Shown: one piece after another, positions 1 to 64,000 of the stretch
Position numbering within the stretch: position 1 is the stretch's first letter
Layout: every line of letters starts with the position of its first letter
Program-made: the position numbers and the translations under genes
The notes under the pieces: model-generated
What the model saw: only the letters and a program-made list of their open reading frames with translations
Databases searched by the model: none
What the model was told of the DNA's origin: nothing
Assembly (NCBI RefSeq): GCF_023705585.1
Contig: NZ_BOQE01000001.1
Location: 186,001-250,000 of the forward strand
Direction of reading: 5' to 3'
DNA length: 64,000 nt
Origin: Collibacillus ludicampi
GTDB taxonomy: Bacteria; Bacillota; Bacilli; Tumebacillales; BOQE01

Positions 1-926
1 TCGATCGCAGCCCTCAAACTGTCCAACCCTGGGGATGCGATCGGTCCAGGGGGAAGGCCGAAATGTTTATATGTGTTGTACGGACTGTCAATCTGCAAAT
101 CCTGAAGGGACAACTCATCTTTATGTCCCAGAACATATTGAACGGTTGCATCGACTTGTAACATCATCGGCGGCTGCGAATGCAACCGGTTATAAATCAC
201 ACCCGCGATCACCGGCCTTTCCTTCGGGACACGGGCTTCTCGCTCAACCAAAGAAGCGACTGTAACGACTTGAGGAATCGTCATTCCTCTTTTGCCAATT
301 TCCGCTCTCATCTCAGGTGTCAGACGGGTATCAAAATTTTTCAACATCAGTTCGATAATCTCATGTTCCGACGTTCCTTTATAGATTTCGTAAGTATCAG
401 GGAACAGATATCCTTCCAGACGATGCTTTACCCCCGCTGTTTTCGGGATTTCTTTGAGAAAAGGAACATCGAATGAGTCCGAATCCGCCACGCGAATAAA
501 TGTTTCTTTGTTCGCTAACCCCTTTTTCGCCAGCAGGTCAGCGATCTGCTCGAGGGTGAAACCTTCGGGAACGGTGAAACGAACCGTATTATCTTTGGCT
601 TCCCCTTTCGTCAGTATGTCGAGGATCCCATCGACACTCATGCCTTGTTTCATCTCGTACATACCGGCTTGCAATTTGCCGTAATCCCCTCGCATATACA
701 CCCACCAGCGAAACACAGCGGCGTTTTTGATCAAGCCTTTGTCTCGTAAAATATGGCTGATCGTATAAGTGGTGCTCCCTTTGGGAATTTCCAAGATGAT
801 CGTACGGTTGCCGGTATCAGGCGGCTGTAATTCACTTTTGATATATAGAATACCTCCCAGCAACAGCAATAAGAGAAAAATCGCGATCATAAGCCACTTT
901 TTCCGTATGATTAAGATTCTGTACAC
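1..926 (-). CDS. mltG: Endolytic murein transglycosylase MltG (3' end beyond window)
   Basis: Reading from a GTG at 926, preceded by AAGGAG eight bases upstream, gives about 308 residues that run off the left edge. An N-terminal membrane anchor (roughly residues 8-25) is followed by a LysM-like region and the YceG/MltG catalytic domain; the family signature VEREA, then PKERPVIAGVIYNRL, and later DSPYNTY are all visible. MltG cleaves nascent glycan strands at the outer face of the membrane and so sets peptidoglycan chain length. The gene is last in a run with yrzB, ruvX and ireB, the same order as yrrL-yrzB-yrrK-yrzL of B. subtilis. Family assignment is secure; only the C-terminal few dozen residues are missing. 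Confidence 0.95.
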   Translation of the reverse strand, partial: MYRILIIRKKWLMIAIFLLLLLLGGILYIKSELQPPDTGNRTIILEIPKGSTTYTISHILRDKGLIKNAAVFRWWVYMRGDYGKLQAGMYEMKQGMSVDGILDILTKGEAKDNTVRFTVPEGFTLEQIADLLAKKGLANKETFIRVADSDSFDVPFLKEIPKTAGVKHRLEGYLFPDTYEIYKGTSEHEIIELMLKNFDTRLTPEMRAEIGKRGMTIPQVVTVASLVEREARVPKERPVIAGVIYNRLHSQPPMMLQVDATVQYVLGHKDELSLQDLQIDSPYNTYKHFGLPPGPIASPGLDSLRAAI

Positions 927-1056
927 TTCCACAACTCCTTGCTTATTTCGACAATGATTCCCCTCCATTATACAGAAAAAGCGATTTTTCGACAGTCATT
1001 GTTTATCGAGATAAAAAATGCAGACCAGCTGCTGCGGTCTGCGGATAGAAATGGGT

Positions 1057-1326
1057 TTATTCTTCATATTCCTCAAACAGAAGTGTGTCGTACACTTCCG
1101 CCACCCGATCCCACTCCTCATCATCCTCGATGTTCACGAGAATCGGATTCCCTTCCTCATCTTCCTCTACTCGCAAGATGATCGCTTCTTCCTCCTGCAT
1201 ATCTGTGGGTTGCAAGATGGCATACGTTTTCTCTTCGACTTCAAGCACTTCAAGCACTTCGAATTCGTGTTCGCCGCCTTCTTCATCTGTCAGCACGATG
1301 ATATTTTGAGCCTCCAATTCGCTCAT
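1057..1326 (-). CDS. yrzB: DUF1292 family protein YrzB
   Basis: An 89-residue, very acidic protein that contains the pattern typical of DUF1292 (a Glu/Asp-rich start with DEEGGEHEFEVLE, then YAILQP). The family is conserved in Bacillota between ruvX and mltG and has no firmly known biochemical role. It starts 15 bases downstream of the ruvX stop and is very probably cotranscribed with it. No signal peptide or membrane segment is present, so it should be cytosolic. Confidence 0.9.
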   Translation of the reverse strand: MSELEAQNIIVLTDEEGGEHEFEVLEVLEVEEKTYAILQPTDMQEEEAIILRVEEDEEGNPILVNIEDDEEWDRVAEVYDTLLFEEYEE

Positions 1327-1341
1327 GAGTACACCTACTCT

Positions 1342-1752
1342 CTATTTTTTAGAATCAAGGTAACTTTGTAAAATGATGGCCGCCGCCATCTTATCTTTCA
1401 CTTGTTTTCGCTTCTTGCGGCTTACATCGGCTGAAATCAACGCGCGCTCCGCAGCTACGGTGGACAATCGTTCATCCCATAATATCACCGGCAGCCCAAA
1501 TTTTTTCTTTAGTATCTCAGCGAACGCCATCGATAATTCACCGCGCGGACCGATCGTCCCATTCATGTTCTTGGGCATACCCACTACAATCGTCTCTACA
1601 TGATATTGTTCGATGAGTTGTCCAATTCGCTCGATATCAGCATCGTCCTTCTTTTTCTGAATCACTTCCAATCCCTGGGCTGTCCATCCAAACTCATCGC
1701 TGATCGCTACTCCAATGCGGACGTCCCCATAATCCAATCCCAGTATTCGCAT
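1342..1752 (-). CDS. ruvX: Holliday junction resolvase-like RuvX (YqgF/YrrK)
   Basis: The 136-residue protein opens with [16 protein letters not shown], the RNase H-like first strand carrying the catalytic Asp of the YqgF family, and has the conserved DERLST segment near residue 95. Family members are nucleases implicated in processing 16S rRNA 5' ends and in Holliday-junction resolution; which role holds here cannot be told. Length matches the family. It starts 5 bases after the ireB stop, consistent with one operon. Confidence 0.95.
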
Positions 1753-1757
1753 GAATC

Positions 1758-2024
1758 TTATACCCTTGATGCAAGATAGTAGCGAACGAGCTCTTCGATT
1801 AAATCATCCCGCTCTACCCGACGGATCAGATTGCGCGCATCGTTATAGCTGGTGATGTATGCGGGGTCGCCGGAGATCAAGTAACCGACAAGTTGGTTGA
1901 TCGGATTGTAGCCTTTGACTTTAAGCGCTTCATACGCGACGAGAAGAGCCCGTTCCGCTTCATTTGCCTCTTCCTCTTCATGTTTCACGTTAAATTTCAT
2001 GGTTTTATCTAAATGCGAGTTCAT
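1758..2024 (-). CDS. ireB: IreB family regulatory phosphoprotein (UPF0297, YrzL)
   Basis: The open frame extends upstream, but the family start is the ATG at 2024 ([12 protein letters not shown]), which gives 88 residues, the usual length; the preceding residues are not family-like. Conserved elements are DKTMKFN at the start (threonines phosphorylated by PASTA kinases in Enterococcus) and [20 protein letters not shown] in the middle. IreB modulates cephalosporin resistance through the IreK kinase pathway in enterococci; in Bacilli its role is less clear. In B. subtilis alaS lies just upstream of this gene; here alaS is absent and the AI-2E permease gene is adjacent. Confidence 0.93.
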
Positions 2025-2129
2025 CCATCCACACCCCATTTCTAGTTTACTCTCTGTTTTAGAAGAATTCTTCTTCCAAAGGTAAAATCCTCTTTTCTGT
2101 CTCGTTTTTCCTTTCATCGGTTTTCACTT

Positions 2130-3194
2130 TTATTTGCGCACATAGTGGAGAATCACATGCTGCAAAATCACTTTGACCACAGCAACGAACGGTACAGCAA
2201 GGATAAGTCCCATCACTCCGCCGATCTCACCTCCGAACAGGAGTGAGAGAATGATGAGAAGCGGATGCAAGTTAAGGCTTCTGCCTACGATCTGTGGAGA
2301 GATGATATTGCCTTCCAATTGCTGTACGATCATGTTGATCACCAAGACTTTAATCACCATAGCCGGGGTAACGGTTAATGCCAGGATCAGCGCAGGAGCA
2401 AGACCTATAAATGGACCTACGTACGGAATGATATTGGTGACCGCGACGATCATGGCCAGCATCAGAGGATATGGCATGCCGATGATCAGATATCCCGCAT
2501 AGACAAGCAGACCCACAGCAAGCATGACCAGAAGCTGACCACGAATATAATTCCCCAGCGCATCATCGATCGATTTTAACAATTGGATCGATTCCCTGCG
2601 ATAACGTACAGGTAAGAGAGCGATCACGGTCTTCTCCATGATCTTCAAATCTTTTAACATGTAAAAAACGAGAAAAGGGACGACGAACGCGATCAGGACT
2701 TGTTCGACCGATTTTCCCAACATGGATAAAAAATTTCCGGTAGCCTCGGTGATGGCCCGCTGCAAGGAATCCAGGTTGTTTTCAACAGCAATGCGTACGG
2801 CAGGCGGAAGGCTTCTAGTTCCATCCGCTAATTGATCAAGCCAACGATCCACGCGTTGAATCAACTCGGGAAGCGATTCGACAAAATCTTTCACTTGTTC
2901 GATGAAACGGGGCAATGTATTGACGAGAACGACCGTGACACCCGCAAAAAAAATCACATAGATAATGAGGATACTGGCACCGCGAGGTACGCCTCTTTTC
3001 ACAAGCTTGGTCACTATCGGGTTCAACATGTATGAAATAATCATAGCGATCAGGAATGGGGTGAGCACGACTTTCAACAATGTCCATAAATGTGAGAACA
3101 TTGATTGCATCTGGGTTAACAGAAACAGGCTTCCCAGGATGACAAGTACTAAGAGGGCGTAATCGAGTGCTGTTTTTCGTGGATGTTGACTCAT
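2130..3194 (-). CDS. AI-2E family transporter (YrrI-like)
   Basis: A polytopic membrane protein of 354 residues. I take the ATG at 3194 (MSQHPRK), because AGGAGGGGG lies six bases upstream; the longer frame begins at 3215. Hydrophobic segments occur near residues 10-30, 32-55, 60-85, 150-175, 205-280 and 300-345, with the conserved PxxxGPxIG-type stretch (NIIPYVGPFIGLAPA) of the AI-2E/PerM family. Members are proposed exporters of small signals or Na+(Li+)/H+ antiporters; the substrate cannot be told. Synteny matches yrrI of B. subtilis. Confidence 0.88.
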   Translation of the reverse strand: MSQHPRKTALDYALLVLVILGSLFLLTQMQSMFSHLWTLLKVVLTPFLIAMIISYMLNPIVTKLVKRGVPRGASILIIYVIFFAGVTVVLVNTLPRFIEQVKDFVESLPELIQRVDRWLDQLADGTRSLPPAVRIAVENNLDSLQRAITEATGNFLSMLGKSVEQVLIAFVVPFLVFYMLKDLKIMEKTVIALLPVRYRRESIQLLKSIDDALGNYIRGQLLVMLAVGLLVYAGYLIIGMPYPLMLAMIVAVTNIIPYVGPFIGLAPALILALTVTPAMVIKVLVINMIVQQLEGNIISPQIVGRSLNLHPLLIILSLLFGGEIGGVMGLILAVPFVAVVKVILQHVILHYVRK

Positions 3195-3265
3195 TGAGAG
3201 CCCCCTCCTGTCCATGCTTCTGATCCTAGGATATGCGATTTTCCGGGTTGGTATGAAAAGCTTGC

Positions 3266-3845
3266 CTATCTTGAAAACTAGTGCTTGGGTGGGTGTATCA
3301 CTTTGCGCTTGGGTTCGATGATGGTCGTCCCGCTGGGATTCTTTACAGAGGTTGCGGAACGACCTTCAACTCACCTCTGCGCCGCAAAGCGATACAACCC
3401 ACCCAAAAGATACTCCGTTGCATTAGGCAGCTTAAATCTCTCTTCCCGCACAAGAAACTTTTCATCCTCTGATGGTGCCGCTTGCGGCATGGAGGGCTAT
3501 CTTGAAAATGAGTGCTTGGGTTCTTTGAGGCATATGCTTTACGTTCGTTCTTCGTGGAGATCGTCATTGCGGGCATATGCTTTGCGCTCATGCTCCGTGA
3601 AGGTCGTCTCGCATGGAATCATCATCAAATGTTGCGAGACGACCTCCAAAGTCGCTGTTTCACGCCAAGCATATGCCCTCTTAACAGCTTAAAGGAAGCG
3701 CAACGACCTTCAACTCACCTCTGCGCTGCAAAGCGATACCATCCACCCAAAAGCCACTCTGTTGCTTATGGCAACTTTATATTTCTCTTCCCGCACAAGA
3801 ATCTTTTCATCCTCTGATGGTGCCGCTTGCAACATAGTGGGCTAC
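3266..3845 (+). repeat. Modular palindromic repeat, two head-to-tail copies
   Basis: Two abutting copies (about 3266-3496 and 3497-3845), each beginning CTATCTTGAAAA and ending in a tail GATGGTGCCGCTTGC. The outer arms are inverted: a left arm GGGTGGGTGTATCACTTTGC matches, on the other strand, the right arm AAGCGATACAACCCACCC. The second copy adds inner arms, GGCATATGCTTTGCGC and CCAAGCATATGCC, and a central GCGAGACGACCTCC stem. The open frames it contains are repeat shadows. It separates the YrrI-like gene from mqnP. No transposase is nearby. Confidence 0.85.
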
Positions 3846-3922
3846 CTTCTTAGAAACCAGAGCGTGTCGCCGCAAAAGATGATCTCGCGAAAAAAACGTA
3901 TCTCCAGAGGCAATAATTTACG

Positions 3923-4792
3923 CTACCAGAGACGCATAGAAATATCCGTTAGGGTAAAGAGAAACGCGACCGAAGCGATCACACTGTTTACCGTGAAGAA
4001 AGCGGTGTGGATCTGCGACATGTCTTTGGGTGAAACGAGACGATGTTCGATGATCAAGAGAAAAGCCACGATCGCAACGCCGATCTCATAGATCGCTCCC
4101 AATTTCAGAAAGAATGGAAGAATGGCGAAAAGTAATACGGTTGCGAAATGTAAAAACCGGGAGATATGCAGTCCATTTTTGATACCGAAAGCAGCAGGGA
4201 TGGAATATATCCCTTCTTTCCTGTCGAAATCCACGTCCATACACGCGTAGATAATATCGAATCCGGCGATCCAAACGGCGACCGCGGCAGCAAGTACGAT
4301 CCCTGGGAGATCAAATCTTCCCGTGACAGCAATCCATGCCCCGAGCGGCGCCAACGCATCCGCAATGCCAAGTACGAGATGGCATAGCCACGTGAATCGT
4401 TTACAATAGGGGTAAACGACGAGCACGACGACGGCGACAGGCATGAGATAAAAACAAAGCGGATTGAGCATCCATGCGGAAATTCCCAATAATAAAAAAG
4501 ATAAGATGATGAAGACAGTCGTTTCCTTTATGGATATTAACCCGCGAGGCAATTCTCGATTGGCGGTACGCGGGTTTTTCGCATCGATGGAACGGTCGAT
4601 CAATCGATTCAATGCCATCGCTGCACTTCGCGCTCCTACCATGGCTAAAGTAATCCAAAATACGGTCATCCATCCCGGCATTTTCCCGGTCGTGTAATAA
4701 CTGGCTAGAATCATGCCGATATAGGCGTAAGGAAGCGCAAATATCGTGTGTTCAAATTTTATCATCTCCAAAAAGAGACGTATCTTACTCAT
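3923..4792 (-). CDS. mqnP: UbiA-family prenyltransferase, MqnP-like
   Basis: The 289-residue protein (ATG at 4792, GGGGG seven bases upstream) has eight to nine membrane segments and both Asp-rich UbiA motifs: NRLIDRSIDAKNPRT near residue 60 and DVDFDRKEGIYSIPA near residue 190, which bind Mg-prenyl diphosphate. UbiA-type sequences of this kind in non-proteobacterial spore formers are usually MqnP of the futalosine menaquinone pathway, which prenylates 1,4-dihydroxy-6-naphthoate; 4-hydroxybenzoate prenyltransferase is the alternative and is inferred less likely for a Bacillota. It stands alone between repeats and a zinc-ribbon gene. Its ribosome site is the 3' arm of an upstream terminator hairpin. 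Confidence 0.82.
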   Translation of the reverse strand: MSKIRLFLEMIKFEHTIFALPYAYIGMILASYYTTGKMPGWMTVFWITLAMVGARSAAMALNRLIDRSIDAKNPRTANRELPRGLISIKETTVFIILSFLLLGISAWMLNPLCFYLMPVAVVVLVVYPYCKRFTWLCHLVLGIADALAPLGAWIAVTGRFDLPGIVLAAAVAVWIAGFDIIYACMDVDFDRKEGIYSIPAAFGIKNGLHISRFLHFATVLLFAILPFFLKLGAIYEIGVAIVAFLLIIEHRLVSPKDMSQIHTAFFTVNSVIASVAFLFTLTDISMRLW

Positions 4793-4846
4793 AAAAAAAC
4801 CCCCATGATTGTAGTTGTTCATACTTCATTACAACGATCATGAGGG
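4793..4846 (-). terminator. Terminator overlapping the mqnP ribosome site
   Basis: On the minus strand the stem pairs CCCTCATGA and TTGTA with TACAA and TCATGGGGG, followed by seven T residues. It lies just after the zinc-ribbon gene stop (4865). The GGGGG of its 3' arm is also the only ribosome site for mqnP, whose ATG follows the T run directly, so folding would mask that site. Confidence 0.75.
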
Positions 4847-4864
4847 AATCTGTCAACTAGAAAT

Positions 4865-5062
4865 CTACGTTCCATACGTTATGCTAGACTCTCCAAATTG
4901 TCCGTCGGAATCGAATGCCACGAGAGAGCCGTCTTCTTCTACCTGATACATTCTCACCTCTTCGCCCAAGATGCTGAATTCCAGGAAACATCCCCAACAG
5001 TAGTATTGGTTCGTTCCGATTTTCCCGATGTCCCGGCATTTGCAATTTGGACAACACAACAT
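4865..5062 (-). CDS. Small zinc-ribbon protein
   Basis: A 65-residue protein with two Cys pairs, CPNCKCRD near residue 4 and YYCWGC near residue 21, spaced as a zinc ribbon, followed by a short acidic tail. An AGGAGG eight bases before the ATG supports the start. Similar small proteins with a C-x2-C...C-x2-C head and a YQVEEDG tail occur in Bacilli without known function; I infer a nucleic-acid or protein-binding role only from the ribbon. The 5' leader abuts the repeat element at 5075. Confidence 0.7.
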   Translation of the reverse strand: MLCCPNCKCRDIGKIGTNQYYCWGCFLEFSILGEEVRMYQVEEDGSLVAFDSDGQFGESSITYGT

Positions 5063-5074
5063 ATGCGGATCCTC

Positions 5075-5412
5075 CTATCTTGAAAAAAGTGTAGTTTGGT
5101 CGGCGTATGCTTTGCGTTCGCGCTCCGTGGAGGTCGTTTCAGCGGGTATATGCATTGCGCTTATGCTCCGTGAAGGTCGTCATTGCGGGCATATGCTTGG
5201 CGTTCATGCTCCGTGGAGGTCGTCTCGCTTGGAAAATGTTTAGTTGTTGCGAAACGACCTCCAAAGTCGCTATTTCACGCCAAGCATATGCCCCTTTAAC
5301 GTTCCAAAGGAAGCGAGACAACCTCCAAAGTCGCTGTCTCACGCAAAGCATTACGCCCACTCGAAGACACTTTTCATCATCTGATGGCGCCGCTTGCGGC
5401 ATGGGGGACTTC
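5075..5412 (+). repeat. Modular palindromic repeat, long copy
   Basis: Starts CTATCTTGAAAA right beside the ribosome site of the zinc-ribbon gene. The left arm holds three tandem units of about 44 bp built on GCATATGC-TTGCG...CTCCGTGGAGGTCGT; the right arm holds two inverted units built on GACGACCTCCAAAGTCGCT...CAAAGCAT. The tail is GATGGCGCCGCTTGCGGC. The central stem is GCGAAACGACCTCC with an 18-20 base loop. The unit number differs from other copies, pointing to unit gain and loss. Confidence 0.85.
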
Positions 5413-5511
5413 TTTGAAAATGAGTGTTATTTTGAAAAAGAGTGCTAGGGTGGATGTATCGCTTTGCGCTTGGGTTCGATGAAGGTCGTCATTGCAGGCA
5501 TATGCTTTGCA
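5413..5511 (+). repeat. Truncated modular repeat (left arm only)
   Basis: Begins TTTGAAAATGAGTG directly after the previous copy and again TTTTGAAAAAGAGTGC, then runs GGGTGGATGTATCGCTTTGC and one inner unit, stopping at GCATATGCTTTGCAC where the stop codon of the PRC-barrel gene begins. The right arm and tail are absent. Confidence 0.75.
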
Positions 5512-6003
5512 CTAGATTCCTTCCAAAGCGACACCATTCTTGACAAGTATCGCCTCACCGATTTCCAGGGTCGCTTCAAAGGGAACACGCCTGCGTCCAT
5601 GCAACAAATCGCCGATCAGTCCGTCGGAAGCTTCGTACCCTACTATTTTGTCCGAATCGCTCGCAACGTAAACATCTACCACTGTACCCAAATTGAATCC
5701 ATCTTCTCGAACCATTTGCTTTCCGACAAACCGCGTCTCGGTCCCCATTAAACAGCGATATCGACCGAGGTTTTCGATGACTTTGATTCGTTCGGGACTC
5801 TCTATGGTCACAGCGTCAGGTCCAAGACTATGAATGTCGGTAAGCAGAATCGCCCGTGAATGGAAGAGAAGTCCCCCCCGCTCCAAAATCAAAGCGAACG
5901 CGTAATCATCATGGGCAAATAACACATCCGTCACTTTGCCGATCGTGGTTCCGGTCTTCAGGTCGATGACAGGAAGGCCAATCCAATCACTCGTTCTTCT
6001 CAT
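5512..6003 (-). CDS. PRC-barrel domain protein (YrrD-like)
   Basis: The 163-residue frame from ATG 6003 (GAGGTG five bases upstream) contains two PRC-barrel units: residues about 1-70 (GLPVIDLKTGTTIGKVTDVL) and about 85-155 (GFNLGTVVDVYV). PRC barrels occur in RimM and photosystem subunits and bind RNA or protein partners; the specific role here is unknown. In B. subtilis yrrD, also PRC-barrel, sits near yrvO and trmU, which supports orthology. The gene's 3' end touches a truncated repeat at 5511. Confidence 0.8.
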   Translation of the reverse strand: MRRTSDWIGLPVIDLKTGTTIGKVTDVLFAHDDYAFALILERGGLLFHSRAILLTDIHSLGPDAVTIESPERIKVIENLGRYRCLMGTETRFVGKQMVREDGFNLGTVVDVYVASDSDKIVGYEASDGLIGDLLHGRRRVPFEATLEIGEAILVKNGVALEGI

Positions 6004-6014
6004 ACTTTTCACCT

Positions 6015-6046
6015 CAAAAAAAACGTACCCAAGATCGGGTACGTTT
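6015..6046 (-). terminator. Intrinsic terminator after cysteine desulfurase
   Basis: On the minus strand AAACGTACCC pairs with GGGTACGTTT around a short loop, followed by a run of T. It lies 24 bases past the desulfurase stop and just before the PRC-barrel ribosome site. Confidence 0.85.
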
Positions 6047-6069
6047 CATACACAAATGGGTTCGATCTT

Positions 6070-7206
6070 TTATTTACGCAAGCGGTTTATGATCTCCACC
6101 GTTTTCCTGGCTGCTTCCGTCACTTCTTCGAGCGTATTTTGTTCAGAAAAGCTGAAACGGATGGACGATCGCACGATCTTCGGATCGATTCCCATCGCCA
6201 ACAACACGTGGGAAGGCTCTAATGAGCCAGCCGTGCAAGCGGAACCGCTGGAAGCGGCGACCCCTTGCAAATCAAGATTCATCAGCGTAATGTCCGCCGG
6301 AACACCTGGAAAAGCGACCGATAATATCGATGGAATGGAACAATCTGGTGTATGTATAATGATCTCTTGAATTCCCTCTCTCAAGATAGCAATCATTCGT
6401 TCGCGCAGCATTTGGAGATGTTGAGCAGTCCGGTTCTGATTTTCTTTTATTCTTTCCATCGCGACACCAAGACCGACAATTGCAGCCAAATTCTCCGTCC
6501 CCGCCCTGCGGTTCCTTTCCTGCGATCCACCCCGTAGCAGAGGAGTCCATTTCGCAGTGCGGGATACATACAAAGCGCCTACCCCTTTCGGTCCGTGCAA
6601 CTTGTGCCCGGAAAGAGAGAGTAAGGTAAATCCTTCTTTTTTCACATCGATGGGGAGTACCGGAACCGCTTGCACGGCATCTGTATGAAAAGCAATTTCT
6701 CTCTCCTGACAGATCTCAGCGATTGTATCGACAGGTTGAATCGCTCCGGTTTCGTTATTGGCATACATGACGGATACGAGCACAGTATCCTCCCTGATCG
6801 CCTCGATCACGCGTTCGACGCTTACGATTCCATCCTTCTCCGGTGCCACATATGTAACAGTACAGCCCATTTCCTCAAGAAATTCACATGTGTGCAGAAT
6901 CGCATGATGTTCGATTGCCGTCGTTACAATATGTTTGCCGCGATCTCGATTGGCTAGGACGGTACCGATTAAGGCTGAATTATCCGCCTCCGTTCCCCCG
7001 CTCGTGAAAACGATCTCTGCAGGTTCCGCTCCGATGGCGTGCGCCACTTGCTCGCGCGCCTTTTCTATCGCCTGTTTTGCCAAACGGCCGTAACGGTGAA
7101 TACTCGAGGGATTTCCAAACGTTTGAGACAAGAAAGGTTCCATCGCTTCTTGAACGCTCGGATGAACCGGTGTCGTCGCAGCATTGTCAAGATAGATGTT
7201 ACTCAT
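6070..7206 (-). CDS. Cysteine desulfurase (YrvO/IscS-like)
   Basis: From the ATG at 7206 (MSNIYLDNAATTP, with GAGAGGG upstream) the protein has 378 residues, normal for the NifS/IscS class V aminotransferase family. The PLP lysine is in SLSGHKLHGPKG and the persulfide cysteine in SSGSACTAGS. It releases sulfur from cysteine for tRNA thiolation and Fe-S assembly. It follows cymR and rarA as in B. subtilis rarA-cymR-yrvO, where YrvO delivers sulfur to MnmA; mnmA is not in this window. A terminator follows. Confidence 0.93.
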   Translation of the reverse strand: MSNIYLDNAATTPVHPSVQEAMEPFLSQTFGNPSSIHRYGRLAKQAIEKAREQVAHAIGAEPAEIVFTSGGTEADNSALIGTVLANRDRGKHIVTTAIEHHAILHTCEFLEEMGCTVTYVAPEKDGIVSVERVIEAIREDTVLVSVMYANNETGAIQPVDTIAEICQEREIAFHTDAVQAVPVLPIDVKKEGFTLLSLSGHKLHGPKGVGALYVSRTAKWTPLLRGGSQERNRRAGTENLAAIVGLGVAMERIKENQNRTAQHLQMLRERMIAILREGIQEIIIHTPDCSIPSILSVAFPGVPADITLMNLDLQGVAASSGSACTAGSLEPSHVLLAMGIDPKIVRSSIRFSFSEQNTLEEVTEAARKTVEIINRLRK

Positions 7207-7240
7207 GCCATATACCCTCTCTTTATAGCCCTTCAGGCCA

Positions 7241-7648
7241 TCAAATATAATACATATAGTTATCTCCCGCTTGTTTTTTCTTATCAACCAAATCTTGCAG
7301 GGTTGTTGAATCTAAAACCTCGTTTATCGCATCCCTTACCTTTTCCCACAAATCGCTCAGTTCTTCTTCGGGATTATCAACGATGGTGATCGGTCCCTCT
7401 AAAACCCGGATCACATCACCTACGGTAATTTCGTGCGGCTCTTTAAGCAACACATATCCTCCGTATGCCCCGCGAATACTTCGTACGAGCCCAGCATTCC
7501 GTAACGGGGCGATCAGCTGCTCTAAGTAATGTTCAGAGAGCCCCTGTCTCTCCGCTACCGATTTGAGAGAAATCGGTCCAATTCCGTGATGCATCGCCAA
7601 ATCCAACATCAGAGTAACACCATAACGTCCTTTCGTAGACAGTTTCAA
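7241..7648 (-). CDS. cymR: Rrf2-family repressor of cysteine metabolism CymR
   Basis: The best start is a TTG at 7648 (MKLSTKGRYG): AAGGAGG stands seven bases upstream, and the product aligns from its first residue with CymR. An ATG 21 bases earlier has no ribosome site. The 135-residue protein has the Rrf2 winged helix (SLKSVAERQGLSEHYLEQL) and lacks the Cys cluster of Fe-S sensing IscR, as expected for CymR, which acts with CysK to repress cysteine synthesis and uptake. It sits between rarA and the desulfurase. Confidence 0.9.
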   Translation of the reverse strand: MKLSTKGRYGVTLMLDLAMHHGIGPISLKSVAERQGLSEHYLEQLIAPLRNAGLVRSIRGAYGGYVLLKEPHEITVGDVIRVLEGPITIVDNPEEELSDLWEKVRDAINEVLDSTTLQDLVDKKKQAGDNYMYYI

Positions 7649-7705
7649 AAGAATTTCCTCCTTCTTCATAAATCATAATGCGATCCGTTTGTATATGCGA
7701 GTCGA

Positions 7706-9061
7706 CTATTTATCCGGTTCCCGAACGTTGGACATCTCACTGCGTCTATTGGGTACATGTTCGAGATATCGTTTGATCGTCGCTTCATAGCCATTCGTCG
7801 ACGGCCGATAATAGCGACGATGGAGTAATTCGTCCGGCAAGTATTGTTGCTCCACCACGTGTCCCGGATAATCGTGGGGGTAGAGATACCCTCTGCCATG
7901 CCCCAAACGTTCCGCACCTTTATAATGGGCATCCCTTAGATGAACAGGCACTTCCAAAGACATCCCGTTCCTTACATCGTCGAGCGCTTCGTTGATTGCT
8001 TTATAAGCGGCATTGCTTTTGGGCGCACTCGCAAGATAGGTGACGGCTTGTGCCAGTGGAATTCTTCCTTCGGGCATCCCGATCAACTCAACCGCTTGGT
8101 ATGCTGCGACCGCCACTTGCAGCGCGCGGGGATCCGCATTCCCGATATCTTCCGATGCGGCGATCACCAATCGCCTTGCAATAAAACGGGGATCTTCCCC
8201 AGCCGCAATCATCTTCGCCAGCCAGTATACCGCCGCGTCCGGATCCGACCCCCGAATCGATTTGATGAATGCGGAGATCGTATCGTAATGTTGATCACCG
8301 TTTTTATCGTATTGGACGGCCCGCTGCTGAATCGATTCTTCAGCAACTCCTAGATCGATATAAACGATCCCGTCATCCCCCGGGACGGTGGAGAGGACGG
8401 CCAATTCCAATGCATTTAACAAACGCCTGGCATCCCCGTCCGCATAGCGAATCAAATGGTCAAGCGCATCATCGTCCAAATGAACCCGGAAATGACCTAA
8501 CCCTCGCTCTTTGTCTCGTAGAGCCCGCTCGGCAATTTCTCGCAGATCTTTTTCCTCCAAACGTTTGACAGGGAACACCCGAGAACGTGAAAGAAGCGCC
8601 GGATTCACTTCAAAAAATGGGTTCTCCGTAGTCGCACCGATCAAGATGATCGTACCGTCTTCCACATGCGGCAATAGCGCATCCTGCTGTGCTTTGTTAA
8701 ATCGATGGATCTCATCGATAAAAAGGACGGTACGTTTATTGTACATGGACAAGTTCTCTTTCGCACGTTCCACGACCTGTCGAATATCAGCAATTCCTGC
8801 CGTAACAGCATTCAACGTACAAAAGAAAGATTTCGTATGGCCGGCTACGATCTGAGCGATCGTAGTCTTGCCGGTACCCGGGGGACCATACAGGATGAGG
8901 GAATGCAGTTGATCGCTTTCAATCGCGCGACGAAGCAATTTGCCTGGTCCGATCACATCTTCCTGGCCCACGAGTTCATCCAACGTGCGCGGACGCATGC
9001 GTGCAGCCAAAGGAGCAACTTTCTTCTGTTCCTGTTCCGCTTGATAAGAGAAAAGGTCCAT
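7706..9061 (-). CDS. rarA: Replication-associated recombination ATPase RarA/MgsA
   Basis: A 451-residue AAA+ ATPase with Walker A GPPGTGKT at about residues 59-66 and Walker B LFIDEIHRF near residue 115, followed by the MgsA-type C-terminal tetramerisation region (VHLRDAHYKGAERLGHGRGY). RarA acts at stalled replication forks. The start ATG has GAGGGGTG seven bases upstream. First gene of the rarA-cymR-desulfurase set; position equals yrvN of B. subtilis. Confidence 0.95.
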   Translation of the reverse strand: MDLFSYQAEQEQKKVAPLAARMRPRTLDELVGQEDVIGPGKLLRRAIESDQLHSLILYGPPGTGKTTIAQIVAGHTKSFFCTLNAVTAGIADIRQVVERAKENLSMYNKRTVLFIDEIHRFNKAQQDALLPHVEDGTIILIGATTENPFFEVNPALLSRSRVFPVKRLEEKDLREIAERALRDKERGLGHFRVHLDDDALDHLIRYADGDARRLLNALELAVLSTVPGDDGIVYIDLGVAEESIQQRAVQYDKNGDQHYDTISAFIKSIRGSDPDAAVYWLAKMIAAGEDPRFIARRLVIAASEDIGNADPRALQVAVAAYQAVELIGMPEGRIPLAQAVTYLASAPKSNAAYKAINEALDDVRNGMSLEVPVHLRDAHYKGAERLGHGRGYLYPHDYPGHVVEQQYLPDELLHRRYYRPSTNGYEATIKRYLEHVPNRRSEMSNVREPDK

Positions 9062-9398
9062 CTTATGCCACCCCTCAACCTCTTCGAAATTCGTTCGATC
9101 GCTGTATGGTCATTCATCATCAATAACTTTACAATCTTGAAGCATTCAATATCATCTTACGTAAATAGAGAACACCATATCTATCTTATTCTATCATACA
9201 TGACCATCCCGATCATCTGTCTGCCCAGGAAGGAAAGAGAGAGTCGAATTCACAGCCAGTCCCCTCAACGGAAACTGGCTGTGTATCTCGACGTTCATTT
9301 TATTTTGCGCCTGACATTTTCGCTTTACGCGGAAGATGATGTATCTCACGCATGCTGCCGCTGATTCCTTTACTCGCAACGAAACGAGCAGATGTATA
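9062..9398. other. Non-coding spacer with one hairpin
   Basis: No credible gene. A hairpin at about 9251-9283 pairs CACAGCCAGT with ACTGGCTGTG but lacks a T run; it may be a weak terminator for the threonine aldolase gene, about 120 bases downstream of its stop. The rest is AT-rich and presumably carries the rarA promoter. Confidence 0.5.
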
Positions 9399-10442
9399 CT
9401 AACAGTTTATTGCCTGAACCACTCGGTGAATTCTCTCAATTGCTGTACGGATATCATTCCTATCGACATCTTTATGTGTCACGAAACGTACCTGAGTCTC
9501 GCCAAAAGACACACCGAGAACACCTTCCCGTTCTATTAACGACAAAAATTCCTCCGCTGTTTTTCCGGTTTCCGATACATCGACGATCACGATGTTCGTT
9601 TCCACTGTTTGCAAGTCAACCGTTAATCCCTTCATATTGGCCAATGCATGGGCCAACGTTTTCGCCGCTTCGTGGTCTTCAGCTAAACGGTCGACCATTT
9701 CCGTTAACGCGAGAATTCCCGGTGCCGCGATCACGCCGGCTTGTCGCAGACCTCCCCCTAGGCGTTTCCGCCACACCCGCGCCCGCTCGATGAATTCTTT
9801 CGTCCCTGCAAGCAAAGAGCCGACCGGTGCCCCCAACCCTTTAGACAAACAAATCTGAACGGAATCTACATACTGCGTGAACGCTTTTACATCCTGTCCG
9901 GTTGCGATCGCAGCATGAAACAGACGTGCACCGTCCAGATGAACGGGAACATTCGCTTCCCGTCCGATATTATAGATCGCTTGCATATTCGATACGGGAA
10001 TTACCGTGCCCCCCGCACGGTTGTGTGTATTTTCGATGGCGATCATGGCTGTGCGCGGTTGATGGATATCCTTTCCACGAACCGCTTTCGCCACGTCCGA
10101 CGGATCCATCGCCCCGCGTTTGCCAGGAATGGTTCGCGTTTGTACCCCGGCAAACGCGGATGCGGCAGCCGCTTCATAGTAGAAGATATGGGATTCCGCT
10201 TCTAGAATGATTTCCTCGCCAGGGCGTGTGTGTGCAAGTATGGCGACCTGATTTCCTTGCGTTCCGCTCGTAACAAACATTGCGGCTTCTTTGCAGAGGA
10301 TTTCTGCAGCCAATTCCTCGAGTCGATTGACTGTCGGATCTTCACCATATACGTCGTCACCGACTTCCGCCTCATACATGGCGCGGCGCATCGCTTCCGT
10401 CGGCTTCGTTACCGTATCACTGCGCAGGTCGATCCGTTTCAC
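9399..10442 (-). CDS. ltaE: Low-specificity L-threonine aldolase
   Basis: A 347-residue PLP enzyme of the GLY1/LtaE type: it opens with [13 protein letters not shown], has the PLP lysine in [11 protein letters not shown] near residue 200 and [10 protein letters not shown] near residue 169. It splits threonine or allo-threonine to glycine and acetaldehyde in the cytosol. Its start overlaps the 3' end of aspS by four bases, so it probably belongs to the hisS-aspS transcript, in the position taken by other genes in B. subtilis. Confidence 0.92.
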
Positions 10443-12253
10443 TTGACGACTTCCTCCTTGGCCGCCTCCGGACGGATATGAAGCTCACGCCATTGTCGCT
10501 CACTCACATCGGAGGGCGCTTGCGTCATCAGATCGGTTCCCGAAGATGTTTTCGGGAAAGCGATGACATCTCGCAACGATTGACGGCCCGCCATGATCAT
10601 GAGTATGCGGTCGATACCGAAAGCAATTCCGCCGTGCGGAGGGGTTCCATATTCAAACGCTTCCAGCAGAAAACCGAACTTGTCCCATGCTTCTTCCATC
10701 GTAAATCCGAGCGCTTGAAACATCGCTTCCTGGATTTCTCTACGGAAAATACGCATCGATCCGCCACCGATCTCATATCCGTTCAGTACCATATCGTACG
10801 CTTGAGCGCGCACTTCCGCCGGTGAGGTTGTCAATTTGTCAAGGTCTTCCCACATCGGCATCGTAAACGGATGGTGTTCAGCCACATAACGTCCCTCTTC
10901 TTCATCGTAACTCAACAGCGGGAATTCGGTGATCCAAAGGAAAGCGAAGCGGCTCTCATCAATCATGCCGAGTTCCTTTCCCAGTTTGAGACGCAAATTT
11001 CCGAGTGCGTCCGCGACAACTTTTGGCTTGTCTGCCACGAACAAGAGAAGATCTCCTTGTTCCGCTTCCAGGTTGGCAAGAATCCCTTCAATCTCCGCAT
11101 CTGTGAAAAACTTGGCGATCGGTGATTTAATTCCGTCTTCGTTAACAGCCATCCATGCGAGCCCTTTGGCACCGTAACGTTTCGCAAATTGTTCCAGTTC
11201 GTCGATTTGTTTACGGCTGTATCCAGCGCACCCTTTGGCATTGATTCCTTTTACCTTGCCTCCGGCTTCCACAGTCGAACGGAACACTTTGAATCCGGAC
11301 GTGGCCACCACATCAGATATATCTTTCAACTCCATTCCGAAGCGGATATCCGGTTTATCGGAACCGTAACGATCCATCGCCTCTTTATATGTGAGACGAG
11401 GGAAAGGCCGCGGGATCTCAACCCCCAACAAATGCTGGAACATTTCGGCCATCAACCGTTCCATTAACGCCTGGAACTCAGGTAACGACATGAAGGATTG
11501 TTCGATATCCAATTGCGTAAATTCCGGCTGGCGATCTGCCCGTAAATCTTCATCGCGGAAACAGCGAGCGACTTGAAAATAACGTTCAAATCCGGAGACC
11601 ATCAGCAGTTGTTTAAACAACTGAGGGGATTGTGGCAATGCGTAAAATTCTCCGGGATGCAATCGGCTGGGAACCAGATAATCGCGCGCTCCTTCCGGCG
11701 TCGAGCGCGTCAACATAGGAGTCTCGACTTCCAGGAAATTCTCGCGATCCAAAAAGTCACGAATGAATTTGATGGCTTTATGACGCAACACAAACGTATT
11801 TAACATTTCAGGACGGCGCAAATCGAGATAACGGTACTTGAGTCTTACATTCTCTTCCACATCAATGTGATCCTGAATATAGAAAGGGGGATTTTTTGAC
11901 GCATTCAGGATTTCGATTTTTTCAGCTTGAACTTCGATCTCGCCCGTAGGGATCTTCTCGTTGATCGTGTTTTCGGCACGGGCCACGACTTTCCCTTGCA
12001 CGGAAACAACGTATTCGTTACGAAGGCTGTCCGCAACCTCCATCACCGATTCCGCTTCTGTTCCAATCAACTCCGGATCAAAAACCACCTGAACGATTCC
12101 ACTGCGGTCACGCAAATCGATAAAGATCAGTTTACCGAAATCGCGGCGTCTTTGTACCCATCCGGATAGAACCACCGTCTTTCCTACATGATCGATGCGT
12201 AACTCCCCGCAATGATGATCGCGGGTTAACGTAAATCTGCTGACACCGTTCAT
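10439..12253 (-). CDS. aspS: Aspartyl-tRNA synthetase
   Basis: About 604 residues from the ATG at 12253 (AAAGG nine bases upstream); another ATG at 12262 is too close to that site. The protein has an N-terminal OB fold ([23 protein letters not shown]), class II motif 2 ([18 protein letters not shown]) and motif 3 ([13 protein letters not shown]), with the bacterial GAD insert between. It charges tRNA-Asp. The gene overlaps the hisS stop, giving a hisS-aspS operon under the upstream T-box. Confidence 0.97.
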
Positions 12254-12258
12254 CAGGC

Positions 12259-13509
12259 TCATCCTTTCTGCATCTGTAATTTTTTGATTAATTCATGAAA
12301 CGGTACGGAGATTTGTTCGCCTGTCGCCATGTCTTTGACATTGGCTACTCCTTTCGCCAATTCTTCCTCACCGAGAATCACCACTTGTCTCGCATGCACC
12401 CGATCGGCCGCCTTCATCTGCGCTTTCACGCTTTTTCCGAGATAGTCTTTGTCAGCCGTGAGTCCTGCGGTTCGAATCTCCTGCAACAGGGAGACGGCTT
12501 TCCGTTCAGCTTCTTCCCCTAATGCGATGAGAAATACATCGATGCCTGGTGTGATCTTCATGTCCACTCCCTGTTCGCTCAGGACATCGATCACCCGCCC
12601 CATTCCGCAACCGAAGCCAATCCCGGGTACGTCCGGTCCGCCGATCTGTTTCACCAGACCGTTATAGCGCCCTCCTCCGATCAGAGTGAGGCCGTTATAC
12701 GTGATTTCAAAAGCGGTTTGTGTATAATAATCGAGCCCGCGCACGATCCTTGGATTGACCGAATAAGGGATACCGCAATCATCCAAGTATCGCTTGACCG
12801 CTTCGAAATGTGCGGAACACGATTCGCATAAACAATCGAGCATCGTGGGCGCATCGGCCGTCAACTCTTTGTCGCGCGGAACTTTACAATCGAGAATCCG
12901 CATGGGGTTTCGTTCAAAGCGATTTTGACAATCGCTGCACAGTTCCGGACGGATCGCCGCCAAATGTTCCAGTAACCGTTCTCTGTACACGGCACGGCAG
13001 GAAGGGCAACCGACCGAGTTGATCTCAAGTGTATGTCCCTGGAGACCGGCTTCCAATAGAAAGGTCATCGCCATGGCGAGAACTTCCGCATCGACACTGG
13101 GATGATCGCTTCCCAGCGCTTCGATACCGAACTGGACAAATTGGCGTTCGCGGCCTGCTTGAGGGCGCTCATAACGGAACATCGGACCCACATAGTAGAG
13201 CTTGGTGGTTTCCGGATTGCCATACAGTTTGTTTTCCACAAACGCGCGCACGACTCCAGCTGTCCCCTCCGGACGCAATGTAATGGAACGCCCCCCTTTA
13301 TCCGTGAATGTATACATCTCTTTTTCAACGATATCCGTCGTTTCGCCCACTCCTCGTTGAAAGAGCTCTGTATGTTCGAAAATGGGTGTGCGGATTTCAT
13401 GATAGTTATATCGGCGACATACGTCTCGTGCGACCCGTTCAACAAATTGCCACTTTTCTACGACACCGGGTAAGAGGTCGGACGTGCCGCGTGGACGATT
13501 GGTCAACAT
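12259..13509 (-). CDS. hisS: Histidyl-tRNA synthetase
   Basis: A 416-residue class II synthetase: GTSDLLPG at the start, motif 2 with [17 protein letters not shown], the histidine-A loop [13 protein letters not shown], and motif 3 [11 protein letters not shown]. The ATG follows AAGGAGG by seven bases. Upstream come a modular repeat (13530-13808) and then a T-box leader whose specifier reads CAC, so expression should rise when tRNA-His is uncharged. Two Cys pairs near residues 190-205 and around residue 225-230 (CDCLC-like region) are unremarkable for the family. Confidence 0.97.
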
Positions 13510-13529
13510 ATGAAAACCTCCTTCATATT

Positions 13530-13808
13530 ACTTTGAAAACTAGTGCTTGGGTGGATGAATCACTTTGCGCTTAGGTTCGGTGAAGGTCTTCTTGAGGCAT
13601 ATGCTTGGCGTTCATGCTCCGTGGAGGTCGTCTCGCTTGGAATATGTTTAGTTGTTGCGAGACGACCTCCAAAGTCGCTGTTAAACGCCAAGCATATGCT
13701 CCTTTAACGTTCCAATGGATGCGAGACGACCTCCAAGGTCGCTGTCTCACGCAAAGCATTACGCCCACCCAAAGACACTCATCACTCTTCTGATGGCGCC
13801 GCTTGAAA
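13530..13808 (+). repeat. Modular palindromic repeat in the hisS leader
   Basis: Starts CTTTGAAAACTAGTGC eight bases from the hisS ribosome site and ends at GATGGCGCCGCTTG, 32 bases from the T-box terminator. The left arm has one outer and one inner unit; the right arm has two inverted units. The central stem GAGGTCGTCTCGC / GCGAGACGACCTC closes a 20-base loop. Read on the minus strand it would form a long hairpin between terminator and start codon. Confidence 0.85.
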
Positions 13809-13840
13809 TCTACGTGCCTAAGCAGACCAAAGAGCCATAC

Positions 13841-14105
13841 AAAAAAGCCCCTCGCCCCCAACAGATCATTTTCCGCCAGGGACGAGAGACCGCACTTCTC
13901 CCGTGGTACCACCCTCATTGAGGCAAAGCCCCCACTCTTCGAGATAACGCTTGACCGCGCCCGTGACGGATAAATTCCGCCTTGGGTCCTCAGGGGTGTT
14001 CTTCCCTCGACGCTTCTGTAGAAACAGTCTCAGCCACGCTGTTTCCTCTCTGGTCAGGCTCTTCGAGGTACTTCTTCCCATCATCGGATATGATGTATAT
14101 GGTTC
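13841..14105 (-). promoter_or_regulatory. T-box leader of hisS-aspS (His type)
   Basis: On the minus strand the T-box core AGGGTGGTACCACGGGAG is at 13915-13898, with a following terminator: CTCGTCCC pairs with GGGGCGAG and six T residues end at 13841. Stem I upstream holds GATGATGGGAAGAAGTAC and AGAGAGG motifs. The specifier candidate is CAC at 13998-13996 in the setting GGAAGAACACCCC, which matches the tryptophan T-box of this window in layout. A GAC triplet eight bases further could matter for Asp but is outside the usual position. Confidence 0.9.
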
Positions 14106-14129
14106 AACACATTATGTATGTAAGATGGA

Positions 14130-14160
14130 ATGATACACAGGCCCTTCACGGATTTGTCAA
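14130..14160 (-). promoter_or_regulatory. Candidate promoter of the hisS T-box transcript
   Basis: A perfect TTGACA at 14160-14155 is followed 17-19 bases later by TGTATCAT, a fair -10. Transcription would start about 20-30 bases ahead of T-box stem I. A TATAAT a little further upstream (about 14177-14172) is an alternative -10 without a good -35. Confidence 0.5.
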
Positions 14161-14200
14161 GATAGTTCTATTATAACCGAACCGGTGGGTGGATGCTAGT

Positions 14201-15715
14201 CTATACGCGTGTTTGCACTTGTTCAAACGTTTTGCGAAGTGCATCGATCTTTCTGGCTATAACCGATTCGATCGATTCTACATACGCTTTCGGTTCTCTC
14301 GGATTAAAAACTTGCCCCAAATTTTTCCCGTTTAATCCGATCAATTTGGTTGTCGCTCCCCCGCCGATACCGATGATCGTCTGGCGTTCTTCCATGATGC
14401 AAATGTTATAAATCCCCTCTTTACCAGGCAGAGAATATCCTACATTCTCCAAGTTACCGAGAATGTCTTTCTGACGATAGATATAATAGGGTTTATAACC
14501 GAGTGATCTTGACCATGCCGACGTCTCTTCCATCATTCTCCTGACCATTTCTGTATGCGGAATCTCAAATTTTTCCCTCTCTTTATTGACAACTGCCGTA
14601 CGCTTGAAAGACATCGTATGTACAGTCACTGAATCGGGAGACAGTTTTTCGATCCGTTCCCGCGTATAGCGAATATCATCGAGATCTTCACCCGGGAGAC
14701 CCAAAATCATATCCATATTAATATTTTCAAATCCCGCTTCCCTGACGAGGTGAAAACGGCGATCCACGATATCAGGGGTATGTCCGCGTCCGATGGTCTT
14801 GAGCGTTTCCGCTTTAAATGTCTGCGGGTTCACGGAAATGCGGTTGACTTTAAAGCGGCGTAAGACATCGATTCGATCAGGGGTGATCGTATCCGGACGT
14901 CCCGCTTCCACGTTGAGTTCACGCCAGCGGTCTTGCCCCGGAATTTCCTTGTACAACGCTTCCATGAGGCGTTCCAATTCGGGAGCATTCAACGACGTAG
15001 GAGTACCTCCTCCTACGTAAACACTCGTCACAGGGATTTCGTACTGGCGCAGGCATTCGCCCACAGCCTTTAACTCCTTTTCAAGAGCGCCCAGAAATTC
15101 GTGAGCATATGTGTATTTCTCGATCATCGAATAGGCGGGAAACGTACAATATGCGCAATGTGTCGGACAGAAAGGAATACCGATATAAAGGGATACTTCT
15201 TTTTCCAGTTGGTAGAGATCGGGGATCACCTGAAGTTGAATGTCTGCAATTTCAAGCAAGAGATCGATACGCGAGTCCGAAATCCTGTATTCTTCGGCGA
15301 GTCGCCGGCGAATCATCACTGGATCCAACCTTTGTTCGATCATCTGATGGACAAGTTTCATGGGCCTAACGCCCGTCAGAATCCCCCACGGTTGCTGTTC
15401 ACCTGTATAGTCGGACAGACAATCGTGCAACACGTGCAGAACCGCCTGTTTTCCTCTCCTACGCCGAAAAACGGAATCCGCATCGTCAGGCAGCAGCTTG
15501 GTAAACTCATGTACATAAGAAGTACTGTCGCGCACATGCAATTCCCCTCGCGCCCGCAAAGCGTTTCCGAGATCCTTGAGCCACAGCTTGATCGTCACAT
15601 CTTCATGTGAAGGTTCTGATGAAAAAACTAGAGAACATTCAGGCAAAAAAAGATAGATGAGCCTTTCCACTTCTCTCTCAAAATTAAACTGGACTTGTTC
15701 GACTCGAAGCAGCAC
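14201..15715 (-). CDS. hemZ: Oxygen-independent coproporphyrinogen III dehydrogenase-like HemZ
   Basis: A 504-residue radical SAM protein with the cluster motif CPTHCAYC in IGIPFCPTHCAYCTFPAYSM near residue 180, followed by YVGGGTPTSL. Length and N-terminal extension match HemZ of B. subtilis rather than short HemN. Family members are annotated as anaerobic coproporphyrinogen III oxidases, though relatives of HemN also include HemW-type haem chaperones. The start is GTG at 15715, with GGAGGTG five bases upstream. It ends just ahead of the hisS promoter. Confidence 0.88.
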   Translation of the reverse strand: MLLRVEQVQFNFEREVERLIYLFLPECSLVFSSEPSHEDVTIKLWLKDLGNALRARGELHVRDSTSYVHEFTKLLPDDADSVFRRRRGKQAVLHVLHDCLSDYTGEQQPWGILTGVRPMKLVHQMIEQRLDPVMIRRRLAEEYRISDSRIDLLLEIADIQLQVIPDLYQLEKEVSLYIGIPFCPTHCAYCTFPAYSMIEKYTYAHEFLGALEKELKAVGECLRQYEIPVTSVYVGGGTPTSLNAPELERLMEALYKEIPGQDRWRELNVEAGRPDTITPDRIDVLRRFKVNRISVNPQTFKAETLKTIGRGHTPDIVDRRFHLVREAGFENINMDMILGLPGEDLDDIRYTRERIEKLSPDSVTVHTMSFKRTAVVNKEREKFEIPHTEMVRRMMEETSAWSRSLGYKPYYIYRQKDILGNLENVGYSLPGKEGIYNICIMEERQTIIGIGGGATTKLIGLNGKNLGQVFNPREPKAYVESIESVIARKIDALRKTFEQVQTRV

Positions 15716-15778
15716 TCGAGCACCTCCCAGTCCCTAAGTCTACTGCTGCAGAATCGGAACGTCAACGGAGAGGTTCCA

Positions 15779-15952
15779 CTATTTACGCATCCGATTTTTT
15801 AATGTTTGTACTTCTTTATGGGTGATTCCCATCGTTGTCAGAGCTTCATCATCTTCCAAGTAGGCGGTTTTTTCCAAAAAATCATGAACATCAACCGGCA
15901 AGAGCCGCGAATTTTCGTTCTCATTCCAATGCTGCCAGATACTTTTACGCAT
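15779..15952 (-). CDS. Small hypothetical protein (57 aa)
   Basis: A short frame with ATG at 15952 preceded by AAAGGAGGGG at ideal distance. The product (starts MRKSIWQHWNEN, ends KNRMRK) has an acidic middle and a basic C-terminus with a possible single helix-turn-helix-like segment. I do not recognise the family. The strong ribosome site and the clear codon structure make it likely real; it lies 63 bases upstream of hemZ on the same strand and may be cotranscribed. Confidence 0.65.
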   Translation of the reverse strand: MRKSIWQHWNENENSRLLPVDVHDFLEKTAYLEDDEALTTMGITHKEVQTLKNRMRK

Positions 15953-16210
15953 GCCAGCCCCTCCTTTCCTTGTTTCCTAGTGTATCCGCTCTACGTAGGA
16001 AAAAAACGAGGAGATCTCGAGGAACGATCACAAATCATCGCTTATGACCTTGGAACTGACCGTTTTGTAATAGCAACCGCGTACGATGTCAGTATTCTGA
16101 CGATACCGGGACTGATCCTCAGAAGAGGATGAAACAATAGCAACGACGAGCATTTTTCAGGAATCAGAAGCCGAATCGTTTTCTCCAATCATTTCCGGAA
16201 TATTTAAAAT

Positions 16211-16256
16211 AAGGTCGGAAAAAGAGTGTTTTTCGCCCTTTTTCCGACCTTTTTGA
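16211..16256 (-). terminator. Terminator after fruA
   Basis: A 13-base stem, AGGTCGGAAAAAG with CTTTTTCCGACCT, directly follows the fruA stop; T-rich flanks on both sides could allow action on either strand. The 250 bases further up to 15953 show no gene. Confidence 0.8.
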
Positions 16257-18140
16257 CTAATTTTCAATCTGTTTCTTCAATGCAGAGACAAGGATTCCCG
16301 TGACCACGGCACCTATGAGGATCGCCAAAGCGTAAAGACCCACATGGCCGACAGCGTTCGGTACCGCCAGAACGAAAATCCCGCCATGTGGCGCCCGTAA
16401 CGTACAATGGAACAACATCGACAACGCCCCTGTTACGCCCGAACCGATGATAATCGAAGGAATGACGCGGAACGGATCGCGTGCAGCAAAGGGGATCGCT
16501 CCTTCCGTAATAAAAGAGATTCCCAGCACAGCAGCCGCTTTTCCCGCTTCCCGTTCTTCCTGAGAATATTTGTGTTTTGAGATCAACGTGGAAAGAGCCA
16601 TTCCGAGAGGCGGAACCATTCCGGCAGCCATCACGGCCGCCATAACGGTATAGCCGGCATCGGTCTGTGTGCCTAACAGTCCGGTCGCGAATGTGTAAGC
16701 CACTTTGTTGATCGGCCCGCCCATATCAGCAGCCATCATCGCGCCAAGTAACAATCCAAGCCCTACCGACGCGGAAGCTCCCATATTCTTCAATCCCATG
16801 GTCAGCCAATCCATCAGCCCCTTCACTGGCGTGCCTATGACAAAGACCATGACCAGACCGACGATCGCCGTCGCGAAGAACGGAATGATAAGAACGGGCA
16901 TCAAACCTTGCAGATTTTTTGGCAGCTTGATGCCATCGCGAATCCATTTGGCAACATACCCGGCTAAGAAACCGGCGATGATACCTCCAAGAAACCCTGC
17001 TCCAATTGTCGAGGCGAGCATACCGCCGACAAGACCCGGTGCTAAGCCTGGACGATCGGCGATCGACATAGCGATAAATCCTGCAAGAATCGGAACCATA
17101 AGGGCAAATGCGGAGCCTCCGCCGATATCCATCAATGCTTTGGCGATCGAATGGTATGGGGAAGCGGGATCTTTAAAAGCGGTAATACCGAACGCGAAGC
17201 TGAGAGCGATCAACAAACCTCCGGCTGTCACCAAAGGAATCATATTGGAAACGCCGTTCATCAAATGTTTGTAAAACGGCGGCATCGCAGCTTTCTTCTC
17301 TTCTTTTGCCCGTCTTACACGATCGGTATAATCTTCTCCTCCTCGATAAACAGGAGCTGACAATGCTTGTTCAATCAAACCTTTCGCATCTTTGATCGCT
17401 GCAGATACCGGTACCTCCACGAGTTTCTTTCCTATGAAACGATCCAACTCGACTTTTTTATCGGCGGCAATGATCACTGCTTCCGCTTCCTGCAGATCTT
17501 TGTTATCAATAACATTCTCTGCACCGACAGAGCCTTGCGTTTCAACTCTGATCTCAAAACCGAGTTCTTTCGCCGCCTTTTCTAGCGCTTCCGCAGCCAT
17601 ATACGTATGCGCAATGCCTGTCGGGCAAGCGGTAACCGCCACCACTTTTTTTACTGCTTTAGGATCTTGAGAGGAATTTTGCTCGGGTTCCGAGTAGCGA
17701 TCGATGAGAGCGATGACATCTTTCGTTGATTGAGCCGACAACAGTCCCTCACGTACCTCTTCGTTCATCAATAACCGTGAAAGCAACGCCAGTACGCGCA
17801 GATGCTCATCATTCGCTTCTTCCGGCACGGCGATCATAAAAACAATGTGAACAGGCTTGCCATCCAAGGATTCGTATTCGATCCCTCCGCGGCTCAAACC
17901 GAGTGCAAGTGCCGGACGGACAACAGCTGATGATCGACCGTGCGGGATGGCCACACCGTCGCCGATTCCAGTCGTTCCTTCCTCCTCCCGTTTGCGCAGC
18001 GCTTGCAGGTAAGCCTCTTGATCTGTAAGTAGTCCGTCCCGTTTCAAAAGGTCTGATAGTTCTTTGAACAGATCCGCTTTATTTTCCGCTTGTAATTGCA
18101 ATAAAATTCTGCTTTCTTGTAATAAATCAGTGATCTTCAT
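16257..18140 (-). CDS. fruA: PTS fructose transporter subunit IIABC
   Basis: From ATG 18140 (MKITDLLQ, GGGGTGA upstream) the protein has 627 residues with domains in order EIIA (about 1-145, phospho-His67 in GVAIPHGRS), EIIB (about 165-265, Cys172 in TACPTGIAHTY) and EIIC (about 300-627, ten or so membrane segments). It imports fructose as fructose 1-phosphate. Its ATG overlaps the fruK stop (ATGA), giving translational coupling. The longer upstream frame is not family-like. Confidence 0.96.
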   Translation of the reverse strand: MKITDLLQESRILLQLQAENKADLFKELSDLLKRDGLLTDQEAYLQALRKREEEGTTGIGDGVAIPHGRSSAVVRPALALGLSRGGIEYESLDGKPVHIVFMIAVPEEANDEHLRVLALLSRLLMNEEVREGLLSAQSTKDVIALIDRYSEPEQNSSQDPKAVKKVVAVTACPTGIAHTYMAAEALEKAAKELGFEIRVETQGSVGAENVIDNKDLQEAEAVIIAADKKVELDRFIGKKLVEVPVSAAIKDAKGLIEQALSAPVYRGGEDYTDRVRRAKEEKKAAMPPFYKHLMNGVSNMIPLVTAGGLLIALSFAFGITAFKDPASPYHSIAKALMDIGGGSAFALMVPILAGFIAMSIADRPGLAPGLVGGMLASTIGAGFLGGIIAGFLAGYVAKWIRDGIKLPKNLQGLMPVLIIPFFATAIVGLVMVFVIGTPVKGLMDWLTMGLKNMGASASVGLGLLLGAMMAADMGGPINKVAYTFATGLLGTQTDAGYTVMAAVMAAGMVPPLGMALSTLISKHKYSQEEREAGKAAAVLGISFITEGAIPFAARDPFRVIPSIIIGSGVTGALSMLFHCTLRAPHGGIFVLAVPNAVGHVGLYALAILIGAVVTGILVSALKKQIEN

Positions 18141-19075
18141 ACACTCACCCCATTTATTGGCATACAAACAATCTGATTGACGAACTGTTCTGCCTCGGTA
18201 CGGTTGCAGACTTGTGAACCTTCTTTGAGAACAGTAGCTACACCGCACGCATTGGCAAATACGAACGAAGCGAGCGCATCACCTGTTGATAAATACTTGG
18301 TCACAAATCCTGCTAAAGTCGCGTCCCCCGCACCGACGGTGCTTCTCGCCTCCACCTTCGGAGTAACCGCACGAAAGGCTCCCTGTTTGGACACATAAAG
18401 AGAACCTCTCTCGCCCAAAGAAACGAGGATATGCTTCACTCCTTGCGCCAATAGTTCCTGCGCGGTTCGCACAATCTCTCCTTCCGTTCGCAACTCAATA
18501 CCTGCCAATTGACTCAGTTCTTCCTCATTAGGCTTAATCAAATCGGGTTTTCCTGCAATCGATTCTTTCAACGCTTCACCCGAAGTATCGAGCGCGATAA
18601 ACACGTTCTTGCGAAGCGATTGAATGATCTTCCGGTAAACGATGGGATCCGTTTCGCCTGGTACGCTTCCCGCAAGAATGAGTGCATCCCCGTCTTCCAG
18701 CAATTGATCGATTTTGTTACATAAGCGAACCAGGTCCTCTTCATGAGGATGGGGCCCCGTACCATTGCATTGCGTCTCGGACTCCGGTGAGATGATTTTC
18801 ACGTTTGTGCGTGTTTCACCCGCGATCTTGATAAAGTCGGCAGGAATTTCTTTATGCTTGAGATCCGCCTGGAGCCATTCCCCGGTTGAACCGCCGATAA
18901 ATCCAGTCGCAACCGTTTTCATCCCCAAATTGTGTATCACTTTGGAAACGTTGATCCCTTTTCCCCCACTGTCTTTCCTCATGGAAGAAACGGAATTGAT
19001 TTCGCCTATACGTAAAACATCCACATTGAGTGTTAGGTCCACTGCCGGATTGAGAGTCACTGTTACGATTTTCAA
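18137..19075 (-). CDS. fruK: 1-phosphofructokinase
   Basis: I choose TTG at 19075 as the start (MKIVTVTLNPAVD) because AAAGGA lies nine bases upstream and the family begins here; a GTG at 19084 touches the ribosome site. The 312-residue PfkB kinase has SGGKGINVS near residue 35 and the catalytic GAGD in STVGAGDATLAG near residue 250. It converts fructose 1-phosphate to fructose 1,6-bisphosphate. The GAGDAT variant replaces the usual GAGDS, a tolerated change. Confidence 0.95.
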   Translation of the reverse strand: MKIVTVTLNPAVDLTLNVDVLRIGEINSVSSMRKDSGGKGINVSKVIHNLGMKTVATGFIGGSTGEWLQADLKHKEIPADFIKIAGETRTNVKIISPESETQCNGTGPHPHEEDLVRLCNKIDQLLEDGDALILAGSVPGETDPIVYRKIIQSLRKNVFIALDTSGEALKESIAGKPDLIKPNEEELSQLAGIELRTEGEIVRTAQELLAQGVKHILVSLGERGSLYVSKQGAFRAVTPKVEARSTVGAGDATLAGFVTKYLSTGDALASFVFANACGVATVLKEGSQVCNRTEAEQFVNQIVCMPINGVSV

Positions 19076-19080
19076 GTCCT

Positions 19081-19842
19081 TCACTCCTTTGCCTCCATGA
19101 CTGTAACACCGTTTTCTTCGAGCCAGGAGCGATCTTCATTGCTGATTCCTTCGTCCGTTATTACGATGTCGATTTCGCGGATGCCGGCGACGTGCGAGAG
19201 TGTGACTTTGCCGAATTTCGAACTGTCGATAAGCAAAACAACTTTACGAGCCGCGCGGATCATCGCTTGCTTCACAAATGCTTCTTGCATATCAGGCGTG
19301 GTCAGCCCTTCCTCCTGTGAAAGCGCGTTGATCCCTAAAAAACAGATGTCGACATGAAACCGTGATAAGAGCTCCAATGTCAACTCGCCCACCATCGCTT
19401 GAGTATTGGCTTTGAGCACGCCGCCGGTCACGAGAACGTTATATTGTTTCCCTCTGAGGATCTCGGCGACATTCAACCCGTTGGTGATGACACGAAGATG
19501 AGGAGTCTGAAGATGTCGGGCAAGTGCGGCCGTTGTCGTGCCTGCATCAATTATCAACGAGGTATGCTCTTCCACGAGGCTTGCCGCAAGTCTCCCGATT
19601 TTTTCCTTAGCTTCCGCAAACATGACCGATTTATCGAGATTGGAGGGTTCGTAAGTCATATGTTGGAGCAACACAGCCCCTCCATGTACCCTTTTAATCA
19701 AACCTTGTCTCTCCAACTCTTCCAGGTCACGCCGAATCGTTGATTCGGACGCAGTAAGCATTTTCATCAATTCGGATATACGAACCGATCCCTTCGTTCG
19801 TATTTCTTCCATAATGAAATGTTGCCTTTCAACACTTAAAAT
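19081..19842 (-). CDS. fruR: DeoR-family repressor of the fru operon, probable ATT start
   Basis: The product has an N-terminal DeoR helix-turn-helix (SESTIRRDLEELERQGLIKRVHGGA) and a sugar-phosphate sensor domain (DAGTTTAALA near residue 95). Family proteins begin at the residues LSVERQ; here GGGAGG is followed by TGATTGT and then ATT TTA AGT GTT GAA AGG, with no ATG, GTG or TTG in frame at that point. An upstream GTG at 19896 has no ribosome site and the ATG inside would cut the DNA-binding domain. I therefore infer an ATT start giving 253 residues. It leads fruR-fruK-fruA. Confidence 0.88.
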   Translation of the reverse strand: MLSVERQHFIMEEIRTKGSVRISELMKMLTASESTIRRDLEELERQGLIKRVHGGAVLLQHMTYEPSNLDKSVMFAEAKEKIGRLAASLVEEHTSLIIDAGTTTAALARHLQTPHLRVITNGLNVAEILRGKQYNVLVTGGVLKANTQAMVGELTLELLSRFHVDICFLGINALSQEEGLTTPDMQEAFVKQAMIRAARKVVLLIDSSKFGKVTLSHVAGIREIDIVITDEGISNEDRSWLEENGVTVMEAKE

Positions 19843-19854
19843 ACAATCACCTCC

Positions 19855-19945
19855 CGAAAGCGATTTCTTATAATGTATCACAAGGTTATCACACAATCAA
19901 TCATAATCATTCATATTCAATCATTACCATTCAATTTTCTATCAT
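19855..19945 (-). promoter_or_regulatory. fru operon control region
   Basis: On the minus strand, imperfect direct repeats TGATTGA / TGAATGA / TGATTGA occur four times at about 19893-19945, a layout typical of DeoR-type operators. Downstream, at 19855-19868, AGAAATCGCTTTCG resembles a cre site. The -10 is probably within ACATTATAAG. Assignment to FruR is by proximity only. Confidence 0.45.
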
Positions 19946-20010
19946 AAACTTTCAAAGACAAATCTGTACATTACGTAACTACCCTTTTGGCATTCTGGGT
20001 GCAGCGATTG

Positions 20011-20396
20011 CTATCTTGAAGATGAGTGCTTGGGTGGGTGTATCGCTTTGCGCTTGGGTTCGATGAAGGTCGTATTTGTGGCATATGATTTGCACTCATG
20101 CTCCGTGGAGGTCGTTTCAGCGGGTATATGCATTGCGCTTATGCTCCGTGAAGGTCGTCTCGCATGAAATCATAATCATATGTTGCGAGACGACCTTCAA
20201 AGTCGCTATTACGCGCAAAGCATATGCCCCTAAACTTCCGAAAGGAAGCGGAACGACCTTTCACTCACCTCTGGGCTGCAAAGCGATACAACCCACCCAA
20301 AAGCCAGTCCGATTATTTTGGCAGACTCAATCTTCTATTTCTACTCAAAAAAGTTTTCATCTTCTCATGGTGACGCTTGCATTATGAGGGACTACC
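20011..20396 (+). repeat. Modular palindromic repeat, longest single copy
   Basis: Starts CTATCTTGAAGATGAGTGC and ends GCATTATGAGGGACTACC. The left arm holds an outer unit and two inner units; the central stem is GGTCGTCTCGC / GCGAGACGACC around a loop of about 21 bases; the right arm ends with AAGCGATACAACCCACCC, complement of the left outer arm. It lies between the fruR control region and the selD terminator. Confidence 0.85.
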
Positions 20397-20397
20397 A

Positions 20398-20440
20398 AAA
20401 AAGAAAAGACAGTCATCGTGTATGATGACTGTCCAACTCG
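20398..20440 (-). terminator. Terminator after selD
   Basis: A perfect stem GACAGTCATC / GATGACTGTC with a six-base loop, followed on the minus strand by TTTTCTTTTTT. It sits a few bases past the selD stop. Confidence 0.9.
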
Positions 20441-20448
20441 TATATGAT

Positions 20449-21501
20449 TCACTTGACCACAATCCGTTTCGGATGGTCGCTGACAACCTCTCCGATGATC
20501 GCCGCTTCTGTGACACCTTTTCCGTGAAGCGCTTGAACAAGCGGTTCCGCATCACCCGCCGGTACCGATAAGAGAAGTCCGCCCGATGTCACCGCATCAC
20601 ATAGGATGTAGCGCATCGTCTCGTCGATATGTCCGGCATAATCCACATCGTCTTTCAACCAGTCGAAGTTGCGATGTGTGCCTCCGGGCATGATTCCCTG
20701 TTCCGCGAGGGAGCGTGTCTCGGGCAGCACGGGAACCCGATCCGCATGAATGACAATCCCTGCGCAGGAGCCGCGGGCCATTTCCATTGCGTGGCCGAGC
20801 AAGCCGAAACCGGTGATGTCCGTGCATGCGTGTATTTCAAAGCCATGAGCGACTTCGGAAGCGGTTTTATTCAAAGACGCCATCACTTGCTGCACGCGTT
20901 CGATCGCATCTTGCGATGCTTTTCCCCGTTTGATGGCCGTAGTCAAAATGCCTACGCCGATCGGTTTCGTCAAAATCAGCTTGTCGCCCGGGCATGCCCC
21001 GGCATTGGTCCATACCTTATCAGGATGAACGATGCCAGTCACAGCCATTCCGAACTTCGGATCACGGTCATCGATCGAATGACCTCCGATTATCACGGCC
21101 CCTGCTTCTTTCACTTTGTCGGCACCGCCACGCAAGATTTCCGCCAGAATCTTTTTATCCAATTTGCTAACCGGAAATCCTACGATGTTCAGTACGGTAA
21201 GCGGTTTGCCTCCCATCGCATAGACGTCAGACAACGCGTTTGCCGCAGCGATCGCGCCGAACATGTAGGGATCATCGACGATCGGAGTAAAATAGTCGAC
21301 CGTTTGCACGAGGGCTGTTTCCTCATTCAAACGATAGACCCCGGCATCATCGGAAGTGTCCAGTCCGACGATCACATCCGGATTGGGCATGTTTTTCGGT
21401 AGATGGCTCAAAACTTGAGCCAAATCGGCTGGGCCGATTTTGCAACCTCAGCCCGCTTTCTCAGTCAGCAATGTAAGCCGAACAGCTTCTTCAGGTGTCA
21501 T
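20449..21501 (-). CDS. selD: Selenide, water dikinase SelD with selenocysteine at residue 18
   Basis: The full gene starts at ATG 21501, four bases past the selA stop, and contains an in-frame TGA at 21450-21448. Read as Sec it gives TEKAGUGCKIGPADLAQVL, the exact SelD active-site context (G-C/U-G-C-K). Starting at the TTG just downstream would delete this catalytic loop. Total 350 residues, normal length; GGAPLTVLN-type and ITGFGLLGHAMEMARGS motifs follow. SelD makes selenophosphate from selenide and ATP. Two perfect hairpins follow the UGA. The lysine equivalent to the catalytic Lys20 of E. coli is present as K21. Confidence 0.93.
21405..21450 (-). promoter_or_regulatory. Candidate bacterial SECIS region of selD
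   Basis: Downstream of the UGA, minus strand: AAATCGGC pairs with GCCGATTT around a CCA loop (21440-21422), then GGCTCAA pairs with TTGAGCC around a GTT loop (21421-21405). The second loop begins with G about 34 bases after the UGA, inside the distance seen for bacterial SECIS elements; the first is closer but lacks the loop G. Either or both may bind SelB. Confidence 0.6.
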
Positions 21502-21505
21502 GCCG

Positions 21506-22918
21506 TCAACAGATGTTGGCGAACGCTCTGCGGACACTTTCAATGCATTCTTGGATTTCTCGTCTGAAGATTGTACGGACATCGAACAACAAAGCCTCCT
21601 TTCGAATCATCGCCATTACGGGGATATCCACAAGGCGCATCGCTTCTGCCAAAGCATTGAGTGAGAACTGACTGCTCTTCACAGCCACCAGTAAAGTCGG
21701 CAGCTCTTCCGTCGGTAAGCTGCCTCCTCCCACTTGCGAAACGCCATCGACCACCGACACGTTTGCTAGCTCGTGAAAGATCTTTCGCAAGCCGGATGCC
21801 AATTCTTCCGCAGCTTCTCTCAAGTCTTCAAATGAGCGGGTTAACATGTACAGAGTGGGAATTTCCCGGATCGCCTTCTCCTCGTCGAGATACAAGCGAA
21901 GGGTCGCTTCCAAAGCGGCTAACGTCAGTTTGTCCACCCGCAATGCACGCGTCAATTGGTTTCGTTTCAATCGCTTTATATATTCTTTTTTGCCGATAAT
22001 GATTCCTGCCTGTGTCGCTCCGAGCAGTTTATCTCCGGAAAACGAAATGATATCCACTCCCGCTTTCACGCTCTCGCTGACGGTCGGTTCATCTCCGATG
22101 CCATATTTCCTCAAATCGAGCAGTGAGCCAGAACCGAGATCTTCGTATACGGGAACGTTTCGCTCATGGGCGATGCGCACAAGCTCTTCCAGAATGGGCT
22201 GATGAGTGAACCCGACAATACGAAAATTACTGGTATGCACTTTCATCACCAGTGCGGTTTCTTCGTCGATCGCCCGTTCGTAATCATACCCGTGCGTCTT
22301 GTTCGTAGTACCCACTTCATGCAAAATCGCTCCAGATTCTGCCATCACTTCCGAGACGCGAAAAGAGCCGCCAATTTCAACGAGTTGCCCACGCGAAATC
22401 ACAACTTTTTTCCCTTTGGCCATCTCCCGCAAGACGAGCAAGACGGCTGCCGCATTATTGTTGACGACAAGCGCGGCTTCAGCTCCCGTCAGCCTGCAGA
22501 TCAAATCCTCGACATGCGCATAGCGAGTGCCTCTCTCCCCCGTATCCAAATTCAGTTCGAGGTTCGTATACCCGGAAGCTGTCTTAACGAGGATATCGAC
22601 CGCACTTGACGCCAGCGGGGCACGTCCCAAATTCGTATGTAAAACGACTCCTGTCGCGTTTATGACGCGCCGGTAATGTGTTTGATAGAGGAGCGTCAAT
22701 CTTCTTTCGACCGCCTCGACCAATTGCTCCATCGTCGGCGCTTGCTGTTCTTCCCCCGCAAGCATGCGATTGCGAATCGTAGTGATCACTTCCGATACCG
22801 TTTTCGAAACAAGCGTGTGACCATACTCTTGCAACAATGGTTCACATTCCGGTGAAACAATCACACGATGAACCGCAGGAAGGTTGCGCAAGAGTTGTTT
22901 TCGCGATTCGTTCGACAT
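21506..22918 (-). CDS. selA: L-seryl-tRNA(Sec) selenium transferase
   Basis: A 470-residue PLP enzyme: NATGVVLHTNLGRAPL near residue 80, and the PLP lysine in ISFSGDKLLGATQAG near residue 293. Length equals bacterial SelA. It converts Ser-tRNA(Sec) to Sec-tRNA(Sec) using selenophosphate made by SelD, whose gene follows after four bases. AAAGGGG precedes the ATG by eight bases. selB and selC are not in the window. Confidence 0.97.
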   Translation of the reverse strand: MSNESRKQLLRNLPAVHRVIVSPECEPLLQEYGHTLVSKTVSEVITTIRNRMLAGEEQQAPTMEQLVEAVERRLTLLYQTHYRRVINATGVVLHTNLGRAPLASSAVDILVKTASGYTNLELNLDTGERGTRYAHVEDLICRLTGAEAALVVNNNAAAVLLVLREMAKGKKVVISRGQLVEIGGSFRVSEVMAESGAILHEVGTTNKTHGYDYERAIDEETALVMKVHTSNFRIVGFTHQPILEELVRIAHERNVPVYEDLGSGSLLDLRKYGIGDEPTVSESVKAGVDIISFSGDKLLGATQAGIIIGKKEYIKRLKRNQLTRALRVDKLTLAALEATLRLYLDEEKAIREIPTLYMLTRSFEDLREAAEELASGLRKIFHELANVSVVDGVSQVGGGSLPTEELPTLLVAVKSSQFSLNALAEAMRLVDIPVMAMIRKEALLFDVRTIFRREIQECIESVRRAFANIC

Positions 22919-23133
22919 CCTGTTTCCCCTTTCAGGGTTTACTTCTCTTTTCCACTAATTGTACATGAATAGCTTTTCTGCGGCAAACATATAAGACGCA
23001 TCAAATTCCCTTGTCAACAAAACAATGAATAACGGATCAAAGCGGACCTTTTTTACACCAATAATGAAAGCATCCGCCTCAGATGTGCGGATGCGATGAA
23101 CAGATACTGATCTTCTTGTCATATTGCGTATAT

Positions 23134-23301
23134 TCAAATAGGTTCCAACTCTCTTGTTAGACCTTCTTCTCGCGCCACTTCTCTGACCGTCAAGATACGC
23201 TTTTTTACGCGATATGGGGCGCCCGAACATAACCGAGTCAAAGGATTCACCGATGTGCTCAACTCCGCATCATACTTGCAGCGTTCCCCATCCGCTTCCA
23301 T
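23134..23301 (-). CDS. Possible small protein (55 aa)
   Basis: A frame starting at ATG 23301 encodes a Cys-containing, charged peptide ending LTRELEPI. The same frame is open back to an ATG at 23382 that has an excellent GGAGG site, but a TGA (23337-23335) interrupts it after 15 codons. I do not recognise the protein. A hairpin GCATCCGC / GCGGATGC follows at 23069-23094. It could be a short gene with a weak ribosome site, a decayed gene, or nothing. Confidence 0.3.
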   Translation of the reverse strand: MEADGERCKYDAELSTSVNPLTRLCSGAPYRVKKRILTVREVAREEGLTRELEPI

Positions 23302-23398
23302 ACCTGCGATGCATGTATCGGTGAATGCCCGGATTCATGTGGACAAGATCAGAATCGCATGCAAGAGGTTATAAGCCAACATCGTGTTTCCTCCGTCT

Positions 23399-23587
23399 TT
23401 AGCTTTGAACATCGGTCAAATCGTTGCGCAGAATCGGGGCGCCGGCAGGAACGTTTTGTTCCACGACTCCGCCACCTTCATCCACCATTCGATCCATTCC
23501 TTCTTCCTTATCTTCTTCGGCCAAGTCGTTCAACACATTGCTAGATTCATTCACTTTGCGATTGATTTCTGGTTCCATAGGTTCCAT
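23399..23587 (-). CDS. Small acidic hypothetical protein (62 aa)
   Basis: Starts at ATG 23587 with GAGGAGGG seven bases upstream. The product, MEPMEPEINRK...DLTDVQS, is acidic (many Glu and Asp), has no Cys and no membrane segment, and looks largely unstructured. I do not recognise a family. It is divergent from acnA, whose start lies 200 bases away on the other strand. The strong ribosome site is the main support. Confidence 0.6.
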   Translation of the reverse strand: MEPMEPEINRKVNESSNVLNDLAEEDKEEGMDRMVDEGGGVVEQNVPAGAPILRNDLTDVQS

Positions 23588-23787
23588 ATGTATTCCCTCC
23601 TCATCGAATTATTCCGTCCTCCGCCGATACAACTTGAGTAACTTGGACATCTACAACTTTTATCATGGTTAAAACGGAACAGGTTATGTATCTTTTGTCA
23701 AATCACTCAGAAGACGATTAGTCGATTCCGATTTGGCACAGAATAGTCGAGTAAACAAAAATCGGACATAAAGTGAGGTTGATACTG

Positions 23788-26502
23788 TTGGTTCATAACC
23801 CTTTCTCTTCACTGTCAACTTTACATATAAACGGAAGGTCTTATCAGTACTACCGCTTGCAAGCGCTTGAAGAACAAGGGGTTGGGCCTGTTTCCAGGCT
23901 CCCTTTCACGATCAAAATCTTGTTGGAATCCGTATTGCGAAAAATGGACAATCGGGCGATCACCGAACAGCATGTTCGTCGTTTGGCCAATTGGGATCCA
24001 GCACCGAGCAATGGCGGTGAAGTGCATGAGGTTCCTTTTATGCCCGCCCGTATCGTCCTGCAAGATTTCACCGGTGTTCCTGCCGTCGTCGATTTGGCCG
24101 CCATGCGACAAGCGGTGCATGATCTAGGTGGAGAACCGTCGAAAATCAATCCTCTTGTCCCTGTTGACCTGGTGATCGACCACTCGGTACAGGTCGATTC
24201 TTTCGGCAGCGCCGATTCGCTCAGCAAAAACATTGAGATCGAATTCAAACGCAATGAAGAGCGTTACAAGTTTCTTCACTGGGCAACAAAAGCTTTTCAA
24301 AATTTCCGTGTGGTGCCACCGTCTGCAGGGATCGTGCATCAGGTCAATCTTGAATACTTAGCTTCCGTTGTACTGCAAAGACAGGATGGAGATGTACTAC
24401 AGGTCTATCCAGATTCTTTAGTCGGTACCGATTCTCACACAACGATGATTAACGGATTGGGTGTCCTTGGCTGGGGGGTAGGCGGGATTGAAGCGGAAGC
24501 GGGGATGCTTGGTCAGCCCTTGTACTTCGTCACCCCTGAGGTCATCGGTTTTCGCCTGACCGGACAACTTCCTGAAGGATCCACAGCCACCGACTTGGCA
24601 CTTACGATCACCAATATCCTTCGAAAAAAAGGGGTAGTCGGAAAATTTGTGGAATTTTTCGGGAAAGGATTAAGCACGATCAGCTTAGCCGATCGTGCCA
24701 CCGTCGCGAATATGGCTCCGGAATATGGTGCAACGATGGGCTTTTTCCCTGTTGACGAAGAGACATTGGATTATTTGCGCATGACGGGACGCAGTGAGGA
24801 ACACATTGCTCTTGTGGAAGCGTATACAAAGGCGCAAGGGTTGTTCCGGACAGACGAAACGCCCGATCCTCTTTTCTCTGATATCGTTGAACTCGATCTA
24901 TCGACTGTAATGCCTACCATGGCTGGACCGAGACGTCCGCAAGACCGCATCGATCTCACACACATGAAGGAGCGTTTTCAACAAGCGCTCGTGCAGCCGC
25001 TACGGGAAGGCGGATTTGGTTTAACGCCTGAACAAGCGGATAAAAAAGTGACAGTCAGACATGCAGACGGAACGACGGGCGAACTGACCAACGGTTCTGT
25101 TGTTATTGCAGCGATTACGTCTTGTACGAATACTTCCAACCCTTCAGTCATGCTCGCGGCTGGATTGTTGGCGAAAAAAGCGGTGGAAATGGGTTTGAAA
25201 CGGAATCCCAATGTGAAAACAAGCCTGGGTCCCGGTTCCCGTGTGGTCACCGATTACCTTGAGAAAGCGGGACTTCTTCCGTATCTTGAACAACTCGGCT
25301 TCCATGTTGTCGGTTATGGATGCACCACATGTATCGGAAACAGCGGTCCACTGATACCGGAAGTGGCGGAAGCGATTCGAGCCAATGAGTTGACTGTCAC
25401 TTCCGTCTTGAGCGGCAACCGAAATTTTGAAGGGCGCATCCACCCTCTTGTCAAAGCGAATTACCTGGCTTCGCCTCCGCTTGTCGTCGCCTATGCCCTG
25501 GCTGGAACGGTTAATTTCGATCCGTATAAAGACCCGATTGGTTTTGGAAAAGAGAATCAACCGGTTTTTTTGAAGGATATTTGGCCGAGCGGCGACGAAG
25601 TGGAAACAGCGATTCGCTCGTCGATCAGCCCCGAGATGTTCCGCAAACGGTACGAAAACGTACTGGAATTTAATGACCGTTGGAATGCGCTCCCCACTCC
25701 AGAAGGAGCTCTTTATGCTTGGGATCCGAACTCCACATATATTCAACAACCGGACTTTTTTGTCGGTTTGTCCCGGGATGTCAAACCGATTGAAGAGATT
25801 CGCGGCGCCTGTGTACTGGCCTTGCTTGGGGATTCGGTTACAACCGACCACATCTCTCCTGCTGGCGCAATTCCGCCCACTTCCCCGGCCGGAAAATACT
25901 TGATCGAAAAAGGAGTAAAACCTGAAGACTTCAACTCTTATGGTTCTCGTCGCGGAAATCATGAAGTGATGGTACGGGGGACGTTCGCCAATATCCGCAT
26001 TCGGAATCAAATGGCACCGGGAACAGAAGGCGGCTATACCACCGTTCCGACGAATGAAGTAATGACCATTTACGAAGCAGCGGTGAAGTATATGCATGAC
26101 AAACAACCTACGCTTGTCATTGCGGGGAAAGAGTACGGAACCGGTAGTTCCCGTGACTGGGCTGCGAAAGGAACTTATCTGCTTGGCGTGAAAGCGGTGA
26201 TCGCCGAAAGCTTCGAACGGATTCACCGCAGCAACTTGGTGGGAATGGGGGTCTTGCCGTTACAATTTGTTTCTGGTGAAAACAGAAACACACATGGAAT
26301 TACAGGTCAAGAAACGTTCGACATTATCGGACTGAACGATCAGATTCAACCGAACCAAAAAATACGCGTACGCATGACGAAACAGGATGGAACGGTTTCC
26401 GAATTCGATGTGATCATGCGCCTCGACAGCCAGATTGAGATCGACTATTACCGCAATGGGGGCATCCTGCAAACGGTCCTGCGCAATCTGATGACGAGCT
26501 AG
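23788..26502 (+). CDS. acnA: Aconitate hydratase AcnA
   Basis: About 904 residues from a TTG at 23788 ([12 protein letters not shown]), nine bases after AGTGAGG; a GTG at 23773 overlaps that site. The 4Fe-4S ligands are Cys446 in SCTNTSNP and Cys512/Cys515 in [23 protein letters not shown] and the C-terminal [13 protein letters not shown] swivel-domain motif are present. It isomerises citrate and isocitrate in the TCA cycle and, as in B. subtilis, may bind RNA when the cluster is lost. Transcribed alone on the plus strand. Confidence 0.97.
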
Positions 26503-26508
26503 TAGATT

Positions 26509-26763
26509 TATTGAAAATAAGTGCTTGGGTGGATGTATCGCTTTGCGCTCATGCTCCGTGGAGGTCGTCTTTCAGGCATATGCTTTACGTTCGTGCTCCG
26601 TGGAGATCGTCTCGCATTGTTGCGAGACGATCTCCAAAGTCTCTATCTCACGCAAAGCATATGCCTCATTCACGTTTAAAGGAAGCGAGACGACCTACAA
26701 AATCGCTGTCTCACGTAAGCATTACGCCCACTCAAAAGACACTTTTCATCCTCTTGATGCCGC
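26509..26763 (+). repeat. Modular palindromic repeat after acnA
   Basis: Begins TTATTGAAAATAAGTGC seven bases past the acnA stop and ends at CTCTTGATGCCGC. It has two units in each arm and the shortest central loop of the family: GATCGTCTCGC and GCGAGACGATC flank only ATTGTT. It lies in the 3' region of acnA and beyond the trpS terminator. Confidence 0.85.
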
Positions 26764-26770
26764 ACACAGA

Positions 26771-26825
26771 AAAAGAACAACGCACCTTACCCGAAAGTTC
26801 AAAGGCAGGGTGCGTTTCGTTTTCG
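26771..26825. terminator. Bidirectional terminator between acnA and trpS
   Basis: AACGCACC pairs with GGTGCGTT; T-rich tracts follow on both strands. It stands just past the trpS stop (26831) and on the plus strand after acnA and the repeat. Confidence 0.8.
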
Positions 26826-26830
26826 ATATT

Positions 26831-27823
26831 TTACAATTGCAAGAATCCCATGCGTTCCCGCACTTTTTGCAGGGTTCTATTGGCGATCTCTCGCGCCTTT
26901 TTCGCTCCCTCGCGGAAGGCATCGACCGCTTCGCCCGATTCTAACAACCGATGGAATTTCGCTTGTATCGGTGTGAGTAGTTCCACGACAGAGTCCGCCA
27001 CTTCACGTTTGAGATCCCCATAACCTTTGCCCTGGTAACGGTTCACGATGCTTTCAATACTTTCTCCCGTACAGAGAGAGAGGATTTCCAGCAAATTGCT
27101 GATCCCCGGTTTCGCCTCTCGGTCATAGCGGATTTCTCGCTCCGAATCGGTCGTGGCCCGCGCAAATTTCTTCTTGATCTCTTCCGGTGTATCCAACAGG
27201 CTGATATAACTGTTCGGATTCGGGGAGCTCTTACTCATCTTTTTCGTCGGCTCATCGAGTGCCATGATTTTCGCCCCGATTTCCTCAATCCATGGTTCCG
27301 GAATGGTGAATGTGTCACCGTAATCACGATTGAAACGTTCCGCAAGATCACGCGTCAATTCGATGTGCTGCTTTTGGTCGATTCCAACCGGTACGCGTTC
27401 CGTTTGATAGAGCAAGATATCGGCAGCCATCAACGCAGGGTAAGTGAATAACCCGACACTGACAACGTCTGCGTTCGCCCCGCCCCCACTTTTATCTTTA
27501 AATTGTGTCATTCGCCCCAGTTCACCCATTCGTGCCACACATTGCAACATCCATGCGAGTTCCGTATGAGCAGAAACATGTGACTGCACGAATACGATCG
27601 CTTTCTCGGGATCGATCCCGCATGCCAAGTACATGGCACATGCCTCAATCGTCTGTCTGCGCAGTGCCTCGGGATCCTGCGGAACTGTGATCGCATGTTG
27701 ATCGACGATACAATACATGCATTCGTCAGTCTCTTGAATTTTCACAAAGCGGGACAAAGCCCCGAAATAATTTCCGAGTGTGAGTTTACCGCTCGGTTGA
27801 ATGCCGGAAAAGACTCGTGCCAT
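26831..27823 (-). CDS. trpS: Tryptophanyl-tRNA synthetase
   Basis: A 330-residue class I synthetase with the HIGH-equivalent region PSGKLTLGNYFG at residues 10-21 and KMSKS near residue 193. Upstream, in order on the minus strand, are a strong promoter, a T-box with a UGG specifier, its terminator, a modular repeat (28048-27836) and then GGAGG before the ATG. Expression should respond to uncharged tRNA-Trp. Confidence 0.97.
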   Translation of the reverse strand: MARVFSGIQPSGKLTLGNYFGALSRFVKIQETDECMYCIVDQHAITVPQDPEALRRQTIEACAMYLACGIDPEKAIVFVQSHVSAHTELAWMLQCVARMGELGRMTQFKDKSGGGANADVVSVGLFTYPALMAADILLYQTERVPVGIDQKQHIELTRDLAERFNRDYGDTFTIPEPWIEEIGAKIMALDEPTKKMSKSSPNPNSYISLLDTPEEIKKKFARATTDSEREIRYDREAKPGISNLLEILSLCTGESIESIVNRYQGKGYGDLKREVADSVVELLTPIQAKFHRLLESGEAVDAFREGAKKAREIANRTLQKVRERMGFLQL

Positions 27824-27835
27824 ACTAGATACCTC

Positions 27836-28048
27836 CTATCTTGATAATAGACTACCTTGAAAATGTGTAGTTTGGTGGGCGTATGCTTTGCGTTCGCGCT
27901 CCGTGGAGGTCGTCTCGCACGGAATATGATCAATGTAGCGAGACGACCTCCAAAGTCGCTGTCTCACGCAAAGCATTACGCCCACCTAAAGACACTTTTC
28001 ATCCTCTGATGGCGCAGCTTGCGGCATGAAGGGCTATCTTGACAATAG
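27836..28048 (+). repeat. Modular palindromic repeat in the trpS leader
   Basis: The smallest long copy. It is flanked by near-identical CTATCTTGATAATAG (27836-27850) and CTATCTTGACAATAG (28034-28048). One unit per arm: GCGTATGCTTTGCG...GGAGGTCGTCTCGC and its inverse, with a 19-base loop. The left edge touches the trpS ribosome site, and the right edge lies nine bases from the T-box terminator. Confidence 0.88.
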
Positions 28049-28057
28049 GGAAAACAC

Positions 28058-28415
28058 AAAAAAGCCTCTCATCCGTAAGGGACGAGAGACCGCGTTGCCA
28101 CCCTCATTGGCTCGTGATTGAGCCCACTCTGCCCGCATGCATGGATCCCCTATTCTCCGCAGATCCATCCATGCGCGTCTCTGTTAACGTAGAGACCTAC
28201 CGGCCCTTCCTACTCAAGGTTGTTTTAAAAGGCTCAAGCGACGCCCTTCAAAGGACACGCATTCACAGTTGAAAGTAGCCTTTTACTATACCTTCCCTCA
28301 GTCGGGCAGCTCGGAAGCCCATTCCGCATCCGTCCCTCACCGATTTGCACCTTCCATCGGCTCTCTGCGGAGGTCACAGGATACGTACTTTTCTTCCTCA
28401 TCGCATTCAATTATT
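28058..28415 (-). promoter_or_regulatory. T-box leader of trpS
   Basis: The core AGGGTGGCAACGCGG lies at about 28103-28089 on the minus strand. The terminator pairs CTCTCGTCCC with GGATGAGAGG and ends with six T residues at 28058. In stem I the specifier reads UGG (28321-28319) in the setting GCGGAATGGGCTTCC, matching Trp. An additional stable stem (GGTCTCTACG / CGTAGAGACC-like, about 28175-28200) lies between stem I and the core. Confidence 0.95.
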
Positions 28416-28431
28416 CTGGAAGTTATCCACT

Positions 28432-28459
28432 ATTATAACAAATATTTAACCGATGTCAA
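28432..28459 (-). promoter_or_regulatory. Promoter of the trpS T-box transcript
   Basis: TTGACA at 28459-28454 and TATAAT at 28437-28432, separated by 16 bases; a near-consensus sigma-A promoter about 20 bases before the T-box. Confidence 0.85.
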
Positions 28460-28498
28460 AACGGAGAATGGGTTTTCCATTATCTGAAAGTCTTCGCT

Positions 28499-29284
28499 TT
28501 ACTCTCTATCTTTATTCTTATGTTTTCCGTGATCCATATGTTCTTTTTGTTTTTCCCATCCTTTATGTAACCCATGATCAGGGACATTGACTTTTTCTTT
28601 GTCAAATTTGACCTTTTCCCCATCTTTCATTACAATGTTCAACTCATGAACGGCTGTAAGAGCTCCGCGGTCAATCGTGGTTCCCGGTTGAGTGAATGCT
28701 TTGTTCAAACCGTCGGTCAAACCTAACCGTTCAATCAATTGATTCAGCAACAGTTTCGCGTCGCTCCCTTTCACCTCTACATGTTTGTCGCCTAGAGAAC
28801 CTGTGAGCTGTGCCGTACCCTCTTTTTCCGAGCGGTAATCAAGCTTTAATTCTCCCTGATTCGTGTTGCTGCTAAGGTGTAATTCTTGTACGTTTTCGAT
28901 GGAAAAACCTGACGAATTGGCCGTTTGCGCTCCTCCACTCTGATTCTCAGTCAAGGTTCCGTTCGGGGACGCAGATGTTTGATTCCCGCTCTCCACAACA
29001 AACGGGTTAGGAATGGCGCTCGTTGAAGGAACACTTGCATTTGCATTCTCTGTACCGGTTGGATTCGTTACGGGCACAGGTTTCACTTCTTCAATCGAGA
29101 TGCTGACACCTGATGAATCCGTGTTTTTCGAAGAATGTGAAGGTGAGGATGTTTGTGGAACCGTTTGGATGGATGAACGGTTTGAATCCGATGAACTGGT
29201 GAACCCGCCCGAAGCGAACGCATATACAGAACCCGCCATGACAGCGGGTACGGTAATCAGTGCGATTTTAGACCATTTCTTCAC
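28499..29284 (-). CDS. Secreted protein with YusW-like domain
   Basis: Start GTG at 29284 with GGGGGG seven bases upstream; 261 residues. Residues 1-25 form a signal peptide (KIALITVPAVMAGSVYAFA). A Ser/Thr/Asn-rich linker (about 30-135) leads to a C-terminal domain (about 135-225) resembling YusW (VQELHLSS...LKLDYRSE, then LLLNQLIERLGL). The tail is rich in His, Lys and Glu (HKGWEKQKEHMDHGKHKNK), possibly metal-binding. Function unknown; extracellular location is inferred. Confidence 0.7.
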   Translation of the reverse strand: MKKWSKIALITVPAVMAGSVYAFASGGFTSSSDSNRSSIQTVPQTSSPSHSSKNTDSSGVSISIEEVKPVPVTNPTGTENANASVPSTSAIPNPFVVESGNQTSASPNGTLTENQSGGAQTANSSGFSIENVQELHLSSNTNQGELKLDYRSEKEGTAQLTGSLGDKHVEVKGSDAKLLLNQLIERLGLTDGLNKAFTQPGTTIDRGALTAVHELNIVMKDGEKVKFDKEKVNVPDHGLHKGWEKQKEHMDHGKHKNKDRE

Positions 29285-29511
29285 TCTTGATCCCCCCTGG
29301 TGATTGCTGATCTATTCGTGACGACTCTTTTGTCCGATCAGTGAACGCACGGCCCAATAAATTGTCGTTTTTTATCAAAAGAATCCGCGCGGAAAGTCCT
29401 TCTATCCAATTCGCAAACACTCACTCCGGAATGTCCGTCCGATCGATCATGGACAGTAAGGCCCTAAATTGTTACGATGAAACAGGAATTTCTTTAAGGG
29501 GGCAACATGCG

Positions 29512-30801
29512 ATGGATCATACACTTTCACAACGGTACTATGAAGAAGCGTTAGAATATATTGTCGGAGGTGTGAATTCTCCCTCTCGTTCGTTTAAAGC
29601 CGTAGGGGGAGGAGCCCCTGTATTTATGGCCAAGGGAAAAGGGGCGTACTTCTGGGATGTCGATGGAAACCGTTATATCGATTATTTGGCAGCATACGGT
29701 CCTTTGATCCACGGACACGGAAATGAACATATCGCAAAAGCGATCGCACACGCGGCGGAAAACGGTGTTCTTTACGGCACACCAACCGTACTGGAGATAC
29801 AATTAGCGAAAATGTTGCGCGAAGCAATCCCCTCCTTGGAAAAAATCCGCTTCGTGAATTCTGGAACAGAAGCGGTGATGACATGCATACGTGTAGCACG
29901 TGCCTATACGAACCGCACGAAGGTGATCAAGTTCGAAGGGTGCTATCATGGACATTCCGATCTCGTCCTTGTAGCAGCCGGTTCAGGCCCTTCAACGTTA
30001 GGCATCCCTGATTCCGCAGGGATCCCTGAGTCAATCGCCCAGGAAGTGATTACCGTTCCCTATAATGATCTCACAAGCTTTGAGGAAGCGTTGAAACACT
30101 GGGGAGAACAGACGGCAGCCGTACTTGTCGAACCGATCGTAGGCAATTTCGGTATCGTCCAACCGGAACCGGGATTTCTCGAAGGGGTCAACCGACTGGC
30201 ACATTCGTACGGAGCGCTCGTCATTTATGATGAGGTGATCACGAATTTCCGCTTCATGTATGGCGGCGCACAGAATCTGCTCGGAGTGGAACCGGACATG
30301 ACCGCCCTTGGAAAAATTATCGGCGGCGGTTTACCAATCGGGGCATATGGCGGACGCAGAGAGATCATGGAAAAAGTGGCTCCTCTCGGTCCTGCTTATC
30401 AAGCGGGTACGATGGCTGGAAATCCGGCATCGATTGCCGCGGGAATCGCATGTCTGGAGGAATTGCAAAAACCCGGTACATATGAACGAATGGACGAATT
30501 GGCGGGGATTCTTGCTGAAGGATTGCTGGCTGCCGCGCGAAAATATGGTCACAAGGTGACGATTAATCGTTGCCGCGGTGCATTCACATTGTACTTCGGG
30601 CGGGAGGAACCTGTGAAAAATTATTCGGATGCACAAGCTTCCGATGGGGAAGCATTTGCACGCTTCTTCAGGGCGATTCTTGAAGAAGGAATTTGTTTGG
30701 CTCCGTCCAAGTATGAAGCATGGTTCGTTTCCACGGCTCATAGCCGTGAGGACATCGATTACACGATTGCTGCCGCTGAACGCGCATTTGCCAAAATGTA
30801 A
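29512..30801 (+). CDS. hemL: Glutamate-1-semialdehyde 2,1-aminomutase
   Basis: I take ATG 29512 ([13 protein letters not shown]), preceded by AAGGGGG nine bases away; this gives 429 residues, the exact length of the HemL/GsaB type. The upstream 57 codons are not family-like. PLP lysine is in [11 protein letters not shown] near residue 267, with [14 protein letters not shown] and YDEVITNFR present. It makes 5-aminolevulinate for tetrapyrroles. It is monocistronic and away from other hem genes, so it may be the second paralogue, as gsaB in B. subtilis. Confidence 0.93.
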
Positions 30802-30848
30802 AAACACATAAGGGAGGATCCCTTTGTTCGAGACTTTCCGTCTAAGCC

Positions 30849-30880
30849 CGGGTGTGTGTTTCTAGCACACACCCGTTCAT
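30849..30880 (+). terminator. Hairpin after hemL
   Basis: CGGGTGTGTG pairs perfectly with CACACACCCG around a seven-base loop, 48 bases after the hemL stop; only a weak T-containing tail follows. Confidence 0.55.
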
Positions 30881-30959
30881 TGTAAGACGGACACCCCCTC
30901 GTTCTGCGTAAGACGATTGAATCCCCAGGAATCACTTCCTCCTTTACATTGTTCGATCA

Positions 30960-31802
30960 CTATAAGTAACTTGGCTCCTCGATTTCGCCCCGAATATAGG
31001 CGATCTCCTCCTTATAGCGTCCTTCCGGCGTTTCAAGAATACAAGGCATGTCCCTTAAAACCTCATGGTGAACGATCCGTCGAATCGCTTCTCCCCCGAT
31101 TGACCCTTTGCCAATGTTTTCGTGGCGATCCTTACGGGAATTAAAAGGGGTCTTTGAATCGTTGATATGAAACACTTTTAAGCGATCAAGCCCGATGATA
31201 TCGTCAAACTCTTTCATGACCCCTTCAAAATCATTGACAATATCATAACCGGCCGAGTATAAGTGGCAAGTATCTCCACAGACCCCCAACTTCTCCTTGT
31301 ACTTGACTAAGGAGATGATCTCCGCTATCTCTTCAAAACGGTTCCCCACCTTTGATCCGTCACCGGCCATCGTCTCCAGACAGACGAATACATCTTCTTC
31401 TCCTGTGAGAATCGCATTCAATCCTTCAGCGATCCGTTTGATCCCGTAAGGAATCCCTTCTCCAACATGAGAACCCGGGTGAAAAACAACATACCGAATC
31501 CCCAGATACGAAGTTCTGCGAATATCTTCCCGTAACAAATCGATGCCGTACTCCCATGTATCTTCTTTGGGAGAAGCCAGATTAATCAAATAGGGAGCAT
31601 GAACCACCGGATCTACGATGTCGTGTTCTTTCATCAATTCATACGCTTTCTCCCGATTAAACTGTTCAATCGGCCTCGCTTTGCCTCCCCGATTCGAACG
31701 GGTATAAATCATAAATGTATTCGCACGATAACTGACCGTCTCTTCAACAGCCGCGAGCAATCCTGTTTTTGCGATCGATACATTAGCTCCAATTTTAATC
31801 AC
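30960..31802 (-). CDS. nfo: Endonuclease IV
   Basis: Start GTG at 31802 (AGGAGG six bases upstream) gives MIKIGANVSIAKTG and 280 residues, normal for Nfo. TIM-barrel metal ligands are in VVHAPYLINLAS, VVFHPGSHVGEG, CLETMAGDGS, GVCGDTCHLYSAG, VFHINDSKTPF, DRHENIGKG and ILETPEG. It cuts at abasic sites in base-excision repair. Transcribed alone; no nearby repair genes. Confidence 0.95.
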   Translation of the reverse strand: MIKIGANVSIAKTGLLAAVEETVSYRANTFMIYTRSNRGGKARPIEQFNREKAYELMKEHDIVDPVVHAPYLINLASPKEDTWEYGIDLLREDIRRTSYLGIRYVVFHPGSHVGEGIPYGIKRIAEGLNAILTGEEDVFVCLETMAGDGSKVGNRFEEIAEIISLVKYKEKLGVCGDTCHLYSAGYDIVNDFEGVMKEFDDIIGLDRLKVFHINDSKTPFNSRKDRHENIGKGSIGGEAIRRIVHHEVLRDMPCILETPEGRYKEEIAYIRGEIEEPSYL

Positions 31803-31907
31803 GAGTATCCTCCTAACAGTCAATAACTCATGCTTATTCTAACATGAAATTCGACGGGGCCGTCCAAAGTCTAATACATTTCTCTTGCGTTGCTCCTTTC
31901 ATGGACA

Positions 31908-31945
31908 CTTTGAAAATGAGTGCTTGGGTGGATGGGGGACTACCT
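31908..31945 (+). repeat. Relic of the modular repeat (internal deletion)
   Basis: Joins the family left end, CTTTGAAAATGAGTGCTTGG GTGGATG, directly to the right end GGGGGACTACC, with every inner arm missing. It looks like an internal-deletion derivative. Confidence 0.65.
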
Positions 31946-32023
31946 AGAAGAAATTCTTTTGCACGATTGGAACATACTAGGGAAAAGAACACCATTTGAA
32001 AAGCAAACGAAAAGGAGGAGACT

Positions 32024-32566
32024 ATGTTTTCCCCATCCCATTCACGTTTGCTGTTGCCATTTGTAATGGTCATCTCTAGTATTTCTTTAATCTTACTGAT
32101 TTCATCAGAAGTGCCTTATGCGTACAAACAAGTGAAAGTGGAGACGGCAAACAAACAAAGCAAACCACAAGATATCACGAGAAAATCCTATGAAAATACT
32201 GGATCGGAAGTAGTCATGATCGCCAAGCGTTACATCGGCACTCCCTATCAGTGGGGCGGAGGGAGACCGAATGGGTTCGACTGCTCCGGCTTCGTCCAGT
32301 ATGTCATGCGCCAAGCAGGAATTTCGATCCCGCGGATTACATACGAGCAATACAAGTTCGGCGATCCGGTCGATCGCAAACAACTACAAAAAGGGGATCT
32401 GGTCTTCTTTCAGACCGATCCCCCCGGCGCTTCCCATGTAGGGATCTACGCCGGCAATCAGACGTTTATTCAGGCTGATGCGACCAAAGGCGTGAAAATT
32501 TCTTCCCTCGAACACTCTTACTGGAAACATTCCTACTTGGGAGCGAGGCGAGTCATACTCCCCTAA
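32024..32566 (+). CDS. NlpC/P60 cell-wall hydrolase
   Basis: A 180-residue protein with an N-terminal membrane/signal segment (about 8-28) and a C40 peptidase domain: catalytic Cys87 in GFDCSGFVQY and His in GASHVGIYAG, with the third residue shortly after. It likely cleaves D-gamma-glutamyl-diamino acid bonds of peptidoglycan peptides. AAGGAGGAG precedes the ATG. No binding domain is present. It stands alone on the plus strand and ends at a convergent terminator. Confidence 0.9.
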   Translation: MFSPSHSRLLLPFVMVISSISLILLISSEVPYAYKQVKVETANKQSKPQDITRKSYENTGSEVVMIAKRYIGTPYQWGGGRPNGFDCSGFVQYVMRQAGISIPRITYEQYKFGDPVDRKQLQKGDLVFFQTDPPGASHVGIYAGNQTFIQADATKGVKISSLEHSYWKHSYLGARRVILP

Positions 32567-32590
32567 CGGATAGAAGCGTCAATAACAAAG

Positions 32591-32624
32591 GAAAGCCCCC
32601 TATATGACAATAGGGAGCTTTCTC
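32591..32624. terminator. Convergent terminator
   Basis: GAAAGCCCCCTAT pairs with ATAGGGAGCTTTC with one mismatch, between the NlpC/P60 gene and trxA, usable from either side. Confidence 0.75.
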
Positions 32625-32655
32625 AGATCAAATGAAAACGGCTTTTCAGGCGCTC

Positions 32656-32982
32656 TTATAAGACATCCGCCAATTTATCCAGCATGTCTTTTTTGGGCAT
32701 ATAACCAACGAGCGACTTCACAACTTCACCGTTTTTGAAAACAAGCATGGTCGGAATCGACATGATGCCGTATTTCTGAGCGATCGCCGGGTTTTCATCT
32801 ACATTGATCTTACCGACAACCAGTTTGCCCGAAAGTTCGTTGGCAACCTCATCGATCACGGGAGCGACCATTCTGCATGGACCGCACCACTCGGCCCAGA
32901 AATCGATCAAGACGGGTTTATCTGTTTTCAATGTTTCCTCGAAATTCGCTTCAGTGACTGAAAGAACAGAAGCAGATGCCAT
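32656..32982 (-). CDS. trxA: Thioredoxin
   Basis: A 108-residue classical thioredoxin with WCGPC at residues 32-36, the cis-proline in MSIPTM and FKNGE near residue 83. Reduces protein disulfides with NADPH via thioredoxin reductase. A separate thioredoxin-like gene at 46.2-46.5 kb has Sec in place of the first Cys. Confidence 0.97.
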   Translation of the reverse strand: MASASVLSVTEANFEETLKTDKPVLIDFWAEWCGPCRMVAPVIDEVANELSGKLVVGKINVDENPAIAQKYGIMSIPTMLVFKNGEVVKSLVGYMPKKDMLDKLADVL

Positions 32983-33005
32983 ATTGAACCCTCCATCAGA
33001 AAGAA

Positions 33006-33239
33006 TTAAACGGCGATAACCTCTTTGATCTCTGGTACAGATGCACGGATCGTACGCTCAATGCCCATTTTCAAGGTCATCGTGCTCATCGGACAACCGC
33101 CGCATGCACCCACCATTCGAATGGTTGCAGTTCCATTCTCCGCATCGACATCGATCAGTTCGGCGTCACCGCCATCCGCCTGCAGACCAGGGCGAATTTT
33201 ATCCAAAGCTTCTTGAACACGTTCACGCAGATCAGCCAT
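33006..33239 (-). CDS. NifU-like Fe-S scaffold (NfuA/YutI type)
   Basis: A 77-residue NifU C-terminal-domain protein with the cluster-binding CGGCP motif near residue 45 (GACGGCPMSTMTL) and the LQADGGDAELIDV stretch. It carries or transfers Fe-S clusters in the cytosol. Length equals YutI of Bacillus. It is just upstream of trxA on the same strand (24 bases), so both may be cotranscribed. Confidence 0.93.
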   Translation of the reverse strand: MADLRERVQEALDKIRPGLQADGGDAELIDVDAENGTATIRMVGACGGCPMSTMTLKMGIERTIRASVPEIKEVIAV

Positions 33240-33453
33240 GAGAAAATCCCTCCAACATCAAATGTGGTTCATCAAGAATATCATACACGAATAGTATCGC
33301 CATAGAAAGACCAACCATTCGCGAGACAAACACAAACATTTCTGCCGGACTGAAATCATATTTGATTCAACCGGTACAATGTTAGTATACACGAACGATA
33401 AACCGGAAAATGTGATGCAACTCACACTTCATTTACATCTTGCCCTACGTTCT

Positions 33454-33459
33454 ATAATT
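33454..33459 (+). promoter_or_regulatory. Candidate -10 element of the XRE-TPR gene
   Basis: A TATAAT 48 bases before the ATG; the nearest -35-like hexamer TTTACA is only 15 bases upstream, so the promoter may need an activator. Confidence 0.35.
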
Positions 33460-33506
33460 ATGGTATTTTTAGATAATACTCGTCGCGAAATGGAGGCTTG
33501 TTAATT

Positions 33507-34736
33507 ATGTGTACAATTGGTCAAAAGATCCGCGAGTTACGCGTCAAGCGTGGTCTCACTCAGATCGAATTGGCCAATGGACTCGTGACGCCGAGCATGA
33601 TCAGCCTGATTGAGACGGACAAAGCGAATCCGTCACCAAAATTGTTGCAACACATCGCTGAAAAACTGGGTGTAGCGATGGATTATTTTTTGGAAGAAGG
33701 AACATCTCCCTGGGAACCGCTTAGCGCCTACACACTGGCGAAAGCAATGCTCCTTGCCGGAAATTATGAAGAGGCATATTCTTTATTGCAACAACTGACC
33801 GGGTCCACAACCTCCCTTTCTCTCAGCGATATCCAACTGCTGCTCGGTGAATGCCTCTTTTACATGGGAAAATATGAGGATGCAATCCAAGTATTTGAAC
33901 GGATTATTGACGGGCAACCTTGCCCCTATGAACGCCGCGTTCAATTTCACTGCTTTTATCTGATGGGAAAAGCGTACATAGAACTACATAATTATACGTT
34001 GGCAAAACACTTTTGGTTGAAAGCTTACGAGTGGGCGTCCCGCTCAGATTCGATCGATCCTTCCGCGATCCGCACGCTTCTCTTGGACTACGTGCGCCTT
34101 TGTTTAATTACGGGGGAAAAAGAAGAAGCGGCTTCTTACGTCGAAAAAGCGAATAGAATCAAGGAAGTAGGCGCATCGATACAAGAGATCGCCCTTGCTT
34201 ATGTCGAAAAGGCGAAACTGGAACAAGATCAGGAAAACTATAAGTCAGCAACCGATTACAGTCATCGCGCAGTTGGTCTGTTGGAAGCCATCCAGCTTGT
34301 CAAAACATCGATTGACCTGGATGTATACGCGGCGATCCTGCAAGGTGATCAAGGCAACATTCAAGAAGCGTTAACCGACCTGCAGAGATGTAAACAAGCG
34401 TATATGTCAATTGGAATCGATAGCGAAAACAGCTTTCTTCATCGTGAAGCCGCTCGTTTCTGTCTTCAACTTCAAGATTATGATACCGCTCTTTTTCATG
34501 CGACCAAAGCCCTTCATTTTGCCAAAAATGATAAGGAACGCGCCTATGTGTTACGTACACTTGCATTGATCAAAAAAGAGTTAGGTCATTTGCAGGAAGC
34601 AATTTCAAATGTAAAGAAAGCGATCCAACTTTTCGCAAGCCGCGAGATGTTCGATGAACTGACGAAATCCTACACCCTCCTGTCTGAAATCTTTGCTCTC
34701 CTGACGGAAATGAAAGCAAAAACGAGACCGTCCTGA
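33507..34736 (+). CDS. XRE-type regulator with TPR repeats
   Basis: About 409 residues from ATG 33507 (GGAGGC about nine bases upstream). Residues 1-65 are a Cro/CI helix-turn-helix (IRELRVKRGLTQIELANG, MISLIETDKANPSPKLL); the rest is a chain of tetratricopeptide repeats (for example YEEAYSLLQQL, YEDAIQVFERII, YDTALFHATKAL, LQEAISNVKKAI). This architecture is that of RRNPP-like peptide-responsive regulators and of similar orphan regulators. No short pheromone-like gene is visible downstream. Target genes unknown. Confidence 0.85.
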   Translation: MCTIGQKIRELRVKRGLTQIELANGLVTPSMISLIETDKANPSPKLLQHIAEKLGVAMDYFLEEGTSPWEPLSAYTLAKAMLLAGNYEEAYSLLQQLTGSTTSLSLSDIQLLLGECLFYMGKYEDAIQVFERIIDGQPCPYERRVQFHCFYLMGKAYIELHNYTLAKHFWLKAYEWASRSDSIDPSAIRTLLLDYVRLCLITGEKEEAASYVEKANRIKEVGASIQEIALAYVEKAKLEQDQENYKSATDYSHRAVGLLEAIQLVKTSIDLDVYAAILQGDQGNIQEALTDLQRCKQAYMSIGIDSENSFLHREAARFCLQLQDYDTALFHATKALHFAKNDKERAYVLRTLALIKKELGHLQEAISNVKKAIQLFASREMFDELTKSYTLLSEIFALLTEMKAKTRPS

Positions 34737-34773
34737 AAACTTGCGTGTGAACTCTATCGGAGATGGAGTTACA

Positions 34774-34806
34774 GAACGGCCCCGGCACACGCCGGGGTTC
34801 TATTTG
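34774..34806 (+). terminator. Terminator after the XRE-TPR gene
   Basis: CCCCGGC / GCCGGGG stem with an ACAC loop and a TTCTATTT tail, 40 bases after the stop. Confidence 0.8.
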
Positions 34807-34808
34807 GT

Positions 34809-34955
34809 TTAGTAGAATTTTTTCCGATCCCGTTCTTCCTTGAGCATTTCGACCGCTTCACGAAATCGTTGCGAATGGATGATTTCCCGTTCCCTAAGAA
34901 ATTTGAGCCCGTCTTTTAAATCGGGATCGTCCGTTAAATCGATCAACCATTGATA
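34809..34955 (-). pseudogene. Truncated 3' end of a cotJC copy
   Basis: Encodes YQWLIDLTDDPDLKDGL...and ends in a stop at 34809, matching the C-terminal 45 or so residues of the intact CotJC gene at 36991-37560. About 115 bases are near-identical (a handful of substitutions), the last 30 more diverged. Homology stops abruptly at 34955, where AT-rich DNA begins. It has no start codon or ribosome site and is a broken duplicate. Confidence 0.85.
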
Positions 34956-35022
34956 TCGAGTAAATACTATAATTTTTGAAAATTGTGTTTTAATTCTTGA
35001 TTAATAATGCATTTTCTGGTAG

Positions 35023-35045
35023 TATAAAAATACTAACCGGTTAGT
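35023..35045 (+). promoter_or_regulatory. TATAAA box with perfect 14-bp palindrome
   Basis: ACTAACCGGTTAGT (35032-35045) lies immediately after a TATAAA -10-like box and ahead of the AGGAGG of the next gene. Palindromes of the form ACTNACCGGTNAGT are typical TetR-family operators; no TetR gene is near. Confidence 0.5.
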
Positions 35046-35074
35046 AAGTATTAAAAAATTGAGGAGGTATATTT

Positions 35075-35776
35075 ATGAAAATGAAAAAATTAATATTGTT
35101 TTTTACCGTTTGCTTACCTACATTCGGTACAAATTTGACTTTTGCAGCATCTTCGCAAGTTCCTATTGATGAAAATTTGAATCGTCCACATATTGAAAAA
35201 CCATCAATTCCAGCTGATCCTCGTGGTCCTCTACCCAAAGATGCATCAGAATGGGATCAATGGATTAAAAAACATCCGGATCCACTAGCTAAAAATGGTG
35301 GAGTTACGAGTTCGGTAATTCCCGCCTCCATTACCTTGGGGCCGTTGGTTAATGGAGATATTATTTTGGGTGCATCCCCGACAAACGGAAGTAAAAGCAG
35401 TGTTCCATATGGGTATTTTCGACATGCCGCAATGTATGATTCCGGAAATGGAAACTTCATTTCTGCTATGCCTGGTATCGGTGTCTATCGTGAAACCACA
35501 TCTTTCTGGTCAAACGGTTACAATGTAGTACGAAACATGTATGTGACCAATGCTTCTTACACTCAAAGGCAATCTGTCGTTCAAAATGCTGCTGCTCACA
35601 TAGGGGAACCCTACAATTTTGGTTCTTCAAAAACGGATATAAGTTCATGGTATTGCTCTAAGTTGCCTTGGTTTGAGTATAATAAATGGGCTTCTATTGA
35701 TATTGATGCAAATGGTGGATATTGGGTAACCCCAGATGATATTTATAATGATAGTGATGTTACTTTAGCTTGGTAA
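35075..35776 (+). CDS. Secreted YiiX/YycO-like papain-fold peptidase
   Basis: A 233-residue protein: signal peptide about 1-25 (KKLILFFTVCLPTFGTNLTFA), then a domain of the permuted NlpC/P60 (YiiX/YebB) type with GDIILGAS, the His of YFRHAAMYD and the Cys of SSWYCSKLPWFEYNK, ending VTPDDIYNDSDVTLAW. In this fold the His precedes the Cys. Such proteins act on amides of the wall or lipids; substrate unknown. AGGAGG precedes the ATG. The gene and its neighbour are clearly more AT-rich than surrounding DNA, suggesting acquisition. Confidence 0.75.
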   Translation: MKMKKLILFFTVCLPTFGTNLTFAASSQVPIDENLNRPHIEKPSIPADPRGPLPKDASEWDQWIKKHPDPLAKNGGVTSSVIPASITLGPLVNGDIILGASPTNGSKSSVPYGYFRHAAMYDSGNGNFISAMPGIGVYRETTSFWSNGYNVVRNMYVTNASYTQRQSVVQNAAAHIGEPYNFGSSKTDISSWYCSKLPWFEYNKWASIDIDANGGYWVTPDDIYNDSDVTLAW

Positions 35777-35820
35777 CGTGGATAATAAAGAACATAGTAC
35801 TTTTATGCGAACAAATAAAC

Positions 35821-35862
35821 GCTATAAAAACAGGGGGATTCCATTCTGCCTGTTTTTATAGC
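35821..35862 (+). terminator. Hairpin between the two island genes
   Basis: GCTATAAAAACAGG pairs perfectly with CCTGTTTTTATAGC (14 bp). It probably ends the peptidase transcript and lies only six bases before the ribosome site of the next gene. Confidence 0.75.
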
Positions 35863-35876
35863 AGCGGAGGATATTT

Positions 35877-36935
35877 ATGTTAAACAAAGTATGGGTACTT
35901 CCCCTTTCATTATTCTTTTTGGTCGCTTGTTCAAGTAGTAGTCATTCACTTTCTACTACTACAGATGGACACTCGATTCTTTATGTCAGTGATAGCCATA
36001 AAATAGACATTGTTGATGTGGATACAAACAAGAACAACATCATAAACAATTCGATATTTATACAAAGCTTGAACTATGACAAAGAGAAAAAAAGAATTGT
36101 AGCTCCCGGATATTCTCCTGAAGAAAAATTTCTGGGACTTTTGTTTGTCGAGGGTACGGACTTGAAAAAAAAATCCACTTCGCCGTTTGCCCCTATCCAT
36201 CTCTATCAATATGGAAATACGTATGTCATGGACTCCGCTCAGGTATTGAAAGACGGAAAAATAGATATCACCCAGATCGGAGTGTATAATTCATCAACCG
36301 AAAGCATGATCAAACTATTGCAGGTTCCAGGCATTGTAAAAGATATTATTGGATTTGGATCGAAGGCGTATATTTCCAGTTATCTCTCACCAGAAAGTAC
36401 ACAGAACGAGGGTGTACCCCCCAAATCGAATATTTATGAACTTGATCTCCATTCATATAAACTCCGTCCAATATTCCACCAGGATCAAAAGTTTGTTCCG
36501 TTTCGGTTGCTTTTTCATGATGGATATTTATACGGGGTCTATCAAAGCGCAAATAATGTGCCGATAGAAGCTCCGCAAAATCAATTGATCAAAATCGATC
36601 CCCAAAAAGGTGTGATCGAAAAGACCGTTCAGTTACCAATATTTGCTAAAGATATGACATTATCATCGGATGGGAAAAGCATTTTTGTCACCCATTTTGA
36701 TCAATGGGGGAGTCAGGATCTCCTTGAAAAACCGTTAAGTAAAGTAGATCTAAGCACATTTCAGGTTGATGAATTAACCTATCCGATCCGAGCAGTTTCG
36801 CTTGTATCCCTCAATGGCAAGTTGTACGTTGGCAATAGTATTGATAGAAATATAGTGGTTATCGATGAAAAGACGTTTAAAGTGGAAAAGACCATTCAAG
36901 CAGAAATACCGGCGATGTATATGGTCAAAAATTAA
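35877..36935 (+). CDS. Lipoprotein with beta-propeller-like repeats
   Basis: A 352-residue protein with a lipoprotein signal (lipobox LVAC, Cys at residue 18) and repeated YncE-like blades such as ILYVSDSHKIDIVDVDTN, LYVGNSIDRNIVVID and SSDGKSIFVTHF. It is inferred to be anchored on the outer face of the membrane. No catalytic motif is seen. Together with the preceding peptidase it forms the AT-rich insert; no mobility gene is present. Confidence 0.65.
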   Translation: MLNKVWVLPLSLFFLVACSSSSHSLSTTTDGHSILYVSDSHKIDIVDVDTNKNNIINNSIFIQSLNYDKEKKRIVAPGYSPEEKFLGLLFVEGTDLKKKSTSPFAPIHLYQYGNTYVMDSAQVLKDGKIDITQIGVYNSSTESMIKLLQVPGIVKDIIGFGSKAYISSYLSPESTQNEGVPPKSNIYELDLHSYKLRPIFHQDQKFVPFRLLFHDGYLYGVYQSANNVPIEAPQNQLIKIDPQKGVIEKTVQLPIFAKDMTLSSDGKSIFVTHFDQWGSQDLLEKPLSKVDLSTFQVDELTYPIRAVSLVSLNGKLYVGNSIDRNIVVIDEKTFKVEKTIQAEIPAMYMVKN

Positions 36936-36990
36936 TCCATTTTCCCATAAAGGTGGCACCCCTTTATCATCAAGGAGTGCCATCGGTTCG

Positions 36991-37560
36991 CTAGAAGATG
37001 TGTTTCCGCTCTTGCTCCTCTTTCAATAATTCGACCGCTTCACGAAATCGTTGCGAATGGATAATTTCCCGTTCTCTGAGAAATTTGAGCCCGTCTTGTA
37101 AATCGGGATCGTCCGTTAAATCGATCAACCATTGATACGTAGCTCTCGCTTTTTCTTCAGCGGCAATATCTTCGTAAAGATCGGCGATCGGATCGCCCTT
37201 CGCTTGAATATAAGTTGCCGTGAAAGGAACACCCGCCGCATTATGATAAAACAATGCCCGATCATGATCCGCGTAATGTTCCCCGAATCCTGCTTCTTTC
37301 AATTGTTCCGGAGTTGCATCTTTCGTGAGTTTATACACCATTGTCGCGATCATTTCTAAGTGGGCAAACTCTTCCGTCCCGATATCTGTAAGTAATCCGA
37401 TTACTTTATCAGGAATCGTGTAACGCTGATTCAGATAACGGAGTGCAGCAGCCAATTCACCGTCAGCACCACCATACTGTTCGATCAAATATTTCGCCAT
37501 TCGTGGGTCACATTTACTGACACGCACTGGGTATTGCAATTTCTTCTCGTAAATCCACAC
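36991..37560 (-). CDS. cotJC: Spore coat manganese catalase-like CotJC
   Basis: A 189-residue ferritin-like protein with two E-x6-Y/E-x2-H-type metal motifs (GTEEFAHLEMIATMV and DIAAEEKARATYQWL), as in Mn catalases. The start is GTG at 37560 with GGAGGGAGG upstream. CotJC is made in the mother cell and placed in the inner coat. Third gene of cotJABC. A truncated copy of its 3' end lies at 34809-34955, on the far side of an AT-rich insert. Confidence 0.95.
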   Translation of the reverse strand: MWIYEKKLQYPVRVSKCDPRMAKYLIEQYGGADGELAAALRYLNQRYTIPDKVIGLLTDIGTEEFAHLEMIATMVYKLTKDATPEQLKEAGFGEHYADHDRALFYHNAAGVPFTATYIQAKGDPIADLYEDIAAEEKARATYQWLIDLTDDPDLQDGLKFLREREIIHSQRFREAVELLKEEQERKHIF

Positions 37561-37591
37561 GTCACGAACTGCCTCCCTCCGAAGTTACTCA

Positions 37592-37861
37592 TTATACTTG
37601 CCAGGGCCACGGTGAATCGTCCCACTGCCATGGAAAGCGGGAATAGCTGTGTCCGAAGTGGGTCAAGGGACCGTAACGGCTCTCATATTCCTGCGCGATC
37701 TTCCAACGTTCTTGAACATAATGGTTGTGTTGTTCGAGAGCATTCCTATCATCCGGATGTGTATCCAAGTACAGATTGAGTTCTACAAGAACGAAGTCGA
37801 TCGCCTGAAGTTGATGCAATAGCTCGTAGTATCGACGGTCGACAGAATGACGCTCGCTCAT
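37592..37861 (-). CDS. cotJB: Spore coat protein CotJB
   Basis: An 89-residue CotJB-family protein (YYELLHQLQAIDFVLVELNLYLDTHP near the start, then the GPLTHFG segment). Its start overlaps the cotJA stop by four bases (ATGA), so the two are translationally coupled. Role: coat assembly with CotJA and CotJC. Confidence 0.95.
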   Translation of the reverse strand: MSERHSVDRRYYELLHQLQAIDFVLVELNLYLDTHPDDRNALEQHNHYVQERWKIAQEYESRYGPLTHFGHSYSRFPWQWDDSPWPWQV

Positions 37862-38088
37862 GACCGATCTCTCTCCTTGTAGCTGTCTGTTCGTCCTTCG
37901 TAAGGGCTATAGAGGGCAGGCCATAACACACCATGCTTTATCGCTTCGACAGGGGTAAATTGCGGGAGATTCGGGGGTTGAAAGCCCAGATACAGGTGCG
38001 GGGGCGTCGCGTATGTCTTGGAAACCAATGGCCTGCAGGGATCGAAAGGGCTCACGAAAGGATGGTAGACCTTCGTTTGTGTGAACAA
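37858..38088 (-). CDS. cotJA: Spore coat associated protein CotJA
   Basis: I choose TTG at 38088 (GGAGGGG six bases upstream) giving 76 residues beginning MFTQTKVYHPFVSPFDPC; the frame reaches an ATG at 38121 but without a ribosome site. The block KTYATPPHLYLGFQPPNLPQF is the CotJA signature. First gene of the operon, needed for CotJC incorporation. Confidence 0.93.
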   Translation of the reverse strand: MFTQTKVYHPFVSPFDPCRPLVSKTYATPPHLYLGFQPPNLPQFTPVEAIKHGVLWPALYSPYEGRTDSYKERDRS

Positions 38089-38124
38089 CTCACACCCCTC
38101 CTGTAAAACAATTGTGTTCACTTT

Positions 38125-38150
38125 ACTGTATGTTAGGCATTTATACTTGG
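38125..38150 (-). promoter_or_regulatory. Candidate sigma-E promoter of cotJABC
   Basis: On the minus strand CATACAGT at 38132-38125 matches the sigma-E -10 consensus; CCATACCC about 14 bases upstream is a partial -35. B. subtilis cotJ is sigma-E dependent, which fits. Confidence 0.6.
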
Positions 38151-38177
38151 GTATGGGCTTTCGCCTTTTTTCGGGAG

Positions 38178-38212
38178 AAAAAAAAACGCGATTCCCTCAT
38201 GGAACGCGTCAT
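38178..38212 (-). terminator. Terminator after the M24 peptidase gene
   Basis: Minus strand: ACGCGTTCC pairs with GGGAATCGCGT, followed by nine T residues. Confidence 0.85.
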
Positions 38213-38283
38213 CTTTCGGGCATGACAAGAATTTTGCTATTGTATGTCTCTTGATTTTGTTGATTGGCTTCATTTCAAGCTTT

Positions 38284-39387
38284 CTATGCCGGCAGAATCA
38301 TCAATTCCTTTGGAAACTTCGTGAGGACTTCGACCCCTCCGTCAACGACTAAGACGTCATCTTCGATACGAACACCGCCGGTGCCCGGCAAATAGATCCC
38401 CGGTTCGATCGTGAACGTCATTCCCGTTACCAAAGGAGTCGTATTCGCTCCATGAAGAGACGGAAATTCATGAACATCGATTCCTAAGCCATGTCCCACC
38501 CGATGAATGAAATATTCAGCATAACCGCTCCTCGCGATCACATCCCTCGCCGCGCGGTCGATCTCGGAAGCAGCAATCCCCGGTTTCACCGCAGCGATCG
38601 CCGCTTCGTTTGCTTGCAAGACTGTATCGTAAATAGCCCTTTGTTCTGGTGAAGCTTCACCGACAACGAACGTACGCGTAATATCAGAACAATAACCTTC
38701 AACAACAACTCCTAAGTCAACGAGGACGATATCACCAGAAGCGATCTTTCTGGTACCCGGTACACCGTGTGGCAGAGCGCTTTTTTCACCCGATAGAACG
38801 ATCGTTTCAAAAGCCGCCCTTTCTCCCCCGTGCGCTTTGATCGCCGCTTCGATCGCCTGCACGATCTCCACCTCTGTTTTCCCCACTTCGATGGCCGAGA
38901 CAGCCGCTTCCACCGCCAAATCCGCTAATTTGGCGGCTTTTCTCATGATACTGACTTCCGTTTCGTCCTTGCACTGCCTCATCTGCAAAAGTGCTGGTTC
39001 AATATCTTGATATGAGCCGCCGACACGAGCAGAGATCTCTTCATAACGGGCAACCGACATGCTTGCTTTCTCAATTCCAACTGTTTGCGGATTCGCGTAC
39101 GTCCGTTCAATGACTGTATGTAGTACATCTGCCGCCATTTCCGTATCACTGTGAGAATCCACATTCATTTGACTTTTTGCTGTCGCCGCCTCTTTTTCCA
39201 AAGCAGGTACAATCAACGTGGATTCTCCTTTTGCCGGTACAACGATACCCAGGAAACGCTCATGCGGATTGCAATAAAAACCTGTCAAATAGAACACGTT
39301 GGCAGGGTGTGTCACGATCGCGAGATCGAGCCCCTCACGTTTCATCCAATCTTGCAGCCTGTTCCTTCTCATCAAATGAACCATCAT
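38284..39387 (-). CDS. Xaa-Pro peptidase family protein (M24B)
   Basis: A 367-residue protein with an N-terminal creatinase-like domain (about 5-135) and a pita-bread catalytic domain. Metal ligands: Asp in VLVDLGVV, Asp in CSDITRTF, His in HRVGHGLGIDVHE, Glu in TIEPGIYLPG and Glu in VRIEDDVLV. It hydrolyses X-Pro dipeptides or N-terminal X-Pro bonds in the cytosol. GGGAGG precedes the ATG. Paralogues (PepQ, YqhT, YkvY) cannot be separated here. Confidence 0.92.
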   Translation of the reverse strand: MMVHLMRRNRLQDWMKREGLDLAIVTHPANVFYLTGFYCNPHERFLGIVVPAKGESTLIVPALEKEAATAKSQMNVDSHSDTEMAADVLHTVIERTYANPQTVGIEKASMSVARYEEISARVGGSYQDIEPALLQMRQCKDETEVSIMRKAAKLADLAVEAAVSAIEVGKTEVEIVQAIEAAIKAHGGERAAFETIVLSGEKSALPHGVPGTRKIASGDIVLVDLGVVVEGYCSDITRTFVVGEASPEQRAIYDTVLQANEAAIAAVKPGIAASEIDRAARDVIARSGYAEYFIHRVGHGLGIDVHEFPSLHGANTTPLVTGMTFTIEPGIYLPGTGGVRIEDDVLVVDGGVEVLTKFPKELMILPA

Positions 39388-39538
39388 GAGTTACCTCCCA
39401 CAGAGCTTTGCAGCTCTTTCGTATTCACTTCCACCGAATATCTTAACAAAAGATTTACAAAAACAATGATGATAATTACAGTATAATTACAGGGAGGTCA
39501 ATCGACAAAATTCAACGTTTTTCACGGAGGGTATTCAA

Positions 39539-40150
39539 GTGTTCAAAAAACAAAATCAATTTTTCGATCTACTTGTACAGATCACGGAAAATATCTCTGC
39601 CGCTTCTGCAGCTTTCAAAGAAGGATTGAAGAATTATACTAGCGGAGAAAAGCTAGCGGCATCCATCAAAGTATACGAAGACGAGGGTGATGAAAAAACC
39701 CATCAGATTATACGCGCATTAAACGCTACGTATATGACTCCCATTGAGCGGGAAGACATTCTGGCATTGGCGACAAAGTTAGACGATATTCTTGACGGTA
39801 TGGAAGCGGCCGCCAATCGTTTTGATATGTTCCACATTCAATCGGTTGACAATTTCATGGTCGAATTTGCAAAAAACATACAGGATTGTGCCGAACAGCT
39901 AGAATATGCTATGAAATCGTTACAACGCAAAAAATTATTGGAAATCCGGCAATATACCGTTCGTCTAAACGAATTGGAGAATGTGGGAGACAAGCTGATG
40001 CGCGATTCGATCAAGTCCCTTTTCGCTCGTACAAACGATCCAGTGGAAATTATCAAACTAAAAGAAGTATACGAGATTCTCGAAGGCGTTTCCGACAGTT
40101 GTGAAGACGTAGCCGATATCCTCGAATCGGTTGTCATGACAAACGCGTAA
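39539..40150 (+). CDS. Pit accessory protein, DUF47 (YkaA/PhoU-like)
   Basis: A 203-residue, all-helical protein starting at GTG 39539 with GGAGGG seven bases upstream. The DUF47 pattern is clear: a long helix with EDEGDEKTHQIIRALNATYMTPIEREDI, then LDDILDGMEAAANRF. Members partner with Pit phosphate transporters and resemble PhoU. The pit gene begins 11 bases later. Confidence 0.93.
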   Translation: MFKKQNQFFDLLVQITENISAASAAFKEGLKNYTSGEKLAASIKVYEDEGDEKTHQIIRALNATYMTPIEREDILALATKLDDILDGMEAAANRFDMFHIQSVDNFMVEFAKNIQDCAEQLEYAMKSLQRKKLLEIRQYTVRLNELENVGDKLMRDSIKSLFARTNDPVEIIKLKEVYEILEGVSDSCEDVADILESVVMTNA

Positions 40151-40161
40151 GGAGGATCGTC

Positions 40162-41148
40162 ATGACACTGATCGTCATTATTGTCATCTTCGCTTTGATT
40201 TTTGACTTTATCAACGGTTTTCATGATACGGCCAATGCGATCGCTACGTCTGTCTCAACAAAAGCGTTACCTCCACGGTTCGCTGTTTTTTACGCAGCTG
40301 TCCTCAACCTTGTCGGTGCCCTTACATCCACGGCAGTCGCGAAATCGATCGGTGGAAAAATAGCCGATCCTTTGCATATTCAAAATGGGCCGATCATCGT
40401 CATAGCGGCTCTCATTTCAGCCATCGCCTGGGGACTTATCACCTGGTATTATGGTATTCCTTCATCCTCTTCTCATGCGCTGATCGGCTCATTGGCTGGG
40501 GCGGTCATCGCATCATCCGGTATGAATGCTCTGAACTGGAGCGGCTTTACCCAAATCATCGAGGCATTGGTTATTTCTCCAGTTTTAGCGCTTCTCGTCG
40601 GTTATGTGATTATGTGGATTTTAAAACTTACAGTGAGAAACGTATCACCCCATCGTGTAAATAAATGGTTTCGTTTCTTTCAAATCTTTTCTGCCGGTTT
40701 ACAATCATTTTCACATGGTGGGAATGATGCGCAAAAGACGATGGGGATCATTGTCTTCGCGTTGGTTGCCGGAAAATTTCAGACCGATTTGTCGGTTCCC
40801 TTATCGGTTAAACTGGCTGCCGCAGTCTCCATGGGCCTCGGAACATCGGTAGGCGGTTGGAGGATCATTAAAACAGTAGGTTCGAAGATCATTAAATTGG
40901 AGCCAATCAACGGGTTTGCTTCCGACCTCACATCCTCCGTTGTCATTCAATCAGCTACCGCACTGGGCATGCCGGTTTCAACAACCCACGTCATTTCTTC
41001 TTCGATCATGGGTACTGGAGCAGCCAAGCGTTTTCGTGCTGTCAAATGGGGAGTGGCAGGACGAATCGTGCTCACGTGGGTGATCACACTTCCCATCACC
41101 GGTCTGCTCGCAGGATTCTGTTACAAATGTATTAGTTTATTTCTATGA
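40162..41148 (+). CDS. pit: Low-affinity inorganic phosphate transporter Pit
   Basis: A 328-residue PiT-family permease with the duplicated signature: DFINGFHDTANAIATSVSTKAL at the N-terminus and SHGGNDAQKTMGI near residue 190; ten or so membrane segments. Imports metal-phosphate with protons. Forms a two-gene operon with the DUF47 gene. Confidence 0.95.
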   Translation: MTLIVIIVIFALIFDFINGFHDTANAIATSVSTKALPPRFAVFYAAVLNLVGALTSTAVAKSIGGKIADPLHIQNGPIIVIAALISAIAWGLITWYYGIPSSSSHALIGSLAGAVIASSGMNALNWSGFTQIIEALVISPVLALLVGYVIMWILKLTVRNVSPHRVNKWFRFFQIFSAGLQSFSHGGNDAQKTMGIIVFALVAGKFQTDLSVPLSVKLAAAVSMGLGTSVGGWRIIKTVGSKIIKLEPINGFASDLTSSVVIQSATALGMPVSTTHVISSSIMGTGAAKRFRAVKWGVAGRIVLTWVITLPITGLLAGFCYKCISLFL

Positions 41149-41160
41149 ACTCTATGCAAA

Positions 41161-41204
41161 ATGATCGATTTACCGTCCATCCGCGGTAAATCGATCATTT
41201 TTTT
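41161..41204. terminator. Terminator between pit and ytaF-like
   Basis: ATGATCGATTTACCG pairs with CGGTAAATCGATCAT, with a T7 run on the plus strand, 13 bases after the pit stop. Confidence 0.9.
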
Positions 41205-41208
41205 ACCT

Positions 41209-41808
41209 TCACAACATTTGATGAAACCCGATAAGAATTAAGAGTATGCCCGCAACGATCGTGGCGCGGTCCCCTAGTTTTTGCGCAACATACCTTTTTC
41301 CCAGATAAGCTGCCCCTCCCAGAAAAATAAGGCTGAATACACCTACGCTCAGCGCTGTAAATATTATGTTTAGACCCGTTACTCCGGCATCGAATCCTCC
41401 GGCGAGCGCATTCATGGCTAGCGCGACTCCTAAGACGACCGACTCCCAGAACCCTATGCTCTTGGAACCGTCCCAATCGGCTTTTTCCGGATTCTGAAGG
41501 ATTTTTGTTACCATATTATTTTCTGCATCGTTCTTTTTGCGAAACGGCTGCCAAAGAACCCACAACCCCACCGATACAAGGACGATCGTTCCAAGGATGT
41601 TTCCTACAATTGGAGAAAAAAAACGAGCGATATACCGCCCGAAATAACCGGCCAGAGCTGTACAGAGACAGGAAATGAGAGCGATCACAAGATTCGCCCA
41701 AAAAGGGATCGATATTTTACGAACCCCGTAGGCGATTCCCACCCCTCCATTATCCAGATTGGACGCGATCCCGATCAGGAGGATCGTCGAAAGCATACTT
41801 GTTTTCAC
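41209..41808 (-). CDS. Sporulation membrane protein YtaF-like
   Basis: The start is GTG at 41808 (GGAGGTG six bases upstream), giving 199 residues beginning MKTSMLSTILLIG; the longer frame to 41928 adds non-homologous residues. Six membrane segments with NLDNGGVGIAYGVR and MNALAGGFDAGVTG, two half-repeats as in MntP/YtaF proteins. YtaF is a sporulation-associated membrane protein; the MntP-type fold suggests cation transport, an inference. Confidence 0.85.
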   Translation of the reverse strand: MKTSMLSTILLIGIASNLDNGGVGIAYGVRKISIPFWANLVIALISCLCTALAGYFGRYIARFFSPIVGNILGTIVLVSVGLWVLWQPFRKKNDAENNMVTKILQNPEKADWDGSKSIGFWESVVLGVALAMNALAGGFDAGVTGLNIIFTALSVGVFSLIFLGGAAYLGKRYVAQKLGDRATIVAGILLILIGFHQML

Positions 41809-41954
41809 GGACTCACCTCCATAACATTCACTACACGCTATCCTATTATTTCTGGCCTGTGAAGGTTCATACCGTGCACAATTTTTACCGAACAAGAACG
41901 GAGTTGAACAAATCCCCATATAGTACATATGACTATTGATTTGGGGTGATCATC

Positions 41955-42815
41955 ATGTTCGATTCTCTCCACCGGAATTCTTACTTATATAGATGGAACG
42001 CATCCTTTGTCCCTGCATATGTTTCCCCATTCTCCTTCCATTCGACACCTCCTTATTCTCCATTGGATCCTTACCAAGACGTTACCTATCAAGAGTGGAT
42101 GAGACAACAGGTCCCACCGCATGCACATGGACCTGAACGACATGAAGAAAGACATCCGCATCTCGTTCATGTGGACTGGGCTTCCCGCTTCCCAAACGAG
42201 GTCATACTGCACGGGCCGCCTCGCAGAGAAGTTGCATTCACGTTCGATGACGGACCCGACGATATCTGGACTCCTCGTATACTCGATGTACTCAAGCAAT
42301 ACGATGTCAAAGCGACATTCATGTGTGTGGGAAGAAGGATACAGCAACACCCACAGGTGCTTCTACGGATGATCAGGGAAGGGCATATTGTAGGCAATCA
42401 CACTTGGAACCATCCGAATTTGACCAAAATCACGCTGGCTGAGGCACGATTACAAATCATTCGTACTTCCGATGAGATCAACCGCATAGCTGGTGTTCGA
42501 CCGCGCTTATTCCGCCCCCCTTATGGAGCACTCAATGCAGATGTTATTCGTGAACTGATCACCTTAGACTACAAAATCATTTTCTGGAACGTGGATAGTC
42601 TTGATTGGGCAAAACTTACGGCTCCTCAAGTCGCCGCAAACATCTTGGCACATACAAGGCCGGGTTCCATTATATTGCAGCATAGTGCCGGTGGCGTGGG
42701 AGAAAGTTTGGAGGACACGGTGCAGGCGATTCCTTACGTAGTAGAAACACTGCGGCAAGGAGGTTACAGAATTGTGACTGTCCCGCAAATGCTCAACATC
42801 TCCGCATATCATTAG
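41955..42815 (+). CDS. Polysaccharide deacetylase, cytosolic-looking
   Basis: About 286 residues from ATG 41955 (GGGGTG six bases before). The NodB domain spans about 90-280 with AFTFDDGPDD (Asp98/Asp99), the GNHTWNHPNL metal motif, RLFRPPYGALN and a late IILQHSAGG. No signal peptide or membrane segment precedes it; instead there is an 85-residue region rich in Pro, Tyr and His. Family members remove acetyl groups from chitin-like or peptidoglycan sugars. The lack of an export signal is unusual; it may be delivered in the mother cell. Confidence 0.88.
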   Translation: MFDSLHRNSYLYRWNASFVPAYVSPFSFHSTPPYSPLDPYQDVTYQEWMRQQVPPHAHGPERHEERHPHLVHVDWASRFPNEVILHGPPRREVAFTFDDGPDDIWTPRILDVLKQYDVKATFMCVGRRIQQHPQVLLRMIREGHIVGNHTWNHPNLTKITLAEARLQIIRTSDEINRIAGVRPRLFRPPYGALNADVIRELITLDYKIIFWNVDSLDWAKLTAPQVAANILAHTRPGSIILQHSAGGVGESLEDTVQAIPYVVETLRQGGYRIVTVPQMLNISAYH

Positions 42816-42890
42816 CAAATTCATAAAATTTCATAAAAATTATTCAATTCTTACACATAAAAAGTCCAGTAACACATTTCTCGTTCACGT

Positions 42891-42927
42891 AAAAAAACGA
42901 ACCGCAAGCGTCGCGGTTCGTTTTTTA
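42891..42927. terminator. Bidirectional terminator
   Basis: AAAAAACGAACCGC pairs with GCGGTTCGTTTTTT, a perfect 14-bp stem with T or A runs on both strands, 76 bases after the deacetylase stop. Confidence 0.9.
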
Positions 42928-43038
42928 CTCTTTCAAATGATACGGTACGGTTGGAATCACTACATCTTTGTTTCGCAACAGCCAGGCGCGAATGAATACA
43001 AGTTTAGGCTCGCCTGTAGGAACTTGAAACCGTTCCAC
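42925..43038 (-). CDS. Possible 37-aa peptide or gene remnant
   Basis: A GTG at 43038 opens a short frame (VERFQVPTGEPKLVFIRAW...PYHLKE) that ends inside the terminator. Sequence and codons look protein-like but the ribosome site is weak and the family unknown. It might be the C-terminal remnant of a lost gene. Confidence 0.3.
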   Translation of the reverse strand: MERFQVPTGEPKLVFIRAWLLRNKDVVIPTVPYHLKE

Positions 43039-43076
43039 ATAAAATGACCCTGTCTAGAACAGGCCATGCGAATCGT

Positions 43077-43628
43077 TTATTTTTGCAAGAGCTTCAGAAA
43101 CTCCTTCATAAAACCGGGCAAGTCGGGCCAAGCGTGACCAGATACCAGGTTCCCGTCTACACATAGAGTTTCAGAAGCATATTCGGCTCCCATATTCTCC
43201 ACATCGGGACGGCAAGCCGTATATGCGGTCATCTTGCGACCGGCAAGCGGCAGCTGTAATGCCGATAAGATCTGAACGGCATGGCAAATCGCTCCCACCG
43301 GTTTCCCTGTTTCAAAAAAATGCCCCACAATGCGAGGGATATTCGGATCTAATCGGATATACTCAGGTGCTCTTCCTCCCGGAAGAATGAGGCCGTCAAA
43401 TTCAGTTGGATCGATCTGATCAAATGATGCGTGTGATTCCAATTGATAGCCACGCTTCTCCGTATAAGTTTCCCAATCTTCGAAGTCATGAACGACCGTT
43501 TGCAATACTTTTTTCGTCGGTGAAGCGATCACCACACGATACCCTTCCTCCAACAAACGATAATAGGGATAGTAAACTTCCAATGCTTCTACAGCATCCC
43601 CTGTAAGAATCAGGACTTTTTTCGGCAT
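43077..43628 (-). CDS. DJ-1/PfpI family protein
   Basis: About 183 residues from ATG 43628 (GGGGAGGAG upstream). The class I glutamine-amidotransferase-like fold is seen in KKVLILTGDAVEALEVYYPYY, GLILPGGRAPEYIR and the nucleophile elbow GAICHAVQIL with Cys near residue 114. Members are proteases, deglycases or stress chaperones; the substrate cannot be told. No operon partners are apparent. Confidence 0.9.
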   Translation of the reverse strand: MPKKVLILTGDAVEALEVYYPYYRLLEEGYRVVIASPTKKVLQTVVHDFEDWETYTEKRGYQLESHASFDQIDPTEFDGLILPGGRAPEYIRLDPNIPRIVGHFFETGKPVGAICHAVQILSALQLPLAGRKMTAYTACRPDVENMGAEYASETLCVDGNLVSGHAWPDLPGFMKEFLKLLQK

Positions 43629-43707
43629 GGAAAAACTCCTCCCCAAGATGGTTTTGAAATTACCATCTTTAGTCTATCATTCCCCATTTTTGTATGCAAA
43701 TAACCAT

Positions 43708-44196
43708 TCATTCTCCCTGTGCATCATTGTATACATGCGGTGCATGATTCGCTTCCCCTTTTATCTGTTTCTTCTCTGGTCTCTCCCCGCCAAAGATCAT
43801 CCATACAGCTGCCATCATCATGAGAACCGCGATGATCCTGCGCCAGTCGATCTCTCGAACAGGCAAACCGAACCAGCCGAAATGGTCGATGATCATACCG
43901 ATCAAGAGTTGTCCCGCAATCGCAGCGATCATCGCTGTACTCACACCGATTCGCGGTACAGCCACGATGATCGCTGTCACGTACATCGCCCCTAATAAAC
44001 CTCCCGTCCATTCCCACAAAGGGGCATGTATGATTTCACGCAGGTTCCCTTTACCGCTGAGTAAAACCAGAAGCAATAGCACCGACATCCCGATGGTAAA
44101 GGATACGAGTGCCGATTCGAAAATACCCACTCGTTTCGACAAAGCGGCATTGATGGGAGATTGAAAACCGATAAACATTCCCGCAAGCATCATCAT
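43708..44196 (-). CDS. DMT-type transporter, YdcZ/DUF606
   Basis: A roughly 162-residue membrane protein with five hydrophobic helices, of the DUF606 half-size EamA-like family (GFQSPINAALSKRVG, WTGGLLGAMYV). The ATG at 44196 lacks a ribosome site; GGGGAGGAG stands 35 bases earlier, followed nine bases later by an in-frame ATA (44220) that would complete the first helix (INGVLVVFMMMLAGMF). An out-of-frame ATG sits beside that site. So either ATA is used or a one-base change has occurred. Confidence 0.75.
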   Translation of the reverse strand: MMMLAGMFIGFQSPINAALSKRVGIFESALVSFTIGMSVLLLLVLLSGKGNLREIIHAPLWEWTGGLLGAMYVTAIIVAVPRIGVSTAMIAAIAGQLLIGMIIDHFGWFGLPVREIDWRRIIAVLMMMAAVWMIFGGERPEKKQIKGEANHAPHVYNDAQGE

Positions 44197-44305
44197 GAAG
44201 ACGACAAGTACACCATTTATGACCCATCACTCCTCCCCAATGTTCATCCTCATATGTTGACTCATAATGACAAAGGAGTCAATCCTGTATGCGTGTCACG
44301 CAACA

Positions 44306-44314
44306 TGGTATAAT
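44306..44314 (+). promoter_or_regulatory. Extended -10 promoter of the RluD-like gene
   Basis: TGGTATAAT fits the TGnTATAAT extended -10, 57 bases before the start codon. A TTGACTC / GAGTCAA inverted repeat lies just upstream. Confidence 0.5.
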
Positions 44315-44370
44315 GAGAGATAGTTATGAACGAATTCAGAATGTCGATTGCGTAAAGGATGCGAAAAACC

Positions 44371-45282
44371 ATGCAATCAAATATAAAAAAATGGTTAACC
44401 TACGTCGTCCCGTCCGACATGGCAGGAAAAACGGTTCAGGAGATCTTGACAGGACCTTTGTCGATCTCCAGACGAATGATCCAAAAATTAACGCGAACCA
44501 AAGGAATCCTCTATAATGACAAACCGACTTTTCTCAAACGTCCGGTCAAAGAAGGCCATGTGATCAAAGTAGCCACATCAGTAGAGGAACATCTCAGCAT
44601 TGCTCCGGAACCGGTCGCATTTGACATCGTATTTGAAGATGAAGAATTGCTGATTGTAAACAAACCGCCGGGAGTCAACGTCCATCCTGTCCGTCCTGAT
44701 CAAAAAGAAACGTTGGCCGCAGGTATCGCTTATCATTGGTTGAAAAAAGGGGAAACAGCCAAAGTCAGATTCGTGCACCGATTGGATCGTGACACCTCAG
44801 GCCTCCTGGTGGTAGCCAAATCGATGTATGCACATCAACAACTTGATCGCCAGTTGAGGGAAAGATCTTTAAAAAGAGAATATCTTGCTCTTGTAGAAGG
44901 CCAGATGGCAAAACTCACGGGAACTTTTACATATCCGATTGGACGCGCGAAGAATCATGCTACCAAACGAATGGTTCGTCCGGATGGAGAACCTGCGATC
45001 ACGCATTATCATGTTCGGGAAACATTTGCGCATGCAAGTCTAGTCGAGCTCTCGCTGGAAACAGGACGCACGCATCAAATCCGAGTTCATTTGGCACATG
45101 CAGGCCATCCGGTCATCGGTGACAGACTGTACGGTTCCCCATCCCCTTTGATACAAAGACAAGCCCTACATGCGTTCCGCTTGACGCTTCAACACCCGGG
45201 GACGAAAGAAGAATTAACGTTTACCGCCGATTTGCCGGATGATATGAAGAACGCGGTCGCTCAATTTCGTGAACAAAGATAA
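44371..45282 (+). CDS. RluA/RluD-family pseudouridine synthase
   Basis: About 303 residues from ATG 44371. Residues 10-75 form an S4-like RNA-binding part; the catalytic domain has HRLDRDTSGLLVVAK with the catalytic Asp near residue 136, and ETGRTHQIRVHLAH later. It isomerises uridines in rRNA or tRNA; which sites is unknown. YjbO/YhcT/YlyB paralogues cannot be separated. Monocistronic with a terminator. Confidence 0.9.
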   Translation: MQSNIKKWLTYVVPSDMAGKTVQEILTGPLSISRRMIQKLTRTKGILYNDKPTFLKRPVKEGHVIKVATSVEEHLSIAPEPVAFDIVFEDEELLIVNKPPGVNVHPVRPDQKETLAAGIAYHWLKKGETAKVRFVHRLDRDTSGLLVVAKSMYAHQQLDRQLRERSLKREYLALVEGQMAKLTGTFTYPIGRAKNHATKRMVRPDGEPAITHYHVRETFAHASLVELSLETGRTHQIRVHLAHAGHPVIGDRLYGSPSPLIQRQALHAFRLTLQHPGTKEELTFTADLPDDMKNAVAQFREQR

Positions 45283-45287
45283 AAAGT

Positions 45288-45327
45288 AAAGAGAAGTCCC
45301 GTCCATCAGGACTTCTCTTTTTCTTTC
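45288..45327 (+). terminator. Terminator after the pseudouridine synthase gene
   Basis: AAAGAGAAGTCC pairs with GGACTTCTCTTT, followed by TTCTTTC. Confidence 0.9.
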
Positions 45328-45417
45328 ATCACGTGGATGTCGGAGGTTGTTTTTTTCTGTGTCCTCAGGACAACGAATTTCAACGCATATGGATACAGTA
45401 CGGCCGCGTGAATCGTC

Positions 45418-45852
45418 TTACAAATTTTTTATCTTTCGTTTTCCACAGGATTTCTTTTTGTGTAGAGAAGAATGACTGCGAGGGGTGGGCTTTCTTTCGG
45501 ATATAGGCATGAAAGGGAATCCGCCAAAAGGTTGTTGCTGATTTCCCGGCATCATCCAAAATGGATTCCCTTCACCAAACGGCCACGTTGGAGAAGACAT
45601 CTCTTTTTCAGAAAAAAAGTTACGATTCCCGTTGGAAAACATCTGTCTCATCGCATTCCACATCCATGGCGGAAAAGCAGTCGAGGACTGCTGTTGATTG
45701 CTACCGGGGGCGTGATGGGAAGGAAATTGAGGCATTCCCGGTATCTGAAAGGGAAATCCCTTTTGTTGCCCGAACAAACCGGGGAAGATCGACGTTTGTC
45801 CCTGAGGACCAAAGTACTGCTGTAGAAACCATGTCAAGAGATTTTTGATCAA
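45418..45852 (-). CDS. Pro/Gln/Phe-rich protein, possible coat component
   Basis: Starts at TTG 45852 (AAGGAGGGG seven bases upstream), 144 residues. After a short hydrophobic start (MIKNLLTWFLQQYFG), the chain is rich in Pro, Gln, Phe, Trp and Asn (FPFQIPGMPQFPSHH, PWMWNAMRQMF) and ends in a basic tail (LHKKKSCGKRKIKNL). Such low-complexity composition recalls spore-coat and YqfQ-like proteins, but no family is recognised. Confidence 0.55.
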   Translation of the reverse strand: MIKNLLTWFLQQYFGPQGQTSIFPGLFGQQKGFPFQIPGMPQFPSHHAPGSNQQQSSTAFPPWMWNAMRQMFSNGNRNFFSEKEMSSPTWPFGEGNPFWMMPGNQQQPFGGFPFMPISERKPTPRSHSSLHKKKSCGKRKIKNL

Positions 45853-45932
45853 ATTCCTGCCCCTCCTTTCGTCGATCTCCTACATTGAATGCGGTGAAAC
45901 AAGATTTCGAGAGGTACACGCGTCCAATTCGG

Positions 45933-45990
45933 AAAAAAAGAGACCCGTAGGTCTCTTAAGCAAAAAAGAGGCCGAATGCCCTCTTTCATC
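45933..45990 (-). terminator. Two tandem intrinsic terminators
   Basis: Minus strand: AAAGAGG / CCTCTTT with TTTTTT (45986-45962), then AAGAGACC / GGTCTCTT with a T7 run (45957-45933). They lie downstream of the Sec thioredoxin-like gene and upstream of the low-complexity gene. Confidence 0.88.
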
Positions 45991-46196
45991 AAATCAAATG
46001 TGTAATGGTTTGTTCCCCACTTTTCGGTAGGGGAACACACCGCCGTGATTCGAGCCTTACCGCTTACGGTCAACGGCAAAGGGGGAAGTTGTCGTTGCCG
46101 CATTTGCCCCTGCGACACTCTCAAAAGAACTTCTTGGGGAGGCTCGACGTACTCTATGTTATGAATGAAGCGAGGACTCGTTGAGGGCTTTTCCAC
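45987..46196 (-). CDS. Possible small protein after the Sec thioredoxin gene
   Basis: A frame from GTG 46196 is open but runs through both terminators, so its true 3' end is doubtful; only the upstream 70 codons (MEKPSTSPRF..., with CSPTEKWGTNHYTFDL) are plausible coding. The ribosome site is weak (AGGT). I do not recognise it. It may be an untranslated tail of the preceding gene. Confidence 0.22.
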
Positions 46197-46215
46197 TATA
46201 AAAGCTTACCTAATT

Positions 46216-46530
46216 TCATATCGAAGAAAATACCCACTCCTTCACTTCTTTCTCTGAAGCATCTCCGATATGACGTTTGATCTCCTTGCCGTTGTTGACA
46301 AGAATCATCGTGGGGACACTCAACACTCGAAAGAGGACACCGAGTTCAGGAGAATCGTCCAAATCCACATAAAAAAAGTTTACCTCTTGCACTTGTTTCG
46401 AAACGTTTGAGATCACCGATCTCATGACACCGCATGAAAATCAGGAATCGGTTCCGAATTCTAGTACGAGAGGGTTCCGCGACGTTCGCAGCCATCGACT
46501 GAGCTCCACTGTTGTAATCGTCTGAACCAC
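46216..46530 (-). CDS. Thioredoxin-like selenoprotein with U-x-x-C motif
   Basis: The frame from ATG 46425 lacks the thioredoxin active site. Extending upstream past an in-frame TGA (46443-46441) reaches GTG 46530 with GGGGGGAAG just before it. Read through, the product has 104 residues: MVQTITTVELSRWLRTSRNP, then LVLEFGTDSUFSCGVMRSV with Sec30 and Cys33 in place of C-x-x-C, then the thioredoxin elements FFYVDLDDSPELGVLFRVLS, cis-Pro VPTMILVNNG. A 7-bp hairpin with a GGU loop begins 17 bases after the UGA. SelA and SelD are encoded at 20.4-22.9 kb. Function inferred: a Sec-dependent thiol redox protein. Confidence 0.82.
46408..46443 (-). promoter_or_regulatory. Candidate SECIS hairpin of the thioredoxin-like gene
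   Basis: After the UGA (46443-46441), TGAGATC (46424-46418) pairs perfectly with GATCTCA (46414-46408) around a GGU loop 24-26 bases from the UGA. E. coli fdhF SECIS likewise has GGU in its apical loop at a similar distance. Confidence 0.7.
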
Positions 46531-46628
46531 AATCTTCCCCCCTTCCCTGCTTCTTTCATTTATCATTTACATGGTTTAATATAATATGAATAATATACGA
46601 ATCAAATAAATTTAATAGGAGGAACATC

Positions 46629-47123
46629 ATGAAGAGGAAACTTCTGATTGCTGGTGTAAGTATCGCTCTCCTGGGGTTTGGTTTGACAGGATGCGGAAAT
46701 ACGGACACGAAGCAAACAGATACAACGCAAGCGACAGCCACTGAAAAAGATAAAGCAGCCGATGTTGTAAAACAGTTCTTGGATACTCAAGCGAAGATCA
46801 CATATAAGGATCCCGCTTCATTTAAGGCAGGCGACAAGTTTTTAACACCCGAAACCGCCAAAACGTATAATGAGGAACGTTCTGCCATGTATAAATATTT
46901 TACGAGTGCCAAAATCACAATGAACGGAAGTCCGGTTACTGTGACATTTATTAAACAAGAAGGAAATAAGTATATCTTTGAAGGGAAAACGACGCTTACC
47001 TTACATAGTGACAATGATAACAAGTCGCAAGGCAATATCACGATCGACAATGATTTCACGGTCAGCAAAGAGGCAAACGGTGGTTTCTTGATCAGCGAGA
47101 TCAAAAATCATGGAGCCAAATAG
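46629..47123 (+). CDS. Hypothetical lipoprotein
   Basis: A 164-residue protein with a lipoprotein signal (LLGFGLTGC, Cys22), a Thr/Gln-rich linker and a small alpha+beta domain (about 45-160; KDPASFKAGDKFLTPETAKTYNEE, KYIFEGKTTLTLHSD) of the kind seen in extracytoplasmic NTF2-like proteins. AGGAGG lies six bases before the ATG. Function unknown. Divergent from the Sec thioredoxin-like gene across a 98-base intergenic region, so both could share control. Confidence 0.75.
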   Translation: MKRKLLIAGVSIALLGFGLTGCGNTDTKQTDTTQATATEKDKAADVVKQFLDTQAKITYKDPASFKAGDKFLTPETAKTYNEERSAMYKYFTSAKITMNGSPVTVTFIKQEGNKYIFEGKTTLTLHSDNDNKSQGNITIDNDFTVSKEANGGFLISEIKNHGAK

Positions 47124-47137
47124 ATCGGATTCTTCGA

Positions 47138-47163
47138 GACTACCTTTGAAAATTAGTGCTTGA
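47138..47163 (+). repeat. Relic of the modular repeat (left tip)
   Basis: GACTACCTTTGAAAATTAG followed by TGCTTGA matches the junction and left tip of the family; nothing more of the element follows. A short palindrome, AGGCTGGCT / AGCCAGCCT, at 47194-47212 may end the lipoprotein transcript. Confidence 0.5.
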
Positions 47164-47225
47164 ACGGTATGTGTGGCTATTAAGGAATTTTCGAGGCTGG
47201 CTCAGCCAGCCTTCATGTTTCTTTA

Positions 47226-47999
47226 TCAATCTCCGTCGAATAATCCTCCTAAAAATCCCCCTTCTTCTCGACGGCTGCCACCGGCGATCGGGGAAGCGGA
47301 AATGATATGGTCTGCCAAGCGGCTGAGTGGCAAGGATTGTATCCACACTTTTCCAGGACCTCGCAGTGTCGCGAAAAACATACCTTCTCCTCCGAAGAGC
47401 GCAGTTTTAATGCCTCCAACAAATTCGATGTCATAGGTGACTCCTTGCGTCAAGGCAACGAGATTTCCCGCGTGGATACGCAATAGCTCTCCGGCAACTA
47501 ATTCCCTCTCGTATATCGTCCCTCCGGCATGAATAAAGGCAAGACCTTCCCCTTCGAGCTTCTCCATGATAAAACCTTCACCGCCGAAAAAACCAGCTCC
47601 TAATCTCCTTTGAAAATCGATACCGACAGAAATACCTTTAGCCGCACATAAAAATGCATCTTTTTGGCACACGATTTTGCCGCCGTATATGCGAAGATCG
47701 AGTGGTATGATCTTACCGGGATAAGGAGCGGAAAAGGCCACTCGTTTCTTGTCATAACTTAGATTTGTAAACTCTGTCATAAACAAACTTTCGCCAGCCA
47801 ACCATCTTTTTCCTGCCCCGATCAATTTCCCCATAAATCCTTGCTGTGAACCATCTCCGAACAGCGTCTGAATCTGAACGCCATCTTCCATCATCATGAG
47901 ACTACCAGCTTCTGCAATCACACTTTCTTGCGGATCCAGTTCGATTTCTACAAATTGCATCTCATTCCCGTGAATCTGAAAGTCAATCTCATGGGCCAT
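47226..47999 (-). CDS. AIM24 / TIGR00266 family protein
   Basis: About 257 residues from ATG 47999 (GAGAGGTG upstream). A beta-rich protein with repeated Gly-rich strands: [56 protein letters not shown]. The family relates to mitochondrial AIM24 and tryptophan-RNA-binding attenuator-like folds; function unsettled, some members bind membranes. The last residues [18 protein letters not shown] look like a disordered tail. Confidence 0.88.
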
Positions 48000-48035
48000 G
48001 CCATACACCTCTCCTCTCAGTTTCATTACTTCCAT

Positions 48036-48392
48036 GCATCCGCATGTAACAGATTAAGTTTCTTTGAAATGAAAATCAAGGATTTTTTTACTAAATATCT
48101 CTATTATGTAATCTTTGTGTTTCTTTTTCATTGACAGGTAGAAAAATTTTCTCATACTAAAAATGAAAGTTGTGCTGAATCCCCATGTTCTCATTTATGC
48201 TTAATGAACGATGATGAATTATAATCTATATTTATAAAATTGACAATCTTATATTATATTTTTTATAATCCTTACTGTTGAGATTTTAACATGGTTTTCC
48301 ATACATGTCTCTTTCGAATATTCCCTGGGAATTTAAATGCACAAGAATTTTATACATACAAAATTTCCACAATGAAAGGAAGGCGATCATTT
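48036..48392. other. AT-rich spacer without recognised gene
   Basis: Very AT-rich. No frame with a ribosome site is seen; it presumably holds the promoters of the divergent AIM24-like gene and the 66-residue gene. Confidence 0.5.
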
Positions 48393-48593
48393 ATGTACAT
48401 AAAAGTAACCAGACAAGATATTTTTAATTCGTTCATGATATCACAATTACAAGGAAAAAAGCAGGATCTCCTGGATATGCTGGCTTTTTCTCCAGACTTG
48501 GCGGAAAGTGAAATTGCGGAGATTAACCAGTTAATCAGCCTCATTGATTACAGAATGGAAGATATTAATGAATTGATGGAGAACGTGGTGTAA
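48393..48593 (+). CDS. Small hypothetical helical protein (66 aa)
   Basis: ATG at 48393 with GGAAGG about eleven bases upstream; 66 residues predicted to form two long helices (DIFNSFMISQLQGKKQDLLDML; EIAEINQLISLIDYRMEDI). No family recognised. A good terminator follows within 35 bases, supporting a real transcript. The longer frame from 48291 lacks a ribosome site. Confidence 0.6.
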   Translation: MYIKVTRQDIFNSFMISQLQGKKQDLLDMLAFSPDLAESEIAEINQLISLIDYRMEDINELMENVV

Positions 48594-48626
48594 ACATCGG
48601 CACTTTTTGATCATGATTGAAGCGAG

Positions 48627-48665
48627 TGAATGCCGTTCTTACGAACGGCATTCATTTTCATTCTT
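48627..48665. terminator. Terminator after the 66-aa gene
   Basis: TGAATGCCGTTC pairs with GAACGGCATTCA with T-rich sequence following on the plus strand. Confidence 0.85.
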
Positions 48666-48730
48666 TCACTCCGGGAAGAGTCGCTGCTTCGCTTCGGAGA
48701 AGTCCGTTTCTTTAGTAACTTGATTCCGTT

Positions 48731-49174
48731 TTACCGATAAACATGGTTATCAAATTTCACGTAGCCAACCGGATGGTGAGTGAAATGCAGGACAGGATCT
48801 TTGTCTCCGTCATTCGGAACATACATACCTTTTAATTCCATATGCTTTCCAATCGCATGTTCCAAGTGTAAACGCTCCGGAATTCCATCTTTGTCCCCGT
48901 AGCGTAAGGCAACCAATACGTTCCCCTTCGTATCTACAGGAACGCTTTTGGGATTTTCCAGCACTTTATCGATATGGATGAGGAATCGCTGATGTTTCGC
49001 CCCTTTTTCATCATCAGGAAGCACTTTTACAACCGTTGCTTCCACTGTAACAGGATATTCTTTTGATACAGGATTTTCCTTCGAATCGGGCGTATCTTTT
49101 GAACAAGCGGCGACTGTAAGCAGAACAACGAACAGAGTCAACAACATGAATATTTTATCTAAAACCTTCTTCAT
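48731..49174 (-). CDS. Lipoprotein with DUF3465-like domain
   Basis: About 147 residues from ATG 49174 (AGGTGG upstream). Lipobox LLTVAAC, then a domain with EATVVKVLPDDEKGAKHQRFLIHI, GKHMELKGMYV and HFTHHPVGYVKFDNHVYR, matching the DUF3465 pattern (an OB-like fold of unknown role). Anchored outside the membrane. Ends some 70 bases from a convergent terminator. Confidence 0.75.
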   Translation of the reverse strand: MKKVLDKIFMLLTLFVVLLTVAACSKDTPDSKENPVSKEYPVTVEATVVKVLPDDEKGAKHQRFLIHIDKVLENPKSVPVDTKGNVLVALRYGDKDGIPERLHLEHAIGKHMELKGMYVPNDGDKDPVLHFTHHPVGYVKFDNHVYR

Positions 49175-49406
49175 CACTACCACCTGTGCTCATCAAACTT
49201 GTATCGTTTTCCTTGCAGTTACCATGATATTTAAGAGCATCGTGTCCCCCAGACACCGACATTTTGAAAATCAATCCGCAGTACTAGACATATTCAAATA
49301 CGACCCTTCTTACTCATAGATTGTGAAATCACTAGAAATTCCGTTTCAGACTGATTCATCATTTGATGTGGTGTAAGAGGGTAGTACTTCATGTGAAACG
49401 TTGCGA

Positions 49407-49775
49407 TTATCCGTTTATCCACGCACCAATCGTGTAACCTAAGAAAGCAAAGAGTATACCGAACAGATAACTTATGCCTAAATAGAGGCCAAGAACTCTC
49501 CATTCTTTTTGTTTTGCCAACTGGAGACTATCCACTTTGAACGTTGAGAACGTTGTAAAAGCTCCCATGAAACCGGTACCGAATAGTAAATAGATCGAGG
49601 TTCCCCATTTTCCCCCAATAATGAAGCCTAATAAAAATGACCCCAAAAGATTTACAAATAAAGTTCCGTACGGAAACCTCGATGAAACGCGCCCCGCAAT
49701 CCACTGACTCGAACAATAGCGAGCAATCGCCCCAAAAAAACCTCCAACGCCGACCAATAAACCATCCCACATCAT
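49407..49775 (-). CDS. crcB: Fluoride channel subunit Fluc/CrcB (copy 1)
   Basis: A 122-residue four-helix protein with GGFFGAIARY, the NLLGSFLLG motif and GFMGAFTTFSTF, all Fluc hallmarks (pore Asn and the Phe-box). It exports fluoride as a dual-topology dimer. It starts 6 bases beyond the second fluc gene; two paired Fluc genes in Bacilli can form antiparallel heterodimers. Downstream of a fluoride riboswitch. Confidence 0.95.
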   Translation of the reverse strand: MMWDGLLVGVGGFFGAIARYCSSQWIAGRVSSRFPYGTLFVNLLGSFLLGFIIGGKWGTSIYLLFGTGFMGAFTTFSTFKVDSLQLAKQKEWRVLGLYLGISYLFGILFAFLGYTIGAWING

Positions 49776-49781
49776 CTTGAT

Positions 49782-50171
49782 TCACTCCTCTCTCGTTATC
49801 CCTCTTAATTTAAAAAGGCGGTAACCGCACCATGCCATCAGTAATCCCCCCCATAGACTTAGGAGAACGTAAAGAATAGCGATACCCCATAATCCCTTCT
49901 GAATGAGAGCCAAAGTCTCCGCACTAAAAGTGGAAAATGTAGTAAAAGACCCGATAAACCCCGTACCAAAACCTACGCGTATCCACGATGGAAAGTTTTT
50001 ATGGCTTGCTGCCCAGGGAGTGAACCATCCGAGAATGATACATCCCAGATAATTGATCAACAGAGTTTCCAAAGGAAATGAGAGGGACCACCATGAATGA
50101 ATAAGTAACCCCAAATCATAACGGAATAAGGCACCCAGTACTCCAGCGATTCCGACAATGAAATAAATCAT
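49782..50171 (-). CDS. crcB: Fluoride channel subunit Fluc/CrcB (copy 2)
   Basis: A 129-residue paralogue with LGALFRYDLG, NYLGCIILG and GTGFIGSFTTFSTF. AAAAAGGTGGTG precedes the ATG. First gene after the fluoride riboswitch and transcribed with the other fluc gene. Confidence 0.95.
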   Translation of the reverse strand: MIYFIVGIAGVLGALFRYDLGLLIHSWWSLSFPLETLLINYLGCIILGWFTPWAASHKNFPSWIRVGFGTGFIGSFTTFSTFSAETLALIQKGLWGIAILYVLLSLWGGLLMAWCGYRLFKLRGITREE

Positions 50172-50307
50172 TTGACACCACCTTTTTCATAAACAGTTTC
50201 CTATCGAAGTTCTTCGAGGGTACCACTGCGTTAAAGAGAGCTTTTTCATCCGCAAACCATCTCATGGGGGTAAAGAAGCTTCCCCTTAAACACTTGTTCC
50301 CGATGAT

Positions 50308-50387
50308 AAAAATAACAGACTCCCACCATGATATACTGGTAGGAGTCATTAGCCACCCGGGCGCTTATGGCGAACTCCATCGCCTTT
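50308..50387 (-). promoter_or_regulatory. Fluoride riboswitch (crcB motif)
   Basis: Minus strand from 50387: GGCGATGGAGTTCGCCATAA, then GCTAATGACTCCTACCA, the conserved crcB-motif strands. GACTCCTACCA (50347-50337) then pairs with TGGTGGGAGTC (50328-50318) to form a terminator with TGTTATTTTT, the off state. It precedes the two fluc genes by 140 bases. Confidence 0.95.
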
Positions 50388-50547
50388 GTTGATTACAATG
50401 AAAACTAAAAAAAGTATACCGAATGTCATTTCTTGTATCAAGACAACACTCCTGCTCCAACCCCATCAACACGGAAAAATATTACATGTATCCTGGAAAA
50501 GAAACTGTTAAACCATATCATTACTGAATCCCCAGTGTGGTGGTCAT

Positions 50548-51273
50548 ATGAAGAAACGCACACGATACATGAAAGTAATCTTTTTTTGTTGTATAGCTTT
50601 ACTACTGACTCCTGCCATCGTTCATGCTGGTAAAAAGGGACGTATTTATTTGGGGTCTCACGAACAAATCCTTAGGGAAATTCCAACAACAGAAAAATTG
50701 GTTGCTCTTTCCTTTGATGACGGACCGAATCCGAGATACACACCTCAAGTATTAGACCTATTGAAACAATATAACGCCAAAGCAACATTTTTTGTGATCG
50801 GCTCACGGGTCGAAAAATTTAGGGATTTGGTGCAAAGAGAAGCCATGGAAGGGCATGAAGTTGCTAATCATTCCTATCGTCATACTTTTAAAAAGTTATC
50901 TGAAAAAGAATTTAAAGAAGACTTAACGAAAGCACAAAAAGCAATTTATTATGCAACAGGACATTTTTCACACCTCTATCGCCCTCCAGGGGGATATTAT
51001 GATGAAATGACGATTCATCTTGCCAAAAGCGAGGGGTATATCATCGTCCTTTGGTCGAAGGACACCAGAGATTGGAGTAAGCCTGGCGTGGATAAAATTG
51101 TCCATCAGGTGCTCGATCATTTGCATAACGGTGACATCATCCTCTTTCATGACCACGGGCGTGATCGCGGACAAACGATTCAGGCATTAGCAAAAATACT
51201 CCCGGAGATTCAAGCAAAAGGATATCAATGCGTTACGATCTCAGAGTTGTTAAAAACAAAAGCGAGTCCGTAG
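50548..51273 (+). CDS. Secreted polysaccharide deacetylase
   Basis: A 241-residue protein with a signal peptide (about 1-27, cleavage near VHAGKK) and a NodB domain: LSFDDGPNPRYT, ANHSYRHTF metal motif, YRPPGGYYDE and IILFHDHGRDR. Residues agree with PdaA/PgdA-type peptidoglycan deacetylases. Transcribed divergently from the fluoride channel genes. GTGGTGG precedes the ATG. Confidence 0.92.
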   Translation: MKKRTRYMKVIFFCCIALLLTPAIVHAGKKGRIYLGSHEQILREIPTTEKLVALSFDDGPNPRYTPQVLDLLKQYNAKATFFVIGSRVEKFRDLVQREAMEGHEVANHSYRHTFKKLSEKEFKEDLTKAQKAIYYATGHFSHLYRPPGGYYDEMTIHLAKSEGYIIVLWSKDTRDWSKPGVDKIVHQVLDHLHNGDIILFHDHGRDRGQTIQALAKILPEIQAKGYQCVTISELLKTKASP

Positions 51274-51511
51274 ACGAATCGACTCATACGGTCAAGTTGA
51301 ACATGAAAAATCTACCATGTTGGGTAAATAACTAAACGACAATCACAGTTCTATCTACTTTTAGCGTTCTGCCAATATGATCGAGCAGTGTTAAAAAACC
51401 GTTCTGTCTCGTTTTCAGATGAAGTCATCTCAATCATGGACACGTGAAACCTTTGAGACGCTGAAGGAATGGATCTCGGATGAACTGGTTCAAGTGAGGA
51501 GGCAGTTACAT

Positions 51512-51739
51512 ATGAACGCTATCTTAACCGTTGAGAAGGAAAGGCGTAACGTGGACGTACTAGTGGAGTTTAAGGAGAAGGGTTTGATCAAAGAAGCACA
51601 ATACATGTCGCCCATGCTAGAAGCGGAGGCGGTGGAGAGATTTAAAGCCGTACCCCGAAGAAGAGATGTATGCATATCCCGTTCTCCTATGGTCGGAAAC
51701 GTAAAAAATGATGGGCCGGAGTGTATCGGAAGGATGTAA
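51512..51739 (+). CDS. Small hypothetical protein, maybe decayed
   Basis: ATG at 51512 has AGGAGG nine bases upstream; 75 residues (MNAILTVEKERRNVDVLVEF...). The same frame extends to ATG 51419. Charged, no known domain; the C-terminal part looks out of character. It may be a remnant of a longer gene. Confidence 0.35.
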   Translation: MNAILTVEKERRNVDVLVEFKEKGLIKEAQYMSPMLEAEAVERFKAVPRRRDVCISRSPMVGNVKNDGPECIGRM

Positions 51740-51762
51740 TATACGTTAAGGACTTAAAGATG

Positions 51763-51812
51763 AGAAATGCCGGTTTCTCCTACTCTGCAGAGGAAACTTG
51801 CATTTTTCGATT
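51763..51812. terminator. Terminator-like hairpin
   Basis: GAAATGC-GGTTTC pairs with GAAAC-TTGCATTT and a T5 tail on the plus strand, between the small gene and the desaturase stop. Confidence 0.6.
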
Positions 51813-51882
51813 CGTTCAAATCAAATCTTTGATGTAATAAAAATGATTATAAACGAAGCGATTTATCGGAAATATATGTTAG

Positions 51883-52902
51883 TCACTCTTTCGCTTTCCG
51901 GGCAATTAAGAAACGCTTGATGTACCCGAACCCCATCAACTTTCTGCGATTTTCGTCCCATATGCGGAAGTTAAGCGATCTCAGGCTGGACAAAAGGGTA
52001 ACAGGCGTCACATTCTGAAACATCGTATTCTCTTCATGAGCACGGTCCAGATAGTAGTTTGGCACCCGAGGACTCAGGTGATGAATATGGTGGAAGCCAA
52101 TGTTTCCCGTGAACCAATGCAGAACCTTTGGCAGCTTATAGAATGAGCTCCCGCGTAGAGCCGCATTCATATGATCCCATTTATCTCCTTTTTCGAAGTA
52201 GGTCCCCTCAAACTGATGCTGAACGTAGAAGAGCCAGACGCCGAACAAACTCGAAATTAGAAAGACAGGTCCCTGGACCAATAAGAACGTTTTCCAGCCG
52301 ATTGTCCAACAAAGCAGCCCGGTAACGACTGCTATTCCGAGGTTGATCAAGTAGGTATTAAGCCGTTCCTTCATCTTGGCCCCCTTCCGGTTAAATCGGT
52401 ATTTAATGAGGAAAACGTAGGAAGGACCGAGTCCGAACATAATCAGCGGGTTCCTGTACATGCGATAAGCCAGTCGCTTCAGTGGCGGTAACGCCAGATA
52501 TTCTTCCACTGTCAACGTCCAAATGTCCCCTATGCCGCGCCGATCCAGGTTACCACTGGTAGCGTGATGGACCGAATGAGTGTGCCGCCACTGATAGAAT
52601 GGGCAGCAGGTCAAAATACCGGCAATCGTTCCTAACACCTCGTTTGCGGTCCGACTGGAAAAGAAGGAACCATGACAGCAGTCATGAAAGATGATGAAGA
52701 TCCGGACCAACAAGCCAGCTGCTAGACCAGTCAGCACCAAAGTGAGCCAATAGGACACCGAAAGGCTCAAATACGCAGCGTACCAGAACAGAAAGAAGGG
52801 TACACAGGTGTTAATAATTTGCCAAACGCTCCGCTTCACGTTCGGTCTCTCGTAAGGTGCAATTATCTTCCTCCAGCTTTCCTTCATTTTGTGATCTATC
52901 AC
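51883..52902 (-). CDS. des: Membrane fatty acid desaturase
   Basis: About 339 residues from GTG 52902 (GGAGAGGAG six bases upstream). All three His boxes of membrane di-iron desaturases are present: HDCCHG, HTHSVHH and HHIHH, with four membrane segments. It resembles the delta-5 acyl-lipid desaturase Des of B. subtilis, which adjusts membrane fluidity at low temperature. No desK/desR genes are adjacent. A long leader with a strong hairpin precedes it. Confidence 0.92.
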   Translation of the reverse strand: MIDHKMKESWRKIIAPYERPNVKRSVWQIINTCVPFFLFWYAAYLSLSVSYWLTLVLTGLAAGLLVRIFIIFHDCCHGSFFSSRTANEVLGTIAGILTCCPFYQWRHTHSVHHATSGNLDRRGIGDIWTLTVEEYLALPPLKRLAYRMYRNPLIMFGLGPSYVFLIKYRFNRKGAKMKERLNTYLINLGIAVVTGLLCWTIGWKTFLLVQGPVFLISSLFGVWLFYVQHQFEGTYFEKGDKWDHMNAALRGSSFYKLPKVLHWFTGNIGFHHIHHLSPRVPNYYLDRAHEENTMFQNVTPVTLLSSLRSLNFRIWDENRRKLMGFGYIKRFLIARKAKE

Positions 52903-52988
52903 TAAAAACTCCTCTCCCTCATTCAAGATCTGAATTCATTTTTGTTATTAAGCACATCGAATTGCCCATCGAATTACTTTTCATGAAC

Positions 52989-53018
52989 AACGACCGCTAA
53001 TATACATTAGCGGTCGTT
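52989..53018 (-). promoter_or_regulatory. Hairpin in the desaturase leader
   Basis: AACGACCGCTAA pairs perfectly with TTAGCGGTCGTT around a six-base loop, in the middle of the roughly 165-base leader of the desaturase transcript. No T run on that strand. It could be an RNA-stability or temperature element, or a terminator for the opposite strand. Confidence 0.55.
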
Positions 53019-53072
53019 AGGCGTTTTCGTAACGTATACTCGATATCTGTGAATATTTAAACTATTATAACA

Positions 53073-53101
53073 ATTATATCATGTCTGCCAATGTAAGTCA
53101 A
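53073..53101 (-). promoter_or_regulatory. Promoter of the desaturase gene
   Basis: TTGACT (53101-53096) and TATAAT (53078-53073) with exactly 17 bases between; near-consensus sigma-A. Confidence 0.75.
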
Positions 53102-53279
53102 CATTTGGAGCATATTTTGGATTGAATTAAAAAAAGGATGCGCTTCAAAGTACGCCTCTACTTTCTTTTTCAGCATTTAAATCTGAACCTCAACGCAGGA
53201 ATGAACCTATTTTCTCAAGCATGAATATACTACTGGTATCATGGGTCCTGATTAGGCAAACTCTCCCTTATTGATGCCA

Positions 53280-53416
53280 TAAGCCACCTTTTCAGGTGGT
53301 GTTTTTGTTTCGATTCTTTTCGAATAACTTAGCGGCGTTTACTATATTGCCGTTTCATTTACTCATTCCTTTTTGCCTGCCTATTTTTTTAAAGACCACC
53401 GATCAGGTGGCTCTTT
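53280..53416 (+). terminator. Two similar hairpins with T runs
   Basis: CCACCT-TTTC-AGGTGG followed by TGTTTTTGTTT (53283-53310) and CCACC-GATCA-GGTGG followed by CTCTTTTTT (53393-53416). The pair, 110 bases apart, frames a piece with no visible gene; both act on plus-strand transcripts. Confidence 0.6.
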
Positions 53417-53600
53417 TTTCCTTTCTGTAGCCGATCGTGGTTTATTTCCTCTCCATAATCCAAATGAAAACACAATTGCCTCACTTGTTTCGGTGGAGGC
53501 TTTGCCGCCGCGATCCAGACCTTCATCCCTGCGGTCAGGATAGGAAGGGATTGAGCCCTTTGTAGCTTTACCCCGCTACAAGTTTTACGAGTGCTCAATC
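53417..53600 (-). ncRNA. Structured segment resembling an IS200/IS605 3' end or omega RNA
   Basis: Several nested inverted repeats: GGATTGAGC / GCTCAATCC enclosing TTGTAGC / GCTACAA, CCTTCATCC / GGATAGGAAGG, and GCCTCC / GGAGGC. The minus-strand text (GCGGGGTAAAGCTACAAAGG, then GCAAAGCCTCCACCGAAAC) recalls the right end of TnpB-type elements, where the guide RNA lies, but no TnpB or TnpA gene remains. From memory only; a different ncRNA is possible. Confidence 0.35.
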
Positions 53601-53862
53601 CTGAGAAGGTACAGAGTAATCTATATGATTTGCCGCTCGCTTTGTTCTCGTTGAACTCATTGAGAGCCTTTACAATGCCGCTTTGTAGAGCAGGCTTAAC
53701 CGTCTACGCCTTAACAGCTAGCAACTTATATGCTCTCAAACTCACTCTATACCATTACAAGTTCCTCGCCTGTGAGGTCTTTATTAACTTTATATTATTC
53801 ATACTATAATTGCGTTCGCCAAGAAATTGATGATGAGAAACTAAAATCAGAATTTATCCGAA

Positions 53863-54452
53863 TTACTCTAACCCCATCTCCGTCTTGGACTCTACACCTA
53901 GTTGTTTATCCTGACGCTCTTCGGTACTAAACGTAATAAGTATGTCCTTTCCTGTCGATGAATCTTCCCATTCGTAAACCGCCGATGACACGTAAGTACT
54001 CAATAATCAGACTGCTTAACACCCGTACCGAGAATCGCTTCTACCTCCGCTAACGTCATCCCTTTTTGAATTTTTTCGTAGTTAGCGAGTGTGAGTTTAT
54101 TCGCATCTGTACTAGTTGAAGAATTGTCATTTCCGCTGTTATTATCATTTGTAGTGCTACCGTTGGTATTACCATTCGTATTACCGCCCCCTAACATCCC
54201 TGCTTCGGACAAATTTTTGAGGACTGCAGCAAGTTGTGCACGAGTCACAGGCTCATTAGGAGCAAAATTACCATTACCCATACCGCTCATGAGACCTTTT
54301 TCTGCTACCCAGTTTACGGCATTCGCGTACCATGCCGATGAGTTCACATCTGCGAATACTTGTCCCGCCGCGTGTACTATGCCTAGACCTGTTGTAGCGA
54401 CCACACCGACAGCCGCCCCTAGAAATACGCTTTTAATATCGAACTTTTTCAT
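53863..54452 (-). pseudogene. SLH-domain protein gene broken by a frameshift
   Basis: Start at ATG 54452: signal peptide (about 1-28), one SLH motif (VFADVNSSAWYANAVNWVAE...PVTRAQLAAVLKNL), an Asn/Ser/Thr/Gly-rich linker, then LTLANYEKIQKGMTLAEVEAILGTG typical of small BLIP/OmlA-like lipid or wall domains. It stops at 54000, mid-domain; a minus-one shift there continues STYVSSAVYEWEDSSTGKDI to a stop at 53863, restoring a normal C-terminus. A single-base deletion, or sequencing error, is the simplest reading. Confidence 0.75.
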
Positions 54453-54477
54453 GTATGTACTCTACCTCCATAAATGA

Positions 54478-54836
54478 AATCTAAGAGGAATATATAGTAC
54501 AATAGAACGTTATGAAAAGCGGTACATTACGGTATAAGTGGATTGAGTTACCGTATCCCTTTTGGTATGATGTGATAGCCGCATTAACTGCGACCCTCAG
54601 TGACCACCTTCCGTTAATGATGACCTCGATTATGTTTCTCCTGATAATTGAGTCGCTCCTTTCAATTCAGCTGTTTAAAGTTAATTGAAGCAAAACAAGG
54701 GCGGATTCCAGTACCCACCCTTCCGTATCTTATGGTTCAGGCATATAACCTATCACAGTACCGAGCCTATTTACAAGGATCAGCTTTAAGGAAGAAGTAC
54801 CTAGGTCAATGCCTGGTAAGGTATCCATTTCATTTC
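54478..54836. other. Spacer with a possible 58-codon frame
   Basis: A plus-strand frame 54512-54688 (MKSGTLRYKWIELPYPFWYD..., a hydrophobic second half) has no ribosome site close to its ATG, so coding is doubtful. Otherwise nothing recognised; the stretch separates the SLH pseudogene from the sugar cluster. Confidence 0.35.
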
Positions 54837-55811
54837 CTACGTACGTGTACGTAGCCGATCCAGCAGAACGGCAATTACGATGACCGCACCTTTTACAACA
54901 AGCTGCCAATAGTAACTTACATCCATCAAGGTCAGCCCATTACCGAGAATTCCCATAATCAGAGCACCAATAATCGTTCCCAAAATCGAACCTACACCTC
55001 CAGTAAAACTTGTGCCACCCAAAATCACGGCTGCAATAGCATCGAGTTCAAACCCGATCCCGGCGGTCGGCTGTCCCGAGAAAAGACGACCTGCCAGAAC
55101 CACACCTGCAAGCCCGGATAACAATCCGCTGATCGCATAGACGGAAATCAGAGTGCCTTCCACTTTAATTCCCGTAAGACGTGCCGCTTCTTCGTTTCCG
55201 CCAATCGCGTACACATGTCGACCGAACATGGTATATTTCAAGATAAAAAAGGAAGCAGCATAAACCAGAGCCATAATATAAATTGGTGTCGGAACCGAAG
55301 CAACAGAACCTGCACCAAGGAATTTAAACAAGTTCGATTGCAAAACGATCGGATATCCCCCGCTGATCACATACGCAAGTCCCCTTACGTACGTATAACT
55401 TCCCAGTGTCACAATAAAAGATGGAAGCTTTGTTTTTGCCGTCAAAAAACCATTTAACATACCAGCAAGAAGTCCGACCAATATTCCGGCAAGCATGGCA
55501 ACCAGCGGATTCACCTTATGGGTGAGCATAACCGATACTACTCCGGATAATGCCAGTATTGAGCCGACCGACAAGTCGATTCCACCGGTCAAAATTACAA
55601 ACGTCATTCCTGCTGCAAGGATGGCAATAATCGAGATTTGTTTCAAAACGTTTAGTATATTGTTGACCTCCAAAAAATTGGGCGAGAGAAAAGACAGGAT
55701 GATGCAAAGCATAAGCAGTATGATCAGCATCCCTAGTTTATTCCAAATAGAACCGATATTGTACATAAGCTTCAGATTCGTGTTATTGGAGACCTGTGTT
55801 TGCGAATTCAT
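54837..55811 (-). CDS. Sugar ABC transporter permease (RbsC family)
   Basis: A 324-residue permease with eight to ten helices and the RbsC-type motif GGIDLSVGSILALSGV near residue 75 and GTSFTGGVGSILGT near residue 270. Works with the ATPase and binding protein upstream. Its ATG overlaps the ATPase stop (ATGA). Last gene of the cluster. Confidence 0.94.
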   Translation of the reverse strand: MNSQTQVSNNTNLKLMYNIGSIWNKLGMLIILLMLCIILSFLSPNFLEVNNILNVLKQISIIAILAAGMTFVILTGGIDLSVGSILALSGVVSVMLTHKVNPLVAMLAGILVGLLAGMLNGFLTAKTKLPSFIVTLGSYTYVRGLAYVISGGYPIVLQSNLFKFLGAGSVASVPTPIYIMALVYAASFFILKYTMFGRHVYAIGGNEEAARLTGIKVEGTLISVYAISGLLSGLAGVVLAGRLFSGQPTAGIGFELDAIAAVILGGTSFTGGVGSILGTIIGALIMGILGNGLTLMDVSYYWQLVVKGAVIVIAVLLDRLRTRT

Positions 55812-57355
55812 TGTATCTCCCCCGTCGCATAGTACATGATTTTTTCCTGGGTTGCTTCCTCGCGGGATAGGTTGGCCCTGATTCTTCCTTCGTGCATCAC
55901 GAGAATCCGATCACTGACTCCTAATATTTCCGGGAGTTCGGAAGAAATCATAAGGATCCCGAGGCCTGTTTTCGCTAATTCGTGCATAATTTTGTGAATT
56001 TCGGTCTTTGCGCCGACATCAACACCTCGTGTTGGTTCATCCAAAAGCAAGACTTTCGGTTGAATGGACAACCAACGGGCGAGGACCACTTTTTGCTGGT
56101 TACCGCCGCTTAAGTTCACTACTTTTTGGTCAGGTGACGAAACTTTTATTCCAAGTTTTTGAATATATTCCTGAGATCTTTTATTGATCGTGTTCCACTG
56201 CAGTATCCCAGTCTTTCTGAAGTTTCGGAGTACCGCCATAAGGATGTTTTCTTTTACGGACATTTCAAGGAAGAGTCCTTGTTCCTTGCGGCTTTCGGGC
56301 ACAAGTGCAATTCCATTGGCTATGGCATCGACCGGGGAGTTGATATTCACCTTTTTACCTTCAATAAAAATCTCACCGCCGGTTCGCTCCGTACAACCAA
56401 AGATCGCACGAACCAATTCGGTTCTCCCCGCCCCGACCAAGCCCGCAAGCCCTACAACTTCACCGGGATAGACCTTGAGATCCACATTTTTGACAATCTT
56501 CTTATCCGAGATCCCCTTCACTTCAAGAATCGGTTTTTTATCCTGAACGCTCACCTGAACGTCCTGTCTTTGGAAAAGCTCTTTAAGCTCGCGCCCCACC
56601 ATGAGCTGTACCAGACGCTCTGGGTTGGTGTCCCCGATCGGCATGCTTGCTATCCATTGCCCGTCGCGCAGTACTGTACAACGATCTGACACTTTAAAAA
56701 TCTCATCCATACGATGCGATATATAAACAATAGCGACACCTTGTTGTTTGAGATCATTGATTATTCCGAACAATTTGTCGATTTCCTTATCCGTGAGCGT
56801 AGCCGTTGGTTCATCCATAATCAAAACCTCTGCTTTAAAGGATAAGGAACGGGCGATCTCAACCATCTGTTGTTGCGCGACACTGAGAGAGGAAACGAGG
56901 GTACGAGGATTCAAATCTGAACCGATCGACTTTAAAAGAGCATCAGCCCGTTCGTGAATTTCTTTCCAATTTATCATGCCAAAGCGGTTTTTGGGCAATT
57001 TGGTACCCATTAAAATATTTTCACCGATAGTCAAATTCGGAGAAAGGTTGAGTTCCTGATGTATCACACTTATGCCGTTGGCTCTCGCTTCAAGAGGATT
57101 CGACCAAACAACCTGTTTCCCCTTGTATTCAATCATTCCGGAGTCGGGGAGGTAAACGCCTGAAAGAATTTTCATTAGAGTTGACTTTCCGGCACCGTTT
57201 TCCCCCATGAGAGCATGAACCTCACCCTTGTAAAGTTCAATCTGTACATTGTCCAAAGCCTTCACGCCGGGAAATCTCTTGCTGATACCTGTCATGCGAA
57301 GAATTACCGGAGACCCAGTTGAATTTTGTTCATGCACTATTTCTGTCTGCAGCAT
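55808..57355 (-). CDS. Sugar ABC transporter ATPase (RbsA family)
   Basis: A 515-residue tandem ATPase: Walker A GENGAGKST near residue 52, LSVAQQQMVEIARSL and LIMDEPTATLT in the first half; second half with GLVGAGRTEL, LSGGNQQKVVLARWL and LLLDEPTRGVD. The degenerate second Walker A is normal for the family. AAGGAGGGG precedes the ATG. Confidence 0.95.
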   Translation of the reverse strand: MLQTEIVHEQNSTGSPVILRMTGISKRFPGVKALDNVQIELYKGEVHALMGENGAGKSTLMKILSGVYLPDSGMIEYKGKQVVWSNPLEARANGISVIHQELNLSPNLTIGENILMGTKLPKNRFGMINWKEIHERADALLKSIGSDLNPRTLVSSLSVAQQQMVEIARSLSFKAEVLIMDEPTATLTDKEIDKLFGIINDLKQQGVAIVYISHRMDEIFKVSDRCTVLRDGQWIASMPIGDTNPERLVQLMVGRELKELFQRQDVQVSVQDKKPILEVKGISDKKIVKNVDLKVYPGEVVGLAGLVGAGRTELVRAIFGCTERTGGEIFIEGKKVNINSPVDAIANGIALVPESRKEQGLFLEMSVKENILMAVLRNFRKTGILQWNTINKRSQEYIQKLGIKVSSPDQKVVNLSGGNQQKVVLARWLSIQPKVLLLDEPTRGVDVGAKTEIHKIMHELAKTGLGILMISSELPEILGVSDRILVMHEGRIRANLSREEATQEKIMYYATGEIQ

Positions 57356-57400
57356 GTATCTCCCCTCCTTGAACCAATGTTCAAGTCAAAAATTAGTTGA

Positions 57401-57423
57401 ATGCGGTCCTCCTTTAGAACCGC
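57401..57423 (-). promoter_or_regulatory. Hairpin between binding-protein and ATPase genes
   Basis: TGCGGT pairs with ACCGCA, with AAAGGAGG in the loop. Such intercistronic stems often protect the upstream binding-protein mRNA; no T run is present. Confidence 0.5.
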
Positions 57424-57447
57424 ACCCCTTTTAATCGGTCTTTCTTT

Positions 57448-58419
57448 CTACCAACCTTTATAACTATCGACTGTCTCTTGAGTAACGAGTTCGACAGGAA
57501 CTTTGACTACTTTCTCAACTTGTTCTCCCTTTTTTATCTTCAAACCGATCTCTACAGCCTTTTTAATCATTTCATTCGGGTGTTGAGCCGCACTTGCCGC
57601 GAAACTCTTCTTCTCTTGCAGCGTTTTCACTGCTTCAGGGGCACCATCGACACCAACGATAAAGAACTCCTTATCACGACCTGCCTGTTCAGCTGCAATC
57701 TTTGCTCCAAGTGCCTCCGGGTCATTGATTCCGAATACAGCATTGATTGTTCCTTTGGGATTCGCTTGCAGGATGGTCTCCATCAAGCTAAGCGCTTTCT
57801 CTCGCGAACCTTCCCCATTTTGCTTCGCAATCACCTTGATATCGGTTCCTTTAAGGGCATCTTCAAACCCTTTTACACGGTCGATCACAGCAGTTACCGG
57901 AGGACCATCAAGTATCACGACATTACCTTTTCCATTTAAGCGTTTTACGAGATATTCACCAACTATTTTCCCAGCTTGATAGTTATCAGAGGTAACTGTC
58001 GCGTCCACTCCGCCTTCGGCTCCTACGTCAACCGCAATAACCGGAATGTTGGCAGCTTTTGCCTCTTGAACGGCCCCAGCAATCCCCTTCGAGTCAACCG
58101 CATTCAGGAGAATCAAATCTACCTTTTTGGTAATAAAATCTTCAATCTGAGCGGTTTGCTTTGCCAAATCGTAGTCTCCGCTAACGGTTATAACTTCTGC
58201 GTTAATCTGCTTTGCCGCTTCTTCAGCTCCCTTTGACATGGAAACAAAGAAAGGATTGCTTAAAGTACCCACAGTTAACCCAATTTTCAATTTCTTTTCG
58301 GCACTTGTCTGGTCGCTTCCGGAAGCCGCCGGCTTATCATTTCCTCCGCCGCCACATGCGGTCAAAAGCAGCATGGATGTCATTGCCAACGCAGAAAAAA
58401 ATTTTAATCCTTTTTTCAT
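57448..58419 (-). CDS. Sugar-binding lipoprotein (RbsB family)
   Basis: A 323-residue periplasmic-binding type 1 protein with lipobox LLTACG (Cys22) and the RbsB-like LTVGTLSNPFFVSMSKGAEEAAK, VDLILLNAVDSKGI, FIVGVDGAPEAVK. It captures the sugar outside the membrane. GGGGGAG lies five bases before the ATG. A perfect cre site is 65 bases upstream. Confidence 0.94.
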   Translation of the reverse strand: MKKGLKFFSALAMTSMLLLTACGGGGNDKPAASGSDQTSAEKKLKIGLTVGTLSNPFFVSMSKGAEEAAKQINAEVITVSGDYDLAKQTAQIEDFITKKVDLILLNAVDSKGIAGAVQEAKAANIPVIAVDVGAEGGVDATVTSDNYQAGKIVGEYLVKRLNGKGNVVILDGPPVTAVIDRVKGFEDALKGTDIKVIAKQNGEGSREKALSLMETILQANPKGTINAVFGINDPEALGAKIAAEQAGRDKEFFIVGVDGAPEAVKTLQEKKSFAASAAQHPNEMIKKAVEIGLKIKKGEQVEKVVKVPVELVTQETVDSYKGW

Positions 58420-58484
58420 TCGAACTCCCCCTAAAATTTTTTGGATTTGATAGAGTTTTTTCTACAAACTAGCAACCGGAAAAA

Positions 58485-58498
58485 TGTAATCGCTTTCA
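58485..58498 (-). promoter_or_regulatory. cre site (CcpA operator)
   Basis: TGAAAGCGATTACA fits the cre consensus TGWAANCGNTNWCA at every position. It lies between the isomerase stop and the binding-protein gene. Confidence 0.8.
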
Positions 58499-58505
58499 CC
58501 ACCAC

Positions 58506-59060
<555 letters not shown>

Positions 59061-59825
59061 TTACACAAGTATAAGATGCGGACGCAGTTTTGCTTCAAAC
59101 TGATCCTTATATTGGCTGTCCAATTCCTCCGTCGTTATGATTGCATCCACACGTTCCCATGAAGCAAAAACACTAAAAGATGTAGCTTCAAACTTCGTAT
59201 GATCTGCCACAACGTAAACTTTCTCGGCAATTTGCATCATGGTTCTCTTTATTTCTCCCTCGGCCATATTCGAGTTCATCAATCCTCGCTCCATAGACAA
59301 TCCGCTGCATCCGATAAAAGCATGATCCACTCGAAGTGCCTGTAAAAACTGAACCGTAGCGTGTCCTACGAGAGATTGGGTTGAATGACGGACATCCCCA
59401 CCGGTCATTACAATCTCAATATTGGGGTTTTGCAAGAGAATCGAAGCGATATTAATTGCATTCGTGACAACAGTTATATTTTTTCTGCCGAGAAATTTTT
59501 TGGCGATTTCGAGAGTCGTAGTTCCTGCATCCAAGAGAACCGAGTCCCCGTCATTGACAAGAGAGGAAGCTTTCTCTGCAATTCGTTCTTTTTCTTGTTT
59601 TTGACTGTCTTCGCGAACGGAAAGCAGAATATCCTTGTCCCTGTCCGGCAGATAGATGGCACCGCCATGGACACGCTTGACCAGCCCAATATTCTCCAAG
59701 TGACTAAGATCGCGGCGTACTGTCATGTCAGAAACATGAAATTGATCCATCAGATCCTGAACGGTGACAGTTCCCTTAGACTGTATATACTGTTTCATTT
59801 GAGCCTGCCTTGCGTTATTGAGCAT
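59061..59825 (-). CDS. DeoR-family regulator of the sugar cluster
   Basis: A 254-residue DeoR protein: HTH at residues about 20-45 (VSDMTVRRDLSHLENIGLVKRVHGGA) and the sugar-phosphate domain with DAGTTTLEIAKKF and TGGDVRHSTQSLVG. Presumed repressor relieved by a phosphorylated intermediate of the encoded pathway. GTGAGGTAAGGAA precedes the ATG. Confidence 0.92.
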   Translation of the reverse strand: MLNNARQAQMKQYIQSKGTVTVQDLMDQFHVSDMTVRRDLSHLENIGLVKRVHGGAIYLPDRDKDILLSVREDSQKQEKERIAEKASSLVNDGDSVLLDAGTTTLEIAKKFLGRKNITVVTNAINIASILLQNPNIEIVMTGGDVRHSTQSLVGHATVQFLQALRVDHAFIGCSGLSMERGLMNSNMAEGEIKRTMMQIAEKVYVVADHTKFEATSFSVFASWERVDAIITTEELDSQYKDQFEAKLRPHLILV

Positions 59826-59852
59826 TTCCTTACCTCACGTTTCTAAAAAATT

Positions 59853-59881
59853 TTGTCAAAAAATATTTAAATATCTATAAT
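59853..59881 (+). promoter_or_regulatory. Promoter-like sequence antisense to the SIS gene
   Basis: TTGTCA-N17-TATAAT on the plus strand, pointing into the 3' end of the SIS gene. In an AT-rich spacer it may be chance. Confidence 0.3.
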
Positions 59882-59967
59882 ATTTCTGATAATTCTCGTT
59901 TTAATCACTCTCAAACGAAAAACAATCTATTTCTACAATACTTATACAAAAACAAACATGATAAGTA

Positions 59968-60630
59968 CTAAATCTTTCTCCAAGCTTCTTCTACTTCCAT
60001 AACCATGCACAATGCATGATAAATCGGAAGATGGTATTCCTGAATAAAAGGGGTGGATGACGCTGGAACGCAAATGCAAACATCCACGATCTCTTTTAAA
60101 TACCCTCCGCTTTTCCCCGTAAAAGCGACCGTTCTCATGCCAAATGCTTGTGCCACCTTCATTGCGTAAACCACATTTTTCGAATTTCCGGAAGTACTTA
60201 ACCCGACAACAATATCTCCAGGATTCCCATATCCATATACTTGTTGAGCAAAAACAAGTTCCGGATCCACATCATTATGAAAAGCGGTCATAAACGCGCT
60301 TTGGCTGACCAAAGAAATTGCCGGAAAACTGCATTGCAGATGATCTGCAAGGTATCCGCCTACTGACGGGTTGTCGGTCGTCACCCTGAAAATTCGATCA
60401 CGGTCCTCAACAGGCAGCGGACGTTTGCTCATGAAGCCTTTCACCAGTTCGCCAACCATGTGCTCTGCATCCGCCGCACTGCCTCCATTGCCACAAATCA
60501 ATAATTTCCGTCCGCTACGAAAACACTCAAGCCACAATTGTGCAGCATCCTCAATAGCTTGACGGCATTCGTTCAAAGCGGGGTGGCGAAGGATTAATTC
60601 ATCAAAAATCCTTACACTCTTCGCTTTCAT
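59968..60630 (-). CDS. SIS-domain phosphosugar isomerase (GmhA-like)
   Basis: A 220-residue SIS protein with LLICGNGGSAADAEHMVGEL near residue 45 and VGLSTSGNSKNV near residue 142, the phosphosugar-binding loops; EYHLPIYHALCMVME near the end matches the GmhA metal/catalytic region. GmhA isomerises sedoheptulose 7-phosphate; the substrate here need not be the same. AAGGGGTG precedes the ATG. Confidence 0.88.
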   Translation of the reverse strand: MKAKSVRIFDELILRHPALNECRQAIEDAAQLWLECFRSGRKLLICGNGGSAADAEHMVGELVKGFMSKRPLPVEDRDRIFRVTTDNPSVGGYLADHLQCSFPAISLVSQSAFMTAFHNDVDPELVFAQQVYGYGNPGDIVVGLSTSGNSKNVVYAMKVAQAFGMRTVAFTGKSGGYLKEIVDVCICVPASSTPFIQEYHLPIYHALCMVMEVEEAWRKI

Positions 60631-60636
60631 ACTTGT

Positions 60637-61629
60637 TCACCCCTTGATAGTGGATTCCATTGCCTTATGAGAGGCGACCGACAACGCTGCATAGTCTCCC
60701 AATCGCTCACCAAGTCTGGCAGGGACGATCTGGCATACTTTCCTGGAATAAAAAAGCGCCTCAGATTCAACCACTTTCGTAACAATAGGCGCCAAAATTT
60801 CTTCCTGGCGTACATAAATACTACCCAAAACAATTTTCTGCGGATTTAGAATGTCGATTAGAATCGACAATCCTCTTCCCAGATAGTAACCAACCTCTTG
60901 ATAGATCGCTTTGGCGACCGGGTCACCAGTCTGTAACGCTTCCGCCACCGTTTTTGCCGATAGTTTTTCAAACTCCTGCGAGGTTTTGCACCACCAGACT
61001 TCTTCCCCTTGCTGCTGCTTTTCCAATATAATGTTTTTCGCTAATTGAGAAATTCCCCCTCCACTGCAGAAACCTTCAAATGAGCCGCGTTTTCCAAAAC
61101 CAACAGGACCATTTTTTTCTAAACGGATGTGACCGACTTCTCCCGCCATGTCATTGGTACCGCTGTATAGCTGTCCGTTTAAAATCAGGCCTGCCCCCAT
61201 CCCTGTACCGAACGTTAAAAAAATCATATTTTTTGTGCCTTTTCCTGCTCCCCACTTCCATTCCGCCAATGCACAAGCGTTAGCGTCGTTTTGAATCGCG
61301 GCCGGGATCCCAAACTTTTGTTGGAAATGAGCCACGATCGGAACACGGTTCCACCCCGGCAGGTTAGGCGGTGAAAGAATCATTCCATTACGGCTGTCTA
61401 GCGGGCCTCCACAACTAATTCCCAAAGCGGCTACATCTCTCCTTCCCGAAACATGTTGCCGGATTAAGGAATCGGCCAGACTCTCAATTTTATTTATAGT
61501 TTCGGTATAAGCGTTACCGGATATCGTTTGAAACTCCCGGCGATCTATAATTTCCACTTGGCCGGATTCCTCCTTGCCAAGGATAACTGCTGTTTTCGTG
61601 CCACCGATATCTATACCAAGCAGAAACAT
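60637..61629 (-). CDS. ROK-family sugar kinase
   Basis: A 330-residue ROK kinase: ATP-binding GIDIGGTKTAVILG at the start, NDANACALAEWKWGAG with the catalytic Asp, GTGMGAGLILNGQL and GEVGHIRL; the CxCGxxGC zinc motif of classical ROK proteins is reduced (GFCSGGGISQ), so zinc binding is uncertain. Starts 2 bases after the PfkB stop and ends 6 bases before the SIS start. Confidence 0.9.
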   Translation of the reverse strand: MFLLGIDIGGTKTAVILGKEESGQVEIIDRREFQTISGNAYTETINKIESLADSLIRQHVSGRRDVAALGISCGGPLDSRNGMILSPPNLPGWNRVPIVAHFQQKFGIPAAIQNDANACALAEWKWGAGKGTKNMIFLTFGTGMGAGLILNGQLYSGTNDMAGEVGHIRLEKNGPVGFGKRGSFEGFCSGGGISQLAKNIILEKQQQGEEVWWCKTSQEFEKLSAKTVAEALQTGDPVAKAIYQEVGYYLGRGLSILIDILNPQKIVLGSIYVRQEEILAPIVTKVVESEALFYSRKVCQIVPARLGERLGDYAALSVASHKAMESTIKG

Positions 61630-61631
61630 CC

Positions 61632-62843
61632 TTAAAACCCCTTGTTAACAGTCGAATCATTGGGACCTATCCATAGTTGGTGTTCTTTGTCCCAAACCCA
61701 TCCCAAAAACTTTCTGTTAATCGGAAGGCGTTCCCAACCGTCGGCAATTCTTTTCTGCACTTTATCCCAATGTAGAAGACCGCTGAGAGAATCCATCCTT
61801 TCTACGCAACATGCTCCTACAGCAACCGCACTGTTCAAAACTTTTTCCGGCGGCAGCCCTCTTAAAAGTCCGGCAAGAAATCCGGCTATCGTGCTATCCC
61901 CCGCCCCGGTTGTTCCTGCCACACGGGTTTTATAGCAGGGTACCCATAATTCCCGGTTTGCCCACAAATCGCTTTGAATTCTAAGCAAATCACTGATCTG
62001 TTTGATTTTACTTTCTGTACCCGTTCGCAGATATAATCCCGAATCCCCCAGTTTTAACCCAATGATCGGGCAACCCATTTCTAGCAGGCTTTCTGCCAAT
62101 TCCTGAATCATCTTTTCACTCACAAGGGATAGGACATGTCCCTCAACGGATTGATGCAGGAGTTGTTCATACAGATCCCTTTTTAGCATAAACATCGTTT
62201 CTTCGAAACTGGGCAGAAAAATATCGACATAAGCTAATGAAGCACGTAACAAAGCATGCCAATCCACTTGGCCTGCAGCGGAATTCGCGTCGGGCATCGC
62301 CATGTCTAACGAGGTGACAAGTCCCTGAGTCTTGACTTTACGCATCAGATCAACAAGCTGTTCGCCATTGTCACGGAACATTTCTTTCATTATAGGAGGG
62401 TATCCGAAGTGAAACATCCGCGCCCCTTGTAAGCGGTAACATTGAACGTCCTCAGATTGAGACGTATGGTTTGCCCCTGGATAATGGAGAAAAATCCGAT
62501 CCACTCCCGGCAAGTTCAAGACGATTGAGTAGGAACTGTCTTCACCTGGGGCCACAATCATTCCTTCCGCCAATACAGGATCCATTTTTCGCAATAAATC
62601 CAGGATCACCCGCCCAAACTCATCATCCCCGACTTTCCCTATTAAGCGGGTAGACACTCCCAAGCGATGCAGACCCAATCCCGTGTTTGAGACTGCTCCT
62701 CCTGTTGAAATCGTCACACCTCCGACTTCGTTCAACCGCCCGGGAATAAAAAATTGGGTGGGTGTCTTTCCCTCCGGCAAATCGGGGATCACATCCAAAC
62801 AGATGTGTCCCGCGACAACGATTTCCGGTTGAATCGATGTCAT
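61632..62843 (-). CDS. PfkB-family carbohydrate kinase
   Basis: About 403 residues from ATG 62843 (GGAGTGGAGG upstream). A ribokinase-like fold with STGGAVSNTGLGLHRLG near residue 45 and the catalytic GAGD of VAGTTGAGDSTIAGFLAG near residue 315. It is longer than a usual ribokinase (about 300) by a C-terminal stretch (WVWDKEHQLWIGPND) and an insert around residue 270. Substrate unknown. Confidence 0.88.
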   Translation of the reverse strand: MTSIQPEIVVAGHICLDVIPDLPEGKTPTQFFIPGRLNEVGGVTISTGGAVSNTGLGLHRLGVSTRLIGKVGDDEFGRVILDLLRKMDPVLAEGMIVAPGEDSSYSIVLNLPGVDRIFLHYPGANHTSQSEDVQCYRLQGARMFHFGYPPIMKEMFRDNGEQLVDLMRKVKTQGLVTSLDMAMPDANSAAGQVDWHALLRASLAYVDIFLPSFEETMFMLKRDLYEQLLHQSVEGHVLSLVSEKMIQELAESLLEMGCPIIGLKLGDSGLYLRTGTESKIKQISDLLRIQSDLWANRELWVPCYKTRVAGTTGAGDSTIAGFLAGLLRGLPPEKVLNSAVAVGACCVERMDSLSGLLHWDKVQKRIADGWERLPINRKFLGWVWDKEHQLWIGPNDSTVNKGF

Positions 62844-62858
62844 ATACGCCTCCACTCC

Positions 62859-64000
62859 TTAAGACAATTTGACCGTCTCCCCCGTTTTCTGGGATTGCAA
62901 CGCGGCGGTAAACAGTGCGTGGCTTACAGCTGTTTCTTCCGGTGTTACACAATGGAGTGGTTGGTGCATTTCGGTTCCGTTCGCGATTTCATCGCAAAAT
63001 GCCGCCCACATCTGGAGAATGGAATCTGAGAAACCGAATTCAAAAATTCCGCCGGTGATCGTAGGATAAGCAGTTTGGTAAGGAACGTCCACAACGGTCC
63101 ACACTTGTTCCCCACCCGATGAATAGTCCATCATTTTTACCTGCTTCGGATTTTGAGTGGAGTACTCGATCGATCCATTCATTCCATGAATGCGGAGAAA
63201 CCATGTATTCGCGTGCCCGGGTGCAATTCGCTTCATCGATAACACCATAGGGAACTCTTCCGAATCCGTTTGGACATCACATGCCAAAATCGCGTTATCC
63301 CAAGTTTCGCATGGAACCATTTGACCTTCTTGATTCGGCCGTTCTGTCACCAGATTCGATAATAAAGCCCGGACAGAGTTGGGTTTCCAACCAAAACGTA
63401 ACGGCAAATGAAGGACGTACATTCCAAGATCGCCCATGCATCCGTATTCACCATTGGTGGCCATTTGCCGTTTCCAGTTAATCGGCTTGTTGGGATCCAA
63501 ATCGCTACTGTGCCAGAAACCTGCCTCGACTTCGATAATTCTGCCAAGTCTCCCCTCACGGACAAATTGAAACACTTTATAAGCCCCCGGATAAAATGGA
63601 ATCTCTGAAGAGCAACGAACAACCACTTGCGGATTTTCTTGCAGCGCCTGCAAAATTGCCTGATTAGCCTTTAAATCAATGCCAAACGGTTTTTCACCCA
63701 AAAGATGTTTGCCCGCACGGATGATGTCTATGTAAAACTTCTCATGCAAATTGTGGGGAACCGCACAGTAAATGGCCTCAATTTCCGGATTCGCCAATAT
63801 ATCATGGTAATCTTTCGTAACAAATTGAACGGTAGGCACATTTTGTTTAAACCAGTCCATCGCTGCCGGATCCGTGTCACAAACCGCCGTTATCACCGGT
63901 TCTACATTCAGTTCTAATAAATGTAACCAACGCGAAGCCGCACTCGCAAATTCGCGTCCCATCAATCCGCATCCAATGACACCGAATCGAATCCTCCTGC
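62859..64000 (-). CDS. Gfo/Idh/MocA oxidoreductase (5' end beyond window)
   Basis: Open to the right edge; the visible frame opens RRIRFGVIGCGLMGREFA, a Rossmann GxGxxG, so the true start is probably just outside. About 380 residues with the EKPFGIDLKANQ motif near residue 100 and a C-terminal catalytic domain (TNGEYGCMGDLGMYVLHLPL). Oxidises or reduces a sugar or inositol with NAD(P). First known gene of the cluster. Confidence 0.88.
   Translation of the reverse strand, partial: RRIRFGVIGCGLMGREFASAASRWLHLLELNVEPVITAVCDTDPAAMDWFKQNVPTVQFVTKDYHDILANPEIEAIYCAVPHNLHEKFYIDIIRAGKHLLGEKPFGIDLKANQAILQALQENPQVVVRCSSEIPFYPGAYKVFQFVREGRLGRIIEVEAGFWHSSDLDPNKPINWKRQMATNGEYGCMGDLGMYVLHLPLRFGWKPNSVRALLSNLVTERPNQEGQMVPCETWDNAILACDVQTDSEEFPMVLSMKRIAPGHANTWFLRIHGMNGSIEYSTQNPKQVKMMDYSSGGEQVWTVVDVPYQTAYPTITGGIFEFGFSDSILQMWAAFCDEIANGTEMHQPLHCVTPEETAVSHALFTAALQSQKTGETVKLS

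Follow-up and report, generated by a model that had tools for sequence, protein, structure and literature searches.

The locus at 46216-46530 on the minus strand of the window (the whole 64,000-nucleotide stretch of the Collibacillus ludicampi genome analysed here) is read, from sequence comparison, as encoding a full-length selenocysteine (Sec)-containing thioredoxin, with a probability of about 0.94. A Sec-dependent redox protein had been proposed here in a first-pass annotation, and this reading is supported by homologues with the same TGA, by conservation on both sides of it, by a compensatory change in the SECIS hairpin, by a complete Sec machinery in the genome and by perfect co-occurrence with selB.

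Gene frame and signals

On the minus strand a TGA stands in frame at 46443-46441, with TTT TCA TGC after it, just as the first-pass annotation described, and the frame upstream is open to a GTG at 46530 that is preceded by a good ribosome site. Reading through this TGA joins the two parts into a frame of 104 residues with U30 and C33, again as had been proposed, and the following features were assigned.

46216..46530, minus strand: Sec-thioredoxin coding sequence, GTG start at 46530, 104 residues, U30-F-S-C33, TGA stop at 46218-46216
46441..46443, minus strand: in-frame UGA read as selenocysteine 30; the same TGA is found in class homologues and in further Bacillota loci
46432..46434, minus strand: Cys33, the second active-site residue of UxxC, invariant in the family alignment
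46312..46314, minus strand: cis-proline codon (Pro73) of the thioredoxin fold, invariant in the family alignment
46537..46544, minus strand: Shine-Dalgarno-like AAGGGGGG, read from the sequence
46578..46605, minus strand: sigma-A-like promoter match TTGATT-16-TATATT, by consensus match alone

The start codon lies 29 codons 5' of the UGA in 41 of the 49 family members read, a count in which the start-picking rule gave a slight advantage to 29, and the same distance holds for GTG 46530. Genome-wide reassignment of UGA was ruled out, because UGA is the normal stop of both this gene and selD. Downstream of the gene, the intergenic stretch 45930-46200 (minus strand) folds better than its shuffles (z -2.7) and ends in a terminator-like hairpin; no Rfam family matched it.

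Standard gene calling yields at this locus only a 69-residue ORF from ATG 46425, so that the protein is missed, as anticipated in the first-pass annotation. The same output is what would be seen if the UGA were an ordinary stop, with only the short ORF real or with the thioredoxin-like frame arising by chance. However, the product from ATG 46425 would have neither the active site, as already observed, nor the first strand and helix of a thioredoxin; moreover, relatives conserve residues 1-30 with the TGA aligned, and the bases of the SECIS stem are conserved across orders. Termination at this UGA is accordingly regarded as highly improbable.

Thioredoxin identity and predicted fold

The suggestion that the joined product resembles thioredoxin along its length is upheld by Pfam Thioredoxin (PF00085), which matches residues 3-100 with an E-value of 1.7e-12 and a score of 47.7 bits against a gathering score of 23.5. 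Solved thioredoxins are matched by the 104-residue product with a best E-value of 2.3e-10, and an AlphaFold prediction on the family alignment gave a pLDDT of 94.4 and a structure resembling solved thioredoxins with TM scores up to 0.95 (6nup). The UGA falls at the first active-site Cys (U30), with a Cys three residues on (C33), giving S-U-F-S-C in the window protein and W-U-P-x-C in most relatives, as opposed to the classical W-C-G-P-C. The fold, the cis-proline and the second Cys are shared with the canonical Cys thioredoxin TrxA (TIGR01068), but against that model the window protein scores 53.3 bits, under the curated cut-off of 96.8. A Cys thioredoxin copy of the TrxA type is also encoded by the genome, at 32683-32961 of the window.

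Distribution of the family

Among the 61 genomes searched first, five matches contained one in-frame TGA, including three of the four that scored best outside the organism's own genome; where read, this TGA aligns with position 30. When a profile was then run against 399 genomes of the class, 21 genomes matched at E<=1e-29, every one with an in-frame TGA that corresponds, wherever read, to the U of UxxC; one of the 21 matches also has a TAG directly before the TGA. The homologues span residues 1-30, and conservation is seen both upstream and downstream of the aligned TGA; the first-pass annotation had named the opposite outcomes, no homologues over residues 1-30 or conservation downstream only, as arguments against its reading. 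A second profile of 32 members recovered the same 21 genomes at 117.8 bits or more, the best stop-free match scoring 103.5 bits, although this profile contained the window protein, whose place above the gap is thus partly by construction. The elongation factor gene selB occurs in 84 of the 399 class genomes and in 21/21 of those with a Sec-thioredoxin (hypergeometric p 6.8e-16).

A scan of genome contigs with a peptide pattern of the window protein returned zero relatives because the window member is too divergent, whereas a TGA-containing DNA pattern succeeded. Searching GTDB contigs with this pattern for F-x-A-D-W-U-P-x-C gave 65 places, 41 of which belong to the Sec-thioredoxin family and all of these to Bacillota, namely Bacillaceae, Planococcus, Planomicrobium, Fictibacillus, Paenibacillus, Aneurinibacillus, Thermoactinomycetaceae, Alicyclobacillaceae and unnamed Bacillota; the other hits, comprising Planctomycetota thioredoxin-like frames and chance matches, were set aside. 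The family as a whole occurs widely among spore formers and related bacteria. Eight other thioredoxin-like frames with an in-frame TGA in a UxxC context were recorded (L108, L116, L120, L126, L130, L132, L137, L162), mostly in Planctomycetota, with longer N-termini and possibly exported.

The SECIS hairpin

46408..46424, minus strand: bacterial SECIS hairpin UGAGAUC-GGU-GAUCUCA, found by a covariance model built without the window

The 7-bp stem with a GGU apical loop, reported in the first-pass annotation to follow the UGA at the distance known for bacterial SECIS (bSECIS) elements, is confirmed at 46424-46408; all its pairs are Watson-Crick, it begins 16 nt past the UGA and its loop starts 23 nt after it. 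Published constraints on bSECIS elements are an apical loop of 3-9 nt, an upper stem of 4-16 bp, a G in the first two loop positions, a UGA-to-loop distance of 16-37 nt and an MFE of at most -7.5 (PMC13188914), and the window hairpin falls within them (loop GGU, 7 bp, 23 nt, -8.5 kcal/mol). With a covariance model of 17 relatives from which the window was left out, this hairpin ranks first in the 64-kb window with the UGA in register (25.2 bits, E 3.1e-4), and it is also the best hit in the whole genome (E 0.02, the next being 3.8).

Geometry of this kind can arise by chance to a varying degree. Of the 2449 TGAs in the window, 23 (0.9%) are followed by a stem of at least 7 bp in bSECIS geometry with Watson-Crick pairs only, and 0.26% of synonymous recodings contain one; with G-U pairs allowed, the share of recodings with a stem rises to 22%. 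Since such G-U-tolerant stems are common, the hairpin by itself is weak evidence, moderately unusual, and the comparative evidence is decisive. The stability of the hairpin region was rejected as an argument, the region not being unusually stable (z 0.45).

Family stems are of the type UGAGACC-GGU-GGUCUCA, in which A/G variation leaves the pairing intact, or of the type ACAACUG-GGUC-CAGUUGU. Compared with the commonest family stem, the window stem differs by one compensatory pair, C-G to U-A, a change that also replaces a P by S and a V by I in the protein. Pairing therefore seems, on the sequences compared and from this one event, to have been kept at the cost of protein sequence.

Divergence of the window protein

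In blastp against the window protein, 43 of 48 Sec members score above all the Cys thioredoxins sampled, with identity over the full length reaching 45% for Sec members, as against 27-30% for the best Cys thioredoxins. In a tree the protein groups with the Sec members (support 96/99), although resolution of the tree is poor and the Sec group also takes in three Cys rows that evolve fast. Scored with a profile built without the window, it obtained 100.5 bits, no higher than Cys thioredoxins (up to 102.0); the profile score was consequently rejected as a sole separator from Cys thioredoxins, from which blastp and the tree do separate it.

The window protein is the most divergent Sec member, with the longest branch in the Sec group (1.14), and two residues that flank Sec in most relatives, the preceding Trp and the following Pro, have been lost from it, ADWUPxC having become TDSUFSC. 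These features raise the question of a decaying gene, descended from the family with its function lost, and decay appears to have occurred elsewhere: one copy retains the C-terminal half alone (G008:C117:48710-48850, L077) and another carries a TAG right before the UGA (G079, L095), both probably decayed. Nevertheless, the frame in the window is open, Sec, Cys33, the cis-proline and the invariant Phe and Gly residues are retained, as are the start and ribosome site, and the SECIS stem is maintained by a compensatory change. Loss of function is hence considered very unlikely, and an intact Sec-thioredoxin remains the preferred reading.

Sec machinery and other selenoproteins

20449..21501, minus strand: selD, itself encoding a selenoprotein, with in-frame TGA at 21450-21448 in LLTEKAG-U-GCKIGPADLAQVL
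21506..22918, minus strand: selA, selenocysteine synthase, from its translation and its position next to selD

The first-pass annotation had placed SelA and SelD in the window, and both are encoded there, selD at about the coordinates given, with its Sec context read as AG-U-GCKIGP; ORF calling puts the selD start too late, at 21423. The two genes whose absence from the genome had been named as counting against a selenoprotein are both present, selB at C1:838330-840207 and selC, a tRNA-Sec with anticodon TCA, at C1:2920579. The Sec-decoding trait is thus complete, comprising selA, selB, tRNA-Sec and selD.

Beside SelD, a second further selenoprotein of the genome is a T-P-G-U peroxiredoxin (G000:C1:3550115-3550576; L194:2616-3077), the best NCBIfam match of which is PrxU, a thioredoxin-dependent peroxiredoxin, below cut-off. 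A Sec formate dehydrogenase was sought in the genome and not found; the best match, an alpha-subunit-like gene at G000:C1:2391339-2393378 (L190), carries Cys where Sec would stand and is interrupted by a TAA (AEC*PTIMPYI), and is either a pseudogene or affected by a sequence error. The genome may hold other selenoproteins beyond SelD, the thioredoxin and the peroxiredoxin.

Proposed mechanism and possible roles

SelB with Sec-tRNA(UCA) would bind the hairpin 3' of the UGA, leading to insertion of Sec at position 30. In the resulting thioredoxin-fold thiol/selenol-disulfide oxidoreductase, Sec30 would attack as the nucleophile and Cys33 would provide the resolving thiol, and the targets could be selenium compounds en route to SelD or the Sec-peroxiredoxin that this genome encodes. 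We infer that the protein is produced and is reduced by thioredoxin reductase; most likely it would work as a thioredoxin whose nucleophile is a selenol, in the service of either the Sec-peroxiredoxin or the supply of reduced selenium.

One role that can be put forward tentatively is reduction of the Sec-peroxiredoxin, forming a Sec-to-Sec relay in peroxide defence. Besides the presence of this peroxiredoxin, with its PrxU match, in the same genome, all three class genomes with a close peroxiredoxin relative have both a TGA in the peroxiredoxin gene and a Sec-thioredoxin, a co-occurrence with p 1.3e-4, or 0.014 among selB genomes. However, 18 of the 21 Sec-thioredoxin genomes are without a close peroxiredoxin relative (E<=1e-30), and therefore the peroxiredoxin cannot be the sole partner.

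Gene neighbourhoods point to another role, in selenium supply, for example in providing SelD with selenide by reduction of selenite or of selenium-thiol adducts; selenite reduction is a process in which the thioredoxin system is known to be involved (PMC9312934). In many Bacilli, halophilic and related, the Sec-thioredoxin gene is convergent to genes for a PdaB-like deacetylase and PhnC-, PhnE- and PhnD-like proteins; selD lies 3.5-5.3 kb away in nine loci, adjoined in 7/9 by a glycosyltransferase of GPMC type that is also weakly like SenB. Against TIGR04553, a model for a putative selenate transporter, the binding protein of this cluster scores 158.7 bits, below the cut-off of 250, and selB lies within about 8 kb of the Sec-thioredoxin gene in five genomes of one genus. 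Against this, the PhnCED/selD cluster was seen neither near the window gene, which lies about 23 kb from selD-selA, nor in the branch with the ACAACUG-type stem; the neighbourhood may also reflect mere co-inheritance of Sec genes. A supply role is accordingly viewed as possible and somewhat doubtful.

The cluster of PdaB-like, PhnCED-like, selD and GPMC-type genes, present at L103, L111, L118, L122, L139, L150, L164 and others, may be a selenium uptake locus in its own right. Two polysaccharide deacetylases in the window (41946-42815 and 50548-51273) grouped with the PdaB-like neighbour but were rejected as its counterparts, the grouping reflecting general family similarity. A fluoride riboswitch upstream of two crcB-like genes was also noted in the window at 49407-50393 (minus strand).

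Relation to known selenoproteins and implications

Sec-thioredoxin (PF00085, UxxC) is an experimentally verified prokaryotic selenoprotein (PMC13188914, PMC9312934), with WP_010956703.1 as reference (Kim et al. 2015, as cited in PMC13188914), and seven Sec-thioredoxins were counted in a survey of 2006 (PMC1794560). By its sequence, the window gene belongs to this known family, the reference member being compared by description: both are single-domain PF00085 proteins in which Sec replaces the first active-site Cys of UxxC, whereas the Bacilli clade has its own conserved SECIS. SaoT (NF040730) and the HUIPC motif protein (NF047660) are likewise given as thioredoxin-like UxxC selenoproteins (PMC13188914), but in NCBIfam scans the window protein was matched neither by SaoT, at E<=1, nor by the HUIPC motif model.

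The Bacilli-wide clade, apparently Sec-only and often beside selD and a PhnCED-like transporter, looks undescribed: NCBIfam contains no model describing it, and no description of it turned up in the papers searched, although one may exist elsewhere. It is conceivable, if rather unlikely in its entirety, that this is an old Sec-only thioredoxin lineage of Bacilli at work in the selenium economy, alongside SelD and a selenium-oxyanion transporter of PhnCED-like type, and sometimes paired with a Sec-peroxiredoxin, as here. SelD, the thioredoxin and the peroxiredoxin would in that case form a small selenium redox relay sustaining the Sec trait without a Sec formate dehydrogenase.

The clade represents a selenoprotein that would be cut short by gene callers in dozens of genomes of Bacilli; its conserved SECIS is open to immediate testing, and its tie to the selD and transporter locus makes a selenium-supply role testable. 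It may also explain why Bacilli without a Sec formate dehydrogenase have the Sec trait.
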